A stretch of 49,218 nt of DNA from Thiobacillus sp. (GTDB lineage Bacteria > Pseudomonadota > Gammaproteobacteria > Burkholderiales > Thiobacillaceae), in contig JANJWS010000007.1 in assembly GCA_024709425.1 (NCBI GenBank), positions 1 through 49,218 of the forward strand, given 5' to 3'. Positions 1-49,218 of this stretch are shown here, piece after piece. A model generated the notes under the pieces. That model was not told where the DNA came from. It was given only the letters and a program-made list of their open reading frames with translations, and searched no databases. Both the position numbers and the translations under genes were made by a program. Position 1 is the stretch's first letter; every line of letters starts with the position of its first letter.

Positions 1-1821
1 CCGAAACCCGGCAACATGCAATCCACTGTGGCACTCGTCGCGACTGCGCTGCTGGCCGGCTGTGTCACGATCACGCGGCCACCGGAGGGTTACGTCAGTC
101 CAACCAGCACCGTCGTCGCGGAAGTGGGCTTTCGCTCGCAGGTGTGCTCGAACACTTTCGACGCCACGCTTGACGGCAACAACGTCACTTCGTCGTTCTC
201 GCCACAACCGCCGGCCGCCACGCTGCCGCAGGCCACGTTCAGCAACCTGTCACCAGGATCACACACGCTCACCGTCAGCGCGAAGACGCTGCAATACTGG
301 TTTCTCATCCCTTATTGCGGCGACGGCAGCGACACCGTCACGTTCTCCGTGGCGGCACCACCTCCGCCCGCACTGGGCTTCTCGCCAGCCGGTCCCTTGA
401 CCCTCGACGCCGGCACGTCGACGAATGTCCGCGCGACCGTCTCGCCGGTGCAGGGCAACCTGACGACCGTCACCCTAACGCCCGGCTCGAACCGGATCAC
501 GGCACCGGCCAGTGCAACGATCGCCGCCAACGCCGCGAGTTCGTCGCCGTTTGCCGTCACCGGACAGGTCGGTGGCAGCGCCGCGTTATCCGCCACGGCG
601 GGCGGACTGCAAAACGGATCGCTCAACGTGAACGTTCGCCCGGTGCTGAGTAGCCTGAGCGCGACGAGCGGCACTCCCGGCACGACGATGGCGCTCACCG
701 GCGCCGGATACGAGGCTGGCGCGAGCGTGCGCTTCGGTGGGCAGGCGACGCCGACGACCTTCGTCTCCGCGAGCCAGCTCACCGCGCAGGTTCCGCCCCT
801 TGCTGCGGGTCCGACCAACGTGAGCGTCAACGTGAATGGTCAAACGAGCCAGACCCTGACTTTCCAGGTGCTCGCGCCCCCGGCGCCCGCCGCCACGCTT
901 CTTTTCCGGACCAGCGGCCAGGACGTGCAAACGTTCAGCTTTGCCAACGGCGCGTTCAGCCTGCTCGACACCGATGCGGCGACGATCCAGGGCGGCACGG
1001 CAGTCGTGGGGGTCGCGTTCAACGGACTGGATCACGTCGTGCGCACGAGCGCGGCAGACGTGCAGAGCTTCAACCTGCTCGCCAGCAACACGCTCGCGCT
1101 GGCGGGTTCGGCGACGGGCAGCCCCAGCGGAACCGGTACCGCCATCGCTGCGGCCGGCAACCTGCTGGTGCGCGCTGTGGACATCGGGCTGGAGACCTAT
1201 CTGCTCGTCAATGGGGCGCCCCAGCGGCAGGTCACGTCGGCCGCCACGGGAACGCTCAGCGCGACAGGCGTCGCGGTGGACCTGCGTGGCACCTTCGCGG
1301 TGCGCGCACATTCGTCCGGGATCGACGTGTACAGCGTCTCGAACCCCACAGCACCGGTGCTCGTAGGCTCTGCCACAGGCGGCGTTTCGGCGGTCGGTGT
1401 CGGTGTCCGCTTTGCACCGGGCGGGACCATCGCCGTGCGGTCGACGCCCAGCGGCATCGAGGTTTTCAACATCGCGGCGAACGGCATGCCTTCGTTTGCC
1501 GGATCGCAAACGGGGGCACTGAGCGCGGCGGTAAACACCGCCGTGGCGATCGATGCAACCGGGACCCGCGCGATTCGAACACATTCCACCGGCGTCGAGG
1601 TATACGACATCAGCAATCCCGCGTCACCGCAGCGCATCGGTGAGCGCGGCGGCGCGCCCAGTACAACGGGGACAGGGGCATTCCTTGTCGGGAATACCGC
1701 GTTTCGAGCGATGAACACGGCGCTTGAGGCCTACGATATCAGCACTCCCGGCAGCATGCCCGCCCCGGTTTCGGTCACAGCCACGCCCTCCTCGATCGGG
1801 GTCGGCCTTTCCGGACGGTGA
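1..1821 (+). CDS. Lipoprotein-like protein with IPT/TIG domain and propeller-like repeats (probably 5'-partial)
   Basis: The first ATG is at 16, but the frame is open to the window edge. The residues before that ATG include a lysine that would complete the n-region of a signal peptide, so the true start may lie outside. A lipobox (LLAGC, residues 12-16 from the ATG) predicts a lipid-anchored envelope protein. About residues 205-290 resemble an IPT/TIG fold, with an alternating small-residue pattern (SGTPGTTMALTGAGY). From about residue 295 to the end there are roughly six repeats of about 50 residues. Each has a core of the type VR-x(3-5)-G-[IV]-[ED]-V-[FY]-[DN]-[IV]-S, resembling LVIVD-type beta-propeller blades. 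A role in cell-surface binding is inferred from the architecture only; no catalytic motif is visible. It converges on the downstream minus-strand gene. Confidence 0.72.
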   Translation, partial: PKPGNMQSTVALVATALLAGCVTITRPPEGYVSPTSTVVAEVGFRSQVCSNTFDATLDGNNVTSSFSPQPPAATLPQATFSNLSPGSHTLTVSAKTLQYWFLIPYCGDGSDTVTFSVAAPPPPALGFSPAGPLTLDAGTSTNVRATVSPVQGNLTTVTLTPGSNRITAPASATIAANAASSSPFAVTGQVGGSAALSATAGGLQNGSLNVNVRPVLSSLSATSGTPGTTMALTGAGYEAGASVRFGGQATPTTFVSASQLTAQVPPLAAGPTNVSVNVNGQTSQTLTFQVLAPPAPAATLLFRTSGQDVQTFSFANGAFSLLDTDAATIQGGTAVVGVAFNGLDHVVRTSAADVQSFNLLASNTLALAGSATGSPSGTGTAIAAAGNLLVRAVDIGLETYLLVNGAPQRQVTSAATGTLSATGVAVDLRGTFAVRAHSSGIDVYSVSNPTAPVLVGSATGGVSAVGVGVRFAPGGTIAVRSTPSGIEVFNIAANGMPSFAGSQTGALSAAVNTAVAIDATGTRAIRTHSTGVEVYDISNPASPQRIGERGGAPSTTGTGAFLVGNTAFRAMNTALEAYDISTPGSMPAPVSVTATPSSIGVGLSGR

Positions 1822-1881
1822 GGCCGCAAGAAGGCCGTGCCAGCGTCGCTGCGTCAGCCGCAGCGACCGCGCTGCCGCGCA

Positions 1882-4800
1882 TCACGGAACCAGCGCGCTC
1901 GCCTCCTCCGCTCCGGATGCGCCAACCGCCCGCTCCGCCACGAGCGACGCCGCTGCGCTCGCCGGCAAAGGCGGGGAGAAATGGAATCCCTGCACGGTGT
2001 CGCAGCCGAGCGCGATGAGGCGTTCGAGCTGGCCATCGTTCTCCACCCCCTCCGCGATCACGCTCATGTTGAAGTTGCGGGCGATGGAAATGATCGTCGA
2101 CACCATCTCGACCTCCTCGATGCCCGGTGTCAGGCGGCTGACGAACGCGCGATCGATCTTGAGCGCATCGAAGGGGAAGTTCTGCAGATAGCTGAGCGAT
2201 GAATAGCCGGTGCCGAAGTCGTCGACATACAGATTGACGCCGAGCCCCTTCAGGTCGAGCAGCATCCTGTGCGTGGTTTCGCGGTTGTGCATCAGCACGC
2301 TTTCGGTGATTTCCAGCGCGATGCGCCGCGGCTCGACGCCGGAGCGGGAAATGATCTCGGCAACACGCTCCAGCAGGTCGGGCTGCAGGAACTGCCTTGC
2401 CGAAAGGTTGACGCTCACGTAGAGGTCGGGCTGGCCCGCCGCACCGCACTGCCATGCCTGGAGCTGGCGACAGGCTTCCGCCAGCACCCACTGGCCGATC
2501 TCGTTGATGAGACCGGTCTCTTCCGCCAGGGGTATGAATTCCAGCGGGGAAATCATGCCGCGCTCGGGGTGCTGCCAGCGCACCAGCGCTTCGAAGCCAA
2601 GCAGACGACCGGTCGCGGCATCGACGATGGGCTGGTAATGGAGGCACAATTCCGCACGCTCGATCGCCCGGCGTAGCTCGGATTCCAGCGTCAGTTGCGC
2701 CACTGCGCGCTGGTGCATCTGTTCGTCGAACAGCACGGTCTGGCCCGGGCCTCGGGCCTTGGCCCGATACATCGCGGTGTCCGCATCGCGTACCAGGTCG
2801 GGGGCTGCGCGACCTTCACAGGCCGTGACGACAATGCCGATGCTGGTCGAAGCAAAGATTTCCCGTCCGCCGAGGACGACGGGTGGCTGGAGCGCAGCGT
2901 GGAGGCGCTCGGCGACACGCAGCGCATCCGCCGGATCGTCGACGTTTTCCAGCAGGATCGTGAACTCGTCGCCCCCCAGACGCGCCAGCGTATCGCCGGG
3001 GCGCACGCACCCCGCAATGCGCCGGCTCGCTTCGAGCAGCAACTGGTCGCCGAGTGCATGCCCGAGGCTGTCGTTGACAGTCTTGAAACGGTCGAGATCC
3101 AGATACAGCACCGCGCACAGCGATCCCGGGTTGCGTTCGCCCAAGGCCAGTCGCTGCACGAGACGGTTCATGAACAGTGCGCGGTTCGGCATGTCCGTCA
3201 GCGCGTCGTGATAGGCATGGTAGCGCAGCTGCTCCTGCGCCTGATGCTGCTGGATCATGCCGCCGACCGCGTGCGCCGCGGCAGTGATGAATTGGAGTTC
3301 CTCGGGCGTCTGCTGGTGATGCGCCTCGAGATACAGATTCAGCACTCCAAGCAGTTTCTCGTCGAACAGGATGGGAGCACAGTAGTGGCCGTGCGGCCTC
3401 ATGCCAGGAAACACCTTGTCGTGCCGCTCGTCGATGCAGTCGGTGTAGAGGAGTTCGCGCGCTTCTGCCGCACGCCCACACAGGCATTCACCAATCTCAA
3501 CGGTGGCGCAGGCGCTCTCGACGCTCTTCGAGAGGCCGTGCCTGGCGGCCATGCGCAGCTGTCCCGACGCCGGGTCGGCGAGGAAGATGCTGCCGGAACC
3601 CTGCAGCGACAGCGACGGTGTCGACAGGATCAGTTCCAGAGCGAATTGCAGACGCTGCTCGAATGGCACTGGCCGCATACTGGTTTCAAGAAGCTCCGCC
3701 AGCACGCGCTGCACGTGATAGTCGCGATTGATCTTCTCGACCGCCGCCTTGCGTTCGCTGATGTCGCGCACGTAGGCGCTGTAGCAGGGTGCGCCCGACG
3801 CACTGATACGGGCAATGGAGATTTCGATGGGAAACTCGTGCCCATCGCGATGCAGGCCGGCCACCTCGACCCGCCTGCCGATCATGGCCGTGGCGCGCGT
3901 TTCCGTACCCTGGTCGAGATCGCGCTTCAGTCCCGCTTCATGGCGGGCGCGGAAACGCTCGGGGATGATCGTCTCCGACAACGAGCGCCCGAGCGCTTCG
4001 TCACGCGACCAGCCGAAGGTCTGTTCGGCCTCGGCGTTCCAGTCGATGATGCGGTTATCGGCATCGATGGCGATGATGGCATCGAGCGAAGCGCGCAGAA
4101 TCGCCCGCGTGCGGGCCTGGTGTTCCTCCAGCGCCTGGTGCATGGCCTCCCGTTCGTCGACGCGCCGCCGCAGCTGGCGTGCGCCGATCCCGATGCCGCC
4201 GACGCCCAGCAGCCACAGCGCGCCGTGCCCCAGCGCGAGCGACCGCATGCGCGCATCCCCGGCTGCCTGCAGCGGCCCCAGCGGCACCGACACGCTGATG
4301 CCGCCCGCGACATCCCCCACACGGTATCCCTGCTGCACGTGGCACGGCAGGCACTTGTCGCCCATTTTCATGGGGCGGATCAGGCGCAGATACGGCTTGC
4401 CGTCGATATCGGCGATACCGGTAACCTCTTCCACCCCCTTGCCAAATTGCGCCAGGGCGCCGGCTTCCCAGGGATCCGGCTGGTTGCCGGGGTTGATCGG
4501 CTTGAGGCCACTCAGGTGGCCGCGCGCACCGGATCCCTCGGTCGCCAGCTCGTTGAACTGGCGCACCATCAGCGCCGGGTTGATGAGGGTGAGCAGGCGG
4601 CCCGATGGCGTGCGTACGTCCCGCTCGGGGAGGCTGGCCACATAGGGATCAGGCTGCGTTTCCGGCGTAACGGGGACATACACGCCGCCATGACGCGTCG
4701 CCCAGTTGCGGAAGGAAAGATCCTTGAAATAATTGGCACGCAGCTCGATCTGCGCCTGTTCGAGCACCAGTTCCCGCACCTGCGTGATGTTCCAGACCAT

Positions 4801-4920
4801 CGAGGTGACCGCCACCCCCGTCCAGAACAGCGCCAGCGCAACCGCCCATTGCCAGATCGGCACGGCAGCACGTGCTGCCGCGGCGGTACTGCCGCGTGCG
4901 TCCAGCGGGGTCTCCATCAC
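1882..4920 (-). CDS. Membrane heme-sensor-like PAS-GAF-GGDEF-EAL c-di-GMP enzyme
   Basis: 1012 residues. A first membrane segment lies near residues 24-45. The periplasmic part of about 180 residues ends in a CxxCH c-type heme motif (CLPCH, about 188-192), as in DUF3365/Tll0287-like sensors. A second membrane segment is near 230-247. Then come PAS (about 270-390), GAF (about 410-560), GGDEF (LGGDEF near 648) and EAL (FEALVRW near 777, later DDFGTGYSSL). The GGDEF and EAL signature residues are intact, so both diguanylate cyclase and c-di-GMP phosphodiesterase activity are possible; which dominates cannot be read from sequence. The attached heme suggests redox or gas sensing in the periplasm. 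It stands alone on the minus strand behind a sigma-28-like promoter, suggesting co-regulation with motility genes. Confidence 0.93.
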   Translation of the reverse strand: MMETPLDARGSTAAAARAAVPIWQWAVALALFWTGVAVTSMVWNITQVRELVLEQAQIELRANYFKDLSFRNWATRHGGVYVPVTPETQPDPYVASLPERDVRTPSGRLLTLINPALMVRQFNELATEGSGARGHLSGLKPINPGNQPDPWEAGALAQFGKGVEEVTGIADIDGKPYLRLIRPMKMGDKCLPCHVQQGYRVGDVAGGISVSVPLGPLQAAGDARMRSLALGHGALWLLGVGGIGIGARQLRRRVDEREAMHQALEEHQARTRAILRASLDAIIAIDADNRIIDWNAEAEQTFGWSRDEALGRSLSETIIPERFRARHEAGLKRDLDQGTETRATAMIGRRVEVAGLHRDGHEFPIEISIARISASGAPCYSAYVRDISERKAAVEKINRDYHVQRVLAELLETSMRPVPFEQRLQFALELILSTPSLSLQGSGSIFLADPASGQLRMAARHGLSKSVESACATVEIGECLCGRAAEARELLYTDCIDERHDKVFPGMRPHGHYCAPILFDEKLLGVLNLYLEAHHQQTPEELQFITAAAHAVGGMIQQHQAQEQLRYHAYHDALTDMPNRALFMNRLVQRLALGERNPGSLCAVLYLDLDRFKTVNDSLGHALGDQLLLEASRRIAGCVRPGDTLARLGGDEFTILLENVDDPADALRVAERLHAALQPPVVLGGREIFASTSIGIVVTACEGRAAPDLVRDADTAMYRAKARGPGQTVLFDEQMHQRAVAQLTLESELRRAIERAELCLHYQPIVDAATGRLLGFEALVRWQHPERGMISPLEFIPLAEETGLINEIGQWVLAEACRQLQAWQCGAAGQPDLYVSVNLSARQFLQPDLLERVAEIISRSGVEPRRIALEITESVLMHNRETTHRMLLDLKGLGVNLYVDDFGTGYSSLSYLQNFPFDALKIDRAFVSRLTPGIEEVEMVSTIISIARNFNMSVIAEGVENDGQLERLIALGCDTVQGFHFSPPLPASAAASLVAERAVGASGAEEASALVP

Positions 4921-4952
4921 CTCATGCCTGTTTTCTTATTTAGACGGTATCT

Positions 4953-4979
4953 ATTTCGGCACTTGGGGAGACTTCTTTA
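4953..4979 (-). promoter_or_regulatory. Sigma-28 (FliA)-type promoter
   Basis: On the minus strand the sequence reads TAAA (4979-4976), a 15-nt spacer, then GCCGAAAT (4960-4953). This closely fits the flagellar sigma-28 consensus TAAA-N15-GCCGATAA. The predicted start site lies about 25 nt before the GGDEF/EAL start codon at 4920. A 13-bp inverted repeat, CTTCTT-T-AAGAAG (4972-4984), overlaps the -35 element and could be an operator. This is seen by inspection only; no expression data are implied. Confidence 0.62.
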
Positions 4980-5017
4980 AGAAGCCGTAAGCGGCCGGAT
5001 GCGGGCAGGCCGTCGCA

Positions 5018-5560
5018 TCAAAGGAGCGGCCAGCGTCGGATAACCGCATAGCGCGCCCCGCCGGATTCGGTCACGGATTTCACCAGCACCCAGTCGCGGA
5101 CCGGCCAGCCAACCGGGCGGCACTCGGGGATCTCGCCACCCATCGACTTGCGCAGCAACGTGACATGCGGCACGTGTGGACGCTCGTCAACGGGGAAACC
5201 TGCGGCACGCAATTGCGCATTCAATGCCTCGACGAGTTCGAGATGCGGTGGCGGCGCTTCGCTCGCACCCAGCCAGCCGATACGGTTGTGGCGCCAGTAG
5301 CCAGCCTGGTCGAGCAACAGGTCATACGGCGCGGCCTGGATCGCGTCGGCGCAGGCGAAGACTGCGTCGAGCCGATCGGCGGGGGTGGCGCCGAGGAAGG
5401 CGAGCGTGATGTGCAGAGTGTCGGCGCGCATTCGACGGCCGCCCCAGTGCTGGTGCAGCCATTTGCCGGTGCGGTTGAGGGCATCGCGGGTGGCGTCGTC
5501 GGGCCACAGCGCGAAAAAGAGCCGCAGCGTTTCCGCCGCGGGTGGCGCGATCTCAGCCAC
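5018..5560 (-). CDS. thpR: RNA 2',3'-cyclic phosphodiesterase (LigT/ThpR family)
   Basis: 180 residues with the two HxTx motifs of the 2H phosphoesterase superfamily: HITLAFLG in the N-terminal half and HVTLLRKS in the C-terminal half. The family opens 2',3'-cyclic phosphates on RNA ends to 2'-phosphates. The start is GTG at 5560, inside the 3' end of ispF; the two genes share 8 nt, so translation is probably coupled. It is the last gene of the ftsK-ispD-ispF-thpR series. No convincing terminator follows it before the next promoter region. Length and motif order are normal for the family. Confidence 0.93.
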
Positions 5561-6035
5561 GCACGATCAGGCACACCGCCTCGGCGGCGATGCCTTCGCC
5601 GCGGCCGGTGAAGCCCAGCTTTTCGGTGGTGGTCGCCTTGACGTTGACGCGGTCGAGGGCGATGCCGAGGTCGTCGGCGATGTGGGCGGTCATGCGCGCG
5701 ATGTGCGGTGCCATTTTCGGCGCCTGCGCGATGATGGTGGCGTCGACGTTGCCGACCGTCCAGGCGCGTTCCTTCAATTGTTCGGCGACGCGGCGCAGCA
5801 GGATGCGGCTGTCGATGTCCCTGAATTCCGCACTGGTATCGGGAAAGTGGCGGCCGATATCGCCCAACCCCGCCGCACCAAGGAGCGCGTCGCAGATCGC
5901 GTGCAGCAGCACGTCGGCGTCGGAATGACCGGCGAGTCCGCGCCCGTAGGGAATATCGACGCCGCCGATGATGCACCTGCGGCCTTCGACCAGCGCGTGG
6001 ACGTCGAAGCCGTGGCCGATGCGGATGTCACTCAT
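5553..6035 (-). CDS. ispF: 2-C-methyl-D-erythritol 2,4-cyclodiphosphate synthase
   Basis: 160 residues, the usual IspF length. It catalyses the cyclisation of CDP-methylerythritol 2-phosphate in the MEP isoprenoid pathway. The metal-binding motif is near the start ([12 protein letters not shown], with Asp and His ligands), followed by [18 protein letters not shown], typical of the active site of this trimeric enzyme. Its ATG overlaps the 3' end of ispD by 8 nt, and its own stop overlaps thpR, so the three genes form one translationally coupled unit. Nothing is unusual. Confidence 0.97.
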
Positions 6036-6728
6036 GCAGTTTCCTCAGGATCAGGCCGGCAAGTTCCAGGTCCTGCGGATAGGTGACCTTGAGGTTGCGG
6101 CTGTCGGATTCGACCAATCTCGGTTGCAGGCCCATCTTTTCGATCGCCGAGGCCTCGTCGGTCATGTCGCTGCCGGCGGCGCGCAGGGCTTCGACGAGCA
6201 TGCCGTGGCGGAACATCTGCGGCGTCTGCGCCTGCCACAGGCCGACGCGCGGCACGGTGGCCTCGGCGCGCGTGCCGGCGGTCGTGTCGGCCGCGGCGCG
6301 CTTGAGGGTGTCGGCGACCGGCACGGCGAGCAGCCCCCCGACCGGGTCGTCGGCGACTTCGTCGAGCAGCCTGGCGAGCATCTCATCCGGCAGACAGGGG
6401 CGCGCGGCGTCGTGCACCAGCACCCAGTCGTTCGGCGCGCAGGCCTTCGAGATCGCACCGAGGCCGTTCAGCACGGTTTCGGCGCGCGTCGCGCCACCGC
6501 AGCGCAGCACCTCGATGCGCTCTTCCCAGCCGCGCCACTCGAAGTTGTCCCAGCGCGTGTCGGTCGGCGACAGCACGACGTAGATCCGCTCGATGCGGGG
6601 CGCGCGCGCCAGCACCATCATCGCGTGCGCGATCATCGGCACGGCGTTGAGATCCAGGTACTGCTTTTCGACGGCCCCACCCATGCGCGAGCCGGAGCCG
6701 GCGGCGGGGATCAGGGCGAAGAAGCGGC

Positions 6729-6732
<4 letters not shown>
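6028..6732 (-). CDS. ispD: 2-C-methyl-D-erythritol 4-phosphate cytidylyltransferase
   Basis: 234 residues. The N-terminal nucleotide-binding loop [12 protein letters not shown] and the downstream VHDAARPCL segment identify the IspD cytidylyltransferase fold. It makes CDP-methylerythritol from CTP and MEP in the cytoplasm, two steps before the ispF product. The start codon overlaps the ftsK stop in an ATGA arrangement (6729-6732), and the 3' end overlaps ispF. Pairing with ispF is a common proteobacterial arrangement and fits the pathway. Length and motifs are normal. Confidence 0.97.
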
Positions 6733-10082
<3,350 letters not shown>

Positions 10083-10111
10083 GCGCGCCGGATCCCCGCG
10101 AGTGATCCGCC

Positions 10112-10765
10112 ATGAAACGTGCCCGCGGCAGTACGCTCGCGTCCGCCTCGTTCGAGGCGCTGGCGCGCATGCGTCGCGCGCTGCGCGAACAGGCGGCTGC
10201 CACGGCCGTGCGGCCGCGCCAGCCTGAACCCCAGCCCGACGGCCCACTTTTGTTCCGCCGCGCGGTCGCCGATGTCGTCCCCCTACCCCCCGACAATCGC
10301 GCCGACATCGGGCGTCCCCGCCCACGCCCACTCGCGCGCCAGCGCCTGCGAGACGAACAGCAGGTGCTGATCGATGCACTCGCCGATCCGTGGGACTGGG
10401 ACGCCGCCACGGCCACCGGCGAGGAACTCGTTTTCGCGCGCCCCGGCGTACCCGCCGCGGTACTGCGGAAACTGCGCCGCGGCGGCTGGGTGATCCGCGC
10501 CGAACTCGATCTGCACGGCCACACCGGCGACGAGGCACGCATCGCACTGGCCGCCTTCCTCAACCGCTGCCTGAAGGATGAGCGGCGCTGCGTGCGCATC
10601 ATCCATGGCAAGGGATTGGGATCGAAGAATCGGCTGCCGGTACTGAAACACAAACTGCGCCACTGGCTGACACAGCGCGAGGACGTGCTCGCCTTCTGCC
10701 AGGCACGTGCCGTCGACGGCGGTTCGGGCGCCGTCGTTGTGCTGCTGAAGTCTCCCTCCCGATAG
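10112..10765 (+). CDS. Smr-domain protein (putative DNA/RNA endonuclease)
   Basis: 217 residues. The C-terminal 90 or so residues form an Smr domain, with the conserved LDLHGHTGDEAR and IHGKGLGSKN segments. Smr domains in this stand-alone bacterial class (SmrA/SmrB-like) act as nucleases; SmrB cleaves mRNA at collided ribosomes. The N-terminal half is basic and proline-rich and looks disordered or linker-like. It sits 29 nt after trxB and 12 nt before bcp, so one transcript is likely. Which nucleic acid it cuts cannot be decided from sequence. Confidence 0.88.
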   Translation: MKRARGSTLASASFEALARMRRALREQAAATAVRPRQPEPQPDGPLLFRRAVADVVPLPPDNRADIGRPRPRPLARQRLRDEQQVLIDALADPWDWDAATATGEELVFARPGVPAAVLRKLRRGGWVIRAELDLHGHTGDEARIALAAFLNRCLKDERRCVRIIHGKGLGSKNRLPVLKHKLRHWLTQREDVLAFCQARAVDGGSGAVVVLLKSPSR

Positions 10766-10777
10766 GAAAACACTTCC

Positions 10778-11233
10778 ATGAACGATCCCGTCATCGACGA
10801 TTTCGAACTGCCGTCCACCGGCAACGCCACATTTCGGCTCTCAGCGCAGCGCGGCAAGAACGTCGTCGTGTTCTTCTACCCCAAGGACAACACCCCGGGC
10901 TGCACGCTGGAAGGCCAGGAGTTTCGCGACCTGAACGCGGGTTTCGCACAGGCCGACACGCTCGTCGTCGGCGTCTCCCGCGACAGCATGAGATCGCACG
11001 AAAGCTTCAAGGCCAAACATGGTTTTCCGTTCGATCTGCTGTCGGATGCCGACGAAACCGTCTGCCAGCGCTTTGGAGTGATGAAGCTGAAGAACATGTA
11101 CGGCAAGCAGGTGCGCGGCATCGAACGCAGCACCTTCGTGTTCGACCGAACCGGCAAGCTGGTCAAGAACTGGCGCGGCCTGCGCGCGCCAGGCCATGCG
11201 GCGGAGGTGCTGGCGTTCGTGCAGACGCTGTGA
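10778..11233 (+). CDS. bcp: Thioredoxin-dependent thiol peroxidase (Bcp/PrxQ)
   Basis: 151 residues with the peroxiredoxin active site FFYPKDNTPGCTLEGQEFRD, where Cys in TPGC is the peroxidatic residue. The adjacent position seen as a resolving Cys in many PrxQ proteins is Leu here. Another Cys (DETVCQRFGV) is further downstream, so it may work as a 1-Cys enzyme or use a distant resolving Cys. It reduces hydrogen and organic peroxides using thioredoxin, which fits the upstream trxB. The start ATG follows smr by 12 nt and has a weak purine-rich upstream region. Confidence 0.94.
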   Translation: MNDPVIDDFELPSTGNATFRLSAQRGKNVVVFFYPKDNTPGCTLEGQEFRDLNAGFAQADTLVVGVSRDSMRSHESFKAKHGFPFDLLSDADETVCQRFGVMKLKNMYGKQVRGIERSTFVFDRTGKLVKNWRGLRAPGHAAEVLAFVQTL

Positions 11234-11250
11234 GTTCGGGCGGATGCCGG

Positions 11251-13251
<2,001 letters not shown>

Positions 13252-13358
13252 GTCCGGGTGGATTCTAACAGAGCGTCGGATCGCGGCCGGGGAACGCTCT
13301 TCGCTTCAGTTTGTCTGTTTTTCGCCGTTAATCTTGGAAATTCGCCTACAAAAAAGCT

Positions 13359-14210
13359 ATGCGTAACTATCTGCTGTGCCTGCTATTGGGCTTTCTGCCG
13401 CTGGTTGCTCGGGCTGAAATCGTCGAACAGGACGTGCGGCCCGGGGTGACGGCGACCGCCGACTATGCCAGCGGCGAACGCGGCAAACCGGCGGTACTCT
13501 TGTTGCACGGTTTTCTGCAGACGCGCGAATTCCCGACCGTGGTCGCGGTGGCCCGTACGTTGCATGACGCGGGTTACACGACACTTTCGCCAACGCTCAG
13601 CCTGGGCATTCCTCACCGCAAACAAAGCTTGCCGTGCGAGGCGGTGCACCGCCACCGCATGGAAGACGACGTCGATGAAATCGCCCGTTGGGTGAAATGG
13701 CTGAAAGGGCGCGGCCACCATGCCATCGTGCTGTTCGGACACAGCTTCGGCAGCCTGCAGTTGCTCGCCTATCTAAACGGCAAGCCGGATACGGCCGTCA
13801 AGGCCTACCTCGGCACCTCGCTGATCGAGGCCCAGATCGGCGCCCTCGAACGGGCACCGCTGCTCGCGGATCTCGAGTCTCGCGTGCAGCGTGCGCAGCC
13901 CGCGCTGGTCACGCATCCCCTGTCGTTCTGCAGCAAGTACGTTTCGACGCCGGCAGGCCTGCTGTCCTATGCGAAATGGGGGCAGCCCCAGACCCTGACA
14001 GCGCTGAAGCAGGCCCCCGTGAAAGCCGCACTGATCATGGGCGACTCCGACCCGATGCTCGCCCCGGGTTGGCTGAAGGCGCTGGGACACTTGCAGGTTC
14101 CCATCGTGATCGTCAAGGGTGCCAACCATTTCATGGACGGCATGCACGAATTCGATCTCGTCGAACATGCACAGGCGTTCATGGATGGCATGAAGGCCGC
14201 ACGGCGATGA
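13359..14210 (+). CDS. Secreted alpha/beta hydrolase
   Basis: 283 residues with a Sec signal peptide (about residues 1-20, ending VARAE). The oxyanion-loop LLHGFLQTREF and nucleophile elbow LFGHSFGSLQLL (Ser) are clear. Near the C-terminus, IMGDSDPMLAP probably carries the acid and KGANHFMDG the catalytic His. This gives a complete triad in the order expected for an alpha/beta hydrolase, located in the periplasm. The substrate is unknown. Its stop overlaps the start of the following GGDEF/EAL gene in an ATGA arrangement, so the two are translationally coupled. Confidence 0.86.
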   Translation: MRNYLLCLLLGFLPLVARAEIVEQDVRPGVTATADYASGERGKPAVLLLHGFLQTREFPTVVAVARTLHDAGYTTLSPTLSLGIPHRKQSLPCEAVHRHRMEDDVDEIARWVKWLKGRGHHAIVLFGHSFGSLQLLAYLNGKPDTAVKAYLGTSLIEAQIGALERAPLLADLESRVQRAQPALVTHPLSFCSKYVSTPAGLLSYAKWGQPQTLTALKQAPVKAALIMGDSDPMLAPGWLKALGHLQVPIVIVKGANHFMDGMHEFDLVEHAQAFMDGMKAARR

Positions 14211-16468
14211 AGCGGTTCTTTCCGGTGTCGATCCGGCAGATCGCGCTCGCCTTCATTGCGGCGCTGGCGCTGCTGATCGGCCTTATTGGCGCCTTCGCCG
14301 CCTATCAGACGCGAAACATCCTGGTCGGCATGGAACGCGAAGCCGAGGACGGGAGCCGCGCCGAGGTCCTGGCAGCGGTCGAGCGCCTGCTGAACCAGAC
14401 CGTGGCGCGGCGGGACGCCCTGGCGGACTGGGATGAGACCCGCCAGCAGCTGGTCATGCCCGAGTACTACAGCCACTGGCGGGACCAGCGCGTATACGAG
14501 GCCCGTATGCTCGGGGCGCGAGGAATGCGCGCAGCCCTGTATGACACGCATGGCGCGGCCCTGGCCGCGGAAGCCCCCGGATCGACCTTGCCGCCAACGT
14601 ACCCGGAGCACTGGCCGAAGCGCGAACCGGTCACCCGCCTGGTCGGTGAGGGCAGCAGGGTGGCGCTCTACCATGCCTTTCCGGTTCATGGCGATGCACG
14701 ACGTCAGAGCCTGCTCGGACACGGCATCATCCGCGTCGATTTCATGGCCGCATTGCTGGAACAGAATGGCTTCAATTTCGTCGACGCCCGCAGCCTCGAC
14801 CTGAGGCTCGACAACGGTGAGGAAATCGACGCAGCGGCGGTCGCGTCACGACTGCGTTTCGCCACACGCCCGGATGCGGGCCAACAGCAGCTGCGGTCCG
14901 TTCTCTCACGCACGCTGCTGGCCTTGTTCGTCCTGCTGGGTTTCGCCCTGCTCGCTGGCTATCTGGTGTATGGGCGTCTGCTGGTGCGCCCCCTGCGGCG
15001 CCTGTCAAGCGACATCGACGCCATGCAGCAGGGCCGTTTCCGGCAAGACGGCGCACACAGCCGCCCCATGCGCATCGGCGAGCTGGAGAACATCCGGCGC
15101 TCGCTGTATGACTACCAGTTGCAGCTGCACAAGTTGCATGGATCGCTCGAAAACCAGAACCGTGAATTTCACTCGCAGGCGCGCCAGGACGCGCTCACCG
15201 GCTGCCACAACCGGCGAGCCTACGAGGAAGACTGGGAGCGCTTCCGCGAAGAGATGAAACGGGCACCGCAGGGCGTCGCCTTCCTGCTGTTCGACTGCGA
15301 CCGTTTCAAGGCGATCAACGACACGTACGGCCATGGCAAAGGGGATCGTGTGCTCACGCTGATCGCCGACGCGTTGGTGATGGCCCTGCGCGCGAAGGAT
15401 CGCCTGTATCGCCTCGGTGGCGACGAGTTCGCGACCTTCCTCGTCGGGACGACACCGGGCCAGGCCCGGCAGATCGCACAGCGCTGTCAGAACCTGCTCG
15501 ACGCCTCAGCCTTCGCCGACCTCGGCATCAACGAACCGGTCGGTATCAGCATTGGCATCGCGTTCTGTCCCGCAGACGAAGCCGAGCGCGTCGACGAACT
15601 GCCCAAGCAGGCGGATATCGCCATGTACACGGCCAAGCAACCTGGGCGCAGCCGCATCGCGCTGTACGGGGAGGATACCGACCATGCCTCGCAGACCCTG
15701 GTGGCGAGCCGCGAAACCAGTGCCCTGTTCCAGGCACTCGCCACACCGGGACTGATCGAGCTGCACTACCAGCCGATCCATGCGCTGCCGGGGCGCCAGG
15801 TCGATTACTACGAGGCGCTTGCGCGCATCCGCTACAACGGCACGCTCATCATGCCCGACAGTTTCCTTCCGGTCATCAGCAGCCGGCGCCTGGAAACGCC
15901 GTTCGATCTCGCCGTACTCCAGCAAGTCGATGCCGATCTCGCTTCCGGCCAGTTCCCCGCGGGATCCGGCCTGTCGATCAATTTGTCGGCTCAGAGCATC
16001 TCTCGGCCCGAAATCGTTTCGCAACTGCTCGAACTGTCACGCTACAACGAAACCCATCCGCTGATGCTGGAAATCACGGAAACCTCGTTGATCACCCAAA
16101 TGGGTGACGTTCGCACTTACCTGGATCTGCTGCACACGGTCAATTACCGCATCGCCATGGACGACTTCGGTACGGGTTACTCCCCGCTGCGCTACCTTGT
16201 CGACCTCCCCGTCGACGTCGTCAAATTCGACATCTCCCTGGTGAACAAGCTCGGACAGGACGATCGGGCGGGCCGGGTGGTGTCGGATTTTGCCCGCATG
16301 ATGAGCAACGTCGGTTATGCACTGGTTGCCGAGGGGGTCGAGACCGAGGCCGTACTCCGAAAGGTCGAGAGTCTGGGCATCGCGCATGCCCAGGGCTTCC
16401 TGCTGGGGCGGCCGCAGCCGCTGACAGCGTTCGCAGCAACCGCCGCAGACGCCGCCAGCGTGGCCTGA
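14207..16468 (+). CDS. CHASE4-HAMP-GGDEF-EAL membrane c-di-GMP protein
   Basis: The start is the ATG at 14207, overlapping the hydrolase stop (ATGA); the open frame upstream is a shadow. 753 residues. There is a membrane segment near 8-30, then a periplasmic domain of about 200 residues with a CHASE4-like pattern (DALADWDETRQQ). A second membrane segment lies near 235-255, then HAMP, GGDEF (RLGGDEFATF near 403) and EAL (YYEALARI near 534, later MDDFGTGYSPLRYL). Both signature motifs are intact. Coupling to a secreted hydrolase suggests that the periplasmic domain could sense something related to the hydrolase or its product. That link is inference. Confidence 0.92.
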   Translation: MKRFFPVSIRQIALAFIAALALLIGLIGAFAAYQTRNILVGMEREAEDGSRAEVLAAVERLLNQTVARRDALADWDETRQQLVMPEYYSHWRDQRVYEARMLGARGMRAALYDTHGAALAAEAPGSTLPPTYPEHWPKREPVTRLVGEGSRVALYHAFPVHGDARRQSLLGHGIIRVDFMAALLEQNGFNFVDARSLDLRLDNGEEIDAAAVASRLRFATRPDAGQQQLRSVLSRTLLALFVLLGFALLAGYLVYGRLLVRPLRRLSSDIDAMQQGRFRQDGAHSRPMRIGELENIRRSLYDYQLQLHKLHGSLENQNREFHSQARQDALTGCHNRRAYEEDWERFREEMKRAPQGVAFLLFDCDRFKAINDTYGHGKGDRVLTLIADALVMALRAKDRLYRLGGDEFATFLVGTTPGQARQIAQRCQNLLDASAFADLGINEPVGISIGIAFCPADEAERVDELPKQADIAMYTAKQPGRSRIALYGEDTDHASQTLVASRETSALFQALATPGLIELHYQPIHALPGRQVDYYEALARIRYNGTLIMPDSFLPVISSRRLETPFDLAVLQQVDADLASGQFPAGSGLSINLSAQSISRPEIVSQLLELSRYNETHPLMLEITETSLITQMGDVRTYLDLLHTVNYRIAMDDFGTGYSPLRYLVDLPVDVVKFDISLVNKLGQDDRAGRVVSDFARMMSNVGYALVAEGVETEAVLRKVESLGIAHAQGFLLGRPQPLTAFAATAADAASVA

Positions 16469-16512
16469 TCCGCTCATCGTCCCGCCAGCACGGGCCGGCG
16501 GACACGCAGCGT

Positions 16513-18192
16513 CTAGTGCTTGCCGGAGCGCCAGATGGACAGGATGATCCAGAGGCTGTTGAAAAAGGCGATCAGGAACCCGAGCAGGCCGAACAGTGGC
16601 AGGCCGAACAGCTGCGGACCGCCCTTGACCGTCATGATGATGCTGGACCCGACCACCAACGACGCCGTCAGGATGCCCATGGTGAGGCGGTTGCTGGCAC
16701 GGTCGAGCTGATGACCGAAGTGGTCGAGCCGCTTGAGGTCGAGTTCGACTTTGACCCTTCCACGGCGCATGTCCCGCAGCAGGCGACCGAGATCACGCGG
16801 CAGGTCCGCCACCATGTCCAGGGTCTCGCGCACCGTCTTGCTGCCGCGTGCGAACAGTGCCTGCGGCGTATAGCGCTGACGGATCACCTCCTCGACGAAG
16901 GGCGTCACGTGATCGATCATGTGGAATTCAGGATCGAGTTGCTGACCAAGGCCCTCCAGCGTGATCAGCGCCTTGAACAACAGGGTGAGATCGGCCGGCA
17001 GCACCAGGTTGTTCTCGCGCATCAGCGCAGTAATGTCGTTCAGCAGCGCACCGATCTTCACGTCCTTGAGCTGCAGGTCATCGTAGCTCTGCAGCAATTC
17101 CATTACGTCGTAGGCGAGACGATCCGTGTCGGCCACTGAATCCCCACTCCAGTCGAGCAATACCTGCAGCAGTCCCTGCTCATCCTTGAGCGTGAGCGCA
17201 TGCAGCAGGTTGACGATTTGTTGACGGCGGGCCTGGGTGAGCATGCCCACCATGCCGAAGTCGATGATGCCAATGCGGTCGCCCGGGAGGAACAGAACGT
17301 TGCCAGGGTGCGGGTCAGCGTGGAAGTAACCGTGCTCCAGCACCATGCGCAGGACGGCGTTGGCGCCTCGTGACGCCAGCAGCACGGGGTCAAGCCCGGC
17401 GGCGCGCAACCTGTCGGGCGAGACGCCTGCCAGGCCGTCGAGCGCCTCCTGGACATTGACGGTATTGCTGGTGTACTCCCAGTACACGCGTGGAATCTTC
17501 ACCAGCGGGTCGGCGGCGAAATGGCGCCGGAACTGGTCGAGGTTGCGGGCTTCCTTGGCAAGATCGAGTTCGCGATGGAGCGAGCGGCGGAACTGCGAGA
17601 CGATGTGCACCGGGTCGTAGCGCCTCAGATCCGGTACTTCGCTCTCGAGCAAGCGGGCGGCATGGTCGAGGATCCGCAGATCGGCCTGGATCACCGACTC
17701 GATGCCGGGGCGTCGCACCTTCACGACGACGGGCGTACCATCGTGAAGGATCGCCCGGTGGACCTGTGCAACCGATCCGGCCGCAGCGGCCGTCGTATCG
17801 AATGACGCGAACAGTGCCCCCGGCTCGCCCTTCAGCGCCTGAACCAGCTCACCGTGCAGCAGTTCGTATGGAACCGGCGGCACCTGGCTGTGCATCTTCT
17901 CGAATTCGGCGATCCAATGCGGCGGGAACAGGTCCACCCGTGTCGCCAGCACCTGACCCAGCTTGACAAAGGTCGGCCCCAACTCCTCGAGGGCACGACG
18001 AATGCGTACCGGTGCGTCGAGCTGGGCGATTTCATTCGTACTGTGCCAATGCAGCACGCGCCCCGTCCGCTCGAGCACCCCCCCGATGCCGATCGCACGC
18101 ACCAAGTCGCCCCAGCCATAACGGATCATCACCGAGGCGATCTCGTGCAGGCGCGGCAGGTCTCGAACGACCGAGAGGGTTTCCCAGAGCAT
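16513..18192 (-). CDS. ubiB: UbiB/ABC1-family atypical kinase
   Basis: 559 residues from the ATG at 18192; a longer form would need a TTG at 18243 and adds a poorly conserved tail. The family KxGQ motif is seen (FVKLGQVLATR), together with the Ala-rich nucleotide loop (AAAAGSVAQVHRA). The catalytic parts FHADPHPGNVLF and IGIIDFGMVGML follow. The C-terminus has two hydrophobic helices, as in UbiB. The family is needed for ubiquinone biosynthesis and has ATPase activity at the inner membrane. Here it is not beside ubiE or ubiJ; its upstream neighbour on the same strand is a helical protein of unknown function. UbiB is the best call, but a paralogue is possible. Confidence 0.88.
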   Translation of the reverse strand: MLWETLSVVRDLPRLHEIASVMIRYGWGDLVRAIGIGGVLERTGRVLHWHSTNEIAQLDAPVRIRRALEELGPTFVKLGQVLATRVDLFPPHWIAEFEKMHSQVPPVPYELLHGELVQALKGEPGALFASFDTTAAAAGSVAQVHRAILHDGTPVVVKVRRPGIESVIQADLRILDHAARLLESEVPDLRRYDPVHIVSQFRRSLHRELDLAKEARNLDQFRRHFAADPLVKIPRVYWEYTSNTVNVQEALDGLAGVSPDRLRAAGLDPVLLASRGANAVLRMVLEHGYFHADPHPGNVLFLPGDRIGIIDFGMVGMLTQARRQQIVNLLHALTLKDEQGLLQVLLDWSGDSVADTDRLAYDVMELLQSYDDLQLKDVKIGALLNDITALMRENNLVLPADLTLLFKALITLEGLGQQLDPEFHMIDHVTPFVEEVIRQRYTPQALFARGSKTVRETLDMVADLPRDLGRLLRDMRRGRVKVELDLKRLDHFGHQLDRASNRLTMGILTASLVVGSSIIMTVKGGPQLFGLPLFGLLGFLIAFFNSLWIILSIWRSGKH

Positions 18193-18278
18193 GGTGGCGG
18201 TTGTCCGTCTTATTGGTCGGCAATGCCGCAAGTTTAGCCGCAAGCGGGCCGCCGTGCGCCGCCCCGGGCGTCAGTTCG

Positions 18279-18968
18279 TCAGGATCGCAGTCTGTCGCTC
18301 TGTCGCTTCAGCGAATCCGCCACCGCATCGAGGATGCCGCTGGCGACCTGAGCCAGGCGGTCGGTCGCCACCCGCGCCGACTCCCCGATTCCGGCACGAC
18401 CGACCTCGCCGCTGGCCTTCAGGCCACGCGCCAGGCGTTCCAGCGCCTCCCGTGCATCCGCACCGGTGCGGGTACCCGAGTGCTTCAAGTGATCGACCAC
18501 ATAACCGAGCTCGTCCTTCAGTTTGCCCCCCGACTGCGATGCAGTATGTCGCAGGGTTTCGACAAGCTGGCCTTCCAGATCGCGCAACTGCTCGAGGCTG
18601 GCCTTCAACTCCTGTTCCTTGAAGGCGCGTCCCTCTTCTGCGGCTTCCTGCAGCGTGTACGATACCGCCTGCGCGGCGCTGCCCACCGCCTCGTCAAGAC
18701 CGGACACCGCCTGCCTCAAATTGTCGCGAATTTCGCCGCCGCGTGCAGTGAGGCCGCTGCCCACCCCAGCGACGATCGCCGACACGATCGCATGAACATC
18801 GCTCAGCGCCATGCGCCGTTCGTGAAGGGCGCGTGCCGTCAACGCCCGTACCCGCTCGTGGAGATCAGCTTCGTGGGTCGCCTTCACGGCCTCGCTCTGC
18901 CATTGCGCGAGTTGCGCACGATCGGAGATACTGCCAACGCTTTCCGTGGGACTCAGGGAATCATTCAT
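18279..18968 (-). CDS. Alanine-rich helical protein of unknown function (DUF6781-like)
   Basis: 229 residues from the ATG at 18968, chosen because a strong GAGGAGG lies 5 nt upstream; the frame is open a further 16 codons. There is no signal peptide and no membrane segment. The protein is rich in Ala, Glu, Arg and Leu and should be almost entirely helical. It has amphipathic segments (YTLQEAAEEGRAFKEQELKA) and a repetitive C-terminus (GDADAREAL-, GESARVA-type helices). The pattern resembles phasin-like or apolipoprotein-like helical proteins, and I recall a similar family as DUF6781. No function can be assigned. It is separated from ubiB by about 85 nt and probably transcribed with it. Confidence 0.75.
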   Translation of the reverse strand: MNDSLSPTESVGSISDRAQLAQWQSEAVKATHEADLHERVRALTARALHERRMALSDVHAIVSAIVAGVGSGLTARGGEIRDNLRQAVSGLDEAVGSAAQAVSYTLQEAAEEGRAFKEQELKASLEQLRDLEGQLVETLRHTASQSGGKLKDELGYVVDHLKHSGTRTGADAREALERLARGLKASGEVGRAGIGESARVATDRLAQVASGILDAVADSLKRQSDRLRS

Positions 18969-19049
18969 GGTGTCCTCCTCAGGGTTCAAGATCCGCCGCA
19001 ATTGGCCGTTCTTCAATTCGAATATAGAGCATAGAGCAGATTACCTTTC

Positions 19050-19523
19050 ATGAAGCTTGCTGCATGCGCACTCCTGACCTTCCTCTTGCTGGCACCCGGC
19101 GTGCGCGCGGAGGGCGGGCCGGAGGCGATCCCGATGTATGCGGTGAGCCTTGTCGGCAGCCCCTACCGCCTGGGAGGACTCTCCCCCGAAACCGGGCTGG
19201 ACTGCAGCGGCCTCGTCGTCCACGTGTTCCGTCAGGTCGCCGATCTGGCCTTGCCGCGCGACACCCGGGCGATGAGCACGATGACAGAACCGCTGGACGC
19301 CTCAGAACTCCGGCCCGGCGATCTGGTCTTCTTCAACACACTCAACCGGGCGTTCTCCCATGTCGGCATCTACCTGGGTGACCAGCGTTTCGTGCATGCG
19401 GCGAGCAGCCGCACGGGCCGCGTCATGGTTTCCAGCCTCGACGAGCGTTACTGGCGGGAGCGTTTCGACGGCGCACGGCGTGTCGCGGCGCCCGCTCGCT
19501 TCGCCGAGGCCACGCTCGACTAA
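19050..19523 (+). CDS. Secreted NlpC/P60 (C40) cell-wall hydrolase
   Basis: 157 residues with a Sec signal peptide (cleavage near VRAEGG). The single NlpC/P60 domain has the catalytic Cys in LDCSGLVVHVF and the catalytic His in FSHVGIYLGD, with a third polar residue expected in FVHAASS. These enzymes cleave D-Glu-mDAP-type peptide bonds in peptidoglycan stems. No SH3 or other binding domain is attached, so it is a minimal Spr/NlpC-like hydrolase. The end is overlapped by 44 nt by the next gene in another frame. Confidence 0.92.
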   Translation: MKLAACALLTFLLLAPGVRAEGGPEAIPMYAVSLVGSPYRLGGLSPETGLDCSGLVVHVFRQVADLALPRDTRAMSTMTEPLDASELRPGDLVFFNTLNRAFSHVGIYLGDQRFVHAASSRTGRVMVSSLDERYWRERFDGARRVAAPARFAEATLD

Positions 19524-20154
19524 CGCACTCGCCCTGCTGCTGTCACTAACGCTCGCAGGCGCGCACGGGCGGGCCGACGACGAACTCGACTTCGCCAGCG
19601 CCAGGGGCGTCAACGAAGGCCACCTGCGCTTTCTTGCTACCGCACCGGTCCGCGTGCCACACCATCACCAGAACCGCATCGTCATCGATGCAGACAGCCT
19701 CGCCACCGGATGGGTCGGCCTGGTGCAATGCCACGACCATCTGGATGCCGTGCCCCGCACGCAGATCACGTTTCGCGATGACCATGTACGTGACCTTCGG
19801 GTGGAACATTTCGAGAACATCGATTCGGCCCGGGTCGATGGCGCCAGCGTGCAACTGATCGGCATCCAGCGTGGCGCGCGTCTGTGCCTGTCGGCGGAGA
19901 CGCGCGCCCTACACGACCGAGGCGACGGCATATGGGTGTTGCAGAACGGTCCTTACCTGCGCAGATTTCTCGATGGCTATTACCCGATGCGGGTCAGCCT
20001 TCAGGTGGAATATCCGGTCGCGCTCATGACGGCAATCGACGTATCGCCCGTGCCGCAACCCGGCGTTGTGATCGAGACTCAAGCAGGTGCGGTACGCCTG
20101 GACACGTTGTTCGAGGGCGAACTCACGACCCGAATACAGTTCCAGCGCAAGTAG
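19480..20154 (+). CDS. Secreted protein of unknown function
   Basis: 224 residues if it starts at the GTG at 19480, which gives a good signal peptide (basic MSRRPLASPRPR, then ALALLLSLTLAGAHGRA). This start lies 44 nt inside the NlpC/P60 gene. No later start keeps the hydrophobic core, so the overlap appears real. The mature part begins with an acidic segment, then a His-rich stretch (VPHHHQNRI), two Cys (QCHDHLD and RLCLSAE) and a beta-rich C-terminus. I recognise no family or catalytic motif. Because it is transcribed with a peptidoglycan hydrolase, an envelope role is plausible but unproven. Confidence 0.72.
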   Translation: MSRRPLASPRPRSTNALALLLSLTLAGAHGRADDELDFASARGVNEGHLRFLATAPVRVPHHHQNRIVIDADSLATGWVGLVQCHDHLDAVPRTQITFRDDHVRDLRVEHFENIDSARVDGASVQLIGIQRGARLCLSAETRALHDRGDGIWVLQNGPYLRRFLDGYYPMRVSLQVEYPVALMTAIDVSPVPQPGVVIETQAGAVRLDTLFEGELTTRIQFQRK

Positions 20155-20186
20155 ACACGCCGGCGGCGGAAAAATCGTGAACGCTA

Positions 20187-20215
20187 TTGATAACAATTCT
20201 CATTTGTTTTAAGAT
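20187..20215 (+). promoter_or_regulatory. Fur-box promoter of the Fe(III) ABC operon
   Basis: A -35 TTGATA (20187-20192), an exact 17-nt spacer and a -10 TAAGAT (20210-20215) form a strong sigma-70 promoter. A Fur-box-like 19-mer (20189-20207, GATAACAATTCTCATTTGT) overlaps the -35 and spacer and matches 12 of 19 consensus positions. Iron repression of the operon is inferred. Confidence 0.72.
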
Positions 20216-20248
20216 GGCCTCCATTGCATCAACCCAGGACCCATCGCC

Positions 20249-21256
20249 ATGCCCCTCGCCAAACTGATCGCCGGCCTCCTGCTGGCCGCCACCGCCCTGC
20301 CCGCCCTGTCCCAGGAAGTCGTCGTCTATTCGGCGCGCAACGAGCAGCTCATCAAGCCCCTGTTCGACGCCTATACACGCGAGACGGGCGTACCCATCCG
20401 TTTCATTACGGACAAGGAGGGCCCGCTGCTGGCGCGCCTCAAGGCCGAGGGCCGCAACACCCGGGCCGATATGCTGCTGACGGTCGACGCCGGCAACCTG
20501 TGGCAGGCGTCCGAGGAATCCCTGCTGCGCCCCACCCGGTCGCGCGCACTGGAAGCCAGTGTGCCCAAGCACCTGCGCGACCCCGACAACGAATGGTTCG
20601 GCCTGTCGGTGCGTGCCCGCACCATCATCTACAACCCCAACAGGGTGAAGCCGACCGAGCTTTCGACGTATGAGGATCTCGCCGACCCGAAGTGGAAGGG
20701 GCGCCTGTGCCTGCGCACCTCGAAGAAGGTCTACAACCAGAGCCTGGTCGCGATGATGATCCACGAGTACGGCGAGGACAGGACCGAAGCCACGGTACGC
20801 GGCTGGATCAGCAACCTCGCCACCGCACCCTTTCCCGACGACACCCAGGCCATGCAGGCCGTGGCTGCCGGCCAGTGCGACCTCACCCTGGTCAACACCT
20901 ATTATTACGGACGTCTGATGGAGAAAGACCCGAATCTGCCGCTGGCGATCTTCTGGCCCAACCAGGCCGTCAAGGACAGGTCGACCGGCGTGCACGTCAA
21001 CATCTCGGGGGTGGGCATCACCCGCCACGCCCGTAACCCGGCCGGCGCGCAGAAGCTGATCGAGTGGCTGGCATCGGAAAAGGCGCAGAACCTCTTTGCC
21101 GACGTCAACATGGAATACCCGGTGAACCCCAGGGTATCGCCGGATCCGAAAGTTGCGGCGTGGGGAAGCTTCAGGCAGAACCTCGTCAACGTGAAAGAAG
21201 CTGGCAGCCTGCAGGCCAAGGCCGTAAGATTGATGGACCGCGCCGGTTACAAGTAA
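20249..21256 (+). CDS. Fe(III) ABC transporter periplasmic binding protein (FbpA/FutA family)
   Basis: 335 residues with a signal peptide (about 1-22, ending LPALSQE). The mature start EVVVYSARNEQLIKP is characteristic of the family. The C-lobe segment VNTYYYGRLM carries the Tyr cluster that binds Fe(III) in FbpA/FutA proteins, and an N-lobe Tyr lies in VVVYSAR. Two Cys (GRLCLRTS and AGQCDLT) may form a disulfide. It captures ferric iron in the periplasm for the permease and ATPase encoded next. A Fur-box promoter precedes it. An intrinsic-terminator-like hairpin follows its stop, which would give more binding protein than permease. Confidence 0.95.
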   Translation: MPLAKLIAGLLLAATALPALSQEVVVYSARNEQLIKPLFDAYTRETGVPIRFITDKEGPLLARLKAEGRNTRADMLLTVDAGNLWQASEESLLRPTRSRALEASVPKHLRDPDNEWFGLSVRARTIIYNPNRVKPTELSTYEDLADPKWKGRLCLRTSKKVYNQSLVAMMIHEYGEDRTEATVRGWISNLATAPFPDDTQAMQAVAAGQCDLTLVNTYYYGRLMEKDPNLPLAIFWPNQAVKDRSTGVHVNISGVGITRHARNPAGAQKLIEWLASEKAQNLFADVNMEYPVNPRVSPDPKVAAWGSFRQNLVNVKEAGSLQAKAVRLMDRAGYK

Positions 21257-21267
21257 TCGCATTCATC

Positions 21268-22944
21268 TTGTCGAACCACATTGCCGATCCAGCAGGAACG
21301 CCCGCTCAGGGCGTTTTTGTTTTACCCGCCTCGCACCGCCGCGTCAGCGGCTGGATGCTGATCGCGCTCGCTGTCGCCGCATTGGTGCTGGTGCCGGTGG
21401 CGGTGACGTTCTCGGCGTTCACCCGCATCGATGGCGAGGTCCTCGCCCACCTCACCGAGTTCGTCCTGCCCGAGCTGCTCGCCAACACGCTGTGGCTGGT
21501 GCTCGGTGTCGGCTTCGGGGTGAGCGTGCTGGGCGTCTCGCTCGCCTGGCTCACCGCTCTGTGCGAGTTCCCGGGGCGTCGCGTGTTCGCATGGGCGCTG
21601 CTGCTGCCGCTGGCTCTGCCCGCCTACGTCACCGCCTTCGTCGTGATCGGCCTGCTGGACTTCACCGGACCGCTGCAGACGTGGCTGCGCGAGCACTGGG
21701 GCATTACCGGCCTGCCGGAGATTCGCTCGCGCGGAGGCGTCATCCTGGTCATGTCGCTTGCGCTGTACCCCTATGTCTATCTCATCGCGCGCAATGCCTT
21801 CGCCACCCAGGGCACCGCAGCGCTGGAAGCCGCCCAATCACTGGGGCTCTCACGATGGCAGGGTTTTTTCCGGGTGGCGCTGCCGATGGCGCGGCCGTGG
21901 ATTGCCGCCGGACTCATGCTGGCCCTGATGGAAACCCTGGCCGACTTCGGCACGATGGCGATCTTCAATTACGACACGTTCACCACCGCGATCTACAAGG
22001 CGTGGTATGGCCTCTTCTCCCTGCCGGCAGCGGCGCAGCTGGCATCGATCCTCATCGTGTTGGTACTGGCGGTGGTGGTCATCGAGCAGCGTTCACGCGC
22101 GCGCATGCGCTACGCCGCAGTCGGCCGCAATGCGGTGACGCGGCGCATCCGGCTGTCCCCGCCGCTGGCTGCCGTCGCCTTCGTCTACGCCGGCACGGTG
22201 CTGGCGGCTGCCTTCCTCGTCCCGGTTGCGCAACTGGTGCTGTGGACGCGCGAGGTCGTCGCCACCGATCTCGACGCTCGTTACTGGGGCTTCGCGTGGC
22301 ATTCGCTGCTGCTCGCCGGCATGGGGGCGCTGACGGTCGGCGCGGTGGCGCTGCTGCTTGCCTACGCCGGCCGCCAGCGCCCGGGGCCCGCCATGACGTG
22401 GATCCAGCGCATTGCCACGCTGGGCTACGCGTTCCCCGGCGCCGTGCTGGCGGTCGGTCTGTTCATTCCAGTGGCGGCATTGGACGACTGGTTGATCCAG
22501 TCCGCCCAGGCGTGGTTCGGCTTCGAGGGCACCGAAATCCTCAAGGGCACCCTGCTGGTGATGCTCCTCGCCTATCTGGTGCGTTTTCTCGCGGTGGGTT
22601 TCGGCCCGATCGACAGCGGGCTGCACCGCGTCACCCGCTCGATCGACGAGGCGGCCCGCAATCTCGGTACCGGCGCCGCCGAACTGCTCACGCGCGTGCA
22701 CCTGCCGATGCTGCGGGCGAGCCTCCTGACTGCGATCACGCTCACCTTTGTCGACATCATGAAGGAAATGCCGATCACCCTCATGACCCGCCCCTTCGGC
22801 TGGGACACGCTGGCGGTGCGCGTCTTCGAGATGACGTCGGAGGGCGAATGGGCGCGCGCCGCACTGCCGTCGCTCGCCATCGTGGTTGCCGGTATCATCC
22901 CCATCATTCTCCTCACCTGGCGCGGTGCGCGCCTGCACGACTGA
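21268..22944 (+). CDS. Fe(III) ABC transporter permease (FbpB/SfuB family)
   Basis: A fused two-module permease with about 12 membrane segments. Each half carries an EAA-type loop: EAAQSLGLSRWQGFFRVALP in the first, and EAARNLGTGAAELLTRVHLP in the second. It moves ferric iron across the inner membrane. The start is uncertain. TTG at 21268 includes the basic cytoplasmic HRR segment expected before the first helix. ATG at 21355 removes it and begins inside the hydrophobic helix. I prefer TTG (558 residues), although no clear ribosome site is seen. With that start, the terminator-like hairpin at 21298-21322 lies within the first codons. It is followed 5 nt later by the ATPase. Confidence 0.9.
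   Translation: MSNHIADPAGTPAQGVFVLPASHRRVSGWMLIALAVAALVLVPVAVTFSAFTRIDGEVLAHLTEFVLPELLANTLWLVLGVGFGVSVLGVSLAWLTALCEFPGRRVFAWALLLPLALPAYVTAFVVIGLLDFTGPLQTWLREHWGITGLPEIRSRGGVILVMSLALYPYVYLIARNAFATQGTAALEAAQSLGLSRWQGFFRVALPMARPWIAAGLMLALMETLADFGTMAIFNYDTFTTAIYKAWYGLFSLPAAAQLASILIVLVLAVVVIEQRSRARMRYAAVGRNAVTRRIRLSPPLAAVAFVYAGTVLAAAFLVPVAQLVLWTREVVATDLDARYWGFAWHSLLLAGMGALTVGAVALLLAYAGRQRPGPAMTWIQRIATLGYAFPGAVLAVGLFIPVAALDDWLIQSAQAWFGFEGTEILKGTLLVMLLAYLVRFLAVGFGPIDSGLHRVTRSIDEAARNLGTGAAELLTRVHLPMLRASLLTAITLTFVDIMKEMPITLMTRPFGWDTLAVRVFEMTSEGEWARAALPSLAIVVAGIIPIILLTWRGARLHD
21298..21322 (+). terminator. Intrinsic-terminator-like hairpin after the binding-protein gene
   Basis: A perfect 6-bp stem ACGCCC (21298-21303) / GGGCGT (21309-21314) with a GCTCA loop is followed by a T-rich tail (TTTTGTTTT). 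It lies 42 nt after the binding-protein stop and within, or just before, the permease start. Partial termination would set the binding protein to permease ratio. Confidence 0.72.
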
Positions 22945-22949
22945 GCCCC

Positions 22950-24017
22950 ATGGCTGAACTGGTCCTCGATTCGGTTTCCCAGGCGTATGGTCCGCGAAAG
23001 GTCATCGCCGACCTTTCCTTCACCCTGCCGGAAGGCGCGATCGGCTGTCTGCTCGGGCCGTCGGGCTGCGGCAAGACCACCGCGCTGCGCGCGATCGCCG
23101 GCTTCGAGCCGATCCAGGCCGGCGAGATCCGCATCGGCGGCGACGCCGTCAGCCGCGCGGGCTGGATGCTGGCTGCGGAAAAACGCCGCATTGGCATGGT
23201 TTTCCAGGATTACGCCCTGTTCCCCCACCTCACCGTCGCCGACAACGTCGGTTTCGGCCTGCGTGGCGAATCGCGCACGAGTCGTGCGGCACGAACCGCC
23301 GAGCTGCTCGATCTGGTCGGCCTGGCAGGCCATGCGCGACAGTTTCCCCATCAGCTCTCCGGCGGACAGCAGCAGCGCGTGGCACTGGCGCGGGCGCTGG
23401 CGCCACGCCCGCGCCTGATCCTGATGGACGAGCCTTTTTCCAACCTCGACGTCGAGCTGCGCGAGCGCCTGTCCCTGGAAGTCCGCGACATTCTCCGGCG
23501 GGAGGCCACCACCGCGCTCATCGTCACCCACGACCAGCACGAGGCGTTCTCTCTCGCCGACTGGGTCGGGGTCATGCACGAAGGGCGCATCCAGCAGTGG
23601 GACACGCCCTACAGTCTCTATCATGAGCCGGCCAACCGCTTCGTTGCCGATTTCGTCGGCCAGGGTGCACTGGTCACCGGGGAGATCATCAACGACCATC
23701 AGGTGGAAATTGAACTCGGCGTCCTCGAAGGGCGCATCCCGGTGGATTGCGGCACCGCGGGCTGCGACGCCTGCGTGCGTCACTGCCAGGTCGACGTGCT
23801 GCTGCGCCCGGATGACATCATTCACGACGATGACAGCCTGCTGCTCGCCGAGGTCGAGAACAAGGCTTTCCGGGGCGCCGAGTTCCTCTACACGCTGAAA
23901 CTGCCGAGCGGCCAGCGCGCGCTGTCGCTCGTGCCGTCGCATCACAACCACGCCATCGGCGAGAAGATCGGCATCCGCCTTGCCGCCGATCACGTCGTCG
24001 CTTTCCCACGCGCCTAG
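22950..24017 (+). CDS. Fe(III) ABC transporter ATP-binding protein (FbpC family)
   Basis: 355 residues from the ATG at 22950, 5 nt after the permease stop. Walker [14 protein letters not shown] is near residue 37, the Q-loop is in [10 protein letters not shown], the signature is [15 protein letters not shown] near 135, and Walker B is [12 protein letters not shown]. The D-loop and switch His ([11 protein letters not shown]) are intact. A C-terminal regulatory domain follows. It holds a compact Cys cluster (C-x4-C-x2-C-x3-C, about residues 266-280, [13 protein letters not shown]) just before the [10 protein letters not shown] strand. The cluster may bind a metal or iron-sulfur group; see findings. 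The protein energises the ferric permease at the cytoplasmic face. Confidence 0.95.
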
Positions 24018-24024
24018 CCGCCCC

Positions 24025-26583
24025 ATGGTGCCATCACCGCTGCGCGGCCTGCTGTTCAACGTCGGTCTCGGCTTCACCGCCGCAATGCTGCTGCTGCTGG
24101 CGGTGATCGGCCTGGGCGTGACCCAGATGGCGCATCTGAACGCCGAGCTGGAGCGCGTGGTTTCGGTCAACAACATCAAGACCCGTCTGGCCTCACGCAT
24201 GCGCGACACCCTGCGCGACCGCGCGGTGCTGATGCACACCATCGTCGTATCGGTCGATCCGTGGGAGAAGGATGCCCAGTTCCTGCGCTTTCAGGAGCTC
24301 GGCGAGCGCTACGCGAAGGACCGCAATCAGCTCATCGCGATGCTCGATTCACCGGTGGAAATGCTGGTCATGCAGGACCTGGACATCATCACCCAGCTGA
24401 ATCAGCCGGCAGTATTCAAGGTGGTGGAAGCAGCGCTCGAGAACGACACACCCAAGGCGCTGACCGTCATGCAGGATGAGGCCATTCCGCTGCAGGATCG
24501 CCTGGTCGAGGCGCTCGACAACATGACCAGTCTCCAGCGCGAGGCCAACGAAGCGGCGCTCGGCAAGACGTTCGCCGCCTACCAGGCCACCCGCAACCTG
24601 ATGCTGGTCCTGGGGATCGCGGCAGGTGTCCTGGCTATCGTGGTCGCCGTCCTGGTGAGCCGCCGCATGTTGTCGCAGACGCGCCAGCTCGAGACCGAAA
24701 AACAGAAATACCAGACCCTGTTCGAGACCAACTCCGATGCCGTCGTCATCTTCGACGACCAGGGTTTCACGGACTGCAATCCGGCCACGCTGTCGCTGTT
24801 CGGTATGGACTCGGTTGCGCAATTCCTGAGCAACTCGATCCCGCAGCTCGGCTCCGCGATCCAGTCCAGCGGCAAACCCGCGCTGGAGCATGCGATGCAG
24901 GCCATCACCAAGGCCCGCGTAAGCGGCCACGCCATGCTGGAATGGGAGGCACGACGAGTCGACGGGTCGGCGTTCCCCACCGAGATCGCCCTGCACGCAA
25001 TGCGCCTCGAAGGCAAGCCGGTGATCCAGGCGATCATGCGCGACGTGTCGGAAAGGCACGCCGCGGAGGCGGCGCGCGAGGCGGCGGTGCAGATGGCACG
25101 CGCCAAATCGGAATTCGTTGCCAACGTCAGCCACGAGATCCGCACCCCCATGCATGGCATTCTCGGCATGAGCGGCTTGCTGCTCAAGACGCCTCTAGAC
25201 GGCCGCCAGCGTGAATATGCGGCCACGCTGAAGAGCTCCGCCGAAAGCCTGCTGACCATCATCAACGACATCCTGGATTTCTCCAAGATCGAGGCCGGGA
25301 AGCTGACCATCGAACAGGTGCCCTTCTCGCCCGAGGCACTGCTGCGCGGGGTGACCGCACTGTTCCAGGCCCGTGCGCTGGAAAAGAACCTCACGCTGAC
25401 GCTCACGCTACCCGACGGGATCCCGCCAGCGCTGCTCGGCGATCCCACCCGCATCCGCCAGATCCTCCTCAATCTGGTCGACAATGCAATCAAGTTCACC
25501 CATGTCGGCGGTGTCGAGGTCCGCGCCCGATTCGAGCGCGTGCGCGGGGAGATCGGCTGCCGTTTCAGCGTCGCCGACAGCGGCATCGGCATGAGCAGCG
25601 AGACGCAGCAGCGCCTGTTCCAGGCGTTCACCCAGGCGGACAGCTCGACCACGCGCCGTTACGGCGGCACGGGCCTCGGCCTCGCCGTCAGCCGCCAGCT
25701 GGCCACCCTCATGGGTGGCCGGATCGCGATCGAAAGCGACCCGGGGCAAGGCAGCTGCTTCACGCTGATGCTGCTGCTCAAGCCAACCGAGCTGGCACCG
25801 GTCGACCTACCCACGGCCGCTTCCATCCAGTTGCGCGGCCGGGTGCTGGTGGTGGAAGACCATCCGGTGAACCAGAAATTGCTGGCGCACCAGTTGCGCG
25901 AGATGGGCCTGCAGCATGTGCTTACCGCAAGCGGGACCGAGGCACTCGCCGCCCTGGAGGCGAACGGTTTCGACCTGGTGCTAATGGATTGGCAGATGCC
26001 GGAGATGGACGGACTCGAAGCCACCCGCCGTATCCGCGAACGCCCGGATGCCCACGGCAATATCCCGATCATCGCACTCACGGCCAACGCCGACGTTGGT
26101 TTCCGGGAAACCTGCCTGGCAGCGGGCGCCAACGATTACCTGAGCAAACCGTATACCGAAGCCGCACTCGCCGCGATGCTCGCACAGTGGTTGCCGGCAA
26201 GCGTTCCGGAGTCGGTAGACGTGCCCGTGGCGCCCACGCCGCCGGACACTTTTCCGCCGCCATCGTCAGCCAACGGGCTGCTCGACCTGGATGCCCTGCG
26301 TGCGCGCTATCCCGGTAACCCTCAACTGGTCGAGGAACTGGCGACCGTGTTCCGCGAAACCACCGAGGCCAGCCTCGTCGCCCTGAGAGCCTGCATCGAC
26401 GCACGCGATGCGGAGCGCTGCCGCAAGGAAGCGCATGCACTCAAGGGCGCGGCCGCCAGCGTGCAGGCTCATGCCTTGCAGGCAGGTGCCGCGCGGATCG
26501 AGGCGGGGGTACGCTCGGGCGACTTCGAACTGGCTGCCGCCGAACTGGCGTCGCTGGAACAACTGTGCCTGGATCTCGTCTGA
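24025..26583 (+). CDS. Hybrid sensor histidine kinase (TM-PAS-HisKA-HATPase-REC-Hpt)
   Basis: 852 residues from the ATG at 24025, 7 nt after the ATPase stop. A membrane segment near 10-32 and another near 191-212 enclose a helical periplasmic domain of about 155 residues. A PAS domain follows (about 225-350), then HisKA with the phosphorylated His in [15 protein letters not shown] (near 370). The ATPase core has NAIKFT, DSGIGM and GGTGLGLA. A receiver carries the Asp in [12 protein letters not shown] (near 653). A C-terminal Hpt has His in [13 protein letters not shown] (near 803). This is a complete phosphorelay without an output domain or adjacent regulator. The tight linkage to the iron transporter suggests co-expression and perhaps iron-related sensing. 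Confidence 0.93.
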
Positions 26584-26645
26584 ACGTGCATTGACGTCCA
26601 CCTTGCGAGGTGCGTAGGATGCAAGCAGCAGCCAGGAGATCGTCC

Positions 26646-27386
26646 ATGATGCGTCGTGTTCTGCTCGTCCTCATCGCGTTGTTCGGCCTTGCGGCCGAAG
26701 CCCACGCGCAGGCGACGGTGCCTCAGGGCCCGTTCAACCCCTACCTGCAGTTCGTGCCGAGCCGCGGCTGGATCGGCGTCACCACGACCCCTTATGGCCC
26801 CATGCTCGTCCAGCAGGCCCTGCCGCCGCCCTATCGCGACTACCAGATGAACCGCATCCTCCGACCCGAGGAGAAGCGGCGCTGGCTGCAACTGGCGATG
26901 CCGATGATGGCCAACATGATGCAGATGGACGCACGCGAGGCGATGAACTACTTCGCCGTCAAGTACAAGGCCAAGCCCGGGCTGAGCTTCGATGAAGTGG
27001 TCGAATCGATGATGCTGCGCGCCAACCAGCTGAACTTCAAGTTTGTCGGCAGCAATCTCATGTGGAAGGACTTCCAGGCGGTGCTGGGCGACAGCAGCGC
27101 GCCGCGTGTGGAGGTGTTCAGCTTCTGCGACATCGAGATCGGCCGTGCGCTCCTGAAGATCATTCCGGAAATGGTCGTGTTCCTGCCCTGCCGGATCGCG
27201 GTGATGGAGGATGCCGACAAGAATATCTGGGTGCTCACCCTCGACTGGGATGTCACCTGGCTCGACATGGCCGGTCAGCAGGCGGGCCAGCAGATGGGGC
27301 TCACGCCGGAACTGCGCCAGGGCGCCATCGACATCCGCGAGAAAATGGACAGCATCATGCGCGCCGCGGCCAACGGCGAGCTATAA
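26646..27386 (+). CDS. Secreted protein of unknown function
   Basis: 246 residues from the ATG at 26646, preceded by an AGGAGA-type ribosome site. An upstream in-frame ATG (26610) would put extra basic residues in front of the signal peptide. The signal peptide ends near AEAHAQ. The mature protein is rich in Met (PMMANMMQMDAREAMNYF) and contains LNFKFVGSNLMWKDF and a central Cys pair (FSFCDIE, FLPCRIA). The segment GWIGVTTTPYGPM is distinctive. I do not recognise the family with certainty and see no enzyme signature. The next gene starts about 90 nt downstream on the same strand. Confidence 0.78.
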   Translation: MMRRVLLVLIALFGLAAEAHAQATVPQGPFNPYLQFVPSRGWIGVTTTPYGPMLVQQALPPPYRDYQMNRILRPEEKRRWLQLAMPMMANMMQMDAREAMNYFAVKYKAKPGLSFDEVVESMMLRANQLNFKFVGSNLMWKDFQAVLGDSSAPRVEVFSFCDIEIGRALLKIIPEMVVFLPCRIAVMEDADKNIWVLTLDWDVTWLDMAGQQAGQQMGLTPELRQGAIDIREKMDSIMRAAANGEL

Positions 27387-27475
27387 GGGCGCGCGCGGGA
27401 GGGCCAAAAAACCTGAATGCCCGCGAGACGCCGCTGGTGGCACCATACCGGGCGTTGCCGTCCGATCCGCGCCCC

Positions 27476-28510
27476 ATGACACCGCTTGCCACGCCCCTTG
27501 ATTCACCCGATGCCCTGGAGCAGGGATTCTCCGACGGCCTCGCCGCCATGCTCGCCACACATCGCGGGCTGGGTGTCTACATCCTCGTGCTCGCCAACGC
27601 TGCCTATGATCCCGCGCTGTGGTCCATGCTCGCCCGCGATCTCGCCGCGCGCCACGCGGCGCTCACCGCCGAACTCGTCGACAGCCTGCGCCACGGACGG
27701 AAGCTGGCCGAGCCGGACGACGACGTACTGGTCTTCCTCAAGCTCCATGCCATCGGTTTCGACCGGCTCGGCACCATGGAGAGCCGGCGCATCGGACCGT
27801 GGGATGCAATGTTCAATCCCATCCGCGCCCTGCGCCCGCCGCGCAGCAGCGCCATGGCCTTCACTGGCCTCCTGCGCCCGTTCGACCCAGCCGGGTTCCA
27901 CTTCAACAAGCCGTTCCTGGCACGGGAACGTCTGTGGGAAGGCGAAATGGCCGGAAAACCCGCACGCCTCCTCTACAACAAGTTTCCCTTCGCCCGCCTG
28001 CACAGCCTGCTCGTTCCCGAGCCGCTGCGTGAACTGCCGCAGATGCTCACGCCGGAACTGCACGGCTGGGCCTGGGATCTCTGCACCGCTTCCGGCGTAC
28101 CTGACCTCTGCCTCGGCTACAACAGCACCGGCGCCGGCGCCTCGATCAACCATCTGCATTTCCAGAGCTTCGTCCAGTCGACGCCGCTACCCGTGCAGCA
28201 TCCGCGCTTCGTCCCTAACGGCGGCACGACGGCCTACCCCGTGCCCTGCAGCCATTGCAGCGACCCGGGCGAAGCATGGGTGGAACTCGACCGCCTGCAC
28301 CAGCAGCAACAGCCATACAACCTCATCTACAGCAAGGCCGGCCTGCACATCCTCCCGCGCATCCCGCACGACAGTCCCGGGCTGGATGCCGACAGCCGCG
28401 GTTACGGCTGGAGCGAGCTGGCTGGCGCCGTCACGCTGTTCAGCCGTGATGCCTACGAGACACTCGACAGCCAGACATTCGAGGCGATGCTTGCACGGTT
28501 TGCGCCGTAA
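27476..28510 (+). CDS. HIT-like nucleotide phosphorylase/transferase (DUF4922/VTC2-like)
   Basis: 344 residues from the ATG at 27476; the open frame further upstream overlaps the previous gene and is a shadow. The central segment SINHLHFQSFVQSTPLPVQH carries the HLH-x-Q signature of HIT-superfamily nucleotidyltransferases and phosphorylases. It resembles GDP-L-galactose phosphorylase (VTC2)-type enzymes and Ap4A phosphorylase. A later segment YNLIYSKAGLHILPR fits the second half of that fold. A CSHC pair lies between (PVPCSHCSDP). The likely chemistry is phosphorolysis or nucleotidyl transfer on a nucleotide substrate in the cytoplasm. The substrate is unknown. Confidence 0.75.
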   Translation: MTPLATPLDSPDALEQGFSDGLAAMLATHRGLGVYILVLANAAYDPALWSMLARDLAARHAALTAELVDSLRHGRKLAEPDDDVLVFLKLHAIGFDRLGTMESRRIGPWDAMFNPIRALRPPRSSAMAFTGLLRPFDPAGFHFNKPFLARERLWEGEMAGKPARLLYNKFPFARLHSLLVPEPLRELPQMLTPELHGWAWDLCTASGVPDLCLGYNSTGAGASINHLHFQSFVQSTPLPVQHPRFVPNGGTTAYPVPCSHCSDPGEAWVELDRLHQQQQPYNLIYSKAGLHILPRIPHDSPGLDADSRGYGWSELAGAVTLFSRDAYETLDSQTFEAMLARFAP

Positions 28511-28925
28511 ACGGGATGCGGCAAAATGGGATCCAGCGGCGCAACGGCGCGACGATGCTGGGCTAACCTTGCAACCACTGTCCAACACGTCCGATGGCCC
28601 GTCGAATCGTGTGTCTGCCGCAAAGCAACACCGCCACAGGGCGGCGACCGCGTCGTACGGAGCAGGTGTGGAGCGGACTCGCCCCGGGGAACCGATCTGG
28701 CGGGAGGCTCGAAGCCCCCTGTTCACGAGGTGTTCAACAGGGCAACCAGCCGTCAACGGTAGTTTTCAGGCCGATGCATTGCGGACGTTCCCGGGCGCTC
28801 CCGCCGGGTGTTTCGTCCGCGTGCCGCGCACATCCGATTACATGCGCACACTGTGAACGCTTTGTCGCTATGGTGAGCAATGTAGCTTTGGGAATTGACC
28901 GACCCTGACCGGACTGGAACCTGCG
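28511..28925. other. Long intergenic region without a recognisable gene
   Basis: 415 nt between the HIT-like gene and aroG. Open frames here lack the codon bias of the neighbours and have no ribosome sites. The only structure I see is an inverted repeat, CCCTGTT (28717-28723) / AACAGGG (28736-28742), with a 12-nt loop. The last 100 nt must hold the aroG promoter, but I find no strong -35/-10 pair. Confidence 0.5.
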
Positions 28926-30002
28926 ATGACCACCCATGACACCACCCGCATCGACGACCTGCGCATCAAGGCGGTGCGCCCGCTGATCACGCCTGCCTTG
29001 CTGCAGGAGCGACTGCCCGCCGACGCGGCGGCGCAGACGGTGGTGGAGGCGGGCCGTGCAGCCATCTCGCGCGTGCTGCACGGGGCGGACGACCGGCTGA
29101 TCGTGATCGTGGGGCCGTGTTCGATCCACGACCACGACCAGGCGCTGGAATACGCGCGACAGCTCAAGACGCACGCCGACGCACTGGCCGGCGATCTCAT
29201 GGTGCTGATGCGGGTGTATTTCGAGAAACCGCGCACCACCGTGGGCTGGAAGGGCTACATCAACGACCCCCACCTCGACGGCACGTTCGCCATCAACCTG
29301 GGGCTGGAAGGTGCGCGCCGGCTGCTGCTCGACGTGCTGGCGCTCGGGCTGCCGGTCGCCACGGAATTTCTCGATCTGCTGAGCCCGCAATACATCAGCG
29401 ACTTGGTGAGCTGGGGCGCGATCGGCGCGCGCACCACGGAAAGCCAGAGCCACCGGCAGCTCGCCTCGGGGCTGTCGTGTCCGGTCGGGTTCAAGAACGG
29501 CACCGACGGCAGCATCCGCGTGGCGGCCGATGCGATCGTCGCCGCGCGTTCGCCGCATGCCTTCATGGGCATGACGAAGATGGGCCAGGCGGCGATCTTC
29601 GAGACGCGCGGCAACGACGACTGCCATCTCATCCTGCGCGGCGGCCGCCACCCCAACTACTCCGCCGCGGACGTCGAGACGGCTTGCGCCCTGCTCGCCG
29701 GCCACGGCCTGCGCCCGCAGGTGATGATCGACGTGTCGCACGGCAACAGCGGCAAGCTGCCGCAGAAGCAGATCGACGTTGCGGCGGACGTCGCCAGCCA
29801 GGTCGCGGCGGGCGACACCCGCATCGTCGGCCTGATGATCGAGAGTCATCTGGAGGAAGGCCGCCAGGACATCGTGCCGGGGCAACCGCTGCGCCGCGGG
29901 GTGTCGGTCACCGACGCCTGCATCGGCTTCGGGCAGACGGTGCCGGTGCTGGATGGGCTGGCCGCGGCAGTACGGGCGCGCCGTACCGCGAAAAAAGCCT
30001 GA
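28926..30002 (+). CDS. aroG: 3-deoxy-7-phosphoheptulonate synthase (DAHP synthase, class I)
   Basis: 358 residues, close to the E. coli AroF/G/H length. The PEP/metal site segments VIVGPCSIHDHD and KPRTTVGWKGYINDPHLD are clear, followed by GARTTESQSHRQLASG and PVGFKNGTDGS. Metal ligands lie in the Cys of GPCS and in DVSHGNSGK and SHLEEG. It condenses PEP with erythrose 4-phosphate, the first step of the shikimate pathway. The N-terminal extension typical of feedback-regulated isoenzymes is present; which amino acid inhibits it cannot be told. It is a single gene after a 415-nt noncoding region, upstream of the iron block. Confidence 0.96.
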   Translation: MTTHDTTRIDDLRIKAVRPLITPALLQERLPADAAAQTVVEAGRAAISRVLHGADDRLIVIVGPCSIHDHDQALEYARQLKTHADALAGDLMVLMRVYFEKPRTTVGWKGYINDPHLDGTFAINLGLEGARRLLLDVLALGLPVATEFLDLLSPQYISDLVSWGAIGARTTESQSHRQLASGLSCPVGFKNGTDGSIRVAADAIVAARSPHAFMGMTKMGQAAIFETRGNDDCHLILRGGRHPNYSAADVETACALLAGHGLRPQVMIDVSHGNSGKLPQKQIDVAADVASQVAAGDTRIVGLMIESHLEEGRQDIVPGQPLRRGVSVTDACIGFGQTVPVLDGLAAAVRARRTAKKA

Positions 30003-30061
30003 TTGGCCAGCCTACCCGGAGCGGGCAGCGCAAAACGGACAAACAGAACCTCAAATAGTTG

Positions 30062-30090
30062 TTGTCAATGCGAATGATTCTCGCTATCAT
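30062..30090 (+). promoter_or_regulatory. Fur-box promoter of hemP-1
   Basis: A -35 TTGTCA (30062-30067), an exact 17-nt spacer and a -10 TATCAT (30085-30090). A Fur-box-like 19-mer GCGAATGATTCTCGCTATC (30070-30088) fills the spacer and -10 and matches 13 of 19 consensus positions. Transcription would begin near 30097, the first base of hemP. Confidence 0.75.
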
Positions 30091-30096
30091 GCCTGC

Positions 30097-30276
30097 ATGA
30101 TCACGCTCGCGTTGACCACACCCCGTTCCCTGCCGTCGGATAAACCGGTGGCGCAACGGATCGTCGTGCGCGCCGTCGACCTGCTCGGCCCGACGCGCCA
30201 GGTCGTGATCGAACATCGCGGTGAACGCTATGTCCTGCGCCTGACGCGCGGCGACAAGCTGCTGCTCACCAAGTAA
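30097..30276 (+). CDS. hemP: HemP/HmuP-family hemin uptake protein (copy 1)
   Basis: 59 residues. The C-terminal half (QVVIEHRGERYVLRLTRGDK, then LLLTK) is the HemP domain, which ends in a conserved L-x-LTK. HemP/HmuP is a small cytoplasmic protein that acts with Fur to allow expression of heme or iron uptake genes in Burkholderia and Bradyrhizobium. No Shine-Dalgarno is seen before the ATG at 30097, and the promoter predicts a start site at that ATG, so the message may be leaderless. A later GTG (30150) is an alternative start. The P19-like iron protein follows after a 107-nt leader. Confidence 0.88.
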   Translation: MITLALTTPRSLPSDKPVAQRIVVRAVDLLGPTRQVVIEHRGERYVLRLTRGDKLLLTK

Positions 30277-30283
30277 ACGTAGC

Positions 30284-30300
30284 GGGCGCATCGTGCGCCC
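30284..30300 (+). repeat. Perfect inverted repeat between hemP-1 and the P19-like gene
   Basis: GGGCGCA-TCG-TGCGCCC, a 7-bp GC stem with a 3-nt loop, 7 nt after the hemP stop. No T-run follows, so it is more likely an mRNA-stabilising or processing hairpin than a terminator. Confidence 0.6.
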
Positions 30301-30302
30301 CC

Positions 30303-30342
30303 CAGCCAGCCAAAGGGCTCCTCTGCCCCGGTAGCCAGCCAG
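30303..30342 (+). repeat. Paired CAGCCAGCCA leader repeat 1
   Basis: CAGCCAGCCA at 30303-30312 and AGCCAGCCAG at 30333-30342, 41 nt before the P19-like start. The second copy lies in the loop between CCGGTA (30328-30333) and TACCGG (30361-30366), and thus could be displayed in a hairpin. Similar pairs precede two other iron genes. Confidence 0.6.
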
Positions 30343-30383
30343 AAGAAATTTTTTGGCCCTTACCGGCATTACAGGAGAAGCCC

Positions 30384-30935
30384 ATGTCGTTCGTCGTTCG
30401 TATCCCCCTCGTCGCCAGCGTCCTGCTGTGCACCGTCGCCCACGCCGCGGAATACCCCATTGGCGCGCCCCAGCAGCGCCATGGCCTGGAAATCGCCGGG
30501 GTCTATCTACAGCCCGTGGAGATGGAATCGGTCATGGGCCACACGATGCTGCCGGCCACCCAGGCGGACGTGCATCTGGAGGCCGACATCCGCGCACTCG
30601 CCAGCAACCCCAATGGCTTCGCCGAGGGCGAATGGGTGCCCTACCTGCTTGTCCGGTACGAGGTCTGCAAGCAGGGCGGCGACTGCATCAGGGGCGACTT
30701 CCTGCCGATGGTGGCGAGCGACGGCCCCCACTACGGCGACAACGTCAAGCTGATGGGGCCGGGCAAGTACCGCGTCAAGTTCACCATCCTGCCGCCCAAC
30801 GACCCGTCCAACCATGCCGGGCACCACTTCCACCGCCACACCGACCGCCTGACCGGCGTGCGGCCCTGGTTCAAGGCCTTCACCGTGGAGTGGGATTTCG
30901 CCTTCGCCGGCATCGGCAAGCGGGGGGGCTATTGA
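30384..30935 (+). CDS. Periplasmic iron-binding protein, P19/FtrA/Tp34 family
   Basis: 183 residues with a signal peptide ending VAHAAEY. Features of the family are the Met/His/Glu metal site region (PVEMESVMGHTML and VHLEADIRA), a disulfide-type Cys pair (YEVCKQGGDC) and the C-terminal NHAGHHFHRHTDRLTGVRPW. P19, FetP and FtrA bind copper and iron and are thought to take part in oxidation or delivery of ferrous iron in the periplasm. The ribosome site AGGAG lies 7 nt upstream. The partner permease (FtrC/FetM) is not in the window. The porin gene follows after 1 nt and a polyferredoxin two genes later. Confidence 0.92.
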   Translation: MSFVVRIPLVASVLLCTVAHAAEYPIGAPQQRHGLEIAGVYLQPVEMESVMGHTMLPATQADVHLEADIRALASNPNGFAEGEWVPYLLVRYEVCKQGGDCIRGDFLPMVASDGPHYGDNVKLMGPGKYRVKFTILPPNDPSNHAGHHFHRHTDRLTGVRPWFKAFTVEWDFAFAGIGKRGGY

Positions 30936-30936
30936 G

Positions 30937-32403
30937 ATGCGGACCTTCAATCCCTGCGCCCTGGCCCTGGCGCTTGGCCTGGTGGCGCCGGCCAGCGCCG
31001 CCGAGGGTCCGGCCGATTTGGCGCACGCCCTGCAGCAGATGCAGGAACGCCTGGCCAGACTGGAGGCGCGCAACGCCGAACTGGAACGTCGCCTCGCCGG
31101 CACCGCGCCCGACGCCGCGCTGGCGCAGCGCGTGCGGGATCTCGAACAGGCGAGCGATGCCCTGGAGGCGGCGCTTGCCAGCGACCGGCTTTCACAAGCG
31201 GAGCCCGAGATCGCGACCCGCCTCAAGGCCATCGAATTTCAGGCGCTTGGCCTGCAGCAGCATGCTCGCCGCCTGGAAGTCCTGGACGGCATCACGGCCG
31301 GCATCTCCTTCACCAGCGTGGCGCAACACGCCAATGCCGGCGCCACGGCGTCGGGGCATTCCACGCGCCAGCTTTCCTGGCGCGGCGACGCACAGGTCGG
31401 ACTTCCCGGTGGCCGTGCCGGACACGTGCAGGGTGACCTCTTCTTCCATTTCCGCACGGGACAGGGCGACGGCCTGAGCGACCTGCGGCCGGGTTTTGCC
31501 GCGCCCAACGCCACAGCGTTTCAGCTTGGCGGCAGCAGCCAGCCGGACGATGCTTCGCCGATCCTGGCGCAGGCCTGGTATCAGTTGCACGTGCCGCTCG
31601 ACGGCCGCCCACTCGACGACAGCAGCCGCCACCTGGAAATCACCTTCGGCAAGATCGACCCCTTCGTGTTCTTCGACCAGAACGCCGCAGCCGACGACGA
31701 GACGACACGCCATCTGAATCTCGCCTTCGTCCACAACCCGCTTCTCGATGCCGGCGGTGGTGCCGGGCTGGATGCCTACGGTTTCACGCCCGGGCTGCGC
31801 CTGGCCTACCAGGACCGCCAGTTCGAGACGCGCGGGTGGGCGGCGAGCCTGGGTGTGTTCGGTAGCGGACCCGGCAGTGCCTTCGATGACAGCCTGCAAC
31901 GGCCATTCGTCATCGCGCAGGCCGAGGCCCGGCTGCAGCCGTTTGCAGGAAGAGAGGGCCATTTCCGCACCTATGGGTGGCATAACGGCCGCGCCACGGC
32001 CCACGACGGTGCCACCATCGAGCGACAACGCGGATGGGGGGTGTCCTTCGATCAGCAAGTGGGCGACGGCGTGACCTTGTGGGGGCGTTACGGCCGGAGT
32101 ATCGCCGGTGAGCCCGCCTTCACGCGCGCGCTCACCACCGGCGTGGAATTCGCGGGCACCAACTGGAACCGCAGTGCAGATGCCGTGGGTGTCGCGGTCG
32201 GCTGGCTGTCGTCCGGCCGCGCCTACCGTGCGGCCAACCCGGACATGCACGGTACGGAGCAGCTCATGGAGTTGTACTACCGCCGGGAGGTCATCCCGGG
32301 TTTCGAATTGACCCCCGACTATCAATTCATCCGCCATGCTGCCGCCGACCGCACGGCTCCGGATGCGCACGTGCTGGGCCTGCGGGCGCAGCTCACGTTC
32401 TGA
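30937..32403 (+). CDS. Coiled-coil OprB-like outer-membrane porin
   Basis: 488 residues. After a signal peptide (ending PASAAEG) comes a helical segment of about 90 residues with heptads (QQMQERLARLEARNAELERR), then a beta-barrel. The barrel has OprB carbohydrate-porin hallmarks: HLEITFGKIDPFVFFDQN, RHLNLAFVHNPLLD, and a C-terminal ELTPDYQFIRHA region ending in a terminal Phe. OprB proteins are substrate-selective channels. Here the gene begins 1 nt after the P19-like gene, so it is probably part of an iron operon rather than sugar uptake. The coiled coil may trimerise the barrel or reach the periplasmic partner. Both ideas are inference. Confidence 0.85.
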   Translation: MRTFNPCALALALGLVAPASAAEGPADLAHALQQMQERLARLEARNAELERRLAGTAPDAALAQRVRDLEQASDALEAALASDRLSQAEPEIATRLKAIEFQALGLQQHARRLEVLDGITAGISFTSVAQHANAGATASGHSTRQLSWRGDAQVGLPGGRAGHVQGDLFFHFRTGQGDGLSDLRPGFAAPNATAFQLGGSSQPDDASPILAQAWYQLHVPLDGRPLDDSSRHLEITFGKIDPFVFFDQNAAADDETTRHLNLAFVHNPLLDAGGGAGLDAYGFTPGLRLAYQDRQFETRGWAASLGVFGSGPGSAFDDSLQRPFVIAQAEARLQPFAGREGHFRTYGWHNGRATAHDGATIERQRGWGVSFDQQVGDGVTLWGRYGRSIAGEPAFTRALTTGVEFAGTNWNRSADAVGVAVGWLSSGRAYRAANPDMHGTEQLMELYYRREVIPGFELTPDYQFIRHAAADRTAPDAHVLGLRAQLTF

Positions 32404-32414
32404 AGGAGACTGCC

Positions 32415-32618
32415 ATGACCCAGGATCTGATCCGTTGCGCCTTCGATCACCTGCTGCGCTACGAACTCACCGGCTGCAGCCGTTCGGCGCACCTGGCCGC
32501 AAGCCTGCTTGACCGGCTGGCCGCGCAGCGCGACATCGACAGCGAGACCAGGCAGCTGTGCGGCTGCATGAGCGCCGTGCTGGAACAGGCGTCGGGCACC
32601 TCCACCGCCTATGCTTGA
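32415..32618 (+). CDS. Small cysteine-containing protein of unknown function
   Basis: 67 residues, with a good ribosome site (AAGGAG) 8 nt before the ATG. No signal peptide is seen, so it is probably cytoplasmic, and mostly helical (LLRYELTGCSRSAHLAASLL). Four Cys are present at about positions 8, 21, 49 and 51, the last two as CGC. Its stop overlaps the start of the polyferredoxin by 8 nt, so the two proteins are made together. It could help in assembling or regulating that protein, but I recognise no family. Confidence 0.7.
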   Translation: MTQDLIRCAFDHLLRYELTGCSRSAHLAASLLDRLAAQRDIDSETRQLCGCMSAVLEQASGTSTAYA

Positions 32619-34008
32619 GCACGTCCTCCACCATCGTGCCAGCACCTGCGGCGAAAGCGCGAAGGCAGCCGTGTCAGCCCGCCTGGGCCTGGCGATGCGC
32701 CGCCATCGCGGCGTCATCCTCGGCCTGCAATGGGCGGTGGTGCTGTTCTACGCCGTGGTGGTGGTGGCGCCGGCCTTGCTTCCCCTGCCTGGCGAGGCTG
32801 ACCGGATACTCAACCACCTCACCCGCTTCGCCCAGTTCCTGTTCTGGGGCCTCTGGTGGCCATTCGTCATCCTTTCGGTAATGACCCTGGGCCGGATCTG
32901 GTGCGGTGTGTTCTGCCCGGAAGGCGCGCTCACCGAATTCGCCTCGCGCTGGAGCCTGAACCGGCATATCCCGGCCTGGCTGAAATGGGACGGATGGCCC
33001 TTCGTCGCCTTCGTCGCCACCACCGTGTTCGGCCAGATGGTCAGCGTGTACGAATACCCGGGGCCGGCGCTGCTCATCCTGGGCGGCTCCACCGTCGCCG
33101 CCGTCGCCGTCGGCCTGCTGTACGGTCGCAACAAGCGGGTATGGTGCCGCCACCTGTGCCCGGTGTCGGGCGTGTTCGGACTGCTGGCGAAAGTTGCACC
33201 GCTGCACTTCGCGGTCGACCGTGCCGTGTGGGACGGGCCGCACGTGAAGAGCGCGCCGGTGAACTGCGCGCCGCTCATCGACATCCGCCGCATGCAGAGT
33301 GCCTCGCCCTGTCACATGTGTGGCCGCTGCGCCGGACAACGCGGCGCGGTGACGCTGGCATTGCGTTCACCGGAGGCGGAGATTCTCGGGTCCTCTCCCG
33401 CAGCCCCTTCGTCGCCTGCGGGAGAGGGAGGTGAATTGTGGCCTGCGCGCCTGCTCGTCTTCGGTATGCTGGGCGTGGCGCTGGGCGCGTTCCAGTGGTC
33501 GGCCAGCCCGTGGTTCATCGCCGCCAAGCAGGCCGTGGCAGCGTGGCTGATCGAACGTGAATGGTTCGGCGCGCTCGACACGCCGGGCCTATGGTGGCTG
33601 CTCACGCATTACCCGGAACTCAACGACACCTTCACCTGGCTCGACGGCGGCATGCTGCTCGCCTACATCGGCGCCACGGCGCTCGTCGTGGGCGGCTGGA
33701 TCCGCCTCTGCCTGGGGCTGGCAGGTCACGCGGCGAAACTACCCTGGACACGGCTTGCCATGAGCCTGATTCCCTTCGCCGGCGCGAGCGTGTTCGTCGG
33801 CCTGTCCCTGCTCACCACCGGCCAGTTGTTCGGCGAGGGCATCGTGCTCGCCTGGGCCAATCCGCTCCGCATGGTTCTGCTGACCGCCACCGCGCTGTGG
33901 TCGATCACGCTGGCCTGGCGCCTGGGCCGGCACCCGGCTGCCGCCGGTCTCGCGCTCGCCACTGCACTGCCGCTCGGAGCGTGGCATCAACACTTTAATG
34001 TCTGGTGA
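32611..34008 (+). CDS. Membrane polyferredoxin, FtrD/NapH/NosR-like 4Fe-4S protein
   Basis: 465 residues with about nine membrane segments. Two C-x3-CP motifs (WCGVFCPEGAL near 97 and WCRHLCPVSG near 178) lie on the cytoplasmic side, as in NapH, NosR and CcoG. They are followed by a ferredoxin-like cluster region (CAPLIDI then CHMCGRC, about 220-240). The C-terminal half adds about five more helices. In Bordetella-type FtrABCD systems, the FtrD polyferredoxin accepts the electron from periplasmic oxidation of ferrous iron. The P19/FtrA-like gene upstream supports that role here. FtrB and FtrC are absent, so the electron path or permease differs. The start overlaps the small Cys gene. Confidence 0.88.
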   Translation: MLEHVLHHRASTCGESAKAAVSARLGLAMRRHRGVILGLQWAVVLFYAVVVVAPALLPLPGEADRILNHLTRFAQFLFWGLWWPFVILSVMTLGRIWCGVFCPEGALTEFASRWSLNRHIPAWLKWDGWPFVAFVATTVFGQMVSVYEYPGPALLILGGSTVAAVAVGLLYGRNKRVWCRHLCPVSGVFGLLAKVAPLHFAVDRAVWDGPHVKSAPVNCAPLIDIRRMQSASPCHMCGRCAGQRGAVTLALRSPEAEILGSSPAAPSSPAGEGGELWPARLLVFGMLGVALGAFQWSASPWFIAAKQAVAAWLIEREWFGALDTPGLWWLLTHYPELNDTFTWLDGGMLLAYIGATALVVGGWIRLCLGLAGHAAKLPWTRLAMSLIPFAGASVFVGLSLLTTGQLFGEGIVLAWANPLRMVLLTATALWSITLAWRLGRHPAAAGLALATALPLGAWHQHFNVW

Positions 34009-34171
34009 GCGTCCATTATGAAGACATCCCCCTCCTTGTTCGGCGCGCTCGTGGCGGCGACACCCCCGCGCTTGCACGGCGAGGACCCGGCTGGCGCGCC
34101 TATCGGGCAGTCAGCTGCAATTGTCGGGCTGACGAGCATCGGGTCGGGTTCAGGGGCTTGTATTAATCAAG

Positions 34172-34192
34172 GCGAATCATTCTCATTATTAT
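34172..34192 (+). promoter_or_regulatory. Fur-box promoter of the hemP-2-tonB-exbBD operon
   Basis: A Fur-box-like 19-mer GCGAATCATTCTCATTATT (34172-34190) matches 13 of 19 consensus positions and overlaps a -10 TATTAT (34187-34192). The -35 is weak (TTAATC at 34163-34168, 18-nt spacer). Iron control of the operon is inferred. Confidence 0.65.
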
Positions 34193-34208
34193 CTGCTCAG
34201 GCTGCGCC

Positions 34209-34247
34209 GCCTACCGCCCGCAACGTCAGCCAGCCTACCGCCAGCCA
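34209..34247 (+). repeat. Leader repeat 2 (GCCTACCGCC direct repeat and paired GCCAGCC)
   Basis: In the leader of hemP-2, GCCTACCGCC occurs at 34209-34218 and 34233-34242 (24-nt period). CAGCCAGCCT at 34227-34236 and GCCAGCCA at 34240-34247 repeat the motif seen before the P19-like gene. The last copy is 33 nt before the start codon. Confidence 0.58.
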
Positions 34248-34280
34248 ACGTGTTTGCCGTGCCCTACCGTTGGAGGCTGC

Positions 34281-34463
34281 ATGAATACTTCATCCCTACT
34301 GTCCCCATCAGACGCTGACACCCAACCGGTGCGGCAGGACACCACGCCGGTCGTGCCGTCCGGCGAACTGTTCCAGGGCCGGCAGGAAATCGTCATCCGC
34401 CACGGTGGCCACGATTACCGCCTCCGAATCACGCGTCAGAACAAGCTGATCCTGACCAAATGA
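34281..34463 (+). CDS. hemP: HemP/HmuP-family hemin uptake protein (copy 2)
   Basis: 60 residues from the ATG at 34281, with GGAGG 5 nt upstream deciding the start. The C-terminal half (SGELFQGRQEIVIRHGGHDY, then RLRITRQNKLILTK) is a canonical HemP domain and closer to the family pattern than copy 1. Its role is as a regulator or partner for expression of heme and iron uptake genes. It begins a Fur-box operon and its end overlaps tonB in an ATGA arrangement, so tonB translation is coupled. Having two hemP genes 4 kb apart, each opening its own unit, is notable. Confidence 0.93.
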   Translation: MNTSSLLSPSDADTQPVRQDTTPVVPSGELFQGRQEIVIRHGGHDYRLRITRQNKLILTK

Positions 34464-35155
34464 AGCCCTACGGGATTGGCCGTGCAGATCGGCCCGGACT
34501 GGTCCTGGTCGTCGCGGCACACGGCCTGATCCTGTTCGCCCTCCTGAGCCTGAAGCCAGCCGCACACACTGTCGCGCCCGCCCACCCGCTGACGGTGACG
34601 CTGATCACGCCGTCCGCACCGGCATCACAAGCGGAAATACCCGAGCGCTTGCCGCCCACGCCACTTGCCGACACACCGCCCCCGCGCCTTCGGCCGCCGG
34701 TATTGTCCACCACGGTGCCCGCGCCTGTACCCGCCCCCGCGCCTGTCCCGGAGGCGGTCGCCGCCACGCCCGAAGCCGTGTCGTTGCCCGCCATGCTTTC
34801 CGCACCGCCACAGAGAACGGGGATGGCCGCCGAAATCCCCTCATCCGCCCCGACCCCGGATGAACAACCCGTGGTGCCGCCAGTTTTCGACGCCGATTAC
34901 CTGCACAACCCGTCTCCGGCGTATCCCACGCTCTCACGCCGTCTGCATGAGCAAGGCACCGTGCTGTTGCGTGTGTACGTCAACGCGGACGGAAGCGCAA
35001 ACCGGATCGAGGTGCGCGCATCGAGCGGCCATGAACGTCTCGACCGCGCCGCGCGTGATGTGGTCGGCCACTGGCGATTCACCCCCGCCCTCCGCGGCGA
35101 CACACCTGTCGCGGCGTGGGTGCTCGTGCCCATTTCTTTCAGCTTGAGGAGTTGA
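34460..35155 (+). CDS. tonB: TonB energy-transducing protein
   Basis: 231 residues. One N-terminal membrane anchor (GLVLVVAAHGLILFALLSL) is followed by a proline-rich spacer (PVPAPAPVPEA) that spans the periplasm. The C-terminal TonB domain has PAYPTLSRRLHEQGTVLLRV, ASSGHERLDRAA and HWRFTPALRG. It couples proton motive force from ExbB/ExbD to outer-membrane receptors, presumably the FecA-like receptor encoded downstream. The start ATG overlaps the hemP-2 stop (34460-34463), and exbB follows at once. Confidence 0.96.
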   Translation: MKPYGIGRADRPGLVLVVAAHGLILFALLSLKPAAHTVAPAHPLTVTLITPSAPASQAEIPERLPPTPLADTPPPRLRPPVLSTTVPAPVPAPAPVPEAVAATPEAVSLPAMLSAPPQRTGMAAEIPSSAPTPDEQPVVPPVFDADYLHNPSPAYPTLSRRLHEQGTVLLRVYVNADGSANRIEVRASSGHERLDRAARDVVGHWRFTPALRGDTPVAAWVLVPISFSLRS

Positions 35156-35160
35156 TGCGC

Positions 35161-35886
35161 ATGGAAACGCAAACCCTGGGCTTCGCCCATTTTCTCAGTC
35201 AGGGCGACGCAGTCGCGCATTTCCTGCTTGCCGTGCTGCTGCTGATGTCGGTCGCCACCTGGTATCTCATCGCAACCAAGACGGTGTCCAATTGGAAGAT
35301 GCGCCGCCGCGCACGCGCCTTCCTGGGACACTTCTGGGAGGCCCCGGACATGCTTGCGGTGGGAGTCCGTCTGCGCGAGCAGGGTGTGGGTGATCCGTTC
35401 TCACACCTGACGCACCACGGCCTGCGCGCGGCCGAGCAACATCGCAACCGCAGCAGCCAGCGCCTCGTCGAGGCCGGCTCGGCCGACGAGTTCCTCACCC
35501 GCGCCCTGCGCCGGGCCATGGAGCAGGACACCGCGCGCCTGGAATACGGCCACACCGTGCTTGCCTCGGTGGCTTCCAGCGCACCATTCGTCGGTCTGTT
35601 CGGCACGGTCTGGGGCATCTACCACGCCCTGCTCAACATCGGCATGAGCGGCCAGGGCAGTCTGGACCAGGTTGCCGGCCCGGTCGGCGAAGCGCTGATC
35701 ATGACCGCGCTGGGACTGGCCGTGGCCATTCCCGCCGTGCTCGCCTACAACGCCTTCACGCGGGCCAACCGCCTGCTGTTGGCGGAACTCGACGGCTTCG
35801 CCCACGACCTGTTCGCCTTCATGTCCACCGGCATCCGGGCGGAAGACCGCGGTATCCCGCCGCACGTCCTGGCGAGGGTCGCGTGA
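35161..35886 (+). CDS. exbB: ExbB biopolymer transport protein
   Basis: 241 residues from the ATG at 35161. An in-frame ATG at 35155 overlaps the tonB stop, but GAGGAG (35146-35151) is then only 3 nt away; from 35161 the spacing is 9 nt, so I choose the later start. Three membrane segments are visible: one near the N-terminus (FLLAVLLLMSVATWYLIAT) and two C-terminal ones flanking the conserved SSAPFVGLFGTVWGIYHAL and EALIMTALGLAVAIPAVLAY. ExbB forms the pentameric proton channel that drives TonB. The stop TGA overlaps the exbD start. Confidence 0.96.
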   Translation: METQTLGFAHFLSQGDAVAHFLLAVLLLMSVATWYLIATKTVSNWKMRRRARAFLGHFWEAPDMLAVGVRLREQGVGDPFSHLTHHGLRAAEQHRNRSSQRLVEAGSADEFLTRALRRAMEQDTARLEYGHTVLASVASSAPFVGLFGTVWGIYHALLNIGMSGQGSLDQVAGPVGEALIMTALGLAVAIPAVLAYNAFTRANRLLLAELDGFAHDLFAFMSTGIRAEDRGIPPHVLARVA

Positions 35887-36308
35887 TGGCCTTCGGCGGA
35901 TTTTCCGGGAATCCCAACAGCCAGCCGGTGGCGGAAATCAACATGATCCCGCTCATCGACGTGATGCTGGTGCTGCTGGTGATCTTCATCGTCACCGCCC
36001 CCCTGCTGACGCACGCAGTGAAGGTCGATTTGCCTCGGGCCGCCAGTCAGGTCGACGGCTCTCCGCTGGAGCCGGTTCGCATCGCCATCGGGCCGGATGG
36101 CAGGCTCGACTGGAATGGCGAGCCGGTCTCCCGCACCGAACTCAGCCAGCAATTGAGCGCCGCTGCCGCCCAATCACCCCGGCCGGAACTGCATATCCTC
36201 GCTGATCAGGCGGTGGCGTATCGCCACGTCGCCGACGTGATGGCGGAGACCAGTCGTCTGGGCCTGAGCAAGATCGGCTTTGTCACCGATCCGGGTCCGA
36301 CAAGATGA
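35886..36308 (+). CDS. exbD: ExbD biopolymer transport protein
   Basis: 140 residues from the ATG at 35886, which shares one base with the exbB stop; GAGGG is upstream. The N-terminal part AEINMIPLIDVMLVLLVIFI contains the conserved membrane Asp that carries protons. A periplasmic domain follows (LHILADQAVAYRHVADVM). It assembles with ExbB and TonB as the energy module. Its partner receptor gene begins 192 nt downstream, after a leader with repeats but no separate Fur box, so read-through from the hemP-2 promoter is likely. Confidence 0.96.
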   Translation: MAFGGFSGNPNSQPVAEINMIPLIDVMLVLLVIFIVTAPLLTHAVKVDLPRAASQVDGSPLEPVRIAIGPDGRLDWNGEPVSRTELSQQLSAAAAQSPRPELHILADQAVAYRHVADVMAETSRLGLSKIGFVTDPGPTR

Positions 36309-36441
36309 GGGGAACACGCGGAACGCTCGCCCGGGCTTGAGCAAGGTCGGCGCAGTCAGCGACCCACACGAGGCCTGTCAACCCAATTCACAAAGCCGAT
36401 CCGCCCATCCGGGCACATTTGGCAGATGCTTTTCCCAACCC

Positions 36442-36477
36442 CAGCCAGCCAAGCGCACCTTGCGTCGAGCCAGCCAG
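36442..36477 (+). repeat. Paired CAGCCAGCCA leader repeat 3
   Basis: CAGCCAGCCA at 36442-36451 and AGCCAGCCAG at 36468-36477, ending 23 nt before the receptor start at 36501. It has the same core and pairing as the leaders of the P19-like gene and hemP-2. Confidence 0.6.
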
Positions 36478-36500
36478 TTTCATGACTCAAGGAGTGATTG

Positions 36501-38615
36501 ATGATGTATTGCAAGCCCACCGCCCGGCGCGCCACACTGCGCCTGACCCCGCTCGTCCTGGCCATGGTTGCCGCCATGCCGTTACCGATCGTTGTGCATG
36601 CAGCGGACGTCGAATTACCTCGCATCGACGTGGTCGGCAGCGCGAACGAGGACGCGCGGAAGATTCCGGGGGCGGTCAATGTCGTGACCGCGCGGGACCT
36701 GGAATTGCTGCAACCGATGTCGACCGAGGCAGCCCTGAGAAACGTGCCGGGTATCGTCATCAAACCCGAGGAAGAATCCGCCATCGTGGCCAACATCGGC
36801 ATGCGCGGTCTGAGCGCGGCCGATTACAAGTCGCTGATCCTGGAAGATGGTGTCCCGGTCGCGCCGGGCCTGTTTGTCGGCAACGGCCGCTACTACAACC
36901 CTCGCATCCAGCGCATGGAAGAAATAGAGGTTCTCAAGGGCGCCGCGTCGCTGCGTTATGGGCCGAGCACGATTGGTGGCGTGATCAACTACAAGACGAA
37001 GACGCCTCAAGCCGGCATTTCCGTGTCGGGTCGAGCCGGCTCGCACAATTACCATGAAGCCACCGTCGAGGCGGGCGCACGTGCTCCGTCTGGGGAGGCC
37101 ATAGGGGGAATGGTCTACACGCAGGCGCGCAGTGACGGCTTTCAGAACAAGGGTTTCGACATGCAGGATCTGATGATGAAAGGCGGCATGGCGATCGCGG
37201 ACGACCAGTGGATTGGTGTGAAACTCACCCACTATGACAACGACGCGAACATCTCGTATCGCGGTTTGTTCCTGGATGCATACAAAGCCGGTGCAAGCTT
37301 CAATCCGGCGCCTGATGATTGGTTCCTCACCCAGCGTCGCTCGCTTGACATCAACCATGAGTGGACGATCAACGCCGAAGCCGCGCTCAGTACCTTGCTC
37401 TACTGGAGCGAGATGAATCGGGATTACTGGCGTTTTGGCACAGTGTCCGGCACCCCCACCAAGATAATCGACGGCCTGACCCACTGGAACTACAGTGACA
37501 GTGTCAGCGGCAACAATCGTGCTTTCGACCGTGTCGGGCTGGACACGCGGCTGAGTCTGAAGCACGGCGCGTTCGGTGTGCGCAACGAGGCCGAACTGGG
37601 TCTGCGCATCATGGAAGAGGAAATGGTTGACCAGACGATCAAGGCTACGCGTGCGCAGCCTCGAACAGGAAGCCTTGATAAGGATGTCATCGATTCGGCA
37701 ACCAGTTATGCACTGTTTGCACAGAACCGTTTCATCATCACGGATCGTCTTGCGGTCACGCCTGGCGTAAGGATCGAGACTTACGACCAGCAACGCGATG
37801 AGCGCAAGGACATTGCGAGCACGCCGGGGACCCATGTAAAAACCTCCAACACCGAGGTACTGCCTGGCGTGGGTGTGACTTTCCAGTTCGATCCTGCGGC
37901 TCAACTCTATGGCGGCGTCTACAAGGCGTTCGCCCCCGCACTCAATGGCGATGCCCTCGATGGCCTGAAGGATCAGCAACTCGAAGCCGAACGTTCTCTC
38001 AACGTCGAAATCGGTGTACGTGGTGGCGCCAACCGCTGGCGTTACGAAGTCACGGCCTTCCGGATGGATTTCGACAATCAGATCATTCCGGCGAACAGCA
38101 ATACCGACTTCCAGAAAACCAACGGTGGCAAGACCGTGCACCAGGGCCTGGAAGCCGCCATCGGGTTCGATTTGGCCAGCGGCTTCAGCCTGGATGCCAA
38201 CCTTACCTACATCCCCGATGCGGCGTTCTCCGGAAACCGCTACACGGCGGATGGGACCCTGGATATCCCGGATGGCAACCGCGTGACCTATACGCCTGAA
38301 GTGGTGGCCAACCTGACGCTGGGCTACAAGTCCGGCCCCCTGAAGGGCGCCTTGAACGTCAATCACGTCGGCTCGCAATTCACCGATACCGCGAATACCG
38401 TTGCGATTACGGAAAGTACCAGCGGTTTCTTCACTGGCAAGCTCGATGCCTACACCACGCTGGACCTGACCGCCGACTATGCGGTCAACAAGAAGCTGAA
38501 CATGTTTGCAGCGCTGCGGAACGTGACCGATGAACGTTACATCGCCAGCCTGCGTCAGGGTATCTATGCGGGGCCGGAGCGCAATTTTGCCGTCGGGGCA
38601 AAGTACACGTTCTGA
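36501..38615 (+). CDS. TonB-dependent outer-membrane receptor (FecA-like)
   Basis: 704 residues from the ATG at 36501, 6 nt after AAGGAG. The signal peptide ends near VVHAADV. There is no N-terminal signalling (STN) domain. A TonB-box-like ELPRIDVVGS is followed by the plug (VPGIVIKPEEE, GMRGLSAADYKSLILEDGVP, RIQRMEEIEVLKGAASLRYG, GGVINYKT). The 22-strand barrel ends in a terminal Phe (GAKYTF). Plug and barrel spacing resemble FecA-type ferric citrate or siderophore receptors; the true ligand is not known. Position after hemP-tonB-exbBD suggests a dedicated iron or heme compound uptake unit. Confidence 0.94.
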   Translation: MMYCKPTARRATLRLTPLVLAMVAAMPLPIVVHAADVELPRIDVVGSANEDARKIPGAVNVVTARDLELLQPMSTEAALRNVPGIVIKPEEESAIVANIGMRGLSAADYKSLILEDGVPVAPGLFVGNGRYYNPRIQRMEEIEVLKGAASLRYGPSTIGGVINYKTKTPQAGISVSGRAGSHNYHEATVEAGARAPSGEAIGGMVYTQARSDGFQNKGFDMQDLMMKGGMAIADDQWIGVKLTHYDNDANISYRGLFLDAYKAGASFNPAPDDWFLTQRRSLDINHEWTINAEAALSTLLYWSEMNRDYWRFGTVSGTPTKIIDGLTHWNYSDSVSGNNRAFDRVGLDTRLSLKHGAFGVRNEAELGLRIMEEEMVDQTIKATRAQPRTGSLDKDVIDSATSYALFAQNRFIITDRLAVTPGVRIETYDQQRDERKDIASTPGTHVKTSNTEVLPGVGVTFQFDPAAQLYGGVYKAFAPALNGDALDGLKDQQLEAERSLNVEIGVRGGANRWRYEVTAFRMDFDNQIIPANSNTDFQKTNGGKTVHQGLEAAIGFDLASGFSLDANLTYIPDAAFSGNRYTADGTLDIPDGNRVTYTPEVVANLTLGYKSGPLKGALNVNHVGSQFTDTANTVAITESTSGFFTGKLDAYTTLDLTADYAVNKKLNMFAALRNVTDERYIASLRQGIYAGPERNFAVGAKYTF

Positions 38616-38623
38616 TCAACCGC

Positions 38624-38645
38624 GCGGGTTTGTGGTGGCACCCGC
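38624..38645 (+). repeat. Inverted repeat after the receptor gene
   Basis: GCGGGT (38624-38629) / ACCCGC (38640-38645) with a 10-nt loop, 8 nt after the receptor stop. No T-tract follows, so a terminator role is only possible. Confidence 0.35.
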
Positions 38646-38830
38646 CCGGGCCGCCCCCATCGCACCGGATCGCAGGGTGATGGCGGGTGGTTGACGGGCG
38701 AGCCGATGTGCACATTCCGTGCGCCACCGACGGCAGCGTTGAACCCGGATTGCCCATTTACCTCATGGAGCATCCGGGGTGAACAAATACGCACCCGCTC
38801 AACCGGGTCACGAAGGACAGGTTGAACGCA

Positions 38831-39394
38831 TCAGTTCTTGTGGTTGGAATCCGGCGTACCGCCGATCACCACCAGCGCCGAGGCCTGCACCCGCCCGACG
38901 GAGCGCAGGCGGTGCGGCACCCAGGCGTCGAAATAGATGGCGTCGCCCGCGCGCAGGGATTCGGTGCGATCGGGAAACGCGATCTCCACCCGGCCCTTCA
39001 GCACGAAGAGAAATTCCTCGCCGGCATGGCCGGAAAGATGCGGGCCGTGAGCGAACTCGCGCGGCGGCTCGACGACGAAGGGCAGCATGCGCTTGGCGCC
39101 GGCCTCGGCGGCCAGCGCCTCGACCCGGCTGGCACCGCCTGCGTCGTCGCGCGGCAATTTCAGCCGGGCATCGCGGCGCACCACAACGGCCGGCGCGCGC
39201 GCGGCGCCGCCGCCGAACAGGCGCGCGACATCGACGCCGAGGGCATTGGCGATGTTGAGCGCGGCGGCGATGGAGGGCACGCACAGCCCGCGCTCGACCT
39301 TGGACAGATAGCTGCGGGTGAGCCCGCTGGCCTCGGCCAGCGCTTGCAGGCTCAATCCCAGTTGCCGGCGCAGGGGACGGATTTGCAGCGTCAT
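38831..39394 (-). CDS. XRE-family transcriptional regulator with cupin sensor domain
   Basis: 187 residues from the ATG at 39394, with AGGAGG upstream; the frame extends 15 codons further but without a start signal. An N-terminal helix-turn-helix (LGLSLQALAEASGLTRSYLS, then KVERG) is followed by a C-terminal cupin_2 barrel (GEEFLFVLKGRVEIAFPD, AGDAIYFDAWVPHRL). Such regulators (PuuR/SutR-like) bind small ligands in the cupin. It is divergent from the amidotransferase gene, with a perfect inverted repeat in the shared promoter, suggesting control of both directions. A role in glutamine or polyamine-type metabolism is possible by family precedent. Confidence 0.92.
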   Translation of the reverse strand: MTLQIRPLRRQLGLSLQALAEASGLTRSYLSKVERGLCVPSIAAALNIANALGVDVARLFGGGAARAPAVVVRRDARLKLPRDDAGGASRVEALAAEAGAKRMLPFVVEPPREFAHGPHLSGHAGEEFLFVLKGRVEIAFPDRTESLRAGDAIYFDAWVPHRLRSVGRVQASALVVIGGTPDSNHKN

Positions 39395-39433
39395 GCGGTG
39401 CTCGACCTCCTGATTGAAACACGGTGTAGTATA

Positions 39434-39448
39434 TGACACCTTGTGTCA
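39434..39448. promoter_or_regulatory. Operator-like inverted repeat between regulator and amidotransferase genes
   Basis: TGACAC-CTT-GTGTCA is a perfect 6-bp inverted repeat, 40 nt upstream of the XRE gene start and 33 nt upstream of the amidotransferase start. The size suits a dimeric XRE protein. A -10-like TATACT (minus strand, 39433-39428) abuts it. Autoregulation is inferred. Confidence 0.6.
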
Positions 39449-39481
39449 TTGATCGCCCAGCCGGGTTCGAAAGGAATCGCC

Positions 39482-40186
39482 ATGCCTGTCGCCGTCGCCA
39501 TCCGCCATGTCTGTTTCGAGGACCTCGGCAGTTTCGCCTCCGTGCTTGCCGCCCGCGGCTTCGAGCTGCGCTATCTCGAAGCCGGGGTCGACGATCTCGC
39601 CAGCTTCGACCCGCTCGCCCCCGATCTGCTGGTGGTGCTCGGCGGGCCGATCGGCGCCTACGAGGAAGACATCTACCCCTTCCTCACTGACGAGCTGATT
39701 CTCCTCAAACGCCGCCTCGCCGCCGACCGGCCGACGCTGGGCCTTTGCCTGGGCGCGCAGCTGATGGCACGCGCACTCGGGGCGCGGGTGTATCCCGGCC
39801 CGGCCAAGGAGATCGGCTGGATTCCGCTCACGCTGACCGAGGCCGGCCGCGCCTCGCCGGTGGCGCATCTGGACGGCGCGCAAACCTCGATGCTGCACTG
39901 GCACGGCGACACCTTCGACCTGCCCGAGGGCGCCACGCTCCTGGCGTCCACCGGGATCTGCCGCCACCAGGCGTTTTCCTGGGGCCGCGCCGCGCTGGCC
40001 TTCCAGTGCCACCCGGAGGCGGCGGCCGCGACCATGGAACGCTGGTTCATCGGCCACGCCAATGAGCTGGCCGGGGCGAAAATCCCGGTGCCGCAGTTGC
40101 GTGCCGACACCGCCCGCCTGGGCGCCGCGCTCGAAGCCCAGGGCACCCGCTGCTTCGCCGAGTGGCTGGACGCCCTCGACCTGTGA
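39482..40186 (+). CDS. Class I glutamine amidotransferase-like protein
   Basis: 234 residues from the ATG at 39482, with an AAGGAA ribosome site. The nucleophile elbow LGLCLGAQLMARALGA carries the catalytic Cys, and LAFQCHPEAAA carries the His and Glu of the triad. LVVLGGPIGAYEED is the usual oxyanion strand of GMP-synthase-like GATases. The stand-alone domain has no synthase partner in the window, so it may hydrolyse a gamma-glutamyl or glutamine-like compound. Its stop overlaps the MOSC gene (GTGA). It is divergent from an XRE-cupin regulator and probably controlled by it. Confidence 0.9.
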   Translation: MPVAVAIRHVCFEDLGSFASVLAARGFELRYLEAGVDDLASFDPLAPDLLVVLGGPIGAYEEDIYPFLTDELILLKRRLAADRPTLGLCLGAQLMARALGARVYPGPAKEIGWIPLTLTEAGRASPVAHLDGAQTSMLHWHGDTFDLPEGATLLASTGICRHQAFSWGRAALAFQCHPEAAAATMERWFIGHANELAGAKIPVPQLRADTARLGAALEAQGTRCFAEWLDALDL

Positions 40187-40893
40187 TTGCCCTGCCCGCG
40201 GTCACGCTGCGCGAGTTGCGCATCGGCCGCGCCCGCGCCTTCGGTCCCAACGGCGAGCCCAGCGCGATCGACAAACGGCCCGCCACGGCGCCCCTGTGGC
40301 TGGGGTTGCAGGGCCTGGCCGGCGACGAGCAGGGTGACCCGCACCATCACGGTGGCCCCGAGAAGGCCGTGCATCACTACGCCGCCGAGCACTACGCCGC
40401 CTGGCGGCAGGAACTGCCGCCGGCCTCGGCAACACACCTGCAGCCTGGCGCCTTCGGCGAGAATTTCTCGACGCTGGGGCTGACCGAAGCGAATGTCTGC
40501 GTGGGCGATATATTCCGCGTCGGCGGCGCCACGCTGCAGGTCTCGCAGGCACGCCAGCCATGCTGGAAACTCAATGTGCGTTTCGGCGTGGCCGACATGG
40601 CGCTGCGCGTGCAGCAGAGCGGCCGCACCGGCTGGTATTACCGCGTGCTGGAGGCGGGCAAGGTCGCACCAAACGATGCGCTCGCCCTGATCGACCGTCC
40701 CTGCCCGGCGTGGCCGCTGGCGCGCGTGCTGCACTATTTTTTTGTCGAGCCGCTCGACCGCGGTGCGCTCGAAGGACTGGCAAATCTGGCGCCCCTGTCG
40801 CCGTCCTGGCGGGCTCTGGCAACACGGCGGCTGACGTCGGGACAGGTGGAGCCATGGTTCGGCCGGCTCACGACACCGGCCACGCAAAGATGA
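40183..40893 (+). CDS. MOSC-domain protein (YiiM-like)
   Basis: 236 residues from the GTG at 40183, which overlaps the amidotransferase stop by 4 nt and has no better start downstream. MOSC hallmarks are DPHHHGGPEKAVHHYAAEHY, GAFGENFSTLGL, VGDIFRVG, and the conserved Cys in ARQPCWKLN. The C-terminal three-helix extension (YFFVEPLDRGALEGLANLAP) is that of YiiM, which reduces N-hydroxylated compounds using molybdenum cofactor. Coupling to the amidotransferase suggests one pathway, not recognised by me. Confidence 0.92.
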   Translation: MIALPAVTLRELRIGRARAFGPNGEPSAIDKRPATAPLWLGLQGLAGDEQGDPHHHGGPEKAVHHYAAEHYAAWRQELPPASATHLQPGAFGENFSTLGLTEANVCVGDIFRVGGATLQVSQARQPCWKLNVRFGVADMALRVQQSGRTGWYYRVLEAGKVAPNDALALIDRPCPAWPLARVLHYFFVEPLDRGALEGLANLAPLSPSWRALATRRLTSGQVEPWFGRLTTPATQR

Positions 40894-40958
40894 GCCCTCA
40901 CGGTCACGGCATTTCTGTGCTTTATTGAGGATTCGTCCGAACCGCTCCGGAGAATCCG

Positions 40959-41960
40959 ATGCCCGTCGCAGCGACCGAGCTTACGCGCGAAGTGGTGACC
41001 CGACTGGTTGGCGCCGCGGTAATGGCGCCCTCCAGCCACAACTCGCAGCCGTGGATCTTCCGCGTGCGCGGCCGCTGCATCGGCGTCATCGCCGACCGCA
41101 CCCGTGCCCTGCCGGCCAACGACCCCGACGACCGCGAACTGACGCTGAGTTGCGGCTGCGCGCTCTTCAACATGCGCGTCGCCGCGGCGCACGCGGGGCT
41201 GGGCACCCGGGTGTACGGGCCCACGGGGAGCAGCGACCCAGACTGTGTCGCACGCCTGGAGCTGCTTGCGGATGCCGCCCCCGAGTTTGTGCTTGGACAT
41301 CTCTACGAAGCCATCCCGCGACGCCGCACCTATCGCCGGACGTTCGCCGAGCGCCCGATTGCGGGCGCGACGCTCGAAGCGTTGGCCGCTGCGGCAAACA
41401 GCGAGGGGGCCTGGTTCCACGTCCTGCAGGGTGACAGCCAGCGTCGCCAGGCCGCGGAACTGATCGCCGAAGGAGACGACACCCAATGGGCCGATCCGGT
41501 TTGGCGCCGTGAGCTGGCGGCCTGGATGCATCCACGCCGCAGTGGCGACGGCCTGACCCTGCCAGACCTGGCGGTTCCCCTCGCGCAGGCGGTGATCCGC
41601 ACCTTCGACATGGGCCACGGCGTCGCCGCCCGCGATGTGCAGCTCGCCGATGCGTCTCCGGTGCTCGCGGTGCTGGGCACGCGCGGCGACGATCTGGCGA
41701 GCCACGTCGAGGCCGGCCAGGCGCTGCAGCGAACCTTGTTGACAGCTTGCCAGCATGATCTGCAAGCGTCCTTCCTGAATCAGCCGATCGAGATCTCGGT
41801 ATTGCGCATGCGACTGCTGCAGCTGGCCGGGCAAACGGGCTACCCGCAGATGCTGCTGCGCCTGGGCTACCCGGATCGGGAACTGCCCGCGCCGCCGCGG
41901 CGCCCACCGGATGCGGTGATCGAGTTCACGTCCGACGCCCCGCCGGGGACGAGTTGCTAA
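40959..41960 (+). CDS. Acg-family nitroreductase-like flavoprotein
   Basis: 333 residues. The N-terminal MAPSSHNSQPWIFRVRG is the FMN-binding segment of nitroreductase-fold proteins, and the two-half architecture (a second half near DASPVLAVLGTRGDDLA) matches the Acg family. Acg proteins of mycobacteria appear to sequester FMN and lack clear reductase activity, so the function is uncertain. A short untranslated gap separates it from the MOSC gene. Its stop lies 4 nt from the convergent stop of the sensor protein, leaving no room for a terminator. Confidence 0.86.
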   Translation: MPVAATELTREVVTRLVGAAVMAPSSHNSQPWIFRVRGRCIGVIADRTRALPANDPDDRELTLSCGCALFNMRVAAAHAGLGTRVYGPTGSSDPDCVARLELLADAAPEFVLGHLYEAIPRRRTYRRTFAERPIAGATLEALAAAANSEGAWFHVLQGDSQRRQAAELIAEGDDTQWADPVWRRELAAWMHPRRSGDGLTLPDLAVPLAQAVIRTFDMGHGVAARDVQLADASPVLAVLGTRGDDLASHVEAGQALQRTLLTACQHDLQASFLNQPIEISVLRMRLLQLAGQTGYPQMLLRLGYPDRELPAPPRRPPDAVIEFTSDAPPGTSC

Positions 41961-41964
41961 AGCC

Positions 41965-44808
41965 TCAGCGTTGCGGTGGGGACCCGCGTTGCGCCATCCA
42001 CGCCTCGACGCTCTGCGGCCGCTGGAAGTGATAACCCTGGAAGCGTTCGCAGCCCTGCCGGCGCAGAAAGGCGAACTGGGCATCGTTCTCCACCCCTTCG
42101 GCCACCACCTCGAAATGCAGGTGGTGAGCCATCGACAGGATGGTCTCGACGAGGGCGGCATCGTTGGGATCGTGCGGCACATCCTGCACAAAGCTCTTGT
42201 CGATCTTCAGTTCATGCAGGGGCAGGCGCTTCAGATACATCAGCGAGGAATAGCCGGTGCCAAAATCATCGATAGCAAAGCGCAGGCCGAGCGCCGCGAG
42301 CTCGGTCATGCGCGCCACCGAAACCGAGGCGTGCTCGATCAGTAGATTCTCGGTAATTTCCAGGGTGAGATAGGTCGGGTCGGCCCCGGTGGCAGCGAGA
42401 ATCTCGCGCACACGCCGCACGAAGTCGTCCTGCCGGAACTGCCTGGGACTGACGTTCACGGCGACGCGCAGCCCGCGCCCCTCGCCATCCAGCCGCGCGA
42501 TGAGGGCGCAGGCTTCGTGGAGCACCCATTCTCCGATGGGAACAATGAGGCCGCTTTCCTCCGCCAGTGGTATGAAGCTTGCCGGCATCACCAAGCCGCG
42601 CACAGGGTGCCGCCAGAGCACCAGCGCCTCGGCGCCGACCACGTGACCTGTCTCATCGACCTGCGATTGCAGGTAAAGCGCAAACTGCCGAGCGCGCACC
42701 GCCTCACGCAATTCGCTATCGAGGGCATACCGTTCCGACACGGCTTCCTGCATCGCAGGCTCGAAATACACGATTGCATTGCGCCCGCGCTCCTTGGCGC
42801 GATACATCGCCGTGTCGGCCTCGCGCATGAGATCGTCCACCCCCTCGGCATCCTTCGGGAACAGGGTAATGCCGATACTCGCACCGGTGACGAACTCATG
42901 GCCGTCGACGACCACGGGGTTTTCCATGGCGGCGCGCAGTTTTTCCGCCACGGGCAGGACCATCGCCCCGGCGTCGTCCAGACGGATCGCGAGTTCGGGA
43001 AGCAGAATCACAAATTCGTCGCCTCCCAGGCGGGCCACGGTGTCTTCCTGCCGCAGAAAAAGTTGCAGCCGCCGCGCGACCTCGCGCAGCACCGCGTCGC
43101 CCGTGGCGTGACCGTGGACGTCATTGATGCGCTTGAACTGATCGAGATCGACGAACAGCACCGCACCGCAACGCCGGTTACGCCGCGAGGCAGCCAGGGC
43201 CTGACTCAGACGGTCCAGGAACAGCGCGCGGTTGGGCAGGCCGGTCAGCGCATCATGGTAAGCGAGGCGCTCGATCTCGCTCTCGGCGCGCTTGGCCTCG
43301 GTCACATCCATGCAATGCCCGATGTAGCCAAGAAAATTACCCTGGGTGTCATGGCGCGGGCTGCCCTGGTCGATGATCCATCGGTACTCCCCGCTGGCAT
43401 GACGCAACCGGTACTCCATCGAAAACGGTTCGCGCCGCGCGAAGGCATCGCGATAGATTTCCAGGCAGCGGTCGAAGTCTTCCGGATGCACGCCTTCGGC
43501 CCAGCCGTTGCCCAGTTCCTGGTCCAGGGTGCGGCCGGTGAAGCGCAGCCAGGGCTCGTTGAAATAATCACAGCCCATGTCAAGGCCGGAGGTCCAGATT
43601 AACGCCTGCCCGTTGTTGGCCAGGGTCCGGAAATGCAGTTCGCTGTTCGCCAGTTCCTCGCGCAACCGGTGTTCCACTGACACGTCCCGGAACACCAGCA
43701 CGGCGCCGCAGACTTCACCCTGGGCATTGAGGATGGGCGCGGCGCTGTCAGCGATATGGTGTAACGTGCCATCGCGTGCGCGGAGCACCGTCTCGCCGGT
43801 AAGCTTGCTGGCCTGCCTTTCGCGCAGCACCCTTGGCAGCAGCGCTTCCACCGTCTGATCGGACGTCGCTAGGACGAACACCTCCCGCACCGGCTTTCCT
43901 TGCGCATCGCCGCGTGCCCAGCCCGTCAAGGCCTCCGCAACCGGGTTCATCAGCACGACCCGGCTGTCGACATCGGTCGCAAGAATGGCATCGCCAATCG
44001 AATTCAGCGTGATCGCCAGGCGCTCCTCGCTGTTCGTGAGTTCCGCTTGCGCCTCCTGCACGGCACGCACCATGGCGTTGAAATTTTCGGCCAGTCCCAC
44101 GATTTCATTCGCGCCGGTCTCGGGCACGGCGACATCCAGCCGCCCCGCGCGCATCGCCTCCACAGCCGCAGCCAGCCGTCCCAGGGGAACCGCGACCTGG
44201 CGTTGCAGCAACCATCCCAGGGCAACGATCAGGAACAGGGTCGCGGCGATGTCGGGGGCGCGCGCCTTGAACACGAACATGCGCATGAGTTGACGCTCAC
44301 GCGCAAGATCGAAGCCGACAAACACCACACCCTGACGCAGGCTGCGCACGCGTTGTGGGTCGCCTGTGAGCGCGAAGGATTGCATCACGGCCGTGCGATG
44401 GCCGTCCGCCGTGACGGCATAAAAAATTGGCAGCCGTGCCGCCTTTGCCGCCGCGAAACGTTGCCTGTCGAACCCGGGAACGACCTCGTCGGCCCGCCGG
44501 CCACGCCATGCGGCCTGGTGGGCCGCCAGCACCCGCCCCGCATCGTCAAGCAGCATCACGATTTCGGTGCGCGGATCGGTCGCCACCTGTGCCAGTTCGG
44601 CCTCGACCAGGCCAGGGCTGGCCTCCCAGCCCTGGCCGGCCATGCGTGCGATACGGGTGCTGTGGACCAGAAGATCGCGCCTTGCCTGCTCGTCGAGCTG
44701 TCCGAGGCGCTTGTCCAGGGCGTTCAGCACGGACACGACCAGCACCGCCAGCAGCACCGCAGCCATGCCCAGCGGCAGCGCAAGGCGCAGGGGAAGCCGC
44801 CGCATCAT
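41965..44808 (-). CDS. HAMP-PAS-PAS-GGDEF-EAL membrane c-di-GMP protein
   Basis: 947 residues. A membrane segment lies near 10-30, followed by a periplasmic sensor of about 150 residues, a second membrane segment near 190, and HAMP. Two PAS domains follow (about 265-380 and 390-505; the second is a PAS_3 type with HPEDFDRCLEIYRDAF). Then come GGDEF (ARLGGDEFVILLPE near 595) and EAL (GAEALVLWRHP near 726, IDDFGTGYSSLMYLKRL). Both catalytic signatures are intact. Its start overlaps the stop of a solute-binding lipoprotein gene (ATGA at 44805-44808). Ligand-bound binding protein acting on the periplasmic sensor is the natural inference. Confidence 0.94.
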   Translation of the reverse strand: MMRRLPLRLALPLGMAAVLLAVLVVSVLNALDKRLGQLDEQARRDLLVHSTRIARMAGQGWEASPGLVEAELAQVATDPRTEIVMLLDDAGRVLAAHQAAWRGRRADEVVPGFDRQRFAAAKAARLPIFYAVTADGHRTAVMQSFALTGDPQRVRSLRQGVVFVGFDLARERQLMRMFVFKARAPDIAATLFLIVALGWLLQRQVAVPLGRLAAAVEAMRAGRLDVAVPETGANEIVGLAENFNAMVRAVQEAQAELTNSEERLAITLNSIGDAILATDVDSRVVLMNPVAEALTGWARGDAQGKPVREVFVLATSDQTVEALLPRVLRERQASKLTGETVLRARDGTLHHIADSAAPILNAQGEVCGAVLVFRDVSVEHRLREELANSELHFRTLANNGQALIWTSGLDMGCDYFNEPWLRFTGRTLDQELGNGWAEGVHPEDFDRCLEIYRDAFARREPFSMEYRLRHASGEYRWIIDQGSPRHDTQGNFLGYIGHCMDVTEAKRAESEIERLAYHDALTGLPNRALFLDRLSQALAASRRNRRCGAVLFVDLDQFKRINDVHGHATGDAVLREVARRLQLFLRQEDTVARLGGDEFVILLPELAIRLDDAGAMVLPVAEKLRAAMENPVVVDGHEFVTGASIGITLFPKDAEGVDDLMREADTAMYRAKERGRNAIVYFEPAMQEAVSERYALDSELREAVRARQFALYLQSQVDETGHVVGAEALVLWRHPVRGLVMPASFIPLAEESGLIVPIGEWVLHEACALIARLDGEGRGLRVAVNVSPRQFRQDDFVRRVREILAATGADPTYLTLEITENLLIEHASVSVARMTELAALGLRFAIDDFGTGYSSLMYLKRLPLHELKIDKSFVQDVPHDPNDAALVETILSMAHHLHFEVVAEGVENDAQFAFLRRQGCERFQGYHFQRPQSVEAWMAQRGSPPQR

Positions 44809-45773
44809 CCTGCTCCAGGCAGGAAACGCGAATCGGCCAGCAGATGCAGGTCGGCCTTACCCTGGAGCAGACCTTGTGCTTCCAGGGCCGCTGACAGCGT
44901 ATCGACCACCGCGAGCAGACCAGGTCGAGCGCCATCGAGCCAGGCGCGATTGTCGGCCAGCCCCAGGGTTCGCATGCCCCGCAATGCCGAACGAAGCGCC
45001 TGCTGGTCGAGCCCCAACCGTGGCGCCATGCGGTGTATGGCATCATCCGGGGCGCCATGCAGATGGTCGAGGGCCCGGAAATACCCGGCCACCAGCTCAT
45101 GGAGATTGTCCGGGGCGCGTTCCAGCGCATCGGCACGCACCGCGAGCACATCGACGATCAGCCCGGGAACCGCCCGGCTGTCGAAGAGCCGCCGTGCCCC
45201 CTGTGCTTCAAGCTGCGTTGCGAAGGGCTCCCAGCTCACCACCGCATCGACTTCGCCGTCGCGGTAGGCGTCGACCTGGTGTCCGCTCGTCAACATGACC
45301 TTTTCGATATCCTGCGGCCGCAGGTTCGCATGTTCGAGCAGCTTCGCCAGCATCAATGCACTGGCGGCCGTCTCCTCGACACCAACGCGCTTGCTCTTGA
45401 GATCCTCCAGCCGCGCGAGTTCCGGACGCGCCATCACGACGTCCCCTCCATCCGAGTAATCACACACGAGAATGACACGCAGATCGACCCCCCCTTCGCG
45501 GGCCAGCAGGCAGTCGTCAAGGGTCAGTGTCGCCGCCTCGACGTCACCGGCAGCGAGCAGCATGAGGTTGGTGGTATTGGAAGGCATCTCCACCAATCGC
45601 AGTCGTGTGGGGTCGTACATGCCCAACTCGCGGGCAAGGAACAGGGGTTCATAGCCGATCCATACCACGCAGCCCACCCGTGTCAGTGCCGGCGGACCAC
45701 CACACGCCCCGACCAACAGCAGAGGCCCCAGCGCGGTAGCAACAAGCAGGCGGCGGCGGTTCCTGTCCATCAT
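44805..45773 (-). CDS. Lipoprotein solute-binding protein (NMT1/SsuA/TauA-like)
   Basis: 322 residues with a lipoprotein signal (MMDRNRRRLLVATALGPLL, lipobox VGAC), so it is tethered in the periplasm. The mature part (VVWIGYEPLFLARELGMYD, LAAGDVEAATLTLDDCLLA, GEVDAVVSWEPFATQLEAQG) is the NitT/TauT-type periplasmic-binding fold used for nitrate, sulfonates and thiamine precursors. No permease or ATPase is adjacent. It is translationally coupled to the PAS-GGDEF-EAL gene, so it probably serves as its ligand receptor rather than in transport. The ligand is unknown. Confidence 0.9.
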   Translation of the reverse strand: MMDRNRRRLLVATALGPLLLVGACGGPPALTRVGCVVWIGYEPLFLARELGMYDPTRLRLVEMPSNTTNLMLLAAGDVEAATLTLDDCLLAREGGVDLRVILVCDYSDGGDVVMARPELARLEDLKSKRVGVEETAASALMLAKLLEHANLRPQDIEKVMLTSGHQVDAYRDGEVDAVVSWEPFATQLEAQGARRLFDSRAVPGLIVDVLAVRADALERAPDNLHELVAGYFRALDHLHGAPDDAIHRMAPRLGLDQQALRSALRGMRTLGLADNRAWLDGARPGLLAVVDTLSAALEAQGLLQGKADLHLLADSRFLPGAG

Positions 45774-45901
45774 TTTCCTTATCCTGTCGAGCGCCCGCTT
45801 CGGCGCATCGTGCGACAGCAGTCAAGTCAACGCTCCACGTCCCTTCCGGTTTGTATCCGCGTCAAGGCGAGCAGGGCAAGTTGCATCGATAGCTATTTCC
45901 A

Positions 45902-45912
45902 AACTAGTAGTT
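45902..45912. repeat. Small palindrome in the divergent promoter region
   Basis: AACTA-G-TAGTT, a perfect 5-bp inverted repeat in an AT-rich patch between the lipoprotein gene and the MgtC-like gene. It could be an operator; nothing else supports this. Confidence 0.3.
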
Positions 45913-46000
45913 AGATGCAGTATAGCCATTGGATATTTCGTGGTAACCCGCACAAAATCGCCATCACGCCCCCCAATCAACTCTCCGGAACCTCGATTTC

Positions 46001-47287
46001 ATGATGGAAAACCCGGCAGCCTGGCTCCCCCCCCAACTCGCCGAACTGCCCCGCTACGTGGTCGCCCTCGCGATCGGCCTGCTGATGGGGCTCGAGCGCG
46101 AACGCAATCCCGCTGCCAAGGCCGGCCTGCGCACCTTCGCGCTCACGGCGCTGCTCGGCACGCTGGCCGCGCACCTCGCGGCGGCCCTGGACGAGCGATG
46201 GCTGATCGCGGTAGGCCTGCTGCTGGTCGGCGGCATGATGATCGCGGCCTACCTGCGTTCGCCGGCCCAGCCGGACGGTGACCCCGGGACGACGACCGTG
46301 GCCGCACTGATGCTGTGCTATGGCCTGGGCGTGCTGGTGTGGCACGACGAGATCCAGCTTGCGGTGATGCTGGGAATCGGCGCGACGATATTGCTCTATT
46401 TCAAACCCGAACTGCGCGGGCTGAGCGAGCACATGAGCCGCCGCGACCTGCTTTCGGTGCTGCAGTTCGCGGTGCTTTCGCTCATCATCCTGCCGCTCCT
46501 GCCGAACCGCGACTACGGACCTCACGGCGCGCTGAACCCCTATCAGATCTGGTGGATGGTAGTGCTGATTGCCGGAGTGGGCCTTGCCGGTTACGCGGCA
46601 CTGCGCATCGTCGGCCAGCGGCGCGGGGCGGTGGTGCTCGGCCTCCTGGGTGGCCTGGTGTCGTCCACCGCCACCACCCTCTCGTTCAGCCGCCATGCGC
46701 GCGGCAACGACGCCATGATGCCGATTGCGGTGATCGTCATCGTGCTCGCCAACCTCGTCGTGCTGGTTCGCCTGGGCGTGCTGGCGGCCGCAGTCGCCCC
46801 CGGCGTGCTGTCACAGCTTGTGCCGGTGCTTGCCGGCGGCCTCTTCACCGGCGCGATCGGTGCAGCCTACGGCGTGCGCCGGCTGCAACCGCAAGGCACC
46901 CTGCCCCCGCTGGCGATGGGCAACCCCACCGAGCTTCGCACCGCGATCGGCTTCGGCATCATGTATGCCGTGGTGCTGCTGGCTGCCGCGTGGCTGTCGG
47001 ACTGGCTGGGCCGGCGCGGCTTGTACGGGGTCGCGCTCGTTTCGGGACTCACCGATGTCGACGCCATCACCCTGTCGAGCCTGCGCCTGCATAATCTGGA
47101 CAGGCTGCCGGTGGCCGGGGTGGTGAATGTCATCGTGCTGGCCACCCTCGCCAATCTCGTCTTCAAGTCCATGCTGACACTGACCCTGGGCGGTTGGCAC
47201 ATGGCGCGCCACGCGATCCCCGGCATGGGCGCGGTGGGACTGGGACTGCTCGCTGCCTGGGCTATAATGCGCGGTTTTTCCGCCTAG
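46001..47287 (+). CDS. MgtC/SapB and DUF4010 family membrane protein
   Basis: 428 residues with about 11-12 membrane segments. The N-terminal part ([35 protein letters not shown]) is the MgtC/SapB domain, with the conserved GLERE. The C-terminal part ([40 protein letters not shown]) is DUF4010. Proteins of this fusion type occur widely; the transported species or regulatory role is not established. The gene starts with two ATG codons (46001 and 46004). prfB begins 16 nt after the stop, but the pair is probably chance. Confidence 0.9.
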
Positions 47288-47302
47288 CAATCGAGCACAG
47301 CC

Positions 47303-48407
47303 ATGGAAGCCGAAAGCCTCAACCAGATCGAATCGAAAATCGCCGACCTCGGCGAGCGTGCAGGCCAGCTCAGGGGGTTTCTTTGACTACGCTGGCAAGA
47401 AGGACCGCCTGGAAGAAGTAAGCCGCCTCGCCGAGGCCCCCGACTTCTGGAACGACGCCGCCCGCGCCCAGGAACTGGGCCGCGAGCGCAAGGCGCTGGA
47501 AGATGTCGTGCTGGTACTCGACCGCGTCGCCGCCGGCCTCAAGGACGCCGGCGACCTGTTCGAGATGGCACGTGCCGAAAACGACGACGATACGCTCGCC
47601 GCGGTGCGCGACGACCTCGAAGGCATCGAGAACGAGGTCACCCAGCTTGAGTTCCGCCGCATGTTCAGCAACCCGGCCGACCCCTCGAACTGTTTCCTCG
47701 ACATCCAGGCCGGCGCCGGCGGCACCGAGGCCTGCGACTGGGCGTCCATGCTGCTGCGGCAGTACCTGAAATACGCCGAGCGCAAGGGCTTCAAGGCCGA
47801 GCTGCTGGAGGAATCCGAAGGCGACGTCGCCGGCATCAAGTCCGCCAGCATCAAGATCGAGGGCGACTACGCCTACGGGTATCTCCGCACCGAAACCGGC
47901 GTGCACCGCCTGGTACGCAAGTCGCCGTTCGACTCGTCGGGCGGCCGCCACACCAGTTTCGCCAGCGTGTTCGTCTATCCCGAAGTCGACGACTCCATCG
48001 AAGTCGACATCAACCCTGCCGACCTCAGGATCGACACCTACCGCGCGTCCGGCGCCGGCGGCCAGCACATCAACAAGACCGACTCCGCGGTGCGCATCAC
48101 CCACCTGCCGTCGGGCATCGTCGTGCAGTGCCAGAACGACCGCTCGCAGCACAAGAACAAGGCGGAGGCAATGTCGATGCTCAAATCGAAGCTCTACGAA
48201 GCCGAACTCCGCAAGCGCCAGGCCGAACAGGACAAGCTCGAGGCCGGCAAGTCGGACGTCGGCTGGGGCCACCAGATCCGCTCCTACGTGCTCGACCAGT
48301 CGCGCATCAAGGACCTGCGCACCAACTACGAGGTCGGCAACACCCAGGCCGTTCTCGACGGCGACCTCGACGACTTCATCGGCGCCAGCCTCAAGCAGGG
48401 TGTCTGA
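47303..48407 (+). CDS. prfB: Peptide chain release factor 2 (programmed +1 frameshift)
   Basis: The first 27 codons (ATG at 47303) end at an in-frame TGA (47384-47386). A +1 shift then joins the frame from GAC (47385) to 48407, giving 367 residues, the normal RF2 length. The stop-reading tripeptide SPF is in [11 protein letters not shown], and the peptidyl-hydrolysis motif GGQ is in [18 protein letters not shown]2 releases peptides at UGA and UAA. The frameshift makes synthesis self-limiting: abundant RF2 terminates at the early UGA. Confidence 0.97.
47372..47387 (+). promoter_or_regulatory. prfB programmed frameshift site
   Basis: AGGGGG-TTT-CTT-TGA-C: an internal Shine-Dalgarno-like AGGGGG (47372-47377), then the slippery CTT (47381-47383) and the TGA with a following C. 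This is the classic RF2 +1 frameshift signal. Confidence 0.95.
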
Positions 48408-48419
48408 GCTAGCTCGCTA

Positions 48420-48516
48420 CCGACCGGCATTGAGCCCACGTTCGCGGGCAAGCCCACTCCCACGGCAATCGCTGCGGCCTTGTGGGAGCGGGCTCGTCCG
48501 CGAAACTGCCGATCGG
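48420..48516 (+). repeat. REP-type inverted pair (REPIN-like) after prfB
   Basis: TTCGCGGGCAAGCCCACTCC (48441-48460, arm continues CAC to 48463) faces its inverse GTGGGAGCGGGCTCGTCCGC (48482-48501, arm continues GAA to 48504). The two arms match at 20 of 23 positions. Outer arms CCGACCGGCA (48420-48429) and TGCCGATCGG (48507-48516) extend the hairpin. The core closely resembles the Pseudomonas REP sequence. Confidence 0.75.
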
Positions 48517-48538
48517 CGCCTGCAAGACCCGATGATCG

Positions 48539-49218
48539 ATGACTGATCCCTTCCTCTCCGACTTCCTCGCCGCGGGCGTGGACGCCGACGAAGTGCCCGA
48601 GCTCGCGGCGCTGAACGCCGCGCGCCCGCTGCTCGACGCCTTCATCACGCTGTTCCGCGGCACCGAGGCCGAGGTGCTGATGCGCCTGCTGGTGCTGCGC
48701 GAGATCGGCCGCGAGGCCGACGCGCCGCGCTGGGCGCCCGAGGCGCTGCGCACGCGCTTCACCTATCTCGACGCGGTCAAGCTCGAGACGGTGCTGAAGC
48801 GCCTGCGCGACAACGGCCTGCTCGCGATCGGCGAGGACGGCCACTACGCGCTCTCCGACCACGGCCGCAACGCGGTGGCGGCGATCGCCATGCTGCTGCG
48901 CTTCGGGGAGGAGGAGGACGCCGAGCTCGGCTTCCTCACCGCCCAGCTCGCCGGCCTGCAGGCGGTGGGCGGCATCACCGCCGAGTCGCTCGGCCACCTG
49001 CTCTCCAAGCTCAACGACCTCACCTGGCACTTCGAGGAGGCGATCGCCTCCGGCTCCGAGTTCCGCATCCTCGACGCCCGCCGCCGCCTGTCGGCCAACG
49101 GGCGCTGGCTGGAGCGCGGCACCGAGCTGCTCAACAGGCTGCTCGCCGACCCCGAGGTCGACTTCGACATCGCCCGCATCGCGCAGCGCATCGGCCTGGC
49201 GCAGTCGCGCCTGGCGCG
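48539..49218 (+). CDS. Protein of unknown function with winged-helix-like N-terminus (3'-partial)
   Basis: Open from the ATG at 48539 to the window edge (226 codons). Codons end almost only in G or C, more extremely than the neighbours, and no stop occurs, so it is coding. The N-terminal 120 or so residues alternate helices (LNAARPLLDAFITLFRGTEA, LKRLRDNGLLAIGEDGHYAL, then SDHGR) in a winged-helix pattern. The rest is helical with many Arg and Leu (RRRLSANGRWLERGTELLNR). I do not recognise the family. The layout loosely recalls N-terminal regions of MukF/MksF-like kleisins, but this is not a call. No good ribosome site is visible. Confidence 0.65.
   Translation, partial: MTDPFLSDFLAAGVDADEVPELAALNAARPLLDAFITLFRGTEAEVLMRLLVLREIGREADAPRWAPEALRTRFTYLDAVKLETVLKRLRDNGLLAIGEDGHYALSDHGRNAVAAIAMLLRFGEEEDAELGFLTAQLAGLQAVGGITAESLGHLLSKLNDLTWHFEEAIASGSEFRILDARRRLSANGRWLERGTELLNRLLADPEVDFDIARIAQRIGLAQSRLA

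Follow-up and report, generated by a model that had tools for sequence, protein, structure and literature searches.

What reads two short repeats placed in front of iron genes? In the 49,218-nucleotide stretch of Thiobacillus sp. DNA analysed here (the window), an earlier note had described two copies of a motif with core GCCAGCC in the leaders of three iron genes. We asked whether these pairs are selected and which regulator they would serve.

Paired copies precede three iron genes

All features of the locus lie on the forward strand. A promoter-like match (TTGTCA, 17 nt, TATCAT; 30062..30090) overlaps a Fur-like box and precedes hemP-1 (30097..30276), which encodes a small HemP/HmuP-family protein of 59 aa (Pfam PF10636, E 6.7e-15). 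Downstream are the genes for a P19-like periplasmic iron transport protein (30384..30935; PF10634, E 1.9e-58), an OprB-type porin (30937..32403; PF04966) and a membrane protein with a Fer4_5 ferredoxin-type domain (32611..34008; PF12801). Another Fur-like box (34166..34193) precedes hemP-2 (34281..34463; 60 aa, start at 34281; PF10636, E 5.4e-19), followed by tonB, exbB and exbD (34460..36308; PF03544, PF01618, PF02472) and a TonB-dependent receptor (36501..38615; PF00593/PF07715). The receptor comes closest to the siderophore-receptor model NCBIfam TIGR01783, at 219.4 bits just below the cut-off of 223.5. Against a Fur consensus, the first box scores 13/19 at 30064 and 30070 and the second 12-13/19 at 34166, 34172 and 34175; the highest score in the whole window is 14/19.

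A position search confirmed two GCCAGCC copies in each leader, starting at 30305 and 30334 (leader 1, before P19), 34229 and 34240 (leader 2, before hemP-2) and 36444 and 36469 (leader 3, before the receptor). All are on the forward strand, with start-to-start spacings of 29, 11 and 25 nt. The last core ends 43, 34 and 25 nt before the respective start codon; counted from the ends of the longer repeats, the distance is 41 nt in leader 1 and 23 nt in leader 3. These longer repeats are two copies of AGCCAGCCA in leader 1 (30304..30312 and 30333..30341) and two in leader 3 (36443..36451 and 36468..36476). The element of leader 2 (34223..34251) consists of AGCCAGCC (34228-34235) and CGCCAGCC (34239-34246), flanked by ACGT (34223-34226) and ACGT (34248-34251), which form an outer stem in the local fold. 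Both hemP genes adjoin leaders with paired copies (twins). Leaders 1 and 3 look intercistronic (hemP-P19 and exbD-receptor), and the exbD-receptor gap has neither a promoter match nor a good Fur-like score.

The lone 7-mer GCCAGCC was rejected as a useful signal. It occurs 36 times on both strands of the window and is only mildly enriched, because one of 100 window shuffles (mean 19.8, largest 36) reaches that count. Pairs are scarcer: a pattern search of the 2.7 Mb assembly found 26 with a gap of 4-34 nt, versus 8 for a reversed control. When each match was classed with a codon-usage gene caller, 21 proved to be coding and 1 partly so, which left 4 between genes. Leaders 1, 2 and 3 account for three of the 4, a result that goes against pairs being equally common in leaders unrelated to iron. 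The fourth (L004), of the CGCCAGCC type, lies 5' of a terminator-like hairpin and follows a reading frame judged Fic-like by eye; no iron gene was seen adjoining it.

Twins are conserved and enriched beside hemP

Thiobacillus and related MAGs keep the pairs in front of their P19 orthologues, and both copies are conserved while the spacers diverge. The earlier note had pointed to Azoarcus and Thauera for this comparison; the nearest named P19 relatives are instead Thiobacillus MAGs, which supply 7 of the 14 best loci. Across loci the copy spacing ranges from 11 to 87 nt. Twins occur in several families, and their targets, relatives included, are P19, receptors, OprB-type porins, DUF6662 and Porin_O_P proteins.

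In 81 non-redundant segments 3' of hemP from relatives, AGCCAGCC is the commonest paired 8-mer (20/81); the runner-up among non-overlapping 8-mers reaches 4/81 and the reverse complement of AGCCAGCC 0/81. At least one GCCAGCC is present in 57/81 segments (shuffled mean 7.9, maximum 17) and at least two in 38/81 (shuffled mean 0.5, maximum 3). Many Thiobacillus carry a tandem variant, GCCAGCCAGCC, a single time 3' of hemP; it is counted among the 38 and excluded from the 20.

The suspicion that paired leader copies are selected fits this conservation and enrichment. That GC-rich 7-mers fell into three leaders by chance, as the many coding pairs and the mild window excess might suggest, is hardly credible in view of the conserved copies, the enrichment 3' of hemP, the recurrence in several families and the inner stems of the spacers, described below.

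The repeats resemble HmuP-responsive elements

An HmuP-responsive element (HPRE) was reportedly described by Amarelle et al. in 2019 for shmR of Ensifer meliloti. In Chromobacterium violaceum, the chuR HPRE is CCCGCAAGCCAGCCGACAGCCAGCCAGCG, containing AGCCAGCC-GAC-AGCCAGCC, and chuP, a gene of the HemP family, is required for full chuR and vbuA mRNA (de Lima et al. 2022, PMC9131926). The published HPREs and the leaders of the window share a direct repeat with the AGCCAGCC core, a position 25-50 nt before receptor start codons and a locus under Fur control with a hemP-family gene close by. By computed fold, the chuR HPRE and the hemP-2 leader share one bracket pattern.

Like the chuR HPRE (PMC9131926), the leaders carry the direct repeat, and two hemP genes accompany them. 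Leader 3 is the putative leader of a TonB-dependent receptor, and leaders 1 and 2 precede P19 and hemP-2. None of the targets looks like a heme receptor, the window receptor being nearest to a siderophore model and P19 being no receptor; we do not take a heme-receptor target as defining an HPRE, because the vbuA case makes clear that an HPRE can do without one (PMC9131926). The elements collected here depart from the published ones in having P19 and a hemP gene among their targets, to which relatives add OprB porins, DUF6662 and Porin_O_P proteins, and in copies that frequently stand 20-30 nt apart and enclose a hairpin; the C. violaceum account, in the part cited, gives receptors alone as targets and names no hairpin (PMC9131926). 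The HemP-binding region of B. multivorans (Sato et al. 2017, quoted in PMC9241770) likewise serves HemP-family control of a receptor operon; unlike the leaders, it is quoted as an inverted repeat and reported DNA site without the AGCCAGCC twin.

Of 76 genomes with HemP, 34 showed a twin before P19 or a surface iron gene, as against 1 of the 44 that lack HemP, kinship being ignored. The rule required an exact AGCCAGCC twin whose copies start 16-46 nt apart, with a target starting within 350 nt (tblastn, E 1e-5, against reference P19, receptor, porin and DUF6662 proteins); these references were drawn from the twins themselves, and other target types would be missed. A hand count agrees with the rule-based one (34 and 1). 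Genomes with unread pattern matches were counted as negative, both without HemP (G039 and G060, three matches) and with it (for example G103 and G110). Against a role for HemP, one genome that lacks it and is 76% complete has a twin before P19 (G050), and two that have it carry P19 without any copy (G066, G080). In some twin-bearing genomes (G042, G002) hemP is some 20 kb from P19 or on a different contig, which suits action in trans.

The structure model of HemP-2 (60 aa; mean pLDDT 80, pTM 0.52) matches only the HemP-family structures 2JRA, 4YNX and 2LOJ (E 0.002-0.012). Ribosome hibernation factor domains, with E above 2, were dropped as structural relatives.

We consider that the paired repeats are probably HPREs, through which HemP would raise the expression of these messages post-transcriptionally by way of the twin in the RNA. 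This reading draws on the match to published HPREs, conservation, fixed orientation, hemP linkage and in-register folding of the spacers. The earlier suggestion of an RNA-binding protein acting beyond Fur would fit both the co-occurrence with HemP and the published HmuP/ChuP-HPRE system (PMC9131926).

The other proposal of the earlier note, a small RNA whose GGCUGGC seed pairs with the copies, did not find support. It would be well served by a pair of exposed, identical copies in each leader, which the spacer hairpins could hold open. Outside the leaders, AGCCAGCCA has 7 non-coding sites in the genome, and the opposite strand of 5 of them, read by eye, offered no clear Fur-like box with terminator, in what is a narrow test of the exact 9-nt complement. 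An Rfam search of 28000-40000, run to E 1, gave no match, and the twins go with HemP; we regard a small RNA as very unlikely. Equally improbable is that another regulator, or a metabolite in riboswitch fashion, binds the element and that hemP merely shares its operons: the leaders are indeed conserved and structured, but they match published HemP-dependent sites (PMC9131926), twins are nearly absent from genomes without HemP, and no Rfam family reaches its gathering threshold in seven loci.

Spacers fold in register with the copies

In leader 1 the spacer forms a stem of GGGC (30315-30318) and GCCC (30325-30328), with 94.7% of cells paired across 19 aligned P19 leaders and 2 of 4 pairs changed on both sides. 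Double-change pairs in this alignment are no more numerous than in shuffles (149/500 reach the observed value), and further pair types are fewer (494/500). The CCGGTA/TACCGG hairpin around copy 2 (30328..30366), noticed earlier, is present in the predicted whole-leader fold as a second possible hairpin and is partly conserved as CNGT/ACNG (59.3% of cells paired in the 19 leaders). The spacer hairpin of leader 3 pairs GCGCA (36453-36457) with TGCGT (36461-36465), and its local fold has GC:GC pairs between the copies at 0.96-0.99.

Over 53 noncoding twins, spacer hairpins of many different sequences (39 inner stems, 21 different sequences) stand in register with GC:GC pairing between the copies, an arrangement absent in 38 coding twins. 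Between-copy pairing is 0.71 versus 0.40 with shuffled spacers (p 1e-7), and 46 of the 53 are more stable than with shuffled spacers. Nothing was excluded from this test, further loci were included and the twins share ancestry; an earlier test had used 42 intergenic twins, with eight loci excluded by hand (L147, L149 and L280 within its range). With one twin per cluster of similar spacers, 35 twins give 0.66 versus 0.36 (p 3e-5), 28 being more stable. For the coding twins the values are 0.29 and 0.28 (p 0.94). Judged on sequence and computed folds, spacer DNA seems to be selected to fold as an RNA hairpin.

Some folds count against a hairpin with a ladder of paired copies. The GC:GC ladder reaches only 0.11-0.17 in the local fold of leader 1, and MFE folding of the whole leaders in the window does not produce it; a different fold is favoured by five further intergenic twins (L144, L148, L159, L194, L214). 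RNAalifold also predicts GC:GC pairs between the copies of P19 leaders, which proves nothing because those columns hardly vary.

DNA or RNA as the target of HemP

The mode of action of HemP/HmuP is disputed between DNA activator, repressor and post-transcriptional regulator (PMC9131926, PMC9241770). The twin could be a DNA site whose direct repeats HemP binds, alone or with Fur or another factor, to activate transcription. There are reports of transcriptional action in B. japonicum and B. multivorans (as told in PMC9131926 and PMC9241770), and DNA binding in other species (as told in PMC9131926) counts against RNA; a repressor role reported for S. maltophilia HemP (PMC9241770) counts against activation. 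Purified ChuP, however, did not bind DNA (PMC9131926). The copies sit 3' of the Fur-like box or promoter or within operons, their spacing is variable, and the reverse complement never occurs as a pair beside hemP. A DNA site is thus unlikely; RNA is favoured as the HemP target because orientation is fixed, the copies lie in leaders, and the spacers drift yet remain complementary and in register.

For the HPRE reading we infer RNA binding by HemP, an activating effect and, as the active form, a hairpin with paired copies. Under iron scarcity, Fur would lift and both hemP genes would be transcribed with their operons. HemP would then act in trans on messages with a AGCCAGCC twin in leader or intercistronic RNA and raise the expression of P19, the TonB-dependent receptor and, through leader 2, hemP-2 itself. 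The copies would pair through their G-C steps, leaving CA/CA internal loops, and higher expression might come from a freed ribosome site, a stabilised message or prevented termination.

The proposed mode resembles CsrA/RsmA-type regulation, where a small protein acting as a dimer recognises two short copies in the RNA, of which one lies near a hairpin; motif and protein family differ. A bolder form of the proposal, which we put forward tentatively and with some doubt, is that the HPRE is a structured RNA, a ladder of G-C-paired AGCCAGCC copies interrupted by CA/CA internal loops. Either a stem-loop whose sequence drifts freely would cap this ladder or an outer stem would clamp it, and a dimer of HemP, then an RNA-binding regulator of a new type, would read it. 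One small protein would then set the surface iron-uptake programme (P19, receptors, porins, DUF6662) post-transcriptionally on top of Fur.

P19, OprB-type porins and DUF6662 would be HPRE targets beyond the receptors published in the part of PMC9131926 cited, although priority is uncertain. The likely targets of HemP would thus extend from receptors to P19 and porins, with a first functional hint for DUF6662, and the natural spacer variants make the question of whether HemP acts on DNA or RNA directly testable.

Paired repeats before iron genes

All six GCCAGCC copies assigned by the earlier note to the untranslated leaders of a P19-like gene (leader 1, 30303-30342), hemP-2 (leader 2, 34227-34247) and a TonB-dependent receptor (leader 3, 36442-36477) are confirmed in the window, whose contig is part of an assembly of 2.7 Mb. 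According to Pfam, the genes run hemP-1, P19 (PF10634), an OprB porin, a 67-aa ORF without a Pfam family, a Fer4_5 membrane protein and hemP-2, followed by tonB, exbB, exbD and the receptor. Leaders 1 and 3 are gaps within apparent operons; a Fur-like box lies 5' of leader 2. The order hemP-P19-OprB-67 aa-Fer4_5 occupies 30097-34008; P19 together with a polyferredoxin is reminiscent of FtrABCD-kind ferrous-iron systems, but Pfam names no permease in this gene set.

In this GC-rich genome the single 7-mer is frequent, whereas noncoding pairs are not: 26 GCCAGCC pairs occur in the assembly (21 coding, 1 partial, 4 intergenic), and three of the four intergenic ones are leaders 1, 2 and 3. The remaining one (L004, C43:15336-15355) consists of two CCCGCCAGCCAAA units with a terminator-like hairpin shortly 3'. 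Sites matching AGCCAGCCA number 41, against 11 for the reversed control; 37 lie away from the reported leaders, 30 of them called coding (25 of 30 in one batch, 5 of 7 in another) and 7 not.

Conservation and association with HemP

P19 is present in 24 of 100 relatives, the Thiobacillus genome itself counted among them. In 19 of the 24 leaders at least one GCCAGCC lies no more than 220 nt from the start codon, and 12 have two or more; the copies are kept while the spacer between them varies, with single-change forms AGCAAGCC, AGTCAGCC and AGCTAGCC. The five leaders without a copy are L075, L076, L078, L079 (P19 start not located, locus free of copies) and L080. A copy is found in 18 of 20 leaders from genomes with a PF10636 match (HemP+) and in 1 of 4 from genomes without (HemP-). 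In a set of 48 named P19 loci that overlaps these 24, all 14 of L081-L094 carry a copy. The remaining 34 come from Gammaproteobacteria, Achromobacter, Paraburkholderia and others; a start was located in all except three, and one of these 31, L103, holds a lone copy. The P19-linked element is thus restricted to one section of Betaproteobacteria in the loci sampled. The supposed proximity to Azoarcus or Thauera is unsupported: 7 of the 14 nearest named P19 loci are titled Thiobacillus, the other 7 being Gallionellaceae, Hydrogenophilales, Betaproteobacteria or Pseudomonadota MAGs.

In order-level relatives, most intergenic twins (two direct copies of the motif) sit directly downstream of hemP or ahead of receptors, P19 and porins. 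The listed hemP places, 94 partly overlapping loci with 104 hits, yielded 81 non-redundant 300-nt segments 3' of hemP. Their top paired 8-mer is AGCCAGCC (20/81), the next one not overlapping it being paired in 4/81 and its reverse complement in 0/81. At least one GCCAGCC is present in 57 of these segments (shuffled mean 7.9, maximum 17) and two or more in 38 (shuffled mean 0.5, maximum 3). On the 5' side of hemP only 2 of 104 segments, overlap not yet removed, hold an exact AGCCAGCC twin, a scarcity that makes the hemP-2 leader of the window unusual. The impression that the paired copies look selected was right, and fits their conservation before P19 and enrichment 3' of hemP.

Of the 120 relatives, 76 match PF10636. 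Twins ahead of relatives of P19, receptors, OprB, DUF6662 or Porin_O_P were found in 34/76 HemP+ against 1/44 HemP- genomes (Fisher p 1.6e-7, genomes counted regardless of relatedness), the listed twins being fetched and tested and unread matches scored absent. The lone HemP- genome, G050, is 76% complete.

Identity and targets of the element

In the consulted parts of De Lima et al. 2022 (PMC9131926), the HmuP/HemP-responsive elements (HPREs) of C. violaceum are CCCGCAAGCCAGCCGACAGCCAGCCAGCG, 26 nt before the ATG of chuR, and GCCAGCCAGACGACGCCGCCG, 49 nt before that of vbuA; full expression of both mRNAs requires ChuP, a heme-binding HemP-family protein described there as not binding the DNA. 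In excerpts of other accounts, the HPRE is a direct-repeat motif that occurs in alpha- and betaproteobacteria and HemP of S. maltophilia is reported to act as a repressor (PMC9241770), while reports of both transcriptional and post-transcriptional modes are noted (PMC11442138). Judged on their sequence, their position, the kind of target and the partner gene, the repeats are HPREs, with a putative dependence on HemP. The recurrent pair AGCCAGCC...CACCGGCAGCCAGCC, seen within a called gene in many same-genus genomes (L258, L259, L297, L302 and others), does not count as an HPRE; an unbroken AGCC-unit run in G093 (L156) is a simple repeat, not a twin.

The earlier note had proposed a small RNA or an RNA-binding protein acting beyond Fur. 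Pairing of a small RNA with the copies found no support in a narrow search of own-genome sites; that a protein could so act was rightly foreseen. HemP has PDB homologues 2LOJ, 4YNX (YdiE) and 2JRA, the last titled a domain-swapped structure, a form that would suit a two-site RNA. The HemP-2 model consists of an N-terminus predicted with low confidence, one short helix and three strands, with no clear match among known structures outside its own family; conservation lies in the C-terminal core, whose last residues are KLILTK.

Proteins following 20 twins in relatives comprise 10 TonB-dependent receptors, 3 OprB porins, 4 DUF6662 proteins, 2 Porin_O_P proteins and one without a family (L238). 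Three receptors were scanned with NCBIfam: L194 exceeds heme/hemoglobin receptor cut-offs, L253 the siderophore cut-off, and the window receptor falls slightly below that of its closest model, also siderophore. Putative targets here extend to P19 and porins, beyond those named in the consulted parts of published HPRE accounts. DUF6662 outer-membrane-like proteins lie 3' of twins in L155, L158, L171 and L267:2240-3076, an arrangement suggesting that this family of unknown function takes part in iron uptake.

Predicted RNA structure

Spacers of intergenic twins fold more stably than their own shuffles (44 spacers, mean z -1.2, 20% at p<0.05), in contrast to 24 coding-twin spacers (mean z 0.0, 4%). 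The common form of whole-twin folds is a ladder, with copies opposed G-C on G-C, CA/CA internal loops and an in-register spacer stem-loop; mean copy pairing exceeds 0.5 in 75% of 56 intergenic against 37% of 38 coding twins. When the spacer alone was shuffled and the copies were retained, 53 noncoding twins dropped from a pairing of 0.71 to 0.40 (Wilcoxon p 1e-7). The 35 of them left after clustering dropped from 0.66 to 0.36 (p 3e-5), and 38 coding twins barely changed (0.29 to 0.28, p 0.94). The outer three pairs of 39 inner stems show 21 different sequences. Pairing in the spacer helix reaches 94.7% across 19 P19 leaders, with both-side changes at 2 of 4 pairs; 9 of 500 shuffles reached the covariation score of the whole tested structure and 149 of 500 the number of doubly changed pairs, so this alignment by itself is weak support. 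In short twins the clamp is instead an outer stem, ACGU/ACGU in the hemP-2 leader and CGC/GCG in the C. violaceum chuR HPRE, whose predicted fold patterns are identical. The ladder is absent when the window leaders are folded at full length by MFE, its local pairing in leader 1 is just 0.11-0.17, and L144, L148, L159, L194 and L214 prefer an alternative fold. We hypothesize that twin RNA may adopt the ladder form.

A variant with one GCCAGCCAGC (mostly GCCAGCCAGCC) lies 3' of hemP, before a small gene (L160, L168, L179, L182-L187, L196-L200, L202, L205, L207, L209, L215). The start region of that gene, GGAGAC(T/C)GGC-A(A)TG or close to it, was found in 19 of 24 rows folded, and predicted folds pair GCCAG with CTGGC over the ribosome site; the variant could be a direct on/off translation switch.

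The paired repeats are real and conserved, a regulatory element of a kind already known that stands here in a new setting and whose structural reading can be tested.
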